Shown here: positions 1 to 48,118 of the stretch, one piece after another
Numbering within the stretch: position 1 is the first letter of the stretch
Layout: each line of letters starts with the position of its first letter
DNA from: an uncultured Clostridium sp.
GTDB taxonomy: Bacteria; Bacillota; Clostridia; Lachnospirales; Lachnospiraceae
Assembly (NCBI GenBank): GCA_947644195.1
Contig: CANRZB010000028.1
Coordinates: 1 to 48,118, forward strand
Direction: 5' to 3'
Length of the DNA: 48,118 bases
Program-made: the position numbers and the translations under genes
The notes under the pieces: model-generated
The model's input: the letters and a program-made list of their open reading frames with translations, nothing else
The model's database searches: none
What the model was told of the DNA's origin: nothing

Positions 1-22
1 GCTAACTGGATTCCATCTATCT

Positions 23-461
23 GTCGCTCCCCGCATGGGGAGTGTGGATTGAAATACTTAACTTCAATACTGGCATCAACCCCTGAATGGTCGCTCCCCG
101 CATGGGGAGTGTGGATTGAAATATGATCATCCCCATAACCAAAGCTGGATTCGATGTGTCGCTCCCCGCATGGGGAGTGTGGATTGAAATGAAACTGGCT
201 GTTTTTTGTGTGCTGCTTTAATCGTCGCTCCCCGCATGGGGAGTGTGGATTGAAATAGGATCTTCTGAATCTGCTTGATCGTCAGGTTATACGTCGCTCC
301 CCGCATGGGGAGTGTGGATTGAAATCATGTATCCTACCTTTTACCGGTTAGAGGAAAAAGGTCGCTCCCCACATGGGGAGTGTGGATTGAAATTCCACCT
401 CTAGATTTGCCGGGATGGTCTGGTCATCGTCGCTCCCCGCATGAGGAATGTAAATTGAAAT
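23..461 (+). CRISPR. Type I-C CRISPR array, trailer end (8 repeats, 7 spacers)
   Basis: Eight 33-base repeats start at 23, 90, 158, 224, 293, 361 and 429 (with the first at 23 and spacing 67-69), that is seven complete starts listed plus the partial unit to their left: repeats begin GTCGCTCCCC and end GTGGATTGAAAT. Counted strictly inside the window there are seven repeats and six complete spacers of 33-36 bases, plus a partial spacer at 1-22. The inner CTCCCC/GGGGAG palindrome and the ATTGAAAT 3' handle are typical of subtype I-C and put crRNA on the plus strand. The repeat at 361 has one change (GCATG to ACATG) and the last, at 429, has several, which marks the old trailer end. The leader and cas genes should therefore lie to the left, outside the window. 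No spacer match inside the window was noticed. Confidence 0.97.
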
Positions 462-518
462 AAGAAAAAGAACGATATAATAGTCTAATACGCTACCAGA
501 TTATTCCTCTACCCTAAA

Positions 519-562
519 AAAGACAGATTACCAACGAACTCATCGCTTCGCAATCTGTCTTT
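519..562. terminator. Bidirectional intrinsic terminator
   Basis: The arms AAAGACAGATT (519-529) and AATCTGTCTTT (552-562) are perfectly complementary. They are flanked by an A-run on the left and a T-run on the right, so the hairpin could stop transcription in both directions. It lies just past the stop of the minus-strand gene at 576 and also after the CRISPR array. Confidence 0.8.
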
Positions 563-575
563 TAATGATATTATA

Positions 576-1418
576 TTATTTATGATGTTTTACTGAATAT
601 TTTTTATGGTTTACTACTATTTTTTTAATCTTATCGTAATCTAACAATTCCTTAAAACCTATCTGATATACATAATTTTCCGAAGGATACTCTGCTGCTG
701 GTTCCGAGAGCATTTTTTCATAACAGGTTTTTTCGTCCAAAATCTTTTTCTCAGTCCCATCCTTCAAAATAAAACTAAGGTGTTTTAAGATATATTCCTG
801 TTGGGAGGTTATCGTTACTCCGCTGGAAGAAACATAGACCGTCTGGTTCTGGTCCGTTTGGCACTCCAGAGATTCCTCATCCGTTGGAAGATCAAAGTAG
901 TATTCTTTGTATCCGCTTATGGTAGTGTCATCTTGATATTTATAATCTACAATACAAAAAGAGCCCTTACTGTCATTATTTTTTTGCTCTAAAACCCGGT
1001 TGATTTCAAGGTATAAATATAATAGATTGCCTTCTTTTTTTGCTTCTAATGTTTGACCACAGCTTACACGAATTCCGACCGAAAATCGATTGTCATCTCC
1101 AAATCCATCTACCAGCCTTTTGTTATTTAATTTCGCTTCCAGTGTTCCGTTTTCTTTTAAAGCAGATAACACATAATGTTCCATTCCCGTGTTTTTTTCA
1201 CACAGGGATTCTTCCAAAGTAATTATATACTCATCAATCACTATCTTTTGCTTTTCATGATTGACTTTATCCTTGCCTGTATTTTTTTCTGTTTTTGGAA
1301 AAAAATAATTGACAAGGGACTGTCTTGCAAAAGCATAGCACGAAGCAGATGCAAGCAAGAACATCAAGAATGTGACAAGGATAACTTGCATTTTTTTCTT
1401 GTTATTTTTATTTGTCAT
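576..1418 (-). CDS. Membrane-anchored extracytoplasmic hypothetical protein
   Basis: The protein has 280 residues. A short lysine/asparagine-rich N-terminus is followed by one hydrophobic segment at about residues 10-31, so it is either a signal anchor or an uncleaved signal peptide with the rest outside the cell. The outer part is polar, rich in Lys, Glu and Tyr, with three or four cysteines and beta-strand-like stretches. I do not recognise a family; it has the general look of the small secreted domain proteins common in Clostridia. The start is supported by GGGAGG a few bases before ATG. A bidirectional terminator follows at 519-562. It may be transcribed with the small frame at 1431-1655, which ends 12 bases upstream. 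Confidence 0.7.
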   Translation of the reverse strand: MTNKNNKKKMQVILVTFLMFLLASASCYAFARQSLVNYFFPKTEKNTGKDKVNHEKQKIVIDEYIITLEESLCEKNTGMEHYVLSALKENGTLEAKLNNKRLVDGFGDDNRFSVGIRVSCGQTLEAKKEGNLLYLYLEINRVLEQKNNDSKGSFCIVDYKYQDDTTISGYKEYYFDLPTDEESLECQTDQNQTVYVSSSGVTITSQQEYILKHLSFILKDGTEKKILDEKTCYEKMLSEPAAEYPSENYVYQIGFKELLDYDKIKKIVVNHKKYSVKHHK

Positions 1419-1430
1419 AACATTCCTCCC

Positions 1431-1655
1431 TTATATTAAATGTATACAATATAATGATATTACTTTAATAATTAATATACATATTATGAATTGAAAAGTT
1501 ACGGCAGGATTATTAGTAACTTTGCTATAGTATTTTACGTATGATGTTGAAACACCTACAGAAATGCCAGAAGCTGATATACTAATGGATGGAGAAGATA
1601 CATATTGTCCTTTCGCATGTTGATATTCTCCGCATGCAGAACCATTTCCACCCAT
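1431..1655 (-). CDS. Possible small Ser/Gly-rich peptide gene or remnant
   Basis: A 74-residue frame ends 12 bases before the minus-strand gene at 1418. The first 45 residues are rich in Ser, Gly and Tyr with one Cys and look like a secreted-peptide mature region. The last 30 residues are hydrophobic and AT-rich and read like non-coding sequence. The frame stays open upstream of the ATG for at least 20 codons, and no good ribosome site precedes the ATG, so this may be the tail of a longer broken gene. I do not recognise it. Confidence 0.25.
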   Translation of the reverse strand: MGGNGSACGEYQHAKGQYVSSPSISISASGISVGVSTSYVKYYSKVTNNPAVTFQFIICILIIKVISLYCIHLI

Positions 1656-2751
1656 AATTTTACAATCAAAATATATGGATCACTTCATCAATTATAGCTT
1701 CGTTCACGCTTCTCAAAGCATAACAAAATTAAATCAATATAATGAACAATAATAATTGTACCAAATAATAAAAAAATTGTCAATGAATTAATTTTCTAAA
1801 AATATAATAGAGCGTTTTTTGCATGGATCTGGATGGAGATGTTCTCCGATGCTATACTTGATATTTAATCATTTCTAGGATTTGTGCAGAAAATGTTGTT
1901 ACTTTAATTTATAAACAGGGACATGAAACTCTAGAGTTTGGCAGTTATGTACCAGGAAAAACATTTGTAGGTCTTACAAAACGGTTCTTCTTATGTGAAA
2001 TTTTATGTTTTATTCTGGAGACCTCTTTGTGTACTTTGCAAAAGGAAAAGATGGACTAAATATCTTTAGTGAAGTGTTACATGCCAATAACGGATTAGAA
2101 AAATTATTGTAGAGCATAATGTACAGAAAGCCAGGCTCATTGCCGGTGGCAATGATATGATCAAGAAGGGGAGTTGTTCTAAAGAGGATTGTTTTATAGA
2201 GGCGGAAGGAGCAGTGTCATGCAGTTTTTGAGGAGAAAAGAGAAAAAATTTTAGATGAGTTGTCAAGACTTGAGGAACAATGGAACAGGCTTTTACAGGT
2301 ATTGCCACCGGAAAAACAACAGGCAGAGGAATTGATTAAAAAGTGAAACGCTGCCTTCGTAACTAAAGATCATGAACTAGCTGATTTAGATGCCGATATC
2401 TCTAAATTGGTAAACTTGACAAATCGGGTGTTGGAAGTTTCCAATGAAAAAGATGGGAGTGATATCAGATCATATTATCTTGAAAGCATTTTCATAGGGA
2501 AAAAAGGGTCTTTCTTGTCGAATCATGAATTGGTATCCATGTAAATATAACAGAATTTCCAGATTCTGGTAAACCATCACTTACAAAAATAACGTGTTTT
2601 GTGACAAAATTAACATAACACAAAAATTGATCTATGATAAAATAAAAAAAAGATTGGGTGGATTGCCCTGCGGTTGTTGTCTTGGTATGATCGAAATCTC
2701 CGGACGGAAATAGACCGAGGGTATGGATATGTTTCGGTAAGGGAGGCAAAT
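1656..2751. other. AT-rich gap with decayed coding remnants
   Basis: There is no intact gene in about 1.1 kb. Several short plus-strand stretches look like former coding sequence interrupted by stops and frame changes. The clearest is about 2203-2346, which reads as a Glu/Lys/Leu-rich coiled coil ending in TGA, followed in another frame by a second coil-like stretch (about 2350-2544). I cannot name the ancestral genes. The position next to a CRISPR trailer and the decay suggest an old mobile insertion, but this is inference. Confidence 0.4.
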
Positions 2752-3486
2752 GTGTACCAGATTGCGCTTTGTGATGATGAAACCTTAGAATTAGATAAGG
2801 TAGAAGCTTTATTTGAATATTACCGTCAAGAACATGATGAGTATTCTTTTTCGGTAAGACGGTTTTCGAGTGCGGATGAACTTCTGGACTCGGTGAAAGC
2901 GGAAATTTTTACTCCGGATATCTTGTTCATGGATATTTATATGCCGGGGAAAATGGGAATTACAGCAGCACGGGAACTTCGGGAGATGGGAAACCATTGT
3001 CAGATTATCTTTTTGACGGCATCGACGGAGTATGCTCTGGATGCTTTTCGTGTTGATGCAGAGCAATATTTGATCAAGCCACTTCAGAAACAAGAGATCT
3101 GTTCCGTTCTGGATAAACTATTTGATCGACTTGCCTGGGAGCGAAAAAGATATTTGCCGTTGCGGATCGAAAACCGAATCCGCCGTGTTGCGCTACAGGA
3201 TATTGTATTCTGTGAAGCACAGAAAAAATGCCAGTGTATTCATCTGGCAGACCATTCCCATCACGTCCTGCACCTTACTATGTCAAAGCTTTATGAGATG
3301 CTGGTAACCTATCCCGAGTTTATCAAGATGGGTGTTAGTTATATCGTAAATCTGGCGCATGTAGACAGCTTGAATTCTAGGGAAATGGTACTGGATAACG
3401 GTGAGAGAATTTATCTTCCCAGAGGCTCCTATCAGACAGTGCGGGAGCAGTATTTTGATTACTATTTTGAAGGTAACGAAATCTAA
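2752..3486 (+). CDS. LytTR-family response regulator (orphan)
   Basis: Cytoplasmic two-component response regulator of about 244 residues. The receiver domain (about residues 1-122) has the acidic pair after IALC, the phospho-acceptor Asp at about residue 61 in LFMDIYMPG, and the conserved TAS and KP switch residues. The LytTR DNA-binding domain (about 135-240) contains the FCEAQKK and PRGSY signatures. I chose the GTG at 2752 because GGGAGG (2741-2746) lies five bases before it; an in-frame ATG at 2674 would add 26 residues unlike a receiver start. No sensor kinase is next to it, so partner and targets are unknown. It converges on the AraC gene with nine bases between stop codons. Confidence 0.88.
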   Translation: MYQIALCDDETLELDKVEALFEYYRQEHDEYSFSVRRFSSADELLDSVKAEIFTPDILFMDIYMPGKMGITAARELREMGNHCQIIFLTASTEYALDAFRVDAEQYLIKPLQKQEICSVLDKLFDRLAWERKRYLPLRIENRIRRVALQDIVFCEAQKKCQCIHLADHSHHVLHLTMSKLYEMLVTYPEFIKMGVSYIVNLAHVDSLNSREMVLDNGERIYLPRGSYQTVREQYFDYYFEGNEI

Positions 3487-3495
3487 AAACTAATT

Positions 3496-4338
3496 TCATT
3501 GATGTTCCTTTCGCCAATTTTTGGGCGATACCCCATAAGTATTTTTAAATGCCCTGGAAAAATTCAGTTGGTTAGGATAGCCCACAGCGTTTCCGATATC
3601 AGCAATCGACAGCTGGGTCATCTTTAACAATTCTGTTGCTTTCATCATGCGGTAATTAATCAGAAATTCCTGTGGTGTCCTGCCGACGGATTTATGAAAA
3701 ATCTTGCCGAAATAGCTGCGGTTGATTCCACAGTGGCGGGCGATATCCTCAATAGTTATCTCATAGGGAAAATTCTGTTCAATATAATGAATCGCTTCCC
3801 GAATATAATAGTCACTCATTTTGCTGGTATTCCCCATGTGTATGTTTGTCATGGAGCGGGTCAGTGCATCAAAAAAGAGGTAGAGATGTCCGATCAGATG
3901 GAAGGGAGGCTCTTCGGAATGATTCGCAATATAAAGCATCTCATTCATCATGTGCTCCCGATATTCCTTGGAGGTAGCTCGGTAGAGTGGTTGATCCTGG
4001 GAGAAACCAGCAATATCCAACATTTCTTTTACGCGCAGTCCGTCAAATTCTACCCAGGTATATTCCCAGGGTGTAGTTTCGCTGGCGATATACGTACTAA
4101 TCTGGCCAGGAAACAGTAGGAATCCCTGTCCACTTCGGATGTGGTAGGTTTGTGTTTCGCCGTTCTTATTATTCGCCATCAAAGTCCCTGTACCAGACAA
4201 AACATAGTGGAACAAAAAGTGGTTACGGGCCGCCGGTCCATACATGTGGGCAGGTTTACAGCGTTCCCATCCATACTGGTATAGGCATAAATCAATAAAA
4301 TTTTCATTGGGAAAAATCGAAAACAATAAATCCTGCAT
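3496..4338 (-). CDS. AraC-family regulator of the alpha-galactoside operon (MsmR/RafR-like)
   Basis: Transcription factor of 280 residues. The N-terminal half is an AraC-type cupin sugar-binding domain. The C-terminal 100 residues hold two helix-turn-helix motifs: IEDIARHCGINRSYFGKIF and IADIGNAVGYPNQLNFSRAF. This matches the MsmR/RafR group that activates raffinose/melibiose uptake genes. It is divergent from the importer/alpha-galactosidase operon at 4517-10012, and the intergenic space carries a long interrupted palindrome (4369-4413), so direct control of the operon and of itself is likely. AGGAGGTG before the ATG fixes the start. The inducer is inferred (an alpha-galactoside), not shown. 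Confidence 0.92.
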   Translation of the reverse strand: MQDLLFSIFPNENFIDLCLYQYGWERCKPAHMYGPAARNHFLFHYVLSGTGTLMANNKNGETQTYHIRSGQGFLLFPGQISTYIASETTPWEYTWVEFDGLRVKEMLDIAGFSQDQPLYRATSKEYREHMMNEMLYIANHSEEPPFHLIGHLYLFFDALTRSMTNIHMGNTSKMSDYYIREAIHYIEQNFPYEITIEDIARHCGINRSYFGKIFHKSVGRTPQEFLINYRMMKATELLKMTQLSIADIGNAVGYPNQLNFSRAFKNTYGVSPKNWRKEHQ

Positions 4339-4368
4339 AGAAGCACCTCCTGTTTCATACTATATATC

Positions 4369-4413
4369 AAAATGCTACTTCAATGCAATACATTGTCGAA
4401 AAAGTAGCATTTT
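4369..4413. promoter_or_regulatory. Interrupted palindromic operator between the AraC gene and the sugar operon
   Basis: Twelve-base arms AAAATGCTACTT (4369-4380) and AAGTAGCATTTT (4402-4413) are perfect inverted repeats. Their centres are 33 bases apart, about three helical turns. A smaller palindrome CAATG/CATTG lies inside the gap (4381-4395). The site is 27-70 bases upstream of the operon's predicted -35 box, which fits an activator of AraC type. The binding protein is inferred from position. Confidence 0.75.
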
Positions 4414-4440
4414 AACATAAATATGCAATAATATAGTTAT

Positions 4441-4468
4441 TTTACCACGCATTATGGCATGTTATAAT
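4441..4468 (+). promoter_or_regulatory. Promoter of the alpha-galactoside operon
   Basis: TTTACC (4441-4446), 16 bases, then a perfect TATAAT (4463-4468), about 48 bases before the ATG of the binding-protein gene. The weak -35 box agrees with dependence on the AraC activator. Confidence 0.6.
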
Positions 4469-4516
4469 GAATTTGCCAAAAAAAACAGTGATAATTAGGA
4501 AAGGGGAGATGTGTAA

Positions 4517-5791
4517 ATGCTAAGAAAAAAGCGTAGCATTGTTTTGGCAGCAGCTTTCCTGCTGGGGGTACTGTCTCTGACAGGATGCGGCGGAGAGCGG
4601 AAGGATCAGGGGAAGACCGTGATTGAACTGGTTCATTATAAACCAGAGGCGGTCAGTTATTTTGAAGAAGTGGAAAAAGAATTTAATCAGTCCCATAAAG
4701 ACATCACACTTAAAATTTCTTCTCCCAATGATGCTATGACAGTGTTAAAGACAAGATTTATCCGGGAGGATAACCCGGATATTATCGGTATTGGTGGCGA
4801 GTTTAATTATTCCAACTTCGTGGATGCCGATATGTTGATGGATGTTTCCGATTTTGATGGTCTGGATGACATTAAGCAAAAATATCTGGATATCAATGAG
4901 AACTTAAAATTTGTACCGAAAAAAGGAGTGTATGGAATCCCTTATATGTCAAATGCCGCCGGGATCCTGTACAACCGTGATATGTTTGAGGAACACGGCT
5001 GGAACATCCCGACTACCTGGGATGAGCTGATGGTGTTGTGTGAGGAAATCCAAAAGGCAGGGATCTTACCGTTTTATATGGGCTATAAGGATACCTGGAC
5101 GTGTCTGTCCCCTTGGAACAGTATTGCCTCTACTTTGGCGGAACCTACCGTGTGTAAGGACGTAAATAAGGGAGACGCTACGTTCCAGGAGGAGTACCGG
5201 GAAGTGGCAGAGCAGATGAAAGCGTTATTGAAATATGGTCCTAAGGATTTCGTGGCATATTCCTATAACGATGCCTGTACTGCTTTTGCCCGAGGGGAAT
5301 CCGCGATGTACATTATTGGTAGCTATGCAGTGCCGCAGATTCAGTCAGTAAATCCTGATATGAATCTCGATTCCTTTGTCTTTCCAGCTTCCAATCAGCC
5401 GGAAGAAAATGTGCTTACTTCGGGGATTGACCTGCAGTTCTGTGTCATGAAAGATTGTCCGAACAAAGAGGCAGCCTATGAGGTAATTCGTTTCTTGTTT
5501 AAAGATGAGAACGTCCAGGCTTATATGGATAACCAGAATGGCGTAGCGTGCAAAGAGGGAGACTTTACCCTGGCTCCTATGTTAGATGGAATGAAGGAAT
5601 ACATTAGAGAGGGGAAAGTAACCGATTACCAGGATCATTTTTATCCTTCTGAGATGGCGGTGGATGCATTAATCCAGACCTATCTGTTAGACGGAAATAC
5701 CGATGAGTTCCTGAAAAAATTTGACCGGGAATGGGCGAGATATAACCGGGATTTGATAAAAAAAGTTCAGGATTATGAGGCCAAACATTAG
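4517..5791 (+). CDS. Alpha-galactoside ABC importer, solute-binding lipoprotein (MsmE/RafE-like)
   Basis: Extracellular solute-binding protein of 424 residues, family 1. The N-terminal lipoprotein signal has lysines, a hydrophobic core and the lipobox LTGC, with Cys about residue 24 becoming the lipidated first residue. The mature part has the usual two-lobe pattern, including the IPYMSNAAGILYNRDMFEEH and IPTTWDEL stretches. It captures the sugar outside the membrane and passes it to the two permeases encoded next. First gene of the operon, GGGGAG before the ATG. Substrate is inferred from the alpha-galactosidase three genes downstream. Confidence 0.92.
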   Translation: MLRKKRSIVLAAAFLLGVLSLTGCGGERKDQGKTVIELVHYKPEAVSYFEEVEKEFNQSHKDITLKISSPNDAMTVLKTRFIREDNPDIIGIGGEFNYSNFVDADMLMDVSDFDGLDDIKQKYLDINENLKFVPKKGVYGIPYMSNAAGILYNRDMFEEHGWNIPTTWDELMVLCEEIQKAGILPFYMGYKDTWTCLSPWNSIASTLAEPTVCKDVNKGDATFQEEYREVAEQMKALLKYGPKDFVAYSYNDACTAFARGESAMYIIGSYAVPQIQSVNPDMNLDSFVFPASNQPEENVLTSGIDLQFCVMKDCPNKEAAYEVIRFLFKDENVQAYMDNQNGVACKEGDFTLAPMLDGMKEYIREGKVTDYQDHFYPSEMAVDALIQTYLLDGNTDEFLKKFDREWARYNRDLIKKVQDYEAKH

Positions 5792-5838
5792 TACCGGATC
5801 AGACTGCCGGTTCAATGGATAGGAGAGGAGGATTTCAA

Positions 5839-6744
5839 ATGTCGGAAAATAATAATGTGGAATTGAAAACCAAGAAAAAGAAAAGCAATGGAAGAAGCCG
5901 TACCTTTTTGTTAATTACCATACCTATTGTGGCATTGTTCTTTACGTTTAATACCCTGCCGTTAATTCAGGGCGTTATCTATAGCTTTACAAACTTTAGA
6001 GGTTATGGAAGGTATGACTGGGTGGGATTTCGGAATTATCTGGATCTGTTTCGGGACGCCAGAGTAGGAGCATCGTATCTGTTCACCTTTAAGCTGGCAG
6101 TGGTTACCACCATCATTGTCAATGTCATTAGCCTATTGCTGGCCATGGCGTTGAATAGCAAAATTAAATTTAAGAGTACCCTGCGTGGGTTATATTTCCT
6201 GCCAAATGTGTTGGGCGGGCTGGTTGTAGGTTATATTTTTAATTACTTCTTTACTTATATTTTACCGGAACTGGTTAGAATGATGGGATTTGAAGGTAAC
6301 AGCATGCTTGCCAATTCTAAGACAGCCTGGTTAGCCATCGCCGTAGTTTGTGCATGGCAGTCTATTGCAATGAATACGATTATATATATTTCGGGGCTGC
6401 AGACCGTTCCCGTGGATGTCTATGAGGCGGGTTCCCTGGATGGAGCGACTGGATGGCTGAAATTCCGTCATTTAACGTTCCCGTTAATCTTACCGTTTTT
6501 TACCATCAATCTGGTGTTGTGTATGAAGAACTTCCTCATGGTGTTCGATCAGATTATGTCATTGACCAAAGGTGGTCCTGCTCAGAGTACAGAATCTATT
6601 TCCTTTTTGATCTATAACAATGGTATGAGCGGCGGACAGTTTGGATTCCAAAGCGCCAATGCAGTGGTATTCTTTATCGCGATTGTCGTAATCTCCGTGT
6701 TGCAGATGAGGTATCTGGGGAAGAAGGAGGAGCAGTTGGTTTAA
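5839..6744 (+). CDS. Carbohydrate ABC importer permease 1 (MsmF-like)
   Basis: Inner-membrane permease of 301 residues with six predicted membrane segments. It carries the conserved EAA loop, seen as YEAGSLDGATGWLKFRHLTFP, that contacts the ATPase. I took the ATG at 5839 rather than the one at 5815, because GGAGAGGAGG ends nine bases before it. It pairs with the next gene. No ATPase gene is present in the operon, so, as in many Firmicutes, a shared MsmK-type ATPase encoded elsewhere probably powers transport. Confidence 0.92.
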   Translation: MSENNNVELKTKKKKSNGRSRTFLLITIPIVALFFTFNTLPLIQGVIYSFTNFRGYGRYDWVGFRNYLDLFRDARVGASYLFTFKLAVVTTIIVNVISLLLAMALNSKIKFKSTLRGLYFLPNVLGGLVVGYIFNYFFTYILPELVRMMGFEGNSMLANSKTAWLAIAVVCAWQSIAMNTIIYISGLQTVPVDVYEAGSLDGATGWLKFRHLTFPLILPFFTINLVLCMKNFLMVFDQIMSLTKGGPAQSTESISFLIYNNGMSGGQFGFQSANAVVFFIAIVVISVLQMRYLGKKEEQLV

Positions 6745-6775
6745 AGGGTGTAGTTAGAATAGACAGGAGGTTTCT

Positions 6776-7687
6776 ATGAATCAGACAAATAAAATAGAAA
6801 ATAATGAAATAAAAGCGCAGACCATTCCGGAGGAGGAAGAATTTGTTCCCAAGGTAATACCAAAGGATAAGAAAAATATTGGATTGACGGTTCTCTTAAT
6901 ATTTGGGTTGATTACCATTTTATTTCCGTTATATATTACTGTGGTAATCGCCTTTAAGCAGCCGTCAGAAATGACAAACAGCATCCGTGGGATCTTGTCT
7001 TTGCCGTCACGGTGGAGCCTGGATAATTTCCGGGAAGCAATGGAAGTAACCGATTTTTGGAATTCCCTGGCAAATAGTTTATTTATTACTGTGGCAACCA
7101 TCGTTTTGTCTGTTGTGGTACATTCCATGATTGGATATGTCCTGGGGCGCAGCAAAGCAAAGAATAAATATTACAATGGAATTTATCTGTATCTGGTCAG
7201 TGGTATGTTCGTGCCATTTGCTATTTTGATGATGCCGTTAGTAAAACAGACATCCCATATGGGGCTTGCCAATATGTTCGGCGTGATCCTGCTGTACACG
7301 GTGTTTTATATGCCAATGAATACCATGCTGTATTCCGGGTATTTGACCAACCTGCCCCTGGCATTGGAGGAGGCAGCCTGTGTCGATGGCGCCAGCACCT
7401 GGAAAACGTATTGGCAGATTATCTTTCCGAATATGAAACCAATGCATGCGACGGTTGCCATTCTGACTGCCCTGGGGACCTGGAACGATGTAATGACACC
7501 GTTAGTCATAATGTCAGGAGACCAGAATACATTACCGTTAGCACAGTTGAATTTCCAGAGCCAGTTCGGAACCAATTATAATCTGGCGTTTGCCTCATAT
7601 TTACTGGCATTACTGCCGATTGTACTGTTCTATATCATCTGCCAGAAACAGATTATTGCAGGAGTTGCAAATGGGGCTGTAAAATAG
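6776..7687 (+). CDS. Carbohydrate ABC importer permease 2 (MsmG-like)
   Basis: Inner-membrane permease of 303 residues. It has a polar N-terminal tail of about 35 residues, six membrane segments and the EAA loop EEAACVDGASTWKTYWQIIF. It is the usual second subunit of family 1 sugar importers. AGGAGG stands six bases before the ATG, and the gene follows permease 1 by 31 bases in the same operon. The substrate is inferred to be raffinose, melibiose or a similar alpha-galactoside. Confidence 0.92.
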   Translation: MNQTNKIENNEIKAQTIPEEEEFVPKVIPKDKKNIGLTVLLIFGLITILFPLYITVVIAFKQPSEMTNSIRGILSLPSRWSLDNFREAMEVTDFWNSLANSLFITVATIVLSVVVHSMIGYVLGRSKAKNKYYNGIYLYLVSGMFVPFAILMMPLVKQTSHMGLANMFGVILLYTVFYMPMNTMLYSGYLTNLPLALEEAACVDGASTWKTYWQIIFPNMKPMHATVAILTALGTWNDVMTPLVIMSGDQNTLPLAQLNFQSQFGTNYNLAFASYLLALLPIVLFYIICQKQIIAGVANGAVK

Positions 7688-7712
7688 CTAAAAAATAGTA
7701 GTGAACTTTGTG

Positions 7713-7752
7713 TTCTCTGCCGATGTATAGTGTGTGTCACATTGGCAGAGAA
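7713..7752 (+). promoter_or_regulatory. Intercistronic hairpin between permease and alpha-galactosidase genes
   Basis: TTCTCTGCC (7713-7721) pairs with GGCAGAGAA (7744-7752), and ATGT/ACAT extend the stem after one mismatch. No T-run follows, so it is more likely an mRNA-stabilising or partial-attenuation hairpin than a full terminator. It lies in the only long gap (114 bases) of the operon. Confidence 0.55.
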
Positions 7753-7801
7753 TAGTCCTGACGGTTGCACAATTAGATGATGTCAGGAGAGGGAGGAATT
7801 C

Positions 7802-10012
7802 ATGGCAATTATATATCATGAGGAAAAACAGATTTTTTCATTGCATACGAAACATTCTACCTATCAGATGAAGGTGGATCAGTATTTCTATTTGCTTCAC
7901 CTGTATTATGGTAATCGGATGGAATCGTGTATGGATTATATGCTTCCTTATTTTGACCGGGGGTTTTCCGGCAATCCTAATGATACGGGTAATAACCGTT
8001 CCTTTTCCCTGGATATTATGCCGCAGGAGTTTCCGGTATTGGGCACGGGAGATTACCGAAACACGGCGTGTAAAATTCGAGAGCAGAACGGTTGTTATGG
8101 CTGCGATCTCCGGTATACGGGCCATGAGCTGCAGAAGGGCAAATATTCACTGCCGGGTCTTCCGGCCGTCTATGCAGACCAGGCAGAAACTTTGGCAATT
8201 TGCCTTCGGGATGAGAGAATCGGTGTAGGGGTCACTCTCTACTATGGTGTTTTAGAAGATTTGGATATTATTACCAGGAGTGCAAAAGTTACGAACATAG
8301 GACAAGATTGTTTCTATTTGGAGAAGCTTTCCAGCGTCTGTCTGGACTTTTTGTATGGGCAGTACGATGTCATTTCATTTTATGGAAGACATGCCATGGA
8401 GAGGAATATGCAGCGGACGGCAGTATCACATGGCAGACAGGTCTACGGTAGCAGCCGGGGAACTTCCAGTCATCAGTATAATCCGTTTGTTATTTTGGCG
8501 CAGTCGGATGCCACAGAACGCACGGGCGAATGTTATGGTGTTTCCCTGGTGTATAGTGGTAATTTCAGTGCAGAGATTGAGCGGGATCAATTCGATCAGA
8601 TCCGTTTGGTAATGGGTCTTTCCGAAGAACAGTTTTCCTATCCGTTAAAAGCGGGAGAGGAATTTTATGCCCCGGAAGTTGTGCTGTCCTATTCCGGGGA
8701 AGGGTTGGGTCTGCTGTCTGACCAGTTACACCAGTGCATCCGCAGACATATCTGCCGGGGGAACTATCGGGATCAGATTCGCCCAGTCTTGGTCAATAGC
8801 TGGGAAGCCTGCTACTTCAATTTTGATGGAAATGATATCGTGAATCTTGCAAAGCAGGCAGCAGAACTGGGCGTGGAACTGGTGGTATTGGATGACGGCT
8901 GGTTTGGAAAACGAAATGACGATAATTCTTCCCTGGGAGATTGGGATTTCAATGAAGAAAAATTGGGCTGTTCGCTAAAGGAATTGTCAGATCAGGTACA
9001 TGCACAGGGAGTACAGTTTGGTCTCTGGGTTGAGCCGGAAATGGTTTCAGAGGAGAGTGGGTTATATCGTGAGCATCCGGAGTGGGTTTTGCAGATTCCG
9101 GGTAAGAAGCCAATCCGTGGCCGGAACCAATTAGTTTTGGATTTTGCCAATCCAGAAGTCGTTTCCTATCTCTTTACAAAGTTGTCCCGAATCTTAGAGC
9201 AGGGGCAGATCGACTATGTGAAATGGGATATGAATCGGAGTTTGGCAGATATTTATTCCGGTTGTACTGAGAATCAGGGAACGGTTTTATATGATTATAT
9301 GCTGGGTGTATATCGCCTGCTGGATCTGTTGACGTCAATATTTCCAGATATTTTATGGGAGGGCTGTTCTGGTGGTGGCGGCCGCTTTGATCTGGGGATG
9401 CTTTATTATACTCCGCAGATCTGGTGTAGTGACAATACGGATGCCGTTGACCGGGTTCGGATTCAGTATGGCACTTCTTTTGGGTATCCGTTATCTGTCA
9501 TTGGGTCCCATATCTCTGCTTCGCCGAATCATCAGACGGGCAGGGAAACCAGAATTGATACCAGAGGCGTGGTAGCAATGACAGGAGCCTTTGGCTATGA
9601 ATTGAATCTGGGCAAATTAAGCGAGGAGGAAAAGCAGGAAGTCAAAAAACAGATTTCCTTTTATCACCAAACGGCACCTCTGCTGCAGAATGGCCGTTAT
9701 TATCGTTTGAGCAACCCATTTGAGGAAGAATATGGTGCCTGGATGGTAGTGGACAGAGAGCAGCGCACTGCGTTACTGAGTGTGGTTATACTGAATATGC
9801 ATGGCAATATGCCGGTTATATATATCAAACCGGATGGATTGAACCGCAATCTTAAATATCGGAACCACGAGACGGGTGCCGTATATGACGGCGATGCTCT
9901 GATGTCGTATGGGCTGCCGTTATCACTGGAACTAGGAGATTATCGGGCGTATCAGATACTTTTCGAAGCGGTGGATGAAACGGAATACTGTGGGAGTAGA
10001 AAGTTGACATAG
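7802..10012 (+). CDS. Alpha-galactosidase, GH36
   Basis: Cytoplasmic enzyme of 736 residues, the usual size for bacterial GH36 (about 730). It cleaves terminal alpha-1,6-galactose from melibiose, raffinose and stachyose. Seen in order: an N-terminal beta-sandwich (to about 330), then the TIM barrel with NSWEACYFN, VVLDDGWFG, the nucleophile Asp476 in YVKWDMNR, CSGGGGRFDLG, and the acid/base region CSDNTDA (Asp544 or Asp547), and a C-terminal beta domain. No signal peptide, so it acts on imported sugar. GGGAGG precedes the ATG. It ends the importer operon; galT at 40055 would process the galactose made. Symbol not given because aga, rafA and melA are all used. Confidence 0.96.
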   Translation: MAIIYHEEKQIFSLHTKHSTYQMKVDQYFYLLHLYYGNRMESCMDYMLPYFDRGFSGNPNDTGNNRSFSLDIMPQEFPVLGTGDYRNTACKIREQNGCYGCDLRYTGHELQKGKYSLPGLPAVYADQAETLAICLRDERIGVGVTLYYGVLEDLDIITRSAKVTNIGQDCFYLEKLSSVCLDFLYGQYDVISFYGRHAMERNMQRTAVSHGRQVYGSSRGTSSHQYNPFVILAQSDATERTGECYGVSLVYSGNFSAEIERDQFDQIRLVMGLSEEQFSYPLKAGEEFYAPEVVLSYSGEGLGLLSDQLHQCIRRHICRGNYRDQIRPVLVNSWEACYFNFDGNDIVNLAKQAAELGVELVVLDDGWFGKRNDDNSSLGDWDFNEEKLGCSLKELSDQVHAQGVQFGLWVEPEMVSEESGLYREHPEWVLQIPGKKPIRGRNQLVLDFANPEVVSYLFTKLSRILEQGQIDYVKWDMNRSLADIYSGCTENQGTVLYDYMLGVYRLLDLLTSIFPDILWEGCSGGGGRFDLGMLYYTPQIWCSDNTDAVDRVRIQYGTSFGYPLSVIGSHISASPNHQTGRETRIDTRGVVAMTGAFGYELNLGKLSEEEKQEVKKQISFYHQTAPLLQNGRYYRLSNPFEEEYGAWMVVDREQRTALLSVVILNMHGNMPVIYIKPDGLNRNLKYRNHETGAVYDGDALMSYGLPLSLELGDYRAYQILFEAVDETEYCGSRKLT

Positions 10013-10071
10013 ATCGAAAAGTAAGTAGATGCGGGTGGGAGAGCATGGAAGGGATTAGTTTCCGTGATAAT

Positions 10072-10971
10072 TCATGGATGGGATGCCCGGACGGAGTACT
10101 GTGACAGGGGCAGGGGACCTGCCAGTACTTCACGGGCAACGTATAGCGTATGGTTGGGATAGGTGCTGACCGTCCATTTACATAAGGTCAGGATGCGGTT
10201 TTGTATTTCGATACAGGTAATGCAGCTGGGATGGACACAGCTTCCGGTATTGAAATAATAAGAGTGAGAGGTTTCCAGTCTGGGACGGTGTGTGTGTCCG
10301 GTAATCAGGATTTCATGCTGTGATTCTGCCCAGGCGGAAAGCCTCTTTTCTGTTTTATTTTTGCGCCGGTTATTTTTTGCGGCACTCGTGGGATCCAGCA
10401 CCCCGGTATGCTCTAACGGTTTCCAGACATAACGTACCAGGAAACGTGACAGACGCCAGAATACCGAGTTGAGCAGGTCTGCCTGGTGGCCGTGTGTCAG
10501 GTAGAGACGCAGTCCGCTGATATCTTCCAGGATGATTCCGCTATAGAATGGCATTTCAGGATAAAGGGACTGCACTTGTTGGGTATCTGTACAAAAATAG
10601 GAAGAACAATGGCGTCTGGAGTAATATAATTTCTTTTTTTCCATATCATGGTTCCCATAAATCAGATACATTCGATTCCGTTCTGCAAATTTCGTCATCA
10701 GAGCAAAAACAGTATTGTGAACCTCAATAATTTGTTCTATTTTTCTGTTTTCCCATAATTCATCCCCATCTCCCAGCTCGATATAGGTAAAGCCCTGTTG
10801 GTAATAGTGCTGTAGTGCGGAATAGTACAAATGCTGGTTTTTCAGAAAATTATCATTGGTATTTCCACATCCGCGGTGACAGTCGCTGAACAGGACATAG
10901 CGGGAATTTTGGTTCAGTGGCAGCACAGGGGCAGAGTCAAACGAGTGGGAGATACGGGAATGGAAGCTCAT
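10072..10971 (-). CDS. Calcineurin-like metallophosphoesterase
   Basis: Predicted dimetal phosphoesterase of about 299 residues. All five family motifs are visible in order: FSDCHRGCG (DxH), ELGDGDELWE (GDxxE/D), YGNHDMEK (GNHD), LTHGHQAD (H) and ITGHTHRPR (GHxH). The arrangement resembles LpxH/UDP-diacylglucosamine pyrophosphatase relatives, but in a Gram-positive the true substrate is open. No signal peptide, so it is cytoplasmic or peripheral. I chose the second ATG (10971), which has AGGA five bases before it; the ATG four codons earlier lacks a ribosome site. It follows the DUF4474 gene on the same strand by 29 bases, so the two probably share a transcript. Confidence 0.85.
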   Translation of the reverse strand: MSFHSRISHSFDSAPVLPLNQNSRYVLFSDCHRGCGNTNDNFLKNQHLYYSALQHYYQQGFTYIELGDGDELWENRKIEQIIEVHNTVFALMTKFAERNRMYLIYGNHDMEKKKLYYSRRHCSSYFCTDTQQVQSLYPEMPFYSGIILEDISGLRLYLTHGHQADLLNSVFWRLSRFLVRYVWKPLEHTGVLDPTSAAKNNRRKNKTEKRLSAWAESQHEILITGHTHRPRLETSHSYYFNTGSCVHPSCITCIEIQNRILTLCKWTVSTYPNHTLYVAREVLAGPLPLSQYSVRASHP

Positions 10972-11000
10972 AGTGTTCCTCATTTCTGTTTATACAGGTT

Positions 11001-11933
11001 TTAATGGTTACATTTTTTTCTACATTTATGCTTGCGGCAGCGCTTTTTATAACGGCGCAGGCGCAGGCATCGCCGAAAGATCAGTGGCAGATAAAAGTAC
11101 AGGTAGAGCAGACGGTCTACCGTACAATGAAAAGGTCTAGTTACAAACTCGTAAAGTTTACAGAAAAGGCGGTTCTTCCATTGTGCAAAACAGCATACAA
11201 TTTTATGGAAGCATCCGCAGAAAATCGGCGTGAGCGGTGCCTGATAGCAAAAGCTGATACAGGAACCGGAGATCTGCAGGCAACATGGATTGTAGCCCAG
11301 CGCAATGAGAGCGTCAGCAAATGCACACATCATATTGCGGTCGACAAAATCAATGCAGAAGTCAGCGCAGAGGTCTCTGGGCTGGCTGAAACAGTCCATG
11401 CGAAATGCAGCTAGCCACCAGTGCGACATAGATACATTTGCAATATTCTCTGTGTCCTGCCGGACAGTCCGGTTTAGATTCATGAAAAACAGAGGGAGCA
11501 TGTCGTCGGGTACGGTATGGAAATATTCACTTCCTCGTTTCTCCGGTGGAACGATTCCATCTGCGCAGTAAATCCCAATCTCTGCGCCAGTATTGATCCC
11601 GTACTGCCCTTTCCAAAGTTCAATTAGCCAGGTTCGCCCGTCATAGTCGAAATAAACCGGCTGGCTGTCGAACACCATGTTAAAATGGGGAGCCAGACAG
11701 TCAAACTTGTGGGTGTAACCAAATTCCCGCTGCCAGGCATCAAGCGTGGACAGAAAAATATCCTGGCATGGAAAATAGTGATAGCCGAGGGGTTTTGTCA
11801 ATTCGTTCAGCAGTCGGTATTTTTCCGCCTGCGTCATCGTACAAACTTTTTTTATGATACAAGCTTTGCGGTGGTGGTTCCATAGCAGGCACACCAGCGC
11901 AACTAGAAAAAATATGCCAAAGAAAAAATACAT
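11001..11933 (-). CDS. DUF4474 membrane-anchored protein
   Basis: One N-terminal membrane segment (YFFFGIFFLVALVCLLW) is followed by a conserved domain with the DUF4474 signature: YFPCQDIFLSTLDAWQREFG, WLIELWKGQYGINTGAEIG and AAFRMDCFS. DUF4474 proteins are frequent in Clostridia and have no known function. The C-terminal 90 residues are unusual: very rich in Cys, Phe, Arg and Lys, ending in a strongly basic tail. The start is uncertain; the frame is open to 12038 and other ATGs lie at 11963 and 11990, none with a clear ribosome site. It is probably cotranscribed with the metallophosphoesterase downstream. Confidence 0.75.
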   Translation of the reverse strand: MYFFFGIFFLVALVCLLWNHHRKACIIKKVCTMTQAEKYRLLNELTKPLGYHYFPCQDIFLSTLDAWQREFGYTHKFDCLAPHFNMVFDSQPVYFDYDGRTWLIELWKGQYGINTGAEIGIYCADGIVPPEKRGSEYFHTVPDDMLPLFFMNLNRTVRQDTENIANVSMSHWWLAAFRMDCFSQPRDLCADFCIDFVDRNMMCAFADALIALGYNPCCLQISGSCISFCYQAPLTPIFCGCFHKIVCCFAQWKNRLFCKLYEFVTRPFHCTVDRLLYLYFYLPLIFRRCLRLRRYKKRCRKHKCRKKCNH

Positions 11934-12075
11934 CGTCGTGCTTTCTCTCTTCGTCGTGTTCATTTCTAATATATGTTGGAAGTAGGACATTGTGATTGTG
12001 TGAAAAAAAGTAGAAATACAGAAAAGCAGAAAAATCATACTGCGATATGTCTGCTTTGTCTGTTGTTATAGATCA

Positions 12076-12255
12076 TTACTTGATATTATGGATTTGTGAT
12101 TCTTTTTCCTTTTTTAAGGCATCAAGCCCTAGCCGGATCAATTCCGCTGTTGCCTCTGACCGGGTCTGATAGCGGTGCTCAAAACGGAAATCTTCGATTT
12201 GATTGAATAGTTCATTATCCACAGACACGGTATACCGTGGTTTATTTGTTGCCAT
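12076..12255 (-). CDS. Small ribbon-helix-helix-like DNA-binding protein
   Basis: A 59-residue protein whose first half (RYTVSVDNELFNQIEDFR) is strand-then-helix like CopG/Arc ribbon-helix-helix repressors, followed by TRSEATAELIRLGLDALKKE, the typical second and third helices. GAGGT precedes the chosen ATG at 12255; the longer open frame upstream has no ribosome site. Its target is unknown. Another small protein of similar layout is encoded at 12755 on the other strand, across the MITE-like elements. Confidence 0.75.
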   Translation of the reverse strand: MATNKPRYTVSVDNELFNQIEDFRFEHRYQTRSEATAELIRLGLDALKKEKESQIHNIK

Positions 12256-12327
12256 ATTTAACCTCATTTCTGTGAGACGAATATGGTTCGTCCTGCTGTC
12301 GTTGTGCAAAAAAATAATATTCGGTCT

Positions 12328-12396
12328 ATGAGTACAAATACGTTGATATTTAGTAAAACGACTTGTCTGTTTTTTTATCAACATGTCAGTACCTTA
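12328..12396. mobile_element. Decayed, internally deleted MITE-like element (copy A)
   Basis: Bases 12343-12368 (ATATTTAGTAAAACGACTTG...) match bases 12412-12437 of the neighbouring full element at most positions, and the right end TTTTTATCAACATGTCAGTAC resembles that element's right end. This is best explained as an older copy that lost its middle and lies side by side with copy B, sharing the TA at 12395-12396. Confidence 0.55.
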
Positions 12397-12558
12397 GTGT
12401 ACTGACACACTTATACTTAGCAAAACTACTTGTCTCTTTACGTCATCGGACTGCGTTGGATTCACTCGGCGTAGTCGCCGCTACGACTCGTTCATCCGCC
12501 TTGCCGATGCGTAAATATTCTGCGTAGTTTTATCAAATATAAATGTGTCAGTACACTA
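12395..12558. mobile_element. MITE-like palindromic element, 164 bp (copy B)
   Basis: The ends are near-perfect inverted repeats: TAGTGTACTGACACAC at 12395 and GTGTCAGTACACTA at 12558, continuing inward (CAAAACTAC/GTAGTTTTA), with TA at both outer edges as expected of a TA target duplication (IS630/mariner style). The interior is a second palindrome, TTTACG(T)CATCGG against CCGATGCGTAAA. It has no coding capacity. A copy of the same size and ends lies at 38938-39100, and an end-only derivative at 47016-47060. Confidence 0.8.
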
Positions 12559-12754
12559 GTATTCTTGCACATTTCCCTAAGATTATACATCGGTAAATCT
12601 GAGATGTAAAGGAAAAACATAGTGTTTGAACCAAATTGATACAAACTGAAAAACCAGTAAAAAAATCTTGACAATGAACCACCGATTCACTTTAATATAA
12701 GTAAATGCGATGCAATGAATCACTAAACCGCATTAATACAAAGGGGGAGACTAG
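12559..12754 (+). promoter_or_regulatory. Promoter region of the small regulator gene
   Basis: TTGACA (12668-12673) is followed by TAATAT (12693-12698) at a long 19-base spacing, about 57 bases before the ATG. GATTCA (12684-12689) and TGAATC (12714-12719) form an inverted repeat across the -10 region, a possible operator. The rest of the gap shows nothing else. Confidence 0.5.
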
Positions 12755-12991
12755 ATGGCGGAAGGGTTGAAACGATTTTCAATTTCCGTTACACCCAGTT
12801 TGGCGGTGGAACTGAAATTGACAAAACAAGAGTACTATTGCAAAGACACACAGAATGAAATGATTCGAGACTTGATTGTCCGCGGTCTGGCTTCTTTGCA
12901 ATCGGAAACCGGAGAGCCAGGTGATCTCCCGAAACATTCTACACAGAAGTCTGTATCGTTCCCAGGCTGTGTAACGAAATTAGATTCCTGA
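12755..12991 (+). CDS. Small putative DNA-binding protein (RHH-like)
   Basis: A 78-residue protein. The first 50 residues (KRFSISVTPSLAVELKLTKQ, then EMIRDLIVRGLASL) have the strand-helix-helix layout of ribbon-helix-helix repressors. The last 25 residues are polar and probably disordered. AAAGGGGGAG lies seven bases before the ATG. It could be autoregulated through the inverted repeat overlapping its promoter. Assignment to the fold is by pattern only. Confidence 0.65.
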   Translation: MAEGLKRFSISVTPSLAVELKLTKQEYYCKDTQNEMIRDLIVRGLASLQSETGEPGDLPKHSTQKSVSFPGCVTKLDS

Positions 12992-13168
12992 GTTACGGAA
13001 AAAGAGAATACATAGCTCAGGATGAAAGAAAGTGAGGTGAGCAGAGGAAGTTGCCGGAATGGGAAAATGACAAAATTACATACAGGCAAAAACAAGTAAT
13101 GTATAGTGGACAAAAATTCCGTATCTGTCCTAAGAAAGGGATGGGTGCAACAAGGAAGGAGGAAAAAC

Positions 13169-15141
13169 ATGAGAAACAAGATGTTGAAAAAGGCAGTGAG
13201 TGTTGTTGTATCAGCTGCAATGCTGGGAGTAACTTTATTTACGGGAGCCACCACAAGTAAAGCTGCATCCGAGCCGGTGATGTAGGGTATATTCAGAGTT
13301 TTAATAAGTCAGATTACATGAACAGTGGTAAAAATGGCTTTGAACTGAAGTATGAGTATACCAAATTGGGCAGTATCACAGATCCAAAGGACGACCTGGG
13401 GTACAATAACACATTACAGTTTGTTGTATTTGATACTTCTTGGGGCGGCTGGGAGCCAACCATGATTGGACCAAATGGCTATGACCAGACAGAGCCAGTG
13501 ACACCGGAAGTTGAGCATGAGTATACGGTGAAAGTTCCGTTTAGTGTCATTGAAGACAAATTAACGACAGGAAAGCCGGTACAGGGGATTAATCTTCAGA
13601 CCGGAAACGTTAGCAACTGTGAGATTAAGATTAACTCATTGACCTACGCTGATGTAGAGGAAGAAGTTAAGCCAGAGCAGACGAGCAGCCCAGTGTTGAT
13701 TGAAGGTGATTGGCATAAGACCAGCGATGAAAGCGTAGACTTTGGCTCTATGGAAGTAGTATCCGGTGTAGCCCATGTGTCTGCAAATGCTTGGAATATC
13801 GGTATCTCTGGTCTGAATGTAGCTACCTTTGGAGATCCGATAATTGCTGTGACAGTGGAGTATGGTGAGATTGCTGATCCACCGATTTATCCGCAGGCTG
13901 AAGTTCTGGGTGCCGATGGTAAACCAATCGTAGAAAATTATCCACAGGTGTCAGAGGCAGGAGAGGTTACCTATCTCACACAGATTCCAAAATCAACCTG
14001 GAGTTTAACCCTGGCATATGATACCTGTACTGTGAAAAAGGTTCAGATCTTTGACTATGATGAGTCCTATGCAACAGAAGTATTTGATTTAACAAATGCT
14101 GATATTACAGCAGCAATGGGCGCTGGCTGGAGCCTTGGCAATGCATTAGAGTCAGTGACAGAGAACGGTGAGGTTAGTGAGACTGCTTGGGGCAACCCGG
14201 AAGTTACAAAGTATCTGTTCAAAGAAGTCTCTGAGGCTGGGTTTAAGACAGTGAGAATCCCGGTTTCATGGGTAGATGCTGTCAAAGTGAATGGTGATAG
14301 TTATGAAATTACCTCTAAGTTTGATACTATCCTCAACAGAGTACAGACAGTTGTGGATTGGGCAAGAGCCTATGATCTGTTTGTGATCATCAATATTCAG
14401 CATGACGGGGCGGATGATGTGACAGGCTCCTGGTTGGATGTAGATGCTCCGAACCAGACGGGAATCCGTGCTGCTTTTGCAGATGTTTGGGGCAGAATTG
14501 CTAACAGATTTAAGAGTTACGACCAGCATTTAATTTTCGAGTCCATGAACGAGGTAATGGAGCAGGGAAATTATGGTACGCCAAGTCAGAACACTTACGA
14601 TAACATTAATTACCTGAACCAGTCCTTTGTTGATGTGGTTCGTGCTACAGGTCCTCATAATGATGTGCGCTTCCTGTTGGTTTCTGGTTATAATACCAAT
14701 ATTGACCAAACGGTAACGGATAGCTTTAAAGTGCCTACCTACAATGGAAGTAAGGAAGGAATTATGGTATCAGTTCATTATTATGATCCATATAACTTCA
14801 CGTTGAATACGGGTGACGGAAGCAAAACAACTGTGACTCCTGGGGAGCTTAATGCAATTGGAACGATGTTTAACAAATTAAAGACAAAATTTGTGGATAA
14901 TGGAATTCCTGTTGTCATTGGTGAATTTGGTGCCATGGACAAAGGTAATATATCACAAATTAAGAATTATATTAGCAGAGTGGTTTCTGAGGCACAGGCG
15001 AAAGGGCTTGGATACGTTTATTGGGATAATGGTTACACTGGACCAAATGGAATGGGCTTATGGAACCGTTATACCTATGGCGAGTCCGAACTGGGCGAGG
15101 CTTTGATTCCTATACTGACAGCTCCTAAGTCAGCAGAATAA
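13169..15141 (+). CDS. Secreted GH5 endoglucanase, frame broken after the signal peptide
   Basis: A cellulase-type gene read in two frames. The ATG at 13169, with AAGGAGG before it, gives a signal peptide ending near TTSKAAS and then meets TAG at 13283-13285. The mature protein continues in the next frame from about 13279 (GYIQSFNKSDY) to 15141. One missing base in the CCGGTG run near 13276 would join them. Mature part: two beta-sandwich carbohydrate-binding-like modules (about 13290-13660 and 13690-14060), then a GH5 barrel with GWSLGNALE, RIPVSWVD, IINIQHDG, acid/base Glu at 14551 in FESMNE, and nucleophile Glu at 14923 in VIGEFGA. As read, only an unsecreted 607-residue product from 13318 would be made. 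Sequencing error, recent inactivation and recoding are all possible. Confidence 0.88.
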
Positions 15142-15286
15142 TGAGTATTAGGAGAACATAGTACTGTTAAGTATCGGTACATAGAGTACATAGGAGGGGG
15201 AGAATTGTTGCCATAGTAGAAGTCTGCTGTGGCAACAGCTTCCCTTTATTTTTGGAACGTTGTTGAAGATTTGAAAGGAGGTAAAA

Positions 15287-18103
15287 ATGAAGTTAAAGGG
15301 AAAAAAGCTACTTAGCTTGGCTGTGTCTACAGCATTGATTATTACTTCTTTATTTATACCTAAAATTGATAGTAAGGCGGCTGAAAATGGTATTAAGGAT
15401 GGGGATGTTGATCGCGGCACATATGGTGATACGATTAATTATCTCTATTATAAGGATGCTAAGGGTGTTGCAGGTAACGATTCTGTTTTAATATTAGATG
15501 GTAAAGGTGTAATGCCCGATGTAACATATGATGGTTATGAAGATAATTCGAACGCCACTGTTGAAAATGGATATACAAAACCTCATTATGAAAAACAAGG
15601 ATGGTATGCAGCATCGACATACAAGACAAAAGAAGACTTTCAAAAACTAACAGATGAAGACTGGATGGGAGTAAGCGGGGAATTACTCATTAATAAACTG
15701 ATCATAGGTGGAGAGATTTCTTCTATTGGAGAAAACTCCTTTTTATATTATGGAGCTCTAAATACAGTTTGGTTGGGAAAAAGCGTAGTTAATATTTCTA
15801 GCCATGCTTTTTTTTATGAGTTCACCTGTAAGAATGTATATATTTATGGAGACCTTCAAGAAGTTGCAAATGGTGCTTTTGATGATGATTATAAGATTCA
15901 TGTTATTAATAAAACGTCTGCAGATAAAGTAATTGCATCCGGGGTAAGTAGCAAAAATGTAGTTATTGACGCAGGCACAGATGATACTTCACTACGAATA
16001 TCTTTAAAGAAAGCTATTATCGAGCAGAATAAATATCCAGAGGGAGCAGGTTTGACTTCAGGATCCTGGAAAAAATTGACAGATGCCATAACGGATGGTC
16101 AGGCATGTTTTGAAGCGGATATGTTGATAGATGGAATTACAGAAGAGGACGTTACTGCCAAGGCAAAAGCGATTGATGATGCAGTAAGTGGATTGATTCC
16201 ATCTAAAGCGCTGGATGATGCCCTAGCAGAGGCAGCAAAGTTGGAAGGCAGCGATTATACTGCTGAAAGCTGGGCAGTATTAGAGAAAGCGGTAGAAGCT
16301 GGAAAGACTGGACTCAAAGAGGCAGAGACGGCAGAGGAAATTGCTAGCCTGGCAAAAGCGGTTAATGATGCAATCTCTGGTCTGGTTAAACTGACGGCAG
16401 ATGTTGCAAAGGCTGATCTGGCGAAGGTTGTTGCAAAGACAGAGGGCTTGGTGGAGAGCGATTATTCCAAGAAGAGCTGGGAAGCTTTAAAGACAGCGAT
16501 GGAAGGAGCAGAGGCTGTTGCAGACAGCGAGGTAATTTCTGAGATAGCTACTGCAGCAGAGAACCTTCAGAAAGCATTGGACGGATTGACCGTGGAGTAT
16601 CCTACAGAATGGTTCTCCTTGGCAGGTATGCCTTCTAGTATGGAGAACTGGGATAACCCCGTTATTGTTTCCATTCTTTCCGGAACAGTAGAGCCTGAAA
16701 TGGCTGGAGCTACAAAGGTAGAGGTGACTTTTGATTGTGCAGCAGATACCCAGTGGAATGAATTTACAGCTGTTAATTTCAGAATGGGTGGTGACTTTCA
16801 GGAATTTGATGGAAAGGAGGACGGTAGTTGGCAGACTGGTCGAAAAGGCATCAAGGTAACTATGGATCTTCCTTCCGCATTGACAGAAGGAGCAAAATAT
16901 AATCTTGAGGGATACACGCAGTCATGGAAAGGAGCAGCTGGAAATGTCTTTACCTTTCAGAAGGTAAGATTCTTAGATGCGGATGATATTGAATTAAAGG
17001 CAGTAAGCTCACCAAAGGATGTTGCTGAGTTCCTGGAGTCTGCTGTGAAAGCTGCGGAAGATAAGCTAGTTGATCTCGAAGCGGGGGACTACACAGAGGA
17101 AAGTATTGCAGACTTTAAAGCATATCTTGAAAACTTGAAATCAGGGGGAGCAAACGACAAGCTTCCAAGTGTTATCAATGCGATCCTGACAAAGTTAAAG
17201 GATGTCACGACAGAATTACAGCCTAGTGATAATACGTCGGAAATGGAATCTCTGAATAAGAGCATTGAAAGAGCGGAAGCGCTGAATAAGAGTGACTATA
17301 CCGCAACTAGTTGGAGTGTATTAGAAAAAGCACTTACGGCAGCTAAGAAAGCGACAGAAAGTACTGTGATCAGCGAAGTGAAAGCATTGAATAAGGCTGT
17401 GGAAGATGCGATTACAGGATTGAAACTGGCAGATCCAAGTAAAACACCGGATCCAAACGAGACACCAGATCCAAATGAAACACCGGATCCAAATGAAACA
17501 CCGGATCCAAATGAAACACCGGATCCAAACAGGACACCTGGTCCAAATGAAACACCGAATCCAAGCAAGGCACCTGGTACAAATCCAACCAAGGTTCCGA
17601 CTCCGACAAAGAACCCAGGGGGACCTGGCACAACAAAGCCAACGAATCCTCCTTCCAATATTGCGACAGGACCAAAAGTGGGTACGAAGCTTACATCTGG
17701 CAGTTATGTTTACCAGGTAACTAAGGTTGCGACAGCGAAGACGGAAGGTACGGTAACGTTTACTTCCCTGACCAAGGCGGGGAAAAAGGCTGGCAAACTA
17801 TCTATTCCGGATACAGCTACGATAAGTGGATACAAGTATCAGGTAACGAAACTTGGCAACAATGCGTTTAAGGGCGCTAAGGCAAAGAGCATTTCACTTG
17901 GCAAGTATATTAACGCCATTCCGAAGGGCGCCTTTGCGAAGTGTAAGAAGTTAAAAACTTTGTCGATTAAGGCTAAACTCAAATCGGTAAAGAAGGGTGC
18001 ATTTAAGGGCTGTAAAAAGAAGATTAAGGTAAAGACTTCTAAGAAGTATAAGAAGACGAATATTAAGCTGTTAAAGAAGAGTGGTTATAAGAAGTTCAAA
18101 TAA
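15287..18103 (+). CDS. Secreted modular surface protein: LRR, FIVAR repeats, CBM-like domain
   Basis: Exported protein of 938 residues. Order: signal peptide (1-31, cleavage near SKAAE); a BspA-like leucine-rich part (about 130-220, LLINKLIIGGEISSIGENSF); three FIVAR-type three-helix modules (about 233-435, each with a SDYTxxSW-like motif); a beta-rich domain resembling the cellulase's binding modules (about 437-568); two more FIVAR modules (584-712); a Pro/Asn/Glu/Thr linker of six-residue DPNETP repeats (about 717-750); a Thr/Pro linker; and a C-terminal lysine-rich BspA-like domain (about 800-938). No LPXTG motif; the basic C-terminus may hold it to the wall. Just after the GH5 gene (145-base gap), it probably helps bind plant glycan or anchor the cell to it; this is inference. 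Confidence 0.85.
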   Translation: MKLKGKKLLSLAVSTALIITSLFIPKIDSKAAENGIKDGDVDRGTYGDTINYLYYKDAKGVAGNDSVLILDGKGVMPDVTYDGYEDNSNATVENGYTKPHYEKQGWYAASTYKTKEDFQKLTDEDWMGVSGELLINKLIIGGEISSIGENSFLYYGALNTVWLGKSVVNISSHAFFYEFTCKNVYIYGDLQEVANGAFDDDYKIHVINKTSADKVIASGVSSKNVVIDAGTDDTSLRISLKKAIIEQNKYPEGAGLTSGSWKKLTDAITDGQACFEADMLIDGITEEDVTAKAKAIDDAVSGLIPSKALDDALAEAAKLEGSDYTAESWAVLEKAVEAGKTGLKEAETAEEIASLAKAVNDAISGLVKLTADVAKADLAKVVAKTEGLVESDYSKKSWEALKTAMEGAEAVADSEVISEIATAAENLQKALDGLTVEYPTEWFSLAGMPSSMENWDNPVIVSILSGTVEPEMAGATKVEVTFDCAADTQWNEFTAVNFRMGGDFQEFDGKEDGSWQTGRKGIKVTMDLPSALTEGAKYNLEGYTQSWKGAAGNVFTFQKVRFLDADDIELKAVSSPKDVAEFLESAVKAAEDKLVDLEAGDYTEESIADFKAYLENLKSGGANDKLPSVINAILTKLKDVTTELQPSDNTSEMESLNKSIERAEALNKSDYTATSWSVLEKALTAAKKATESTVISEVKALNKAVEDAITGLKLADPSKTPDPNETPDPNETPDPNETPDPNETPDPNRTPGPNETPNPSKAPGTNPTKVPTPTKNPGGPGTTKPTNPPSNIATGPKVGTKLTSGSYVYQVTKVATAKTEGTVTFTSLTKAGKKAGKLSIPDTATISGYKYQVTKLGNNAFKGAKAKSISLGKYINAIPKGAFAKCKKLKTLSIKAKLKSVKKGAFKGCKKKIKVKTSKKYKKTNIKLLKKSGYKKFK
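17449..17536 (+). repeat. 18-bp tandem repeat coding for the DPNETP linker
   Basis: About five near-identical 18-base units (CCGGATCCAAATGAAACA) run in frame and encode the DPNETP linker; two central units are identical, so slippage could change linker length. Confidence 0.85.
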
Positions 18104-18415
18104 TTAATATGGTTTCTTCGTCATCTAATTTTGGCATGGAGTGATGCCAAAGCGGGGCGGTTGCAAACGTGGATTCTGGATCTGCGGAGCAGCCGCCTCT
18201 TGCATTTCTATATTAAATTTAAATAAGATAGGAGAAAGGCAAAAAATTTAGAAGTTTGTTGTAATTTATCAGATTTGTGTTACAATAATAGACAGATCTG
18301 GCATAATTTCGGGCTTGTCTCTTATGTCAGACGTTAGTAGGATCGGAGAGGACGGATATACACAACAGAACAAAGCATATTTGAGATTTTCCATGCGGAA
18401 AGGCTGGCAGACACA
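18104..18415 (+). promoter_or_regulatory. Intergenic region with promoter of the hybrid kinase
   Basis: TTGTAA (18259-18264), 16 bases, TACAAT (18281-18286) makes a good promoter with a leader of about 120 bases. A short hairpin TTTGGCA/TGCCAAA (18131-18152) follows the surface-protein gene but has no T-run. Nothing else stands out. Confidence 0.6.
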
Positions 18416-21238
18416 ATGAGAGATGAGGCAGGACGGATAGGCAACCAGGCGGAGACGGAGGGTGGAACAGCAGCAAAGAAGACCGAGAAAATCAGGCAGA
18501 ATAATAGCAACGGAGAATCGCAGTTAGAACAGCTTCAGGATATGTTGGATGGTTTCCCGGGTAATATTTGTGTACTTCGATGGACGGAGGAACATTTCGA
18601 ACCGATCGCTATGAGCAGGGATTTCTCCCGAATTCTTCAAGTGGAAGGAGATCCGAGACAAAACATTTATTCTATGAAACAGATTCTTTATCTTCATCCC
18701 GATGATCAGATTCGATTAGATCACTATGCTCTGGAATGTATTCATAATAACAATCCTGTGGACATTACGATACGATTTCAGTATGAACCGGAAAAAGAAT
18801 ATTGTTGGATTCACTTAAAAGCAAATGTATCCCAGCAAGAGGACGGATCTAAGCTATGTTTTGTTTCCTGTCATGATGTTACCAAAGAGCATGAACTGGA
18901 GTGTCGGTTAAAATCCAGTGATTACAGTTTTCAGACAGTGTTGGAGAATTGCCATATCTATTGTGGGAAGTATGATGTGAGAAAAAGGGTCTCCTATTTT
19001 AATCGGGTAATTCAACAGGATTTTGGCTTGCCACGGCAGATTAAAATCGATCAGATATTAGATTCCCATATCATTTCGCAGGAAGTCAGTCAGCAGCTGC
19101 GGGATATGTTTCATAAAATGAGTACAGAAAAACGGGATGTCATGACTCTGGAGGTACCGATTCGTCATGTAAACGGTGAACAGATGTGGATCAGACAGAT
19201 TTATACCGTAGTGGAAAGAGATGAACAGAAAAAACCGCTGACGATCATTAGTACAGCGTTGGATATTACCAAAAACAAACAGGCGGAACAGCGTTTTCGC
19301 ACGGAAAATGCATATCAGCAGATTATGGATCCGGATACCATTACGATGATTCGTATGAATGTGACGCATTGGATGATATTGGACTGTATGGGGGAATGTA
19401 AAGGGCTTGATCGGCATTTTGGTCATTTTTTGGAAACCATGCAGGAGACCATACCGGATGAAAGGATGAAGACTGCGTTTCAGCAAATATTTCAACAGCA
19501 AAATATGTTGCGGGAGTTTGAGTCTGGTCAGAATAAATTAAGCTATATCTTTCGGAGCCGCCGTACCAGCGGCGGTGTCATCTGGATGGAGATTACTGCG
19601 GATATGATCCAGCGGGGAGATGGAGAAATTCTGGCTCTGGTTCAGGTGAAAGACATCAACCAGCAGGTTATTGTGGATCAAGTTCGTAACAGCATGATTG
19701 ACCGTTTTGTGGATTTTGTTGCCTATTATGCGCTGGCAGACGGGAGTAGTTACATATTTTCAGAGAATGAAGAATATGACTTTACTTCGGATACAGAGGA
19801 AGGAGCGCTTAGGAAATTATCCAATGCGATTCAAAAGAAATTATCTTTCGCCGAATGGGAGGCATTGCAATCCCAATTAAATCTCAAAACAATGATTCAG
19901 AATCTGGATCATATTTCTAATTATCAGTACTCTTATCAAATCAAGGAAGATGGATTACGTACCAAGAGGGTAAATTATTTTTACCTGGATCAGAACCAGG
20001 ACGTCATTGTCATCTCCCAACAGGATATCACAGACATGATTCAGGAGGAAGTCCACCAAAAGGAAGAACTCAAGAGAGCCCTGGATCTTGCCATTCATGC
20101 CAGCAATTCCAGAGATGAATTTATGTCCAATATGAGCCATGATCTACGCACTCCGTTAAATGGAATTATCGGTGCATCGGAGCTGGCAAGGGATCTGGTG
20201 GTTAGCCATCCGGAATTGGCAGAGGAATATTTAAATGCCATTTATTCTTCGGGACATCTGATGTTAAATCTCGTCAATGATATTTTAGATATTGGACAAC
20301 TAGAATATGGGAAACAGGAGCTGGAAACGATCAAGATTGATTGGGATATATTGTCGGATCATCTATGGCAGAAACTAGATCCCATCTGTAGGGAAAAAGG
20401 AGTGGAGCTGAAAATTAACCTGACAGATCAGCCATCTGTCATTGGGGACTTCTATCAATTAAACCAGGTGCTCCAAAATCTTTTATTCAATGCGGTGAAA
20501 TATACGAAATCAGGTGGCAGCATAGAGTGTCAGGTAACAGAGAGCCAGATGATCCGGGATACTTTTTTGGTAACTATTATGGTTCGTGATACTGGAATCG
20601 GGATCGGAACAGAATTCCAACAACATATGTATGAACCATTTTCCAGGGAAAATAATGAGATCAATGCGCAGGAGATGGGCAGTGGCTTTGGATTGGCAAT
20701 CGCAAAAAGCCGGATTGAACTGATGGGTGGTTCTATCCGCTGCGATAGTGAAAAAGGGGGTGGAACTGCTTTTTATGTCACGTTACCATTTCTGTCGGGC
20801 CAGAAGAGTACAACGAGCAAAAACAGGAAAAAGGATCCGGCGGGTCATAGAATTTTGCGAGGATGCAAGGTGTTGCTGGTGGAGGATCATCCGCTTAACG
20901 CTAAGATTGTAAAAAGACTGCTGGAGAGCAGGGATGTTGTGGTAAAACATGTGATTAACGGTCAGGAAGCCGTGGACTGTTTTTGTCAGTCAGAGTTGTT
21001 TTATTATGATATCATATTGATGGATATCTCCATGCCAGTGATGGACGGCATTGAAGCTACCAGGCAAATTCGGGCAATGGAGCGCAGTGACGCTCATTTG
21101 GTACCGATCATTGCACTGACAGCCAATGCATTCGAAAGAGATATCCAGAGAGGCAAAGTTGCCGGAATGAATGAACATCTGACAAAACCATTGAATTCTG
21201 GAAAATTATTTGATGTCTTACATGATTTCTGGCAATAA
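18416..21238 (+). CDS. Hybrid sensor histidine kinase/response regulator with PAS domains
   Basis: A 940-residue kinase with no membrane segment, so it senses from the cytoplasm. The N-terminal half has about three PAS-like domains (about 35-160, 165-290, 310-420) plus a further sensory stretch. Then the dimerisation helix with phospho-His575 in NMSHDLRTPLNG; the ATPase domain with the N box QNLLFNAVKYT, G1 VRDTGIGIG and G2 GSGFGLAIAK; and a C-terminal receiver (about 820-940) with VEDHP, phospho-Asp870 in ILMDISMP and the KP switch. The start is uncertain: no good ribosome site precedes 18416 and an ATG at 18541 is possible. There is no output gene beside it; a phosphorelay partner must be elsewhere. 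Confidence 0.9.
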   Translation: MRDEAGRIGNQAETEGGTAAKKTEKIRQNNSNGESQLEQLQDMLDGFPGNICVLRWTEEHFEPIAMSRDFSRILQVEGDPRQNIYSMKQILYLHPDDQIRLDHYALECIHNNNPVDITIRFQYEPEKEYCWIHLKANVSQQEDGSKLCFVSCHDVTKEHELECRLKSSDYSFQTVLENCHIYCGKYDVRKRVSYFNRVIQQDFGLPRQIKIDQILDSHIISQEVSQQLRDMFHKMSTEKRDVMTLEVPIRHVNGEQMWIRQIYTVVERDEQKKPLTIISTALDITKNKQAEQRFRTENAYQQIMDPDTITMIRMNVTHWMILDCMGECKGLDRHFGHFLETMQETIPDERMKTAFQQIFQQQNMLREFESGQNKLSYIFRSRRTSGGVIWMEITADMIQRGDGEILALVQVKDINQQVIVDQVRNSMIDRFVDFVAYYALADGSSYIFSENEEYDFTSDTEEGALRKLSNAIQKKLSFAEWEALQSQLNLKTMIQNLDHISNYQYSYQIKEDGLRTKRVNYFYLDQNQDVIVISQQDITDMIQEEVHQKEELKRALDLAIHASNSRDEFMSNMSHDLRTPLNGIIGASELARDLVVSHPELAEEYLNAIYSSGHLMLNLVNDILDIGQLEYGKQELETIKIDWDILSDHLWQKLDPICREKGVELKINLTDQPSVIGDFYQLNQVLQNLLFNAVKYTKSGGSIECQVTESQMIRDTFLVTIMVRDTGIGIGTEFQQHMYEPFSRENNEINAQEMGSGFGLAIAKSRIELMGGSIRCDSEKGGGTAFYVTLPFLSGQKSTTSKNRKKDPAGHRILRGCKVLLVEDHPLNAKIVKRLLESRDVVVKHVINGQEAVDCFCQSELFYYDIILMDISMPVMDGIEATRQIRAMERSDAHLVPIIALTANAFERDIQRGKVAGMNEHLTKPLNSGKLFDVLHDFWQ

Positions 21239-21245
21239 ATTCTAT

Positions 21246-21307
21246 GAAGAACGCAAAGACATCGTTCTTCCGCTTTTATGTTTTATTTGTGCCAGTGGTA
21301 CTGGCAT
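21246..21307 (+). terminator. Two hairpins after the hybrid kinase gene
   Basis: GAAGAACG/CGTTCTTC (21246-21270) is an eight-base stem followed by a T-rich tail (CGCTTTTATGTTTT), a plausible terminator. TGCCAGT/ACTGGCA (21291-21307) forms a second stem with a three-base loop. Confidence 0.5.
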
Positions 21308-21338
21308 GATGGGAAGCGAATAGCAGAAAGGAGAACAT

Positions 21339-22037
21339 ATGGGAAAGATTACCTATCAAAAAGCAGTAACCTTTAGTTATGATGACGGAATTTCTCAAGA
21401 TATCCGTTTGGTTGCGTTATTTCAGAAATATGGGATGAAAGCAACCTTTAATCTGAATACGGGAATTCAAAACGAAGATAGCAAGTTTGAGATTGATGGA
21501 ACGCCAATCCATCGGATGAATCAGGAGGACAGGTTGGAGCAGTTATACCGGGGGCATGAAATTGCGGTGCACGGGCTCACACATGCCTTTCCGTTAGATC
21601 TGAAACCGGAGGAATATGAGCAGGAATTTTTGCAGGATGCCAAGAATATTGAACGGCTGTACGGTAAATATCCGATAGGGATGGCATATGCCTATGGCGA
21701 TTATTCGGATAATGTGATCCAATATTTACAGAAAATAGGAATTCGGTACGCAAGAACGGTGGAAAGCACACACGGATTTTCTTTGCCTCAGGATCCGATG
21801 CGCTTGAAAGCAACCTGTCATCACAAGGATGAACAGCTTTTTACGTTGGCAGAGGAATTTCTGGCAGCCAAACCGAAAGCCGGAGATCCACCGATGTTAT
21901 TCTATGTCTGGGGGCATAGCTATGAATTTGATGCAGATAACAATTGGGATCGGATGGAAATGTTGTGCCAGATGCTGGCAGGGCATGACGATATCTTTTA
22001 TGGAACTAATGCGCAATGTCTGGGATTTGACGGATGA
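21339..22037 (+). CDS. Polysaccharide deacetylase (NodB-like)
   Basis: A 232-residue metal-dependent deacetylase of carbohydrate esterase family 4 type. The metal and catalytic motifs are present: TFSYDDG (Asp15, Asp16), HGLTHAF (His78, His82), and a later WGHSYEF replacing the usual last motif. No signal peptide, so it may act inside the cell on an N-acetyl or similar sugar rather than on peptidoglycan. GGAG precedes the ATG. It is 100 bases after the hybrid kinase gene with hairpins between. Confidence 0.85.
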   Translation: MGKITYQKAVTFSYDDGISQDIRLVALFQKYGMKATFNLNTGIQNEDSKFEIDGTPIHRMNQEDRLEQLYRGHEIAVHGLTHAFPLDLKPEEYEQEFLQDAKNIERLYGKYPIGMAYAYGDYSDNVIQYLQKIGIRYARTVESTHGFSLPQDPMRLKATCHHKDEQLFTLAEEFLAAKPKAGDPPMLFYVWGHSYEFDADNNWDRMEMLCQMLAGHDDIFYGTNAQCLGFDG

Positions 22038-22154
22038 TTTCTGACGGATGGTTAGCCGGGAAAATTCTGTCGATGGATATCAGTATGATGAGAATGGGAT
22101 TAATGATCTAACTGACTTATGTTTTGGACGGGTGCTGTCGATATATCTATAAAG

Positions 22155-22218
22155 TTTTGGCTGTAAAAAGCCAAAAGGTATAGAGTATTGTATTTGGAAA
22201 ATGAAGTTGGCTTTTTTT
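22155..22218 (+). promoter_or_regulatory. Attenuator-like leader with competing hairpins
   Basis: Segment 1 TTTTGGCT (22155-22162) pairs with segment 2 AAGCCAAAA (22168-22176). Segment 2 can instead pair with segment 3 TTGGCTTTTTTT (22207-22218), which ends in a T-run and so makes a terminator. The two pairings exclude each other, the layout of a terminator/antiterminator switch, just before the gene at 22256. Confidence 0.6.
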
Positions 22219-22255
22219 GAATCGTCCGGCAGGACGGTATCATGGAGGGGAAATT

Positions 22256-23263
22256 ATGGAAAATGGATTTTCAATTAGCAGTGTTCGCCGGGAGCAGGAC
22301 AGTTTTTCGCTGGCGGTAAACACGGGACGCACCAGGTCACAAAAGCGGGAACAGGCAGAGAAAGAGGATCGAAAGAGCATTTATCTGGGAGATCTGACAC
22401 AGAATAATCCGCAGGAGCAGATCAGTGAAAAATATGCCATGGCACAGAAACGGGCAATCAAGAAGATCTTGAACCAGTTAGAGGATGACGTCAAGGTAGA
22501 TGATGAGATGGCATTGGAGACTGCAAATGTAGAGCAGTTGCAGCAGGATATCCAGCAATATAGGGATGGTTTGGCTGCCGTGCAGGCACGCCGTGAAAAT
22601 TTAAAAGAGACTCACAATGTAGATCCTGACAGCCAGGAGCAAAAGGATCTGGAATTGATGCAGAAAGCGGAGTTGTCACAAAGAGATCCGTTCAATCCAG
22701 AATATGCGTTGACGGAGGAAGAAAAGGAACATCTAAATTCAATCACGGAGAAGACGAAGTACCAAGAGGATATGCTTCTCTGCGATCAGGAAGAGCAGCA
22801 ATATAAAGACCGGATCGAGCTGGCACAACGCAGGATTGAGGAGAGCAAGGCGACAGTATATGCTACGGAGAAGGCTCTGTTAAAGGTACATCCGATGGTA
22901 GATGCAGTGCAGGATGCGGATAAGATTATGAAAGCCGCAAACAAAGAAAGAATTGGTTCTCTCTATCAGGAAGGTGTGGATCAGATTGAGGAAAATAATG
23001 CTGAGACACAGACAGAGATGGCTGAGAATAAGGAAAAGGCGCTGGAAGAAAAGATGGAACGTGAAAAGATGAAAGCGGAAGAACGGGAGCGGGAGGAAGC
23101 CGAACAGGAGATGGAAAATTCTATCCTGTCGGTAACAATGCAGGCGATGTCTTACGGCCAGCAGACCGGGGAAGCAGTGCAGGCGGAGATTAAGAATCTG
23201 ATTCAGGATCAGGTGCTTTTGGACGTAGATCTCAAGGGGCTTCGTGTGAACGAAAAGGTTTAA
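22256..23263 (+). CDS. Coiled-coil hypothetical protein
   Basis: A 335-residue, highly charged protein, mostly predicted helix, with long heptad-like stretches rich in Glu, Lys, Gln and Met (about 65-260). The region EKALEEKMEREKMKAEERE is an almost pure charged helix. No signal peptide, membrane segment or catalytic motif is visible. I do not recognise a family beyond Lachnospiraceae hypothetical proteins. The ATG at 22256 is chosen because GGAGGGG lies six bases before it; an earlier in-frame ATG at 22217 overlaps the terminator hairpin. The leader suggests control by transcription attenuation. Confidence 0.8.
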   Translation: MENGFSISSVRREQDSFSLAVNTGRTRSQKREQAEKEDRKSIYLGDLTQNNPQEQISEKYAMAQKRAIKKILNQLEDDVKVDDEMALETANVEQLQQDIQQYRDGLAAVQARRENLKETHNVDPDSQEQKDLELMQKAELSQRDPFNPEYALTEEEKEHLNSITEKTKYQEDMLLCDQEEQQYKDRIELAQRRIEESKATVYATEKALLKVHPMVDAVQDADKIMKAANKERIGSLYQEGVDQIEENNAETQTEMAENKEKALEEKMEREKMKAEEREREEAEQEMENSILSVTMQAMSYGQQTGEAVQAEIKNLIQDQVLLDVDLKGLRVNEKV

Positions 23264-23332
23264 TGAGATAAAGTCTGGCAGGGCAGATGGCAGTAAGGTA
23301 ACGTGGATGCTCTGGCTCTGATACAAAAGATA

Positions 23333-23361
23333 TTGACTTTCGGTTGCGTCCATGGTTTAAT
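23333..23361 (+). promoter_or_regulatory. Promoter of the potABCD operon
   Basis: TTGACT (23333-23338), 17 bases, TTTAAT (23356-23361), about 137 bases before potA. Confidence 0.5.
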
Positions 23362-23497
23362 AGAGACAAATATAAGAGCATTGAGGGGAACTTGGCTAAG
23401 CACGAGCGTTGCAAGGTTAGGTTCTCCTTTTCGGTGCAGAGACAAATTGTCGGAGAGTGACATTTCATAAAAAAAACAGACAGCATGGGGGAGAAAG

Positions 23498-24970
23498 ATG
23501 GCAGAGACAATTATTGAATTACAGAAGATACAGAAATGTTATACGGGGGATACGGCAGTGATTGATGGATTTAGCCTTACCATCAAAAAAGGTGAGTTTG
23601 TGACGTTTCTGGGTCCATCTGGATGTGGGAAAACCACGATTCTGCGTATGATTGGGGGATTTGAGTCGCCTACTTCCGGTAAGATTTTATTGCATGGAGA
23701 AGATATCAGCAGGATGCCGGCGAATCAGCGGCCGATCAATACTGTGTTTCAGAAATACGCCTTATTTCCCCATCTAAATATTTACGATAATATTGCGTTT
23801 GGTCTGAAATTAAAAAAACTGCCGAAACAGGACATTGATAAAAAGGTCAGACACGCCTTGGAAGTGGTGGATCTGGAAGGATTTGAGCGCAGACATATCT
23901 CTACGCTGTCGGGCGGCCAGCAGCAACGGATTGCGATTGCCCGCGCCATTGTCAATGAACCGGAAATCCTGCTGTTGGACGAGCCGTTGGGGGCATTGGA
24001 TTACAAAATGCGCAAGGAGATGCAGTTGGAGTTGATGCAGATGCATGAGGAACTAGGCATTACCTTTATCTATGTCACACACGACCAGGAAGAAGCAATG
24101 ACCATGTCGGATAAGATTGTCGTCATGTCAGATGGTAAAATCCAGCAGACCGGGACGCCGGAGGAAATTTACGATGAGCCCGCCAATGCTTTTGTTGCGG
24201 ACTTTATAGGTGAAAGTAATATTTTTAATGGAGTGATGACAGGGGTAAAAAAAGTGTCTTTCTGTGACCAGGAATTTCTCTGTGTCGATGATTATCCGGT
24301 AGGAACCAGGATAGAGGCGGTGGTACGGCCGGAGGATGTCATTCTGATGGAGCCGGAGCTTGGAATGTTGCAGGGGGAAGTGATCTCTTCCATTTTCAAA
24401 GGAACTTTTTATGAAATAACGGTTCAGTGCGAAAAAAATGAGATTGTACTGCAAGGGCAAAAGCCGGCGGCCAAGGGGGAGCAGGTGGGCTTATGCATAG
24501 AGCCGGATGGAATACATGTCATGCCATATAATCTGATGATTAATCACTTTACAGGAGTGATTGACGAAGATATGCATCTGTGTTTTATTGATAATCGGCT
24601 GCCAGTCGATTTCTCACGGATCTATCCGGGATCAGTCCAAAGAGATGGACAGATATACGCATCGGATGGTACTCTGATCAATACCGTTGGAGCAAGGGTA
24701 GATGCTTATTTTAATCCAGCAGATGCGGTTCTCAGCGATGACCCGGATGCGGGGGAAGTACAGGGTAACATTGTCTCCATCATTTATAAAGGAGACCATT
24801 ACAGCTATGTAGTGCGTAGTAAAAATGAAGTTGATTATTATGTAGATGATGAGTATTTATGGAACATCGAAGATTTTGTCAGCGTCATTATTCCGTTAGA
24901 TCGGATAGAATATCATTTGAAGCCTGCGATTGGCGATGAATTCAGAAAAAGAGAGGCTGGAACAAAATGA
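23498..24970 (+). CDS. potA: Spermidine/putrescine ABC importer ATP-binding protein PotA
   Basis: ATPase of the polyamine importer, 490 residues. Walker A GPSGCGKTT, signature LSGGQQQR, Walker B ILLLDEPLGALD and the switch His in VTHDQEEA are all present. A TOBE domain follows at about 280-350. It is about 120-140 residues longer than usual PotA (about 350-370): the extra C-terminus (about 350-490) looks like another TOBE-like unit, with IVSIIYKGDHYSYVVRS echoing the earlier VISSIFKGTFYEITVQC. GGGGGAG precedes the ATG. It overlaps potB by four bases. Confidence 0.93.
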   Translation: MAETIIELQKIQKCYTGDTAVIDGFSLTIKKGEFVTFLGPSGCGKTTILRMIGGFESPTSGKILLHGEDISRMPANQRPINTVFQKYALFPHLNIYDNIAFGLKLKKLPKQDIDKKVRHALEVVDLEGFERRHISTLSGGQQQRIAIARAIVNEPEILLLDEPLGALDYKMRKEMQLELMQMHEELGITFIYVTHDQEEAMTMSDKIVVMSDGKIQQTGTPEEIYDEPANAFVADFIGESNIFNGVMTGVKKVSFCDQEFLCVDDYPVGTRIEAVVRPEDVILMEPELGMLQGEVISSIFKGTFYEITVQCEKNEIVLQGQKPAAKGEQVGLCIEPDGIHVMPYNLMINHFTGVIDEDMHLCFIDNRLPVDFSRIYPGSVQRDGQIYASDGTLINTVGARVDAYFNPADAVLSDDPDAGEVQGNIVSIIYKGDHYSYVVRSKNEVDYYVDDEYLWNIEDFVSVIIPLDRIEYHLKPAIGDEFRKREAGTK

Positions 24971-25758
24971 GACTAACCCGAAAATATTTTAATGTCCCCT
25001 ATATAGTTTTTTTGTTACTGTTTGTGATTCTTCCCTTGTTGGTGGTCTGCTATTATGCTTTTACCAATGGGCAGGGGGAATGGACGGTAACCAATTTTAT
25101 TTCCTTTTTTACCAATCTTAGAACGGTGGGAACTTTACTATATAGCATTGTTATTGCGCTTACTACTACTGTAGTATGCCTGCTGCTTGCTTATCCAGCT
25201 GCCTATATTTTGGCAAGAGGACCTTTTCGGCGCAGTGCAGTTTGGATTCTTTTGATTGTGATGCCGATGTGGATTAATTTTACTCTGCGGATTACCGCTT
25301 TAAAAGAGGTTTTGAGTGTGATAGAGGGTAATCTGGCATATTATCCGTTTCTCAATACCATTCTGTGTATGACCTATGATTTTTTGCCATTTATGATCAT
25401 GCCGTTATATTCTTCCATATCCAAACTGGATTCCCAGCTCTGGGAGGCTGCCCAGGATTTGGGAGCAAGGAGATGGCAGGTGTTGTGGAAAGTGATCATA
25501 CCAATGACAACGCCTGGGATTCTCAGTGGGATTACGATGATTTTTCTTCCGGCTATGACCAATTATGTGGTTTTGGATATGGTATATAATAGTACGTACA
25601 TTATGGGAAGCCTGATCGGGAGTTATTTTAATACGTATGACTGGCATAGTGGTTCCATGGTTTCGGTGATTTTACTGCTGTTGATCTTTTGTTTCTATGG
25701 GGTCAGTTCCCGTTTGGCTGACCAACAGAACCAGCAGAGAGGAGGCAGTGCAGTATGA
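24967..25758 (+). CDS. potB: Spermidine/putrescine ABC importer permease PotB
   Basis: Membrane permease of 263 residues with six predicted segments. The ATPase-contact loop is seen as WEAAQDLGARRWQVLWKVIIP. Its start overlaps the potA stop (ATGA), so translation is coupled. With PotC it forms the membrane channel of the polyamine importer. Confidence 0.93.
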   Translation: MRLTRKYFNVPYIVFLLLFVILPLLVVCYYAFTNGQGEWTVTNFISFFTNLRTVGTLLYSIVIALTTTVVCLLLAYPAAYILARGPFRRSAVWILLIVMPMWINFTLRITALKEVLSVIEGNLAYYPFLNTILCMTYDFLPFMIMPLYSSISKLDSQLWEAAQDLGARRWQVLWKVIIPMTTPGILSGITMIFLPAMTNYVVLDMVYNSTYIMGSLIGSYFNTYDWHSGSMVSVILLLLIFCFYGVSSRLADQQNQQRGGSAV

Positions 25759-26567
25759 AAAAGAGAATGGGTGCGTATCTCTGGATCGGAGGGGTGCTGC
25801 TTTTCCTTTATACCCCAATATTAGTACTGGCGGTGTATAGTTTTTCTGAATCGACGATGATCGGCTCCTTGCGTGGATTTTCCCTGCAGAATTATATTAC
25901 TTTATTTTCGATGCCGGAATTGAGAAGAATGATTGGTGGTACGATTCTTCTGGCACTGGTGGTTTCTCTTCTTTCCACGTTATTGGGAACGTTGGGAGCG
26001 ATTGGTTCTTTCTATAGTAAAGCAGGCTGGCGAAAGGGGATGGAGATTGCCAATCAGATTCCAGTGGTCAATGCCGATGTAGTAACCGGATTTTCGGTTT
26101 GTATTCTTATGACGGTCTTTTGGCGTGTGGATAAGAATACCTATCTACCGTTGGTAATCGGGCAGACAGCCTTATGTACCCCTTTTGTCTATCTATCGGT
26201 TATGCCCAGATTGAGTGCGATGGATCCATATCTCTATGAGGCGGCGCTGGATTTGGGCTGTACTCCGGCGCAGGCATTGCGGAAGATTGTGCTGCGAGAG
26301 CTGCTTCCGGGTATTTTATCAGGATTTATGACGGCGGTTACGCTTTCCCTGGATGATTATTTTATTACCACATATACAAAACCGGCAGTATTTGATACGA
26401 TCAGTACCTATGTAGTCAATGCGACAAAAGGGGCACAGACGCAGATTAAGACAGCACTATGGGCGTTGTCTACGGTAATTTTTCTGTTGGTGGTGCTGTT
26501 TGTGGTATTGATGAATGTGCTGCCTGTGATGCAGCAGAAAAAGGAGCAGGACGGAGTACATTCCTAG
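25755..26567 (+). CDS. potC: Spermidine/putrescine ABC importer permease PotC
   Basis: Second permease, 270 residues, six membrane segments, with the loop YEAALDLGCTPAQALRKIVL and the family's SLDDYFITTYT stretch. GAGAGGAGG lies before the start, which overlaps the potB stop (ATGA). The binding-protein gene potD follows only after a 250-base gap that holds a hairpin repeat array. Confidence 0.93.
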   Translation: MKKRMGAYLWIGGVLLFLYTPILVLAVYSFSESTMIGSLRGFSLQNYITLFSMPELRRMIGGTILLALVVSLLSTLLGTLGAIGSFYSKAGWRKGMEIANQIPVVNADVVTGFSVCILMTVFWRVDKNTYLPLVIGQTALCTPFVYLSVMPRLSAMDPYLYEAALDLGCTPAQALRKIVLRELLPGILSGFMTAVTLSLDDYFITTYTKPAVFDTISTYVVNATKGAQTQIKTALWALSTVIFLLVVLFVVLMNVLPVMQQKKEQDGVHS

Positions 26568-26596
26568 GTGAAGAGGACGTTGCATGGCAAGAGCAG

Positions 26597-26756
26597 TGGA
26601 ATGGAGAAGTGGAAAGAGATTACTTGGCGCTGGCGATGGAATGGAGAAGTGCAAAGAGATTCCACGGCGCTGACAATGGGATGGAGAAGTGGAAAGAGAT
26701 TCCATGCCAAGGGTAATGGAATAGAGAAGTGGAAAGAGATTCCATGGCGAGAGTGA
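26597..26756 (+). repeat. Four 40-bp tandem repeats between potC and potD, each a potential hairpin
   Basis: Units start at 26597, 26637, 26677 and 26717. The core GGAGAAGTGGAAAGAGATT is nearly unchanged. In units 2-4 TGGAAT (or TGGGAT) at the start pairs with ATTCCA or ATTCCA-like bases 22 further on, giving a six-base stem over a purine-only loop. The 40-base period is not a multiple of three and the frame is not kept, so the array acts as DNA or RNA, not protein. Confidence 0.9.
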
Positions 26757-26818
26757 TAGGATGAAGAAGAACCAAAAAAAGATTGGCAGATAGGATAGAA
26801 AGGTTAGAAATATCGAAT

Positions 26819-28228
26819 ATGAGGAAATGGATATTAGGGGGGCTGCTGGGAATGATGGTGGCTGTCTGTCTGGGGGGCTGCGGCAAACGGACAGAAGACG
26901 TAACCATATTGCGGGTGGCTAATGCAGAGGAATATATTGACGAGGGCGGATGGGATGAAGAGGAAACGATTTGCCTGAAAGATGGTACTCGGATTCGGGG
27001 AATCCGCCCCATGACAGAGGATTTTGAAGAATGGTATGAGGAGACCTATGGAGAGAAGGTCAGGGTGGAATACTCAACCTATGGAACGAATGAGGATTTG
27101 TATAATCAGATGCTCCTGGGGAACGTGTTTGACTTGGTTTGTCCATCGGAATATATGATTATGACTTTAATGCAGGAGGGAAAACTGCAAGCATTTTCTG
27201 CGGAATTCCAAGATACTGAAGATGAAAGGAATTATTATTGGAAGGGAGTATCTCCCTATATTCATTCCCGGATGGAACAATTGCTTGCCGGTGACCAAAA
27301 GCTCAGTGATTATGGGGCATGCTTTATGTGGGGAACCATGGGTTTGGTTTATCATCCAGGCGGTGCCAGGGCTGAGGATATGAAACATTGGGATGTCCTG
27401 CTGGATCCCGCTTATGCCAAACGGATTACGATGAAAGACAGCGTTCGGGATTCCTATTTTATTGCATTGGGGATATTAAACCAGAATCAGATCACAACAC
27501 CGGAATTTCTGCGGGCAGCAGATTATTCGGAGCAGCTTTCTGCTGTACTCAATGACACTAGCCGGGATACGGTCAATCGGGTGGAACGCGTGCTGTCGGA
27601 TATGCGGGAGAACGCTTATTCCCTGGAGGTAGAAAGTGGAAAGGCAGATATGGTAACGGGCAAGGTGTTGATTAATATGCAGTGGTCAGGGGATGCGGTT
27701 TATTCTCTGGACCAGGCAGAAGAGGATGGGATTGAGCTGGCATATTCTGTGCCGGAGGAATGTAGCAATCTTTGGTTTGACGGTTGGTGTATGATGAAAG
27801 ATGGTGTCAGGGAGGATTCTCGAAAACAGCGGGCGGCGGAGGCTTTTATCAATTATCTTTCCCGGCCGGATAATGTAATTCGAAATATGTATTATGTTGG
27901 TTATACTTCTGCGATTGCCGGAGGCGACAGTGATTTGATATTTCAATACGCGGAATATTGCTATGGGGCGGAGGAGACAGAAGAAAAAGCGGAATATTCT
28001 TTGAACTATTTTTTTCAGGGGGAATCAAATTCTGATCGCAACTACGTTATCCTGGCACCCCCCGATCAGTTAAAGAGACAGCTCTATGCACAATATCCGC
28101 CGGAGGAGGTACTTGAACGGAGCGCTATTATGCATACGTTTGATACGGAAACCAATCAACGGATTTCCAGAATGTGGACGAATATTCGTTGTTTTGATCT
28201 GGGGGAGTGGTTTCGCCGGGTACGTTGA
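26819..28228 (+). CDS. potD: Spermidine/putrescine-binding lipoprotein PotD
   Basis: Extracellular polyamine-binding protein, about 469 residues. It has a lipoprotein signal (MRKWILGGLLGMMVAVCLGGC, lipobox LGGC), then the PotD/PotF fold with YGTNEDLYNQMLLG, YDLVCPSEYM-like FDLVCPSEYM and WGTMGLVYHP. It is longer than E. coli PotD (about 350), with a C-terminal extension of some 80 residues. I chose the ATG at 26819, which gives a proper signal peptide; a TTG at 26783 would add 12 residues, and neither has a strong ribosome site. The poor site and the repeat array upstream suggest separate control of its level. Confidence 0.9.
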   Translation: MRKWILGGLLGMMVAVCLGGCGKRTEDVTILRVANAEEYIDEGGWDEEETICLKDGTRIRGIRPMTEDFEEWYEETYGEKVRVEYSTYGTNEDLYNQMLLGNVFDLVCPSEYMIMTLMQEGKLQAFSAEFQDTEDERNYYWKGVSPYIHSRMEQLLAGDQKLSDYGACFMWGTMGLVYHPGGARAEDMKHWDVLLDPAYAKRITMKDSVRDSYFIALGILNQNQITTPEFLRAADYSEQLSAVLNDTSRDTVNRVERVLSDMRENAYSLEVESGKADMVTGKVLINMQWSGDAVYSLDQAEEDGIELAYSVPEECSNLWFDGWCMMKDGVREDSRKQRAAEAFINYLSRPDNVIRNMYYVGYTSAIAGGDSDLIFQYAEYCYGAEETEEKAEYSLNYFFQGESNSDRNYVILAPPDQLKRQLYAQYPPEEVLERSAIMHTFDTETNQRISRMWTNIRCFDLGEWFRRVR

Positions 28229-28232
28229 TATC

Positions 28233-28261
28233 TTGTAATAATATGGTGTTTATGCTATAAT
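28233..28261 (+). promoter_or_regulatory. Promoter of nadB-nadC
   Basis: TTGTAA (28233-28238), exactly 17 bases, TATAAT (28256-28261), about 60 bases before nadB and immediately after the potD stop. Confidence 0.7.
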
Positions 28262-28327
28262 CGCATCATTGTGGTTTGGTAACCAATGGTATGATTTATG
28301 CGGCATGGCAGGAAATAAGGTGCAGAG

Positions 28328-29644
28328 ATGATAAAACAAGAAACGGATATTCTCATTGTGGGAACGGGCGCGGCAGGATTGTACGCAGCATTGCAGCTTC
28401 CGGAAGATATGCGTATACGGATGATCGCAAAGGATGCTTTGGACCGCAGCGATTCTTTTCTGGCGCAGGGCGGCATTTGTATGCTGCAGGACGAGGATGA
28501 TTATGAAAGCTACTTTGAGGATACCATGCGGGCGGGACATTATGAAAATGATCCGCAGTCGGTGGAGATCATGATCCGTTCCTCTCAGGAGGTAATACAA
28601 AACCTGATGGATGCCGGTGTAGAGTTTGAACAGGATGGCGGGAAGCTGGTTTTTACCAGAGAAGGTGGACATGGCAGACCGAGGATTCTCTTTCATAAGG
28701 ATATTACCGGCCGCGAAATTACCAGTAAATTACTGCGCAAGGCACAGGAGAAAGAAAATATAACACTTTCTGACCACACGGAAATGCTGGATATTTTATA
28801 TGATGACTCTGGATGTTATGGAATTGTAGCGAAAGATCCGCAGGGAGATCTCTGTGAAATCCGAGCAAGATATACCATTCTGGCATGTGGGGGCTTGGGC
28901 GGGCTGTACCAGCACACTACTAATTTTCGGCATATCAGTGGGGATGCGCTGGCAATTGCCATTAAGCATGGAATCGCATTAGAACATATGGATTACATAC
29001 AGATTCATCCGACTACTCTCTATTCCGAGAAACCCGGCAGACGTTTTTTGATCTCCGAATCGGTGCGAGGGGAAGGAGCGGTTCTATTAAATAAGAACAA
29101 AGAACGGTTTTGCAATGAGCTGCAGCCACGGGATGTCGTGACCGCGGAGATTCATAAACAGATGGAAAAGGATGGTATGCCGTATGTTTGGCTGTCTATG
29201 GAAGCAATTCCAGAGGCGGAGATCCGCAGCCATTTTCCTAATATTTTACAGCAATGCCTGGAAGAGGGCTACGATCCGACCAAGGAATGTATTCCGGTTG
29301 TTCCGGCGCAGCATTATTTCATGGGGGGGATCAAAGTAAATCACAGCAGTGAAACTTCTATGAACCAACTATATGCTGTTGGGGAAACTTCCTGCAATGG
29401 CGTGCATGGCAGAAACCGTCTGGCAAGTAATTCTTTGTTGGAATCCATGGTATTTGCAGGCAGGGCGGCAAAAGATATCTCAGAACGCTTTGGACAAGTT
29501 TCTCTTGAAACGATCGCCGGGAAACCAGAAACGGCGAAGGATGCCTATCAGAATTTGGATGCGTTGCATGAGGAATATCGTCATTTGGTTTTGCAAGAGA
29601 TAGAGAAGGAAAAACAGAACCGGGAACATTCGGTTTCCGCATAA
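28328..29644 (+). CDS. nadB: L-aspartate oxidase
   Basis: FAD enzyme of 438 residues that oxidises L-aspartate to iminoaspartate in NAD synthesis. It shows the FAD-binding IVGTGAAGLYAALQLP, the LAQGGICM stretch, the active-site region SESVRGEGAVLLN and HGRNRLASNSLLESMVFA. It is about 100 residues shorter than E. coli NadB (540) at the C-terminal helical domain, as in many Clostridia. AAGGTG precedes the ATG. nadC follows; nadA, the quinolinate synthase that would normally complete the set, is not in the window. Confidence 0.93.
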   Translation: MIKQETDILIVGTGAAGLYAALQLPEDMRIRMIAKDALDRSDSFLAQGGICMLQDEDDYESYFEDTMRAGHYENDPQSVEIMIRSSQEVIQNLMDAGVEFEQDGGKLVFTREGGHGRPRILFHKDITGREITSKLLRKAQEKENITLSDHTEMLDILYDDSGCYGIVAKDPQGDLCEIRARYTILACGGLGGLYQHTTNFRHISGDALAIAIKHGIALEHMDYIQIHPTTLYSEKPGRRFLISESVRGEGAVLLNKNKERFCNELQPRDVVTAEIHKQMEKDGMPYVWLSMEAIPEAEIRSHFPNILQQCLEEGYDPTKECIPVVPAQHYFMGGIKVNHSSETSMNQLYAVGETSCNGVHGRNRLASNSLLESMVFAGRAAKDISERFGQVSLETIAGKPETAKDAYQNLDALHEEYRHLVLQEIEKEKQNREHSVSA

Positions 29645-29703
29645 TGTAGTGAATAGAAAACAAATAGCGTTATGTGCAACAGATAGCGCAGAAATGAGGT
29701 GTA

Positions 29704-30561
29704 ATGATGAATGATCCTATTACTTATAAAATAAATGCAGACAGATTGATCCGCATGGCGTTGGAGGAAGATATTACCAGTGAGGATTTGTCAACGAATT
29801 GTGTTATGCCAGAATATCAAACCGGGCAGGTGGAATTAATCTGCAAACAGGATGGCGTGATCGCTGGTCTGGGAGTATTTCGTCGGGTCTTTGAATTACT
29901 AGATGATACGGTAACCTTTCAGATGGATGTGCAGGATGGCGATGAGGTAAAAAATGGTCAAAAGATGGCGGTAATTACCGGGGATATCCGGGCCCTGCTG
30001 TCGGGGGAACGAACCGCTTTGAATTATTTGCAGAGAATGAGTGGGATTGCAACTTACACTCGGTCGATTGCCAAAATGTTAGAGGGAAGTCATACAACGC
30101 TTTTGGATACCCGTAAGACAACACCGAATATGCGCATTTTTGAGAAATATGCGGTAAAGGTTGGTGGAGGCAGTAACCATCGTTTTAATCTTTCCGATGG
30201 CGTGATGTTAAAAGATAATCATATTGGTGCAGCTGGCGGTATTACCGAGGCAGTGAGACGTGCCAAGGCATATGCTTCCTTTGTACATAAAATTGAAGTG
30301 GAAGTGGAAAACCTGGATATGGTGCGTGAGGCAACGGATGCCGGCGCAGATATTATTATGCTGGATAATATGAGTCCCGAGGAAATGAGAAAAGCCATTG
30401 AGATCATTGATGGCAGAGCATTGACGGAATGTTCCGGGAATGTGACGAGAGAGAATATACAGAAAATGATGGAAGTGGGAGTCGATTATATCTCCAGTGG
30501 TGCCTTGACCCATTCCGCTCCCATCATGGATATATCCCTGAAGAATCTGCATGTGATCTGA
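29704..30561 (+). CDS. nadC: Nicotinate-nucleotide diphosphorylase (carboxylating)
   Basis: Quinolinate phosphoribosyltransferase, 285 residues, the normal size. Motifs: SGERTALNYLQRMSGIAT, LLDTRKTTPNMR, KVGGGSNHRFNLSDGVMLKD and IMLDNMSPE. It converts quinolinate and PRPP to nicotinate mononucleotide, the step after NadA. Two adjacent ATGs (29704, 29707) follow GAGGTG; either may be used. It shares the nadB transcript (59-base gap) and converges on the minus-strand gene at 30566. Confidence 0.95.
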   Translation: MMNDPITYKINADRLIRMALEEDITSEDLSTNCVMPEYQTGQVELICKQDGVIAGLGVFRRVFELLDDTVTFQMDVQDGDEVKNGQKMAVITGDIRALLSGERTALNYLQRMSGIATYTRSIAKMLEGSHTTLLDTRKTTPNMRIFEKYAVKVGGGSNHRFNLSDGVMLKDNHIGAAGGITEAVRRAKAYASFVHKIEVEVENLDMVREATDAGADIIMLDNMSPEEMRKAIEIIDGRALTECSGNVTRENIQKMMEVGVDYISSGALTHSAPIMDISLKNLHVI

Positions 30562-30565
30562 GATT

Positions 30566-31099
30566 CTATTTCTTGCAATTTTTTCGGTGGGCTTTTAATT
30601 TTTTGATGGCCCACTGGTAATGGCTTGAAAGGGTACTGACAAAATAAGAGCCAAGTGCATTGTTTCCTGTCCATGGGAATACGCCCTTGGTAAATAGTTC
30701 CTCGTTGGAGAATGTTTCTGCGAGCTGCATCACTTCTTGGTGGGATTGCTCTAGCTGTTTTTGTGCTTTTTCCAGAGAAGTTTTCTGATGCTTCTCCCAG
30801 AGTAGAATATTCATTGCTCCATAGGTACGCCAATTATAAGGTTCCGGGAGGAAAGGACGATCTTCTCCTTTTTGGTTCGATGCAACCCATTGTAGTAAAA
30901 GTTGGTGCCATTCATAGAGATGGACTAGAATGTCCCGAAGATTTTTGTCACGTTTCCAGTGTGCTTCCTTTTTGGTTTCATCAAATTGAAAGGGAGTATT
31001 ACATTCTATTTCACTCATAGATGCTATAAAATCGTTAAGTTTTTGATACTCTTCTGTTGCTGCGTTAATTAAATCGTTTTTTGAAGTCGGTCTTCCCAT
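30566..31099 (-). CDS. ClbS/DfsB family four-helix bundle protein
   Basis: A 177-residue cytoplasmic protein with the pattern of the ClbS/DfsB (DUF1706) family: MGRPTSKNDLINAATEEYQK at the start, KNLRDILVHLYEWHQLLLQW, and WTGNNALGSYFVSTLSSHYQW near the end. Members are DinB-like bundles; ClbS protects the colibactin producer, but most relatives have no known role. AAAGGAG precedes the ATG. It lies 67 bases downstream of a WYL regulator on the same strand and is probably controlled by it. Confidence 0.88.
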   Translation of the reverse strand: MGRPTSKNDLINAATEEYQKLNDFIASMSEIECNTPFQFDETKKEAHWKRDKNLRDILVHLYEWHQLLLQWVASNQKGEDRPFLPEPYNWRTYGAMNILLWEKHQKTSLEKAQKQLEQSHQEVMQLAETFSNEELFTKGVFPWTGNNALGSYFVSTLSSHYQWAIKKLKAHRKNCKK

Positions 31100-31166
31100 C
31101 GTGGTATCTCCTTTCTGTGCGTTACAGGTTGAAACCAGTATATCAGAAAAACCCTGACATCCTGTG

Positions 31167-32081
31167 TCAAGGTTTGTATTTTTCGTAAATTTTTTTCCCC
31201 TGTTCTGCCAATTGTATCTTGAGCTCTTGCGGGGAAAGGATATCTACTTTTGTTCCGAAAGATAGCAGAAAACCTATGAGCCAATGGTCTTCCGGCATAT
31301 GGGCAGAGACGATTAAATCGCCGTCTGCCTGCTGCGTGATCTGTTCTCGGTCAAACTCATCATAGACCCGGTAAGCCATTTCCTGTGGGAAACGCAGCAC
31401 AATAGGCAGATTAGTATATCTGGGGTATTCTGTTTGAGTGCTTTGTTTTGCACGGGGTGACAGAAGATCGGGAGAAAAATGATCCGATAAGATTTCATAA
31501 TCTATGATTCGGGTAAGCTTGAAAATGCGGAAGTCTTGCCTGGCAGTACAAAATGCTTTGAGATACCAGGATCTTGCCTTGTAAAGCAGTTGTAGTGGAT
31601 AAATGATCCGGCTGCTATTTTCCTCCTGGGAACTTGCATAGGTTATTTTCATGCTTCGGGAATGAATGACGGCATATTTAAGTACAGCAAATTTCTCATT
31701 ATCATGTGGTTTTTCTCCCCAACGGGAAAAATCTACCTCCAGCCACTGGTCCGTTTCCAGGTGGAAAAGTCCGGACAATTTATGCAGGATGTTGTGGTTA
31801 TCGGAATAGTTTGTGGCATTTAGAGTCTGCAAAGCAAGTAGTATTTCCTGTTTTTCTTCCTGGGAGAGAAGGATCTTATCTAAAACATCGTGACGCATTA
31901 GACGAATTCCGCCGTTTCGTCCTGGTTCCGCATAGATTGGGATACCTGCTTCGCTTAAAGCGTCAATATCCCGGTATATGGTGCGAACAGATACTTCTAA
32001 AGCATCTGCCAGAGCGGGCGCTGTTGTGTGGTCGGTATTTAACAAGGTATATACAATTTTAAATAGTCTGCTTTCCTGCAT
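31167..32081 (-). CDS. YafY-type WYL-domain transcriptional regulator
   Basis: A 304-residue regulator. It has an N-terminal helix-turn-helix (APALADALEVSVRTIYRDID), then a WYL domain (about 140-215) with YASSQEENSSRIIYPLQLLY and SWYLKAFCTARQDFRIFKL, and a C-terminal WCX part. WYL domains sense nucleotides or other ligands in several defence and stress regulators. AAGGAGG precedes the ATG. It is the first gene of a two-gene unit with the ClbS-like protein. A similar WYL gene is at 45357. Confidence 0.9.
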   Translation of the reverse strand: MQESRLFKIVYTLLNTDHTTAPALADALEVSVRTIYRDIDALSEAGIPIYAEPGRNGGIRLMRHDVLDKILLSQEEKQEILLALQTLNATNYSDNHNILHKLSGLFHLETDQWLEVDFSRWGEKPHDNEKFAVLKYAVIHSRSMKITYASSQEENSSRIIYPLQLLYKARSWYLKAFCTARQDFRIFKLTRIIDYEILSDHFSPDLLSPRAKQSTQTEYPRYTNLPIVLRFPQEMAYRVYDEFDREQITQQADGDLIVSAHMPEDHWLIGFLLSFGTKVDILSPQELKIQLAEQGKKIYEKYKP

Positions 32082-32460
32082 TGCTTGTTCCTCCTTGGCA
32101 TGAATCGTTCGTATTCTACCATAAGAAGAGGGGGATCACAAGAAGAATCCAATGGGAGCAGGGTGACAAGAAATGCGGTTGTCCTGATTAGGAGGCAATT
32201 CCTCAGACTGCGTCTGGCAAATTTAAGAAAAAGTATTTTATTGCTGGCGCATATACGTGCAATTTGATATAATCAAATAAGAATCAAATCAGACGGATGT
32301 TTGCGACAGACATCATTGATGACGGTATGCCAGATCAAATGATTGTCGAAGACAGCGTTTGGTTGATTCCAAGGACCTGGCGGTCAGTCAGACTTCTATC
32401 TGTAACAGAAATCACGGATGCATCTCAGGGTGGATCTGTGGATACAGAAAAGAGGTTATT
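32082..32460 (+). promoter_or_regulatory. Intergenic region with a palindromic promoter
   Basis: The palindrome TTTGATATAATCAAA (32263-32277) contains TATAAT as its centre, so a regulator could sit directly on the -10 box. No good -35 box is visible. About 180 bases of leader follow before the gene at 32461; nothing recognisable is in it. Confidence 0.45.
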
Positions 32461-33384
32461 ATGGCAAAGAAATTTTATTTGGTCGATACGGAAAATGTAG
32501 GATCGGTATGGGTAGATCTGATACCCACACTTGCAAAACAGGATTGTCTGCTTTTGTTTTATACAGTAAATTCTTCAGGAATTTCTTATGAGGATTTGTT
32601 GAAGTTAGCAGGACAGGAACAAAAGTATGAGATGATTCAGTGTTTTACAGGGAGGAATGGGTTAGATTTCCAGCTGGTTTCCTATCTGGGATATCTGATC
32701 AAATCAAACGCAAAGGCGGAATTCATTATTATATCTAATGATATTGGATATGATGCTGTCGTTCGTTTTTGGAGTGCAAAAGATATTTCCGTGAGCCGTG
32801 TGAAGGCATCGGTGCTGCATCGCAGTTTGCAGCAGGATGCAGATACAGCAGAAGCCTCGCAGAAATCTATACAGAAGACAAGTCAAAAAGTAGCGGTAAA
32901 ACAGTCCGATTCTTCAGAACAGGAGGAGAGTTCGGAAGAGTCTGTGGCAGAACTTGTGGCAGAGCAGGAAGCAGAACCGGGAAGCAGAGTCCGGAAGCGG
33001 TCTTCTGTTAGGGCCAAAAGCCGGAAACAATCGGTAACGGAAGGAAAAAATGACGTGGATTCTGAACCGGAAATCTTAGATCAGAAGGATTCCACACCGG
33101 CAGCACCGAACCAGGAGGCATCTGCTGCCGCTAAGAAAAGCAGAACCAGGACTGCCGCAAAGAGAAGAAGTAAGAAAGAAGCACTGGATGTTGATTTCAG
33201 CATCTGGCTCCCGGAGGGAACCAAGGGAGAAGCAAGTAAAATGATAGAAGTCTTTCAACAGGAAAGCAGAGATGAAGTGCACAAAATTTATCTGGGATTT
33301 GTGAAACGATTCGGGCAGGAAAAAGGGGTGGCATGTTATCGCGCCTTGAAACCGCACCTGAATGAAATCTACGATAGATTGTAG
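32461..33384 (+). CDS. PIN-like domain protein with a charged linker
   Basis: A 307-residue protein. Residues 1-120 form a PIN/NYN-like nuclease fold: FYLVDTENVGSVW with the first acidic residues, then FIIISNDIGYDAVVRFW with another acidic site. A low-complexity Ser/Glu/Lys/Ala linker (about 125-240) leads to a conserved C-terminal segment (about 245-307, LDVDFSIWLPEG). Such proteins are common in Lachnospiraceae; a role in RNA processing is suggested by the fold but not shown. GAGGT precedes the ATG at 32461; an earlier in-frame ATG at 32359 lacks one. Confidence 0.8.
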   Translation: MAKKFYLVDTENVGSVWVDLIPTLAKQDCLLLFYTVNSSGISYEDLLKLAGQEQKYEMIQCFTGRNGLDFQLVSYLGYLIKSNAKAEFIIISNDIGYDAVVRFWSAKDISVSRVKASVLHRSLQQDADTAEASQKSIQKTSQKVAVKQSDSSEQEESSEESVAELVAEQEAEPGSRVRKRSSVRAKSRKQSVTEGKNDVDSEPEILDQKDSTPAAPNQEASAAAKKSRTRTAAKRRSKKEALDVDFSIWLPEGTKGEASKMIEVFQQESRDEVHKIYLGFVKRFGQEKGVACYRALKPHLNEIYDRL

Positions 33385-33531
33385 TAACCGTGATATTTTG
33401 TGCAAGGGAGCATGTAAGGCTAAGAGAAAAATGGGAATCACTTTTTTCATAGTTTCAGTGACATTTTTTGGATATGTTGAATGACCGCCAGGAAATATGT
33501 TTGCTATATCAAAATAGGAAATAAAATGAAG

Positions 33532-33557
33532 CCGTAGATGTGAAATCTGCGGTTTTA
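33532..33557 (+). terminator. Intrinsic terminator after the PIN-like gene
   Basis: CCGTAGAT (33532-33539) pairs with ATCTGCGG (33545-33552), one wobble, five-base loop, followed by TTTTATT. Confidence 0.75.
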
Positions 33558-33660
33558 TTCATGCTTAGGATCTTGTATTGCTTTAGAAATGATGAATTTA
33601 ATATGGCATTAAAAAATAGTGATAAGATAAAATGAATGGAGTCTATAGTAGCCTTTTTAA

Positions 33661-33855
33661 TCAATCAGCATAAATTTGCAGAATAAGCTTGGCTATCTGC
33701 TGATTTTCTTTGGTGCGATTAGCTGGTTCTGAAATGTAATGCTTGTAATAAGTACTTCTGTTGCCATCAAAAACACTGCAAAGGGATTTGATGTCGTTAG
33801 CGATGGATAATCCCCTAGAATATGCAAAACTTATTTTAAAAGGTGAAATGGAAAC
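33661..33855 (-). pseudogene. IS3-family transposase (OrfB) N-terminal remnant
   Basis: On the minus strand an open stretch of about 64 codons, without a start, reads ANDIKSLCSVFDGNRSTYYK, then KENQQIAKLILQIYAD and TGA. This is the typical opening of IS3/IS150 OrfB (cell-division-like helix, then RSTYYK and a helix before the catalytic core). The DDE core is absent and no terminal repeats were found, so it is a dead fragment. It marks the left side of the accessory island. No other gene is visible in 33385-34013. Confidence 0.7.
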
Positions 33856-33890
33856 ATGGTCGAATGCACAAGATGATATGATTTAGAAAG

Positions 33891-33935
33891 AGTCGGTAGT
33901 ATATTGGATGATTATGGTATACTGCCGACTTTTTC
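33891..33935 (+). terminator. Intrinsic terminator upstream of the three-gene cassette
   Basis: AGTCGGTAGTATA (33891-33903) pairs with TATACTGCCGACT (33918-33930) with one mismatch, followed by TTTTTC. It insulates the cassette from transcription coming from the left, though no intact gene precedes it. Confidence 0.75.
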
Positions 33936-33943
33936 ATGCTTTC

Positions 33944-33972
33944 TTGTTCAATGAAAATAATTATGATACAAT
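33944..33972 (+). promoter_or_regulatory. Promoter of the three-gene cassette
   Basis: TTGTTC (33944-33949), exactly 17 bases, TACAAT (33967-33972), about 42 bases before the first ATG. Confidence 0.65.
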
Positions 33973-34013
33973 AAAATTTAGAACGATATTTGGGACTTTA
34001 TGGAGGGATTTTT

Positions 34014-34586
34014 ATGTCAAGAAAATTACCGCAAAGATATGTGTCGGAAAACGCAGTAAAACGAGCCCTTAAAATAGATACTTTTCGTAATTTGTCAAGA
34101 GAGAAGATTATGCAGTTTGCATCAATGATTCCGTACATGGATAAAGAGGTGGCAATAGCAATAATAAATCAGTTTCCGACATTTGCTGATTTTGGAAAGA
34201 CGGCAGTATCTTGTTATATGCAAATGTGCGATAATATTCTGGAAAAGAATAAAGAAAGTCAAATAGCTGTAATTCAAAGTTACCAAACAATCTTAGCTGC
34301 ATTGGCAAAAAAAATGGACACAGATGATATTACCGAAAAAGAGCGAAAAGCTATAACCGAAGATATGATTTCAGCAGCAGATAAGATAGCAGAAATTGAT
34401 TTGCAAAATAAAAAAATTCTAGACAAGTTAGTAACGAAAAGCTTATGGGCTATGTTAGGTGTTATGGCAATATTGGGGGCTGGAATTGGAATTCGGTCTG
34501 CGTTTGGTAGTGGAGATCTGCCACAGATAACGGATAACAATGACAGTGATGATAACGGAAAAATGAGTGAAAAGAACAGTAAATAA
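34014..34586 (+). CDS. Hypothetical protein with C-terminal membrane anchor
   Basis: A 190-residue protein. Residues 1-135 are soluble and helical (ENAVKRALKIDTFRNLSREK, then a coil to about 140). A single hydrophobic segment at about 143-162 (LWAMLGVMAILGAGIGI) is followed by a short Asp/Asn/Ser-rich tail, so the bulk should face the cytoplasm. I do not recognise a family. GGAGGG lies six bases before the ATG at 34014. Its codons are AT-rich compared with flanking housekeeping genes. It is the first gene of a cassette with the interrupted small protein and the PD-(D/E)XK-like protein. Confidence 0.75.
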   Translation: MSRKLPQRYVSENAVKRALKIDTFRNLSREKIMQFASMIPYMDKEVAIAIINQFPTFADFGKTAVSCYMQMCDNILEKNKESQIAVIQSYQTILAALAKKMDTDDITEKERKAITEDMISAADKIAEIDLQNKKILDKLVTKSLWAMLGVMAILGAGIGIRSAFGSGDLPQITDNNDSDDNGKMSEKNSK

Positions 34587-34674
34587 TATAGCAGAATTTG
34601 TAATAAAATGGGATGTATGTTATAATTCTATCACTATGGTAATATGAATAATTTCATAAACAATGGAGGAACAT

Positions 34675-35071
34675 ATGCAAAAAATAAAGCTGAATAAAAA
34701 TTTTGGTCAAGTTGTTGAAGCTCATGGATATGAACTTGATACAACAAAAAAAGTATATTATTAATATCGAAGATGAATTTAGTCAACAGCAGGTAATTCT
34801 GGTAACCGTACAATCTATGGGATTGGCTGCTGTGCAAGATTATCATAAATGGCTTAGTGATAATGGATTTGATCCTGTTATGCCTGATCCAACAAATGAT
34901 TTTGTGGCTGAATATTATGGAGTAAAACCTTTGTGGAGTACTGACTTATCTCAAGGTATTGTGGTAAAGGCAGAAAATGATGATGATTACTTTATTGTGA
35001 TGGAATGCAGCCGATTAAATGATGGTTTTAAATATACACAAATCATTGTAACATTAGGCGGATGTCTATAA
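34675..35071 (+). CDS. Small hypothetical protein, frame interrupted at a poly-A run
   Basis: The ATG at 34675 has GGAGG before it and reads MQKIKLNKNFGQVVEAHGYE up to a run of seven A (34746-34752), after which it stops at TAA 34762. Dropping one A would continue through YIINIEDEFSQQQVILVTV to 35071, giving about 131 residues. The alternative start at 34703 in the second frame has no ribosome site. So the gene is either slightly broken, mis-sequenced, or expressed by slippage at the A-run. The family is unknown; it is a compact alpha/beta protein with acidic surface. Middle gene of the cassette, 34 bases before the next start. Confidence 0.65.
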
Positions 35072-35105
35072 TTTTAATTTGTTATGAATGAGGAGGAATG
35101 TTTCG

Positions 35106-35897
35106 ATGTATTCGGTTACTAAACGGATTAGTATGATAAAACAACCATATGGTGGATACTTAAATAAAAAACAATTTGAGATTAACTCTATTGATGATGG
35201 TAATGTGTTGAATGACATAGAAAATATTCATGCAACATTGGTGGGAATGGCTGTAGATTACCTAACTCGTTTTATGATGGGGACACCAGTAGAAGATGCG
35301 TTTAGTATTTCTTTAATGGGTGCATCTTGCCTTGACTTATTTTTGAATAAAACTATGAGCAAGAAAGAACTGGCTCAAAACAATGCAAAAAAACTCTTAA
35401 AGGGAATTAAGGGTCTTGATAATGCGTCTATTACCAATGCATGTAAATTAGTTGGTTACGATGTTTGTTTTAGAGCAGGTGTTGTTGGCTATAGACCTGT
35501 TGAAGATATAGAACCAAATACTGGAACTATTGAAAATATAGTAATTATGGTCAATCGATGTTTATCATTTTGGAAACAATATGGCCCTATTGTTAAAGAT
35601 GGGTTTACTTTTGAAGGAGGATACACAAATACAATATCATCAGGTGATGGTGATTTTCTAACAAATGATACTTTATGGGATTTCAAGGTATCAAAATCTG
35701 AGCCGACGAGCAAACATACATTACAGCTATTAATATATTATATTATGGGATGTCATTCCATTCATTCTGAGTTTGAGAAAATTGAGAAACTGGGAATATT
35801 TAATCCAAGAAAAAATAAAATATATTTATCAAATATTGCCTCAATTAGTCCTGAAATAATCAAGAAAGTTTCTGTAGAAGTTATTGGCTATAAATAG
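35106..35897 (+). CDS. Putative PD-(D/E)XK nuclease-like protein
   Basis: A 263-residue protein. Residues about 180-225 show the nuclease core pattern: GDGDFLTNDTLWDFKVSK, where an Asp, then D-x-K (DFK), would be the catalytic set, followed by helix TLQLLIYYIMG with the Gln often seen in this superfamily. The N-terminal half is helical and unassigned. GGAGG lies nine bases before the ATG at 35106, preferred over 35088. Last gene of the cassette. Such folds occur in restriction, phage-defence and DNA-repair proteins; here defence is a guess from context. Confidence 0.7.
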   Translation: MYSVTKRISMIKQPYGGYLNKKQFEINSIDDGNVLNDIENIHATLVGMAVDYLTRFMMGTPVEDAFSISLMGASCLDLFLNKTMSKKELAQNNAKKLLKGIKGLDNASITNACKLVGYDVCFRAGVVGYRPVEDIEPNTGTIENIVIMVNRCLSFWKQYGPIVKDGFTFEGGYTNTISSGDGDFLTNDTLWDFKVSKSEPTSKHTLQLLIYYIMGCHSIHSEFEKIEKLGIFNPRKNKIYLSNIASISPEIIKKVSVEVIGYK

Positions 35898-36029
35898 ACA
35901 AAAATATTGAAACTCCTTAAAAAATTTCGCTGTTTCTTTTTTGCTTATTTCGTTATTGATTAATTCTCATCTAGCAAAATCCTACAGTAGCTTATAGTAA
36001 ATTTACACTGTCCTGATTAAAATCCATAC

Positions 36030-36058
36030 TTGAATTCCTGTCCTGATTATGTTATATT
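36030..36058 (+). promoter_or_regulatory. Promoter of antitoxin RNA 1
   Basis: TTGAAT (36030-36035), exactly 17 bases, TATATT (36053-36058); start of RNA expected near 36065. Confidence 0.7.
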
Positions 36059-36064
36059 GAACGT

Positions 36065-36202
36065 AAAGAAAGGCATCTGCTGTAACAGATGCCTCTCAAA
36101 CGGATAGTATCCTACTCCAAAAGTGGATGCTCCCAAGCATACGGATTAATGTCCTAAAGGACACCGCCTAGCCTGTTTGCACGACAGGTTAGGCATTTTT
36201 TA
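36065..36202 (+). ncRNA. Putative antisense antitoxin RNA 1 of a type I module
   Basis: About 135 bases from the promoter at 36030 to a strong terminator: GCCTAGCCTGT (36166-36176), seven-base loop, ACAGGTTAGGC (36184-36194), then TTTTTT. The 5' end folds into GGCATCTG/CAGATGCC (about 36072-36093), which on the other strand is followed by TTTCTTT and may end the toxin mRNA. It contains CTCCCAAGC (36130-36138), also found in the toxin leader, which could pair with the toxin ribosome site. It has no coding capacity. Confidence 0.7.
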
Positions 36203-36316
36203 TTTTCGCTTGTTCTTCCTATCTATGTAGGCAAGCAACGCTATCAGCAGAGTTCCGAAAGATACCAGCAATGCCAGTATTCCCAGAAAAACCATAATAG
36301 TTTCATAATCTGTCAT
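36200..36316 (-). CDS. Type I toxin peptide, putative holin-like (38 aa)
   Basis: A 38-residue peptide: short polar start (MTDYETIM), one hydrophobic membrane helix (about residues 9-30, VFLGILALLVSFGTLLIALL), then a basic tail (DRKNKRK). This is the pattern of Firmicute holin-like type I toxins (Hol-Tox group). GGGAGGTG (36323-36330) is an ideal ribosome site. In the leader, CCTCCCA (minus strand, at 36388-36394) is complementary to it, so the full-length mRNA would be translationally shut until refolded or processed, as in Hok and TisB systems. It is convergent with the antitoxin RNA. Confidence 0.85.
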   Translation of the reverse strand: MTDYETIMVFLGILALLVSFGTLLIALLAYIDRKNKRK

Positions 36317-36428
36317 CAGCGTCACCTCCCATCTGGTGTAAGTCCGGCTAATCATAGATTACACCGGCTAAATTTACAGTGACAGCTTGGGAGGCTACCA
36401 CCCCGTCGAAGGGCTTTTCCGTATAGAA

Positions 36429-36457
36429 ATTTTAACATATCTTATACACTCATTCAA
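36429..36457 (-). promoter_or_regulatory. Promoter of toxin mRNA 1
   Basis: On the minus strand TTGAAT (36452-36457), exactly 17 bases, TAAAAT (36429-36434). The toxin leader would be about 105 bases. Confidence 0.7.
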
Positions 36458-36476
36458 GAAAGATTTGAGTAAGATT

Positions 36477-36830
36477 TTATCTGTTTTGTATATTAGCGAT
36501 ATCAAACATAATAGATTTTTGCCCTTTTTCAAACTCCCGTTCCACATACAGCATACCATACTTATCTCCCCACTCCTTCAACTGCTTAGCATAATTGGCA
36601 TAATCAGCCTTTGTCTTGTGGTATATCTTTATAAACGAATCCACACTCGGATAACCATACCCTTTAACGATATCCCTCAGACGTTGTTTCATATTTGCTA
36701 TCTGCTGTTCCTTGCCGGATATCAGCTTTTGTAGTTCCTTTCTGCGTTTCCCTTGAAATACACTGGTACAGAGCAGTAAATCCTGCCGTAACTGTCCCAA
36801 TTCCTTTTCGCAGGTTAGGACGACATTCTC
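36477..36830 (-). pseudogene. Remnant of a relaxase/mobilisation protein C-terminus
   Basis: About 118 codons read a charged coiled coil (KRRKELQKLISGKEQQIANM) and then YPSVDSFIKIYHKTKADYANY and KEWGDKYG. This resembles the C-terminal coil of MobA/MobL-type relaxases from Lachnospiraceae mobilisable elements. An in-frame TAG lies just upstream at the TTG that opens the frame, and no ribosome site is seen, so it is a 5'-truncated fragment. The toxin 1 promoter lies directly past its end. The family assignment is by memory of the pattern and is moderate. Confidence 0.5.
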
Positions 36831-36892
36831 CAAAACCTAATAAAATAAAATTAGGGCTTTTCAAATGAAAACATTTGTGTTATAGTATCAAA

Positions 36893-37173
36893 AGATAAAG
36901 CGAGGAAGAGGAATAGTAGCTGTGGATCAGAATACAGAAAGCTGTTGGTTGATGCGAAACAGTGGACGTGAATCAGTGAACTGCCCTCGGAGCTGCCGGT
37001 TGAACCGATAATAGTAGAGATAGTAGACCAGGACGGAGTCCCACCGTTACAGGGGAAGGGTATTGACAAGTTTTTGATGTACCTGTGAGTGCATGATGAT
37101 TCATGAAGAAAGAGTGGTACCGCGTGAGAAGATATCTCCCGTCTCTTTGAGAAACAAAGAGATGGGATTTTTT
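36893..37173 (+). promoter_or_regulatory. T-box leader of leuA (leucine)
   Basis: A tRNA-sensing leader. The T-box core AGTGGTACCGCG lies at 37113-37124; CCCGTCTCTTTG (37138-37149) and CAAAGAGATGGG (37155-37166) form the terminator, followed by a T-run (37168-37173). Stem I is in 36900-37050; CTC in GCCCTCGGAGCTGC (36982-36995) is the likely leucine specifier, though CTG is next to it. A promoter with TATAGT is near 36880-36886. Uncharged tRNA-Leu would stabilise the antiterminator and turn leuA on. Confidence 0.92.
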
Positions 37174-37275
37174 ACTGTATAGGAAATTGCTCATATAAAA
37201 GTGGTATGCAGTGTAAGCTCAGCGAATTGCACTTTTTACTTTATCGTAAGTTTAGAGAAGATGGAGGATAAGACA

Positions 37276-38940
37276 ATGAAAGGATTTGAAAAGTATCAAA
37301 AAAGTTATTTCATGCCGCCGGAGGAATGCTATGAATGGGTCAAAAAGGATGCCATTGCGAAGGCTCCGGTATGGTGCAGTGTGGATCTGCGGGATGGAAA
37401 TCAGGCATTGATTGAACCTATGGGATTGGAAGAAAAGGTTGAGTTCTTCAAGCTGTTGGTTGAAATTGGGTTCAAGGAGATTGAAGTGGGCTTTCCAGCG
37501 GCTTCCGAGACAGAATTTGTCTTTTTACGGACATTGATAGAGCGAAATCTGATTCCAGATGATGTGACGGTGCAAGTGTTGACGCAGGCGAGAGAGCATA
37601 TTATTCGAAAAACCTTTGAAGCGGTACAGGGTGCGCCAAATGCGATTGTGCATGTCTATAATTCAACTTCGGTAGCACAGAGGGAACAGGTATTCCGCAA
37701 ATCGAAAGATGAGATTAAGCAGATTGCTGTGGATGGTGCGAAGTTATTAAAAGAACTGGCAGCGGAAGTGGAAGGAAATTTCCGTTTTGAATATAGCCCG
37801 GAAAGTTTTCACGGGACGGAAGTGGAATATGCGGTGGAGGTCTGCAATGCAGTTTTGGACGTCTGGGAGCCGCAGGCGGAAGCACCGGCGATCATCAATA
37901 TTCCTTCTACGGTAGAAAATGCGATGCCACATGTGTTTGCGAGCCAGGTAGAGTATGTCAGTAAACATTTGAAATACCGGGACTGCGTGGTATTATCCCT
38001 TCATCCGCATAATGACCGTGGTACGGGTGTTGCTACTGCGGAGCTGGGGGTTCTGGCGGGGGCAGACCGGATCGAGGGAACTTTATTTGGCAATGGAGAG
38101 CGTACCGGAAATATGGACATTGTTACCATGGCAATGAATCTGTATTCGCATGGTGTAGATCCTTGCCTGGATTTCTCTGATATGCAGAGGATTGCGGATG
38201 CCTATGAGCATTTGACTGACATGCAGGTATCTATGCGTCAGCCATATGCTGGCGAACTGGTCTTTACCGCTTTTTCTGGCTCGCATCAGGATGCGATTTC
38301 CAAGGGAATGAACTATCGTGAGGAGAAAAAACAGGATCTTTGGACAGTGCCGTATCTGCCGATTGATCCGAAAGATGTAGGCAGAACTTATGATTCCGAT
38401 GTCATCCGCATTAATAGTCAGTCCGGCAGAGGCGGCGTAGCTTATGTATTAAAACAGAATTTTGGAATTGTGCTTCCTGATCGTATGCGGGAAGAGGTTG
38501 GCTATCTGATGAAAGGGGTATCCGACCGGAAACATGCAGAATTAAAAGCGGAGGATATGTTGCAAATCTTTAATGATACTTACTATAATCCGCCGAAGAT
38601 TTTTGACATTGTGGAATGTCATTTCCAGCAGAAAGACGGTATCCAGACACAGGTATCCATCAAAGAGGGAGATACCGTTACCGTGGTGGAAGCGCAGGGA
38701 AATGGCCGATTAAATGCTGTCAACAATGCGTTGAAAAAACATTTTGGATTGCAGCATACATTAGATGCCTATGAGGAACATTCCCTGTCCAAGAAATCGG
38801 ACGCAAAGGCGATGGCATATGTTGGTGTGACGAAAGATGGACAGAAGTTATATTGGGGAGTAAATTCGGATGAAGATATTCTGAGGGCTTCCATTGATGC
38901 ATTGGTTAGTGCGTTGAATCGAATGATGCAGGCCAGCTAG
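37276..38940 (+). CDS. leuA: 2-isopropylmalate synthase
   Basis: First committed enzyme of leucine synthesis, 554 residues, the long type. The catalytic HMGL-like barrel shows APVWCSVDLRDGNQALIEPM and VLSLHPHNDRGTGVATAELG (metal-binding HPHND), then NGERTGNMDIVTMAMNLYSHG. A C-terminal regulatory domain (about 430-554) binds leucine. GGAGG lies eight bases before the ATG at 37276; earlier in-frame ATGs at 37201 and 37261 are less likely. The T-box leader makes expression depend on leucyl-tRNA shortage. The stop TAG is also the first bases of a MITE-like element. Confidence 0.96.
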   Translation: MKGFEKYQKSYFMPPEECYEWVKKDAIAKAPVWCSVDLRDGNQALIEPMGLEEKVEFFKLLVEIGFKEIEVGFPAASETEFVFLRTLIERNLIPDDVTVQVLTQAREHIIRKTFEAVQGAPNAIVHVYNSTSVAQREQVFRKSKDEIKQIAVDGAKLLKELAAEVEGNFRFEYSPESFHGTEVEYAVEVCNAVLDVWEPQAEAPAIINIPSTVENAMPHVFASQVEYVSKHLKYRDCVVLSLHPHNDRGTGVATAELGVLAGADRIEGTLFGNGERTGNMDIVTMAMNLYSHGVDPCLDFSDMQRIADAYEHLTDMQVSMRQPYAGELVFTAFSGSHQDAISKGMNYREEKKQDLWTVPYLPIDPKDVGRTYDSDVIRINSQSGRGGVAYVLKQNFGIVLPDRMREEVGYLMKGVSDRKHAELKAEDMLQIFNDTYYNPPKIFDIVECHFQQKDGIQTQVSIKEGDTVTVVEAQGNGRLNAVNNALKKHFGLQHTLDAYEEHSLSKKSDAKAMAYVGVTKDGQKLYWGVNSDEDILRASIDALVSALNRMMQAS

Positions 38941-39100
38941 TGTACTGGCACATTTATATTTCGCCAAATGGCTTGCCCGAATTTCCATCTGCCACGTTGT
39001 CGTCGATCAACGATGCCACCGCATCGCCTCTCTCCTCCGCCTTGCAGATTGAAAAATCGTTCTACGCCATTTTGCTGAAAATAAATGTGTCAGCACACTA
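38938..39100. mobile_element. MITE-like palindromic element, 163 bp (copy C)
   Basis: Same ends as copy B: TAGTGTACTGGCACATTTAT at 38938 and ATAAATGTGTCAGCACACTA at 39100, and again an inner stem (CATCTGC/GCAGATTG). The interior sequence differs from copy B. The left TA is part of the leuA stop codon. No coding capacity. The long stem may double as the leuA terminator. Confidence 0.8.
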
Positions 39101-39187
39101 GGGTTATGATGGAATTATGTATGTGTTGTTTTCGGGAGAGGCATAAATAGATGCGATATCGTGGAATCTTATGAGGGAGGATTATAG

Positions 39188-39949
39188 ATGTGGGAAGCCG
39201 GGATTTATAACCGTTATGGTAAGGAACGGATGCAGCCTTCTATCGATCTGGCGGGCAGAATGAGAGAAAAAGATTTTCAAAGAATTTTGGATGTCGGATG
39301 TGGCACCGGAATGAGTACAGCCCCTTTGGTTTCTACCTGGAAACAGGCGGAAATCATTGGAGTGGACCGATCGGCAGAGATGTTGGAAAAGGCAAGAGAA
39401 CTCTTGCCGGAGGTAGAATTTCTGCAAAGAGATTGCCGGAAGCCGCTTCCCGATTTGGGGAAATTTGATTTAATTTTTTCCAATGCCTTTCTGCAATGGC
39501 TGCCAGACCAGGAGACGTTTATTGCTAATTCCTTTGCCATGCTCCATCATCATGGAATCTTTGCTGCACAGATTCCGTTGTTTGAAACGATGCCGGCTCA
39601 TGGATGTATTGTGAGAGCAGAAACGATTTATGAGGATAAATTTCAGGGAATGGAGGACGAAAAATATGTGCTTCATTCTGCAACGAAATACTATGATATA
39701 CTGGCGGAGTATACCGATCAGATAGAGATGTGGATTACGGATTACTGTCATCAGATGGACAGTGTAATCAATATATTGGAATTTTTGAGGGGAACAGCGT
39801 TACACCCATATTTAGACAGACTGAATGAGGAAGAACAGGAGTTGTTTCTGAAGGAAGTACGAAAGAATTTAGAAAAAGAGTATCCTGCTCAGCCAAATGG
39901 CAAGGTTTTGTTTCCCTTTAAGAGGCTTTTTCTGGTTGGGCAAAAATGA
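39188..39949 (+). CDS. SAM-dependent methyltransferase, trans-aconitate methyltransferase-like
   Basis: A 253-residue class I methyltransferase. Motif I ILDVGCGTGMSTAPL, motif II IIGVDRSAEML, and the acidic pair in FLQRDCRKPLPDLGKFD followed by LIFSNAFLQWLPD. The latter and the overall length fit trans-aconitate 2-methyltransferase (Tam) relatives. The substrate is not proven. GGGAGG lies seven bases before the ATG. It stands between copy C and galT. Confidence 0.8.
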   Translation: MWEAGIYNRYGKERMQPSIDLAGRMREKDFQRILDVGCGTGMSTAPLVSTWKQAEIIGVDRSAEMLEKARELLPEVEFLQRDCRKPLPDLGKFDLIFSNAFLQWLPDQETFIANSFAMLHHHGIFAAQIPLFETMPAHGCIVRAETIYEDKFQGMEDEKYVLHSATKYYDILAEYTDQIEMWITDYCHQMDSVINILEFLRGTALHPYLDRLNEEEQELFLKEVRKNLEKEYPAQPNGKVLFPFKRLFLVGQK

Positions 39950-40054
39950 GTACTCCCCAGAAGTATAGAATAAAATGGAACTAAAAATGGCAGAAATTGC
40001 TTTAGAACGATTATGATAATGATGTAATTGGGATAGTGAAAAAAGGAGGAGCTT

Positions 40055-41554
40055 ATGGGAAACGTGAATGAGTTGGTACGGGAATTGTTACAGTATGGGG
40101 AAAAAACGGGATTGGTGGATCCGTGGGACCGTACCTATACTTTAAATCGGATTTTGGAAGTAATGCAGCTGGATTCCTATGAAGATCCACAGACGCCGCA
40201 GGAGGATCTGCCGCTGGAAGATATTCTTTCCGGGCTTATGGATGACGCCTACGACAGAGGTGTGTTGCAGGAAAATAGTGTGGCGTACCGGGATTTGTTT
40301 GATACCAAATTAATGGCGGCGCTGGTGCCGGCGCCTCATCAGATAATCCGGGAATTTCAGGAAAAGTATCAGAAATCATCCAGAGAGGCGACGGATTGGT
40401 ATTATCAATTTAGTTGTGATACCGATTATATTCGAAGATATCGGATTGCCAGGGATAGGAAATGGAAAGCGGAAACCGAGTACGGTACGTTGGATGTGAC
40501 GATTAATTTATCTAAACCAGAAAAGGATCCGAAAGCGATTGCAGCGGCAAAAAATGCACCGCAGAGCGCCTATCCGAAATGTCAGTTGTGTATGGAAAAT
40601 GAGGGATATGCCGGGAGACTGAACCATCCGGCGCGCCAGAATCATCGGATCATACCGATAACCATTGATGGAGAAAAATGGGGATTCCAGTATTCTCCGT
40701 ATGTGTATTATAATGAACATTGCATTGTCTTTAATAGCAAGCATACGCCAATGAAAATTGATGCGTCTGCTTTTCGGAAGCTGCTGGATTTTATTCGCCA
40801 ATTTCCACATTATTTTGTGGGTTCCAATGCAGATTTGCCGATTGTGGGAGGTTCTATACTGTCCCATGAGCATTTTCAGGGAGGGCATTATGAATTTGCG
40901 ATGGAGCGTGCTGCGGTAAAGCAGAAAATTACGATTCGTGGATTTGAAGAAATTGAGGCGGGTATTGTGCATTGGCCGATGTCTGTCATTCGTATCTGTC
41001 ATGAAGACCCGGAAAAATTGGTAAATGCAGCGTCCCATATTTTGGACACATGGCGGGGATATACGGATGAAAAATCCTTTATTTTTGCAGAGACAGAGGG
41101 AGAAGCACATAATACGATTACGCCAATTGCCAGAATGAGAAATGGCAAGTATGAGCTAGATCTGGTACTGCGGAATAATATTACGACAGAGGAATATCCG
41201 CTGGGGGTATATCACCCTCATCAGGAATTACATCATATCAAGAAGGAGAATATTGGACTAATTGAGGTTATGGGATTAGCCGTCCTACCGGCAAGACTGA
41301 AAGGTGAGATGGAACGTCTGGCGGAGTATATTGTCGAGGGAAAAGAGATTCGGTCAGATGAAGAATTAGAAAAACATGCGGACTGGGTGGAGGCATTTAT
41401 TCAGAAATATGATGAGATTAATGCAGAAAACGTAGAACAAATCTTGCAGGATGAGATCGGAATTGTATTTCAGCAGGTTTTGGAGCATGCCGGTGTTTAC
41501 AAAAATGATGAGGCTGGAATGGAAGGCTTTTTGCGATTTGTAGAAGCATTATAA
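40055..41554 (+). CDS. galT: UDP-glucose-hexose-1-phosphate uridylyltransferase (class II GalT)
   Basis: Leloir-pathway enzyme, 499 residues, the size of the Firmicute class II form. It swaps galactose-1-phosphate with UDP-glucose. It shows WYYQFSCDTDYIRRYRIARD, YPKCQLCMENEGY, SPYVYYNEHCIVFN and ILSHEHFQGGHYEF with the active-site His region. AAGGAGG precedes the ATG. galK and galE are not beside it. It would handle galactose released by the GH36 enzyme at 7802. Confidence 0.95.
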   Translation: MGNVNELVRELLQYGEKTGLVDPWDRTYTLNRILEVMQLDSYEDPQTPQEDLPLEDILSGLMDDAYDRGVLQENSVAYRDLFDTKLMAALVPAPHQIIREFQEKYQKSSREATDWYYQFSCDTDYIRRYRIARDRKWKAETEYGTLDVTINLSKPEKDPKAIAAAKNAPQSAYPKCQLCMENEGYAGRLNHPARQNHRIIPITIDGEKWGFQYSPYVYYNEHCIVFNSKHTPMKIDASAFRKLLDFIRQFPHYFVGSNADLPIVGGSILSHEHFQGGHYEFAMERAAVKQKITIRGFEEIEAGIVHWPMSVIRICHEDPEKLVNAASHILDTWRGYTDEKSFIFAETEGEAHNTITPIARMRNGKYELDLVLRNNITTEEYPLGVYHPHQELHHIKKENIGLIEVMGLAVLPARLKGEMERLAEYIVEGKEIRSDEELEKHADWVEAFIQKYDEINAENVEQILQDEIGIVFQQVLEHAGVYKNDEAGMEGFLRFVEAL

Positions 41555-41563
41555 AAATAAATA

Positions 41564-41585
41564 ATGCGAGAAAAAAATCCCGCAT
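41564..41585 (-). terminator. Possible hairpin after galT
   Basis: ATGCG (41564-41568) pairs with CGCAT (41581-41585) plus flanking G/C bases; the T-rich tail lies on the minus-strand side only, so it is a weak terminator candidate. Confidence 0.3.
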
Positions 41586-41673
41586 CTAATACAAAACTAT
41601 AGCATATCCCATAATACAAGTCTAGTATTTTTTAAGCGAGTTGATAGAATGATATTGCCGGCAAAAAAATAAC

Positions 41674-41845
41674 GGGAGGTAGTAGTGTGAAAAATAATGC
41701 TGATGCAATTATTTTTCACACATAAACGTAGTTTATGTTGGCTATTTGTGCCGGAGCGTCACAAATAAGCCTTGATGGCAGATGAGAAATCGCCTGCGCG
41801 AATTTCTCATCGCCCCGTCGCATACGCTCCGGAATGGAGAATATC
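41674..41845 (+). promoter_or_regulatory. Structured leader RNA with pseudoknot before a methyltransferase gene
   Basis: Seen in order: GGGAGG (41674-41679) and a 12-codon frame from GTG 41687 to TAA 41725 lying inside a perfect 14-base stem (41685-41698 with 41708-41721); hairpin ATTTGTG/CACAAAT (41744-41750, 41760-41766) whose nine-base loop CCGGAGCGT (41751-41759) is perfectly complementary to ACGCTCCGG (41824-41832); hairpin GATGAGAAAT/ATTTCTCATC (41781-41790, 41802-41811). The pseudoknot partner ends three bases before GGAG, the ribosome site for the ATG at 41846. This is the layout of a translational riboregulator; ligand or partner unknown. A small mobile palindrome is the alternative. 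Confidence 0.6.
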
Positions 41846-42607
41846 ATGAAATCAATAGGAAGTGACTGGTATCGAAAGATATGGAGTCTGGATATTATGG
41901 AGATGTCCTGGGTGGAGGATACCGAGAGACAGGTAGATTTTCTGGTGGATTGTCTGGAGTTAAAAGGGGGGGAGAGAATCCTCGACCTGGCATGTGGATT
42001 CGGCAGACATTCGATTGCATTGGCAGAACGAGGATTTTCCGTGGTTGGTGTCGACATTACGAGAGATTACATTGCGTATGCGGATCGTATTGCAAAGGAG
42101 AAACATTTAGATGCGGAGTTTCTTTTGGCAGATATTCGGGATTTATCTTTTGCAGAAGAATTTGATGTAGTCATTAATATGGGGGATGGTGCGATTGGTT
42201 ATCTCGAAAATGAAGAAGAAAACTTCAAGATTTTTGATGTGATTGCCAAGGCATTGAGGCCGGGAGGCAAACATTTCATGGATATCATGAATGGAGATTA
42301 TGCGGAGCATCATTTTCCTTGCCAACTTTGGGATGCAGGAGAAAAATGTCTCACTTTGTCCAAGTTTGAATGGGACGCAGAAACCAGAACCATGTTGTAT
42401 GGACAGACAGATTATCTCTATGGTCAGGTATGGGAAAAGCCTGTAATTGACCAGGGAAATCCGACACGTTTATATGCTTTGTCAGAGCTTGAGATCATTC
42501 TACACGAAAGGGGATTGGCAATACAGGACAGTTTTTCTGATTTTACCGGAAAAGTGTCTTCGGCGGATGGAATACAGTTGTTGGTATCTTCCCAGAAATG
42601 TGGATAG
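41846..42607 (+). CDS. Class I SAM-dependent methyltransferase
   Basis: A 253-residue methyltransferase. Motif I ERILDLACGFGRHSIALAERG, motif II VVGVDITRDYI, and a post-motif FDVVINMGDGAIGYLENEEE. It resembles small-molecule methyltransferases of unknown target. I chose ATG 41846, with GGAG six bases before it; ATG 41834 overlaps that ribosome site. The complex leader just upstream suggests translational control. The next methyltransferase gene follows on the same strand. Confidence 0.82.
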   Translation: MKSIGSDWYRKIWSLDIMEMSWVEDTERQVDFLVDCLELKGGERILDLACGFGRHSIALAERGFSVVGVDITRDYIAYADRIAKEKHLDAEFLLADIRDLSFAEEFDVVINMGDGAIGYLENEEENFKIFDVIAKALRPGGKHFMDIMNGDYAEHHFPCQLWDAGEKCLTLSKFEWDAETRTMLYGQTDYLYGQVWEKPVIDQGNPTRLYALSELEIILHERGLAIQDSFSDFTGKVSSADGIQLLVSSQKCG

Positions 42608-42691
42608 AAATTAAGAATGACAAAAGCTGGAGGACTTGGAATTAACAGAATTTATTTGAGAAGGAACGTATCGGAAAGGAGGAGGAACACC

Positions 42692-43438
42692 ACGGAAGAA
42701 TCGGAGAAAATACAGAGAGCGAAGGAAAGCTTTGAAGCAATACTATTAAATGATAAGTACAGTGATATCATTGAGGATGATGAACATCGGTCGCTATTGC
42801 TTGAGATGCTGCCATTCAAGATAGGAGATACGATTTTAGATGTTGGTACAGGAGCTGGATATCTGGCGTTTCCGATTGCGCAGGCAAACCCTGACTGTGA
42901 GGTCATTGGCCTGGACATTGCGGATCGAGTAATTCAGCAGAATCAGGTCCGGCAGGAAAAAGAACAAATAGATAATCTTCGTTTTTGTTCCTTTGATGGA
43001 AAGACATATCCATTTAATGCCAATAGCATGAATGTGATTTTGTCACGATATGCGTTTCATCATTTTCCTAATGTAGCAATGACTGTAAAACAGTGGATGG
43101 AAATGCTCTGTGAAGATGGGAAAATTTTGATTTCGGATCCGATTAGAAATGAGCGGGATGAACGAAGAATCATTGATCAGTTTATGGAGATCAAGGGGGA
43201 TGGGCATATTGGTTTTTATACAAAACAAGAATTGTTAAATCTTTTTGCGGAATATGGTATGCGGCAGTGGCAAATGGAAATTACTGTAATGAGTTTTCCT
43301 TTTCCGAAGAAGCAAGAGTATCTGGATCTATTTGATACATTGTGTGAGGAGGAAAAGGCAATGTATGAGATTACAGAACGGGATGGCATAATTTGGGTTG
43401 GACGTATTGAGGTGGCAAATCTGTTGCTTGGGAAATGA
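42692..43438 (+). CDS. Class I SAM-dependent methyltransferase, probable ACG start
   Basis: A methyltransferase of about 249 residues: DTILDVGTGAGYLAFPIAQ (motif I), EVIGLDIADRVIQ (motif II), then MNVILSRYAFHHFP and a C-terminal IIWVGRIEV. The target is unknown. The frame is open from ATG 42617, but that ATG has no ribosome site. The excellent AAAGGAGGAGG at 42675-42685 is followed, six bases on, by ACG (42692) in frame. Either ACG is used as start or an ATG mutated. It follows the other methyltransferase after about 85 bases; the two may form an operon. Confidence 0.8.
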   Translation, partial: TEESEKIQRAKESFEAILLNDKYSDIIEDDEHRSLLLEMLPFKIGDTILDVGTGAGYLAFPIAQANPDCEVIGLDIADRVIQQNQVRQEKEQIDNLRFCSFDGKTYPFNANSMNVILSRYAFHHFPNVAMTVKQWMEMLCEDGKILISDPIRNERDERRIIDQFMEIKGDGHIGFYTKQELLNLFAEYGMRQWQMEITVMSFPFPKKQEYLDLFDTLCEEEKAMYEITERDGIIWVGRIEVANLLLGK

Positions 43439-43555
43439 AGGACGGAGAGAATTTTATAATGTAAATTGTCAAGAAACTATTCTGTTAAAGATTGTTGTAA
43501 GGATGAACAAAAAAGGAAGATATTTCACAATGAGGTATATTACAAAATAAAAGAA

Positions 43556-43584
43556 TTGACATAGAAGAAAACTGGTGGTAATAT
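43556..43584 (+). promoter_or_regulatory. Promoter of antitoxin RNA 2
   Basis: TTGACA (43556-43561), exactly 17 bases, TAATAT (43579-43584). Confidence 0.75.
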
Positions 43585-43590
43585 ATCATT

Positions 43591-43684
43591 ATAAGAGGTG
43601 CTACCGATAGACGGTTAGTCCCAGATTATAGTGTTATTAAAAATAACCGCTAAGTTTTGTGGGCTTGAGGCGGTTATTTTTGTG
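43591..43684 (+). ncRNA. Putative antisense antitoxin RNA 2 of a type I module
   Basis: About 95 bases from the promoter at 43556 to the terminator AAAAATAACCGC (43639-43650)/GCGGTTATTTTT (43670-43681). The stem has A-runs and T-runs on both sides, so it can end both this RNA and the convergent toxin mRNA. The 5' part AGGTGCTACCGATAGACGG resembles the start of the toxin mRNA (AGGTGCTGCCATAACGG). The 3' part is antisense to the toxin mRNA end. The rest of 43439-43555 shows nothing. Confidence 0.65.
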
Positions 43685-43778
43685 TCTTACTATTCCTACC
43701 CATCGAATAGCCAAGACCAAAGCATGTCATGCAAAGGCTGATGACAGCGATAAAGTTTTCGATGGTAATCATAAGCAT
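43674..43778 (-). CDS. Small hydrophobic peptide, putative type I toxin (34 aa)
   Basis: A 34-residue peptide with one membrane helix (about residues 4-25, TIENFIAVISLCMTCFGLGY) and a basic tail (GRNSKTQK). GGAGGG precedes two possible ATGs (43778 and 43772). Upstream on the mRNA, CCCTCC (around 43825-43830) is complementary to this ribosome site. It ends inside the shared terminator with the convergent RNA. The longer 90-codon frame covering it (to 43946) is not used, since its upstream part is the structured leader. The family is not certain. Confidence 0.65.
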   Translation of the reverse strand: MLMITIENFIAVISLCMTCFGLGYSMGRNSKTQK

Positions 43779-43936
43779 TGCCCTCCTTTCTAAGATTTCC
43801 GCGAGCAGATTTCTATGTATTCGGAGGGTGCGCTGCGTTCTTTCGATGTTAAATATACGTTGATGGAAACGCAGTGTAGAACACGGCCCTCCGTGGAGGA
43901 CCAACCGCCTACCGTTATGGCAGCACCTGTGAAAAA

Positions 43937-43966
43937 AGTATAACATATTAATATTTAATGTGTCAA
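43937..43966 (-). promoter_or_regulatory. Promoter of toxin mRNA 2
   Basis: On the minus strand TTGACA (43961-43966), 18 bases, TATACT (43937-43942). The leader to the toxin ATG is about 150 bases and rich in stems (GGTCCTCCACGGAGGGCC). Confidence 0.75.
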
Positions 43967-44027
43967 TAGTTGGATTAACAGTGAGTGATCAGAGATCAGA
44001 ACAATGTAGAAATGAGGTAAGGTATTT

Positions 44028-44786
44028 ATGAAATGTATATCATGGAATGTAAATGGAATTCGTGCGTGTGTGAATAAGGGATTTCTGGATTATTTTAAGG
44101 AGGCAGATGCCGATATTTTCTGTATTCAGGAGTCGAAGATGCAGGCTGGGCAATTGGAGTTAGATTTGCCCGGATATCATCAGTATTGGAATTATGCGGA
44201 ACGAAAGGGATATTCCGGGACGGCATTGTTTACCAAACAGGAACCGATCTCTGTAATCAATGGGATCGGCATAGCGGAACACGATACCGAGGGGCGGGTC
44301 ATTACGGCGGAATTTGATTCCTTTTATTTTGTGACAGTGTACACACCAAATTCCCAGAATGAGTTAAAGCGCCTGGATTATAGGATGGAGTGGGAAGATG
44401 CATTTCGGGGCTATTTATTAAAATTGGAAAAGACCAAACCTGTGATTGTGACGGGGGATATGAATGTGGCACACCAGGAGATTGATCTGAAAAATCCGAA
44501 AGCAAATCACAAAAATGCGGGATTTACAGAGGAAGAACGTGGGAAAATGACACAACTTTTAAACGCGGGATTTATTGACACGTTTCGGTATTTCTATCCC
44601 GACCAGGAGGAAATCTATTCCTGGTGGTCCTATCGTTTCCAGGCGAGAACGAGAAATGCCGGATGGCGGATTGACTATTTTCTGGTATCTGGCAGCCTGA
44701 AGGACAAGCTGGTGGATGCCAAAATTCACACGGAAGTAATGGGATCGGACCATTGCCCAGTGGAATTGGAGATTGCAGTGGATTGA
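44028..44786 (+). CDS. Exodeoxyribonuclease III
   Basis: AP endonuclease/3'-5' exonuclease of base-excision repair, 252 residues, the normal size. It shows KCISWNVNGIRACVNKGFL, FCIQESKMQ (catalytic Glu), VTVYTPNS, VTGDMNVAHQEIDLKNPK (Asp, Asn) and GSDHCPVELEI (Asp-His pair). GAGGTAAGG precedes the ATG. Symbols xth and exoA are both in use. The DUF4180 gene follows by 22 bases. Confidence 0.96.
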   Translation: MKCISWNVNGIRACVNKGFLDYFKEADADIFCIQESKMQAGQLELDLPGYHQYWNYAERKGYSGTALFTKQEPISVINGIGIAEHDTEGRVITAEFDSFYFVTVYTPNSQNELKRLDYRMEWEDAFRGYLLKLEKTKPVIVTGDMNVAHQEIDLKNPKANHKNAGFTEEERGKMTQLLNAGFIDTFRYFYPDQEEIYSWWSYRFQARTRNAGWRIDYFLVSGSLKDKLVDAKIHTEVMGSDHCPVELEIAVD

Positions 44787-44808
44787 TAGAATAGAAAAAG
44801 GAGGAAGT

Positions 44809-45180
44809 ATGAAGATAGAAAAAATATGTGAGGAGAAGGGAACGATTGCTCTGGTAACTGGTAGCGAAAAGGTGATCACGGATGTAGGTTCGGCTCTTGA
44901 CTTATTGATGTCTGTGAAGCAGGAAACAGGAATGGGATATTTGGTAATTGACAAAAAATTGGTGACAGAAGAATTTTTTGTTCTGAGTACGGGGCTGGCT
45001 GGAGAAATACTTCAGAAATATATGAATTATGGAGGTAAAATGGCCGTTTATGGAGATTATTCCGTATATACCAGTAAACCGTTGCAGGATTTCATCTATG
45101 AAAGTAATCAGGGAAAAGATTTCTTTTTTGTGGGAACCCAGGAAGAAGCGATTCAGAAAATGAGGTCGGTATATTCTTGA
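44809..45180 (+). CDS. DUF4180 protein
   Basis: A 123-residue alpha/beta protein with the DUF4180 pattern: DVGSALDLLMSVKQETG, VIDKKLVTEEFFVLSTGLAG and EILQKYMNYGGKMAVYGDYS. Function unknown; the fold is related to STAS-like proteins. AAAAAGGAGG lies five bases before the ATG at 44809. It is cotranscribed with the exonuclease III gene. Confidence 0.9.
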   Translation: MKIEKICEEKGTIALVTGSEKVITDVGSALDLLMSVKQETGMGYLVIDKKLVTEEFFVLSTGLAGEILQKYMNYGGKMAVYGDYSVYTSKPLQDFIYESNQGKDFFFVGTQEEAIQKMRSVYS

Positions 45181-45219
45181 TTTTACAAAGATGAAGGGTA
45201 AGAATATTAAATAGGTAAG

Positions 45220-45282
45220 GGAAGTCATTCGACTCTTTTCATAGAAAGAAGTGGAGGGGAGGAATGGCTTCCTGTTTTATTT
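45220..45282 (+). terminator. Terminator after the exonuclease III/DUF4180 unit
   Basis: GGAAGTCATT (45220-45229) pairs with AATGGCTTCC (45263-45272), one wobble, with inner pairing, followed by TGTTTTATTT. Confidence 0.65.
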
Positions 45283-45291
45283 AGATCTTGT

Positions 45292-45325
45292 TATAATACA
45301 AACATGACATACTGGTGTCGTGTTT
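45292..45325 (+). promoter_or_regulatory. Promoter and operator of the WYL regulator at 45357
   Basis: TATAAT (45292-45297) is followed at once by AAACATGACA (45300-45309), six bases, and TGTCGTGTTT (45316-45325), a 9/10 inverted repeat covering the transcription start. This fits autoregulation by the WYL regulator, which is an inference. Confidence 0.65.
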
Positions 45326-45356
45326 GATGTGTTAAGATACACGGGAAAGGAAAGCA

Positions 45357-46265
45357 ATGAGAATAGACAGATTAATTGGGATATTATCAATCTTGTTACA
45401 GAAGGAAAAAATTACTGCCCCCGAACTGGCTGAGCACTTTGAGGTCAGCAGACGAACAATTAACCGCGATATTGAAGAACTTTGCAAAGCGGGGATTCCG
45501 ATTGTGACCTGGCAAGGGCAGGGCGGTGGTATTTCTATCATGGATGGCTACCGCATGGACCGTACCCTGCTGACCAACAAAGAAATGCAGGATATTTTGG
45601 TAGGGCTTCGAAGCTTGGACAGTGTCAATGGAACCAACCGTTATGTACAACTGATGGAGAAATTATCCGTGGATTCCTCGAACTTTATGACGGGGAATCA
45701 GTCTGTGCTGATTGATCTTTCCTCCTGGTATCAGACAGCGCTGGCATCCAAGATAGAGTTGATACGAAGCGCCATTGATTCCAAACGGGAGCTGGAGTTT
45801 ATCTATTATTCTCCGAGAGGGGAAACCAAACGGGAAGTCGAGCCATATTATCTGATTTTTAAGTGGGCAAGTTGGTATGTATGGGGCTGGTGCAAAGTAC
45901 GGCAGGATTTCCGAATGTTCAAGCTGAACCGCATGGAGCAGCTTTCACTTAGCGAATCTTTATTTGAGAGTAGAAGCTGTCCACTGCCGGATTTAAGAGA
46001 CTCGACTGTTTTTTCCGGGGGAATGGAAGTGAAAGCGCTGTTCCGCCCGGAATATAAATGGAAGCTGGTGGAAGAATATGGGGGCAACTGTTATACAGAA
46101 CAAGAGGATGGGAGGTTGTTGTTCCAAACCAATACATTTGCCAACAAAGATTATCTGATTGACTGGATTTTTTCTTTTCGGGATGAGGTAGAACTCATCG
46201 AGCCGGAAGAAGTTAGGATCGAAATCAAGGAGGTGCTAGAAGCTATGAGAGATATTTATAAGTAG
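45357..46265 (+). CDS. YafY-type WYL-domain transcriptional regulator
   Basis: A 302-residue regulator. Helix-turn-helix at about 18-40 (APELAEHFEVSRRTINRDIE), WYL domain at about 140-200 (YYSPRGETKREVEPYYLIF, WYVWGWCKVRQDFRMFKL), and a C-terminal WCX-like part ending VLEAMRDIYK. AAAGGAAAG precedes the ATG. A palindromic operator overlaps its own start site. It is followed by the YjbR/DUF3795 gene, a plausible target. It is related in layout to the regulator at 31167. Confidence 0.92.
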   Translation: MRIDRLIGILSILLQKEKITAPELAEHFEVSRRTINRDIEELCKAGIPIVTWQGQGGGISIMDGYRMDRTLLTNKEMQDILVGLRSLDSVNGTNRYVQLMEKLSVDSSNFMTGNQSVLIDLSSWYQTALASKIELIRSAIDSKRELEFIYYSPRGETKREVEPYYLIFKWASWYVWGWCKVRQDFRMFKLNRMEQLSLSESLFESRSCPLPDLRDSTVFSGGMEVKALFRPEYKWKLVEEYGGNCYTEQEDGRLLFQTNTFANKDYLIDWIFSFRDEVELIEPEEVRIEIKEVLEAMRDIYK

Positions 46266-46385
46266 AATTGGGGTATCTTATGGGGTTGTTGCCAGTGAAT
46301 TTGTTATAACGGAAAGATGTAATTTTTATAGAAATAAGCAGTAGATCAAAAAAGTGATGATTCAAATTAGAAAGGAAGAAAACAT

Positions 46386-47018
46386 ATGAGATATGATTGG
46401 TTAGATGAATATTTATTAAAGAAACGAGGAGTAACGAAAGATCTGCAAAAGGACTGGAACTGGATCCGCTATCATATTGGAGGAAAAATGTTTGCGGCAG
46501 TCTGTCTGAATTGGGAGGATAACAAGCCTTATTATATTACTTTAAAACTGGAGCCGGAAGAGGGAGATTTTCTAAGGAAACAATATGAAGATATTATTCC
46601 GGGCTATTATATGAATAAAGAGCATTGGAATTCCATCCAACCGGATGGAGAGGTTCCAGATGATCTGCTCAGAGATTTATTGGATAAATCCTATGAATTG
46701 GTTCTGAGTAGTTTTAGTAAGAAACGGCAGAGAGAAATATTGGGAATAAGCTGTTGTGGTACGGTTTGTTCCGAGTGCGGTTTCTATGGAAAGGAGTGTC
46801 AGGGCTGCAATGAATCTCAGGGAAAGGTATTTCATGCACCGAAAGGAAAATCCTGCCCAATTTATGCTTGTTCCGTGAAAAACAAGAAACTGCGAAATTG
46901 CAGCCAATGTAAAGAACTTCCGTGTGAGGTCTGGCGTAATACCAAAGATCCCCAGCTTTCCGAGGAAGATTTTGAGAAAAATATAGCGGATAGAGTGAAA
47001 GTGTTAAAGCAGCCCTAG
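46386..47018 (+). CDS. MmcQ/YjbR-like protein fused to a DUF3795 cysteine domain
   Basis: A 210-residue two-part protein. Residues 1-110 are MmcQ/YjbR-like (MFAAVCLNWEDNKPYYITLK, GYYMNKEHWNSI, LLDKSYELVLSSF). Residues about 120-180 are a cysteine-rich DUF3795 domain (CCGTVCSECGFYGKECQGC, then CPIYAC and CSQCKELPC), which probably holds zinc. The joint function is unknown. GAAAGGAAG precedes the ATG. Its TAG stop is the edge of MITE-like copy D. Confidence 0.88.
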   Translation: MRYDWLDEYLLKKRGVTKDLQKDWNWIRYHIGGKMFAAVCLNWEDNKPYYITLKLEPEEGDFLRKQYEDIIPGYYMNKEHWNSIQPDGEVPDDLLRDLLDKSYELVLSSFSKKRQREILGISCCGTVCSECGFYGKECQGCNESQGKVFHAPKGKSCPIYACSVKNKKLRNCSQCKELPCEVWRNTKDPQLSEEDFEKNIADRVKVLKQP

Positions 47019-47060
47019 TGTACTGACCTTTTGACGGAATATCAGCCGGTCAGTACATTA
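47016..47060. mobile_element. Short MITE-like derivative or hairpin (copy D)
   Basis: TAGTGTACTGACC (47016-47028) and GGTCAGTACATTA (47048-47060) are inverted repeats identical in core to the ends of copies B and C. The interior is only 19 bases, so this looks like an end-to-end deletion product. It may serve as a terminator for the upstream gene, though no T-run follows. Confidence 0.65.
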
Positions 47061-47189
47061 GGAAAGCGAATCTTAAGTTCGGATACTTTCACGTAGGGTC
47101 ATTGTATCAGTTACAAGGAAGAAATCGACGGTGTAGTGGGTGCTATTGCATGAATTTAGTGCAGATCAGTATGACAAGGAGTAGGGGTT

Positions 47190-48118
47190 ATGAGTAAGAG
47201 ACAGAACGAACATGTTGTTTATAATATGGTGCAGGCGTTACACCAGATTTATGAGGGTTGTCCATCCATGGTGTGGCTGACCTTTGGAAAAAATATATTG
47301 GAAGCTGCCTTTGATGCAGTATGTGGAGTGTATTTTATTAAATATATCTATGAGTGTATTGAAGGCAATGTCGACTTTCAAAAATTATTTGTCATGGTAA
47401 GTGTGGTTTGCCTGTTCCATATCCTGGTCCATTTCTTATCAGCATACAATAATTATATGGAAAAAATAGCCACAATGAAAATATACCGGCATATTTTCCG
47501 TAAAATTATTCATCGGGCAAAGAGAATTGGCCTGGATCAGTATGAAAATCCAAAATTCTATGATAATTTTTCCAGGGCGTTGGATGAAGCCCTGGAACAG
47601 GGAATGGGTAGTCTTTTTCTCATGGCGTGGGGGGTGGGATGTATTGTCCGTGCTTTGGTGGCAATGGGGATTTTAATTTCTGTTGATGCCGTGCTTTTGT
47701 TATTTGTCATACCTCCTTTATTGGGCAGCTTGTATTTTGGACTAAAAGAAAGTATCGAGGAGTTCGCTGCCCGTCGTGAAGAAACCGTGGGAAAGCGAAA
47801 GATGGAATATGCTAAACGGGTTTTTTATGAAAAGAAATATGCTGGCGAACTCCGTTTGTATCCGATTGCACGGGTGTTATTTGATCTACATAAGGCGGGA
47901 TATCTGGAACGGTATCAAAAGAATAAGGTTCATCAGCGTAGAATTGCCTGGTATTGTGTGCTCGAAACTCTTTTGTTTGCTGGAATTCTTTCCTTCGGCT
48001 CTTATCTATATATCACATATCGTCTAAAACTAGGAGGCAGGAGTTCCGTTGCCGCATATGCCGCCATGGTGTCTGCAGTAGGATATATCGTTACGTGCAT
48101 TAGTGATGCGCTGGGGCA
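47190..48118 (+). CDS. ABC exporter membrane domain, partial (cut by window end)
   Basis: An open frame of 309 codons running off the window. It begins MSKRQNEHVVYNMVQALHQI and contains at least four to five hydrophobic membrane segments (VVCLFHILVHFLSAY, GVGCIVRALVAMGILIS, YCVLETLLFAGILSF). It includes the RIGLDQYENPKFYDNFSRAL stretch seen in ABC transmembrane domains of Lachnospiraceae peptide/lantibiotic-type exporters. The ATPase domain would follow outside. AAGGAGT lies before the ATG. The substrate is unknown. Confidence 0.85.
   Translation, partial: MSKRQNEHVVYNMVQALHQIYEGCPSMVWLTFGKNILEAAFDAVCGVYFIKYIYECIEGNVDFQKLFVMVSVVCLFHILVHFLSAYNNYMEKIATMKIYRHIFRKIIHRAKRIGLDQYENPKFYDNFSRALDEALEQGMGSLFLMAWGVGCIVRALVAMGILISVDAVLLLFVIPPLLGSLYFGLKESIEEFAARREETVGKRKMEYAKRVFYEKKYAGELRLYPIARVLFDLHKAGYLERYQKNKVHQRRIAWYCVLETLLFAGILSFGSYLYITYRLKLGGRSSVAAYAAMVSAVGYIVTCISDALG

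Follow-up and report, generated by a model that had tools for sequence, protein, structure and literature searches.

The leader of the methyltransferase gene that starts at position 41846 raises the question of what kind of element places a strongly folded RNA directly against a ribosome-binding site. Over 211 bases (41670-41880), the predicted fold reaches -71 kcal/mol, compared with -50.0 ± 4.3 kcal/mol in 200 shuffles (z -4.8). The parts of this leader and the gene behind it are given here by their positions in the window, the whole stretch of 48,118 nucleotides that was analysed.

41674-41684, plus strand: 5′ flank, with a Shine-Dalgarno-like GGGAGG (41674-41679) and a spacer ending in TA that abuts the element.
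41685-41843, plus strand: whole repeated element, comprising hairpins A, B, C and D, the pseudoknot partner, the Shine-Dalgarno and the 3′ terminus TA.
41685-41721, plus strand: hairpin A (GTGTGAAAAATAAT / ATTATTTTTCACAC), which holds the start of a 12-codon frame and has a stem that pairs and covaries.
41722-41736, plus strand: hairpin B (ATAAAC-GTA-GTTTAT), an optional module placed from the fold.
41740-41771, plus strand: hairpin C, with the nine-base loop CCGGAGCGT at 41751-41759.
41777-41814, plus strand: hairpin D (GGC-A-GATGAGAAAT...ATTTCTCATC-GCC), with two-sided changes in 13 of 16 pairs over 63 sequences.
41824-41832, plus strand: ACGCTCCGG, pseudoknot partner and perfect nine-base reverse complement of the loop in hairpin C.
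41836-41839, plus strand: Shine-Dalgarno GGAG preceding ATG 41846, which could alternatively pair with CTCC at 41827-41830.
41846-42607, plus strand: SAM-dependent methyltransferase gene (Pfam Methyltransf_25/31).

A preliminary description of this locus had reported that the loop at 41751-41759 is complementary at nine of nine positions to 41824-41832, three bases before the GGAG used by ATG 41846. Direct reading confirms this, the three bases that separate ACGCTCCGG from GGAG being AAT, and the two further strong hairpins said to surround hairpin C are present at 41685-41721 and 41777-41814. The 12-codon frame with a GGGAGG of its own also exists: it is a GTG frame that starts at 41687 inside hairpin A, behind GGGAGG 41674-41679, but this GGGAGG sits in the flank, outside the repeated unit of 159 bases (41685-41843). 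Elsewhere in the genus (27 other genomes), the methyltransferase has no match at E ≤ 1e-20. Directly behind it, at 42617-43438, lies a further methyltransferase gene that differs from the first.

We searched for relatives of this leader and found it to be one member of a dispersed family. The genome of origin contains seven other strong places on other contigs (sequence search, E ≤ 1e-12), with identities of 77-97%, the best copy being 97% identical over 161 bases. A covariance model built from 63 relatives gave 12 matches at E ≤ 1e-4 in this genome, which are all 12 candidates scored. Across the genus, 17 of 28 genomes, the genome of origin included, hold element matches, and two of them are element-rich (G010 with 35 matches and G023 with 30). 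Under stricter filters, by which weak matches are lost, the element was recovered in 43 of 299 genomes of the family (43 of 298 genera) and in 4 of 391 genomes of a class-wide sample (E ≤ 1e-6), all four belonging to the same family. A pattern scan of named genomes returned at least 119 stretches. Among the matches listed are many records titled Lachnospiraceae, Roseburia, Eisenbergiella, Acetatifactor or Lachnospira, together with Clostridiales, Eubacteriales and a few further names. In the genomes searched, the element falls within one family, which the record titles indicate to be Lachnospiraceae. Typical copies were also seen in three contigs labelled Gastranaerophilales or Bacteroides (L123, L146 and L124), which are probably misbinned metagenome contigs. 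Carriage by phages or plasmids was considered and set aside: one exact pattern had no match in viral contigs, and two blastn searches gave no match in plasmids and phages at the sensitivity used.

The family corresponds to no known RNA class in Rfam, as the preliminary description had supposed. A search of the whole window against Rfam 15 returned only a distant T-box, a permissive search of 41540-41900 gave six implausible matches far below the cut-offs, and no gathering match was obtained in 20 sources that contain relatives. The T-box leader (RF00230, 36894-37149, 101.9 bits) is an ordinary one, and the frame downstream of it (37201-38940) reads from its translation as a 2-isopropylmalate synthase. 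In the open-licence literature on bacterial repeats, MITEs and Lachnospiraceae, we found no description of this element by title or abstract opening.

The proposed structure is supported by covariation. Among 109 relatives selected on hairpin C, 91 have a partner that matches the loop at seven of seven positions 38-130 bases downstream, a level reached by shuffled loops in 8.4% of 2159 trials. A partner of at least six of seven is found in 106 of the 109 copies, three being without a partner of at least six pairs, and it is likewise found for 67% of shuffled loops; only the seven-of-seven figure is thus telling. In 63 distinct sequences, 95.5% of the cells of the proposed structure are paired, compared with 87.3% after shuffling and 38-45% when the sequences are slid, and two-sided changes occur in 21 of 34 pairs. 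For the pseudoknot helix, 98.4% of the cells are paired, with two-sided changes in three of nine pairs, and RNAalifold, run without a given structure, predicted this helix in place of hairpin C. Compensatory changes, whose lack the preliminary description had named as a refutation, do occur between loop and partner; they mostly distinguish two subfamilies, which carry CGGAGCG with CGCTCCG and CTGAGCG with CGCTCAG, respectively. As most of the double changes in the pseudoknot separate these two subfamilies, the independent events are few; a small number of others, among them GGAGCGC with GCGCTCC and GAAGCG with CGCTTC, look independent. Mismatches also occur: two of the nine pairs are affected, in four and five of the 63 sequences, and the A of the usual partner is retained in four copies whose loop has GCGC. 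The hairpin A stem is paired, with covariation, in 61 distinct pairs of arms. Among the 167 copies whose 5′ end was recognised, the spacing of hairpin A leaves no room for hairpin B in 128. The base of hairpin D, GGC/GCC in the window copy, reads CCG/CGG in L069, L133 and L164 with the bulged A kept (read by eye), which is a compensatory swap. The sequence of hairpin C, loop included, is conserved beyond what pairing would require, as seen from invariant columns.

Position and orientation of the copies are fixed: they stand on the sense strand at gene starts. The cleanest set for this purpose was selected on the hairpin C pattern only and comprises 122 distinct matches, 13 of which were left out for having too little downstream sequence. 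In 88 of the 109 usable copies, a gene starts 8-31 bases past the partner, in 65 of them at exactly 14 bases. The corresponding counts in a larger set are 176 of 207 and 137; its 79 newly counted copies come mostly from a model that contains the Shine-Dalgarno and the ATG, and the hairpin-C-only figure is therefore the cleaner one. For the larger set, 95 matches lacking a recognisable loop motif, 46 duplicates and five running off had been dropped to leave 243, of which 28 fell outside the allowed partner distance. Random positions of the same loci gave a gene start in 1122 of 6540 cases, and the antisense direction in 6 of 143. A long frame on the same strand ends within about 140 bases upstream of the copy in 149 of 198 cases. 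The genes thus headed have no shared function in the 148 downstream proteins submitted to Pfam (of 176 distinct ones): they contain 163 Pfam families, the commonest of which is found in only four proteins, and the idea of a regulon or single pathway was rejected on this count. In the genome of origin, the hosts include rsmG, a POR-domain gene (called iorB), a homocysteine methyltransferase, a GntR regulator, a sigma factor and a response regulator, and a second response regulator, read from its translation, stands behind the L004 copy.

We compared the ends of the element and their surroundings. The 5′ consensus is GNNTGAAAAAT. At the 3′ end the element reads GGAATGGRGATTA, with two bases between it and the ATG, the Shine-Dalgarno consensus at this end being GGAGATTA. 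The end consensuses GNNTGAAAAAT and GGAGATTA are no inverted copies of each other, so that terminal inverted repeats were not found. The flank directly upstream resembles a Shine-Dalgarno followed by TA: GGAG, GAGG or AGGA occurs at -18 to -3 in 61 of 92 junctions, compared with 406 of 2574 control stretches further upstream. A Shine-Dalgarno-like motif is hence present on both sides of the element. The flank also resembles the 3′ end of the same copy more than shuffled pairs do (at newer loci, 332 matches over eight bases versus 305 ± 7.5), the final eight bases being identical in 23 of 153 copies over all loci; examples are AAAAGGTGAATA on both sides in L142 and AACGGAGGTTA in L409. A stricter test shuffled within genome and subfamily and dropped flanks that resemble old element ends, which kept 127 of the 153 copies, 98 of them in shufflable groups. 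It left a weak excess (471 versus 457 ± 6.4 over eight bases), with p values of 0.03, 0.02, 0.007 and 0.02 for 6, 8, 11 and 12 bases. Because the direct-repeat signal weakens in this way, target duplication is unproven, and the likeness of flank and 3′ end reflects either a choice of target guided by homology or, in a minority of copies, duplication of the target.

The element is absent before the orthologous genes in most relatives examined. In a comparison that took up to 230 upstream bases per locus, a full copy stood upstream of iorB at one of nine genus loci (with matches at 11 places), of a MetH-like gene at one of nine (matches at 12 places), of rsmG at one of 23 and of a putative O-acetylhomoserine sulfhydrylase, named from its translation, at one of five. 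Copies before unrelated genes, combined with orthologs that mostly lack the element, make it look mobile. A base-exact empty site was not found among relatives that are only about 68-87% alike, these being too distant or lacking the locus. Not every shared site is recent. The rsmG gene of G083, from another genus, also has a copy, and one insertion is common to G176 and G326, the eroded G326 copy still pairing loop and partner (by eye); in a third species, G325, an ordinary start occupies this site next to a different upstream gene. Remnants that resemble the 3′ end of the element alone were observed before rsmG in L246 (G023) and before the sulfhydrylase in L465 (G022), suggesting partial loss that left the new Shine-Dalgarno in place. 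A Y1 (RAYT) transposase was rejected as the mobiliser, as its genes do not track the element across genomes: Y1_Tnp was not found in the draft assemblies of element-bearing G000, G007, G016 and G022, and such genes number six in G021, which has no element match, three in element-rich G010 and one, a weak one, in G023.

With its CUCC or CUCA, the partner strand has two possible pairing targets, the hairpin C loop and the Shine-Dalgarno downstream. A two-state CTCC/GGAG switch with a single register in all copies was rejected: this pairing shows no covariation and reaches 82.9%, compared with 83.1% after shuffling. When each subfamily is given its own register, a Shine-Dalgarno helix of at least four pairs forms in 87% and 70% of copies with their own tails and in 49% and 20% with swapped tails; shuffling tails inside a subfamily has no effect. 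The register thus differs by subfamily in such a way that pairing of partner and Shine-Dalgarno stays possible, and together with the anti-Shine-Dalgarno strand this is essentially one coordinated difference. The loop-partner duplex is by far the stronger, predicted at -16.9 and -14.2 kcal/mol, with the partner/Shine-Dalgarno pairing at -4.9 and -3.6 kcal/mol, values that do not include a pseudoknot penalty.

We propose, with a probability of roughly 70%, that the leader is a copy of a non-autonomous mobile element, one that settles at ribosome-binding sites and brings with it a pseudoknotted leader and a Shine-Dalgarno to replace the original. The insertion point would lie behind the native Shine-Dalgarno of a gene and ahead of the start codon; the 3′ end of the element would then provide a new Shine-Dalgarno at the right distance from the ATG. 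The transcript is predicted to fold into three or four hairpins, with the hairpin C loop pairing to a strand separated from the new Shine-Dalgarno by three bases. The pseudoknot may in this way hold the anti-Shine-Dalgarno strand (CUCC or CUCA) off the Shine-Dalgarno, by which the host gene would stay translatable or become tunable. Most simply, the partner would normally be held in the pseudoknot and the Shine-Dalgarno left free, so that an insertion would not silence the gene. Both the movement and the translational effect of the element are inferred.

The 5′ end suggests a more tentative extension. ATG, GTG or TTG stands at element positions 3-5 in 145 of 167 copies (no start codon in the other 22), the first base of this DTG codon varying among G, T and A and being C in one of the 167. 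The 12-codon frame of the window copy is this leader frame, which begins with the spacing expected of a real start codon. The element might thus be a mobile cassette for translation control, directed to ribosome-binding sites and combining leader frame and pseudoknot, a version we regard as possible but rather doubtful. Its 5′ end, NN-DTG-AAAAAT at real start-codon spacing, would take over the gene's own Shine-Dalgarno and have the leader frame translated, while the 3′ end would give the gene a second Shine-Dalgarno beside the pseudoknot; ribosomes on the leader would open hairpins A and C and thereby determine the state of the pseudoknot. If this is true, any gene could be converted to such control by a single insertion. 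A conserved leader peptide was rejected, as the two hairpin A types encode different peptides. A frame that starts internally at ATGGCAGA is found about equally often in each of the three possible registers with the gene (43, 40 and 40).

The main competitor is an ordinary parasitic structured repeat of the BOX, bcr or MITE kind, whose hairpins and pseudoknot would serve DNA-level movement only, with no role in translation; its place at ribosome sites would result from target preference and from the survival of harmless insertions. We consider this unlikely, though a serious contender. Closely similar dispersed copies before unrelated genes would be expected of such a repeat, as would its modular decay, with modules A, B or D absent or shortened in some copies, and the existence of tandem copies, in which GGAGATTA directly abuts GTGTGAAAAAT. 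Against it, the older, eroded G326 copy keeps its loop-partner pairing, the Shine-Dalgarno register differs together with the anti-Shine-Dalgarno strand between subfamilies, albeit as one coordinated difference, and pneumococcal repeats are over-represented between convergent genes (PMC3049150), whereas this family is tied to sense-strand starts. A spreading operator, in which one trans-acting protein or small RNA reads the hairpin C loop and co-regulates many unrelated genes, appears improbable. It would account for the excess constancy of hairpin C and for the many copies in G010 and G023, but recent common descent also explains this constancy, the pattern-scan copies had been selected on hairpin C itself, and there is no candidate factor and no common function among the hosted genes.

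The preliminary description had taken the loop-partner match for the plan of a translational riboswitch or thermosensor and had guessed at a SAM-related or substrate ligand that controls the methyltransferase. A pseudoknot that adjoins the Shine-Dalgarno, a strong fold and a methyltransferase gene downstream all fit a sensor of SAM, SAH or a substrate. Yet similar copies precede response regulators, rsmG, the POR-domain gene, a sigma factor and others, no single pathway emerges among the downstream genes, no Rfam class matches, and orthologous genes in most relatives examined do without the element. As there is no regulon, we regard a riboswitch as very improbable. A palindrome scattered away from gene starts had been named as what would speak against that plan; the sequence is indeed dispersed and apparently mobile, but its copies sit at gene starts. 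The structure first noticed is real and striking, and the kind of explanation offered for it was wrong: a leader RNA that covaries well need not be a riboswitch.

In pseudoknotted translational riboswitches of the SAM-II and preQ1-II type, a hairpin loop pairs with a strand close to the Shine-Dalgarno. The present element has this pairing in common with them and differs in that its Shine-Dalgarno lies just outside the pseudoknot, its hosts are unrelated, its copies are dispersed and Rfam has no match for it. Compared with MITEs, it likewise has many dispersed copies that are absent from orthologous genes (rather than from exact sites) in relatives, but no terminal inverted repeats. Dispersed structured repeats are usually viewed as intergenic passengers; the present element instead either targets ribosome-binding sites or is retained nowhere else. 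Should it indeed move and tune translation, its insertion would offer gut Lachnospiraceae a means of rewiring translation across many genes.

Among repeats described in other bacteria, bcr repeats of the Bacillus cereus group are 100-400 bp long, have mobile features, with abundant ones called MITE-like, and often lie within UTRs or between operon genes (PMC6542083, PMC3446304). Our element shares with them a dispersed, structured nature and differs in host group and in their motif TTTAT; in the parts of these descriptions on which the comparison rests, neither a fixed distance to the start codon nor a loop-partner pseudoknot beside the Shine-Dalgarno appears. The BOX, RUP and SPRITE repeats of Streptococcus pneumoniae are modular, dispersed and structured, and they can be transcribed as operon extensions and carry small open frames (PMC3049150); they differ in being over-represented between convergent genes, the present family being tied to start codons. 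REP sequences are palindromic, bear a conserved tag at one end and occur singly and in arrays; they have been hypothesised to be miniature transposons (PMC3733652). Their GTAG (or CGTC) tag is not conserved in the present element, where G is found at -3 in 17 of 92 junctions, and, as noted above, Y1 transposase genes do not track it. Dispersal and structure are thus what the element has in common with bcr, BOX and REP repeats as described there, while its fixed place at the start codon and its pseudoknot set it apart from them (PMC6542083, PMC3446304, PMC3049150, PMC3733652).

We finally note two shrunken copies, at L112:3458-3465 on the plus strand and in L138 on the minus strand, in which hairpin D is reduced and hairpin A is missing. 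Both retain hairpin C together with a perfect partner, hinting that these two parts form the core of the element.
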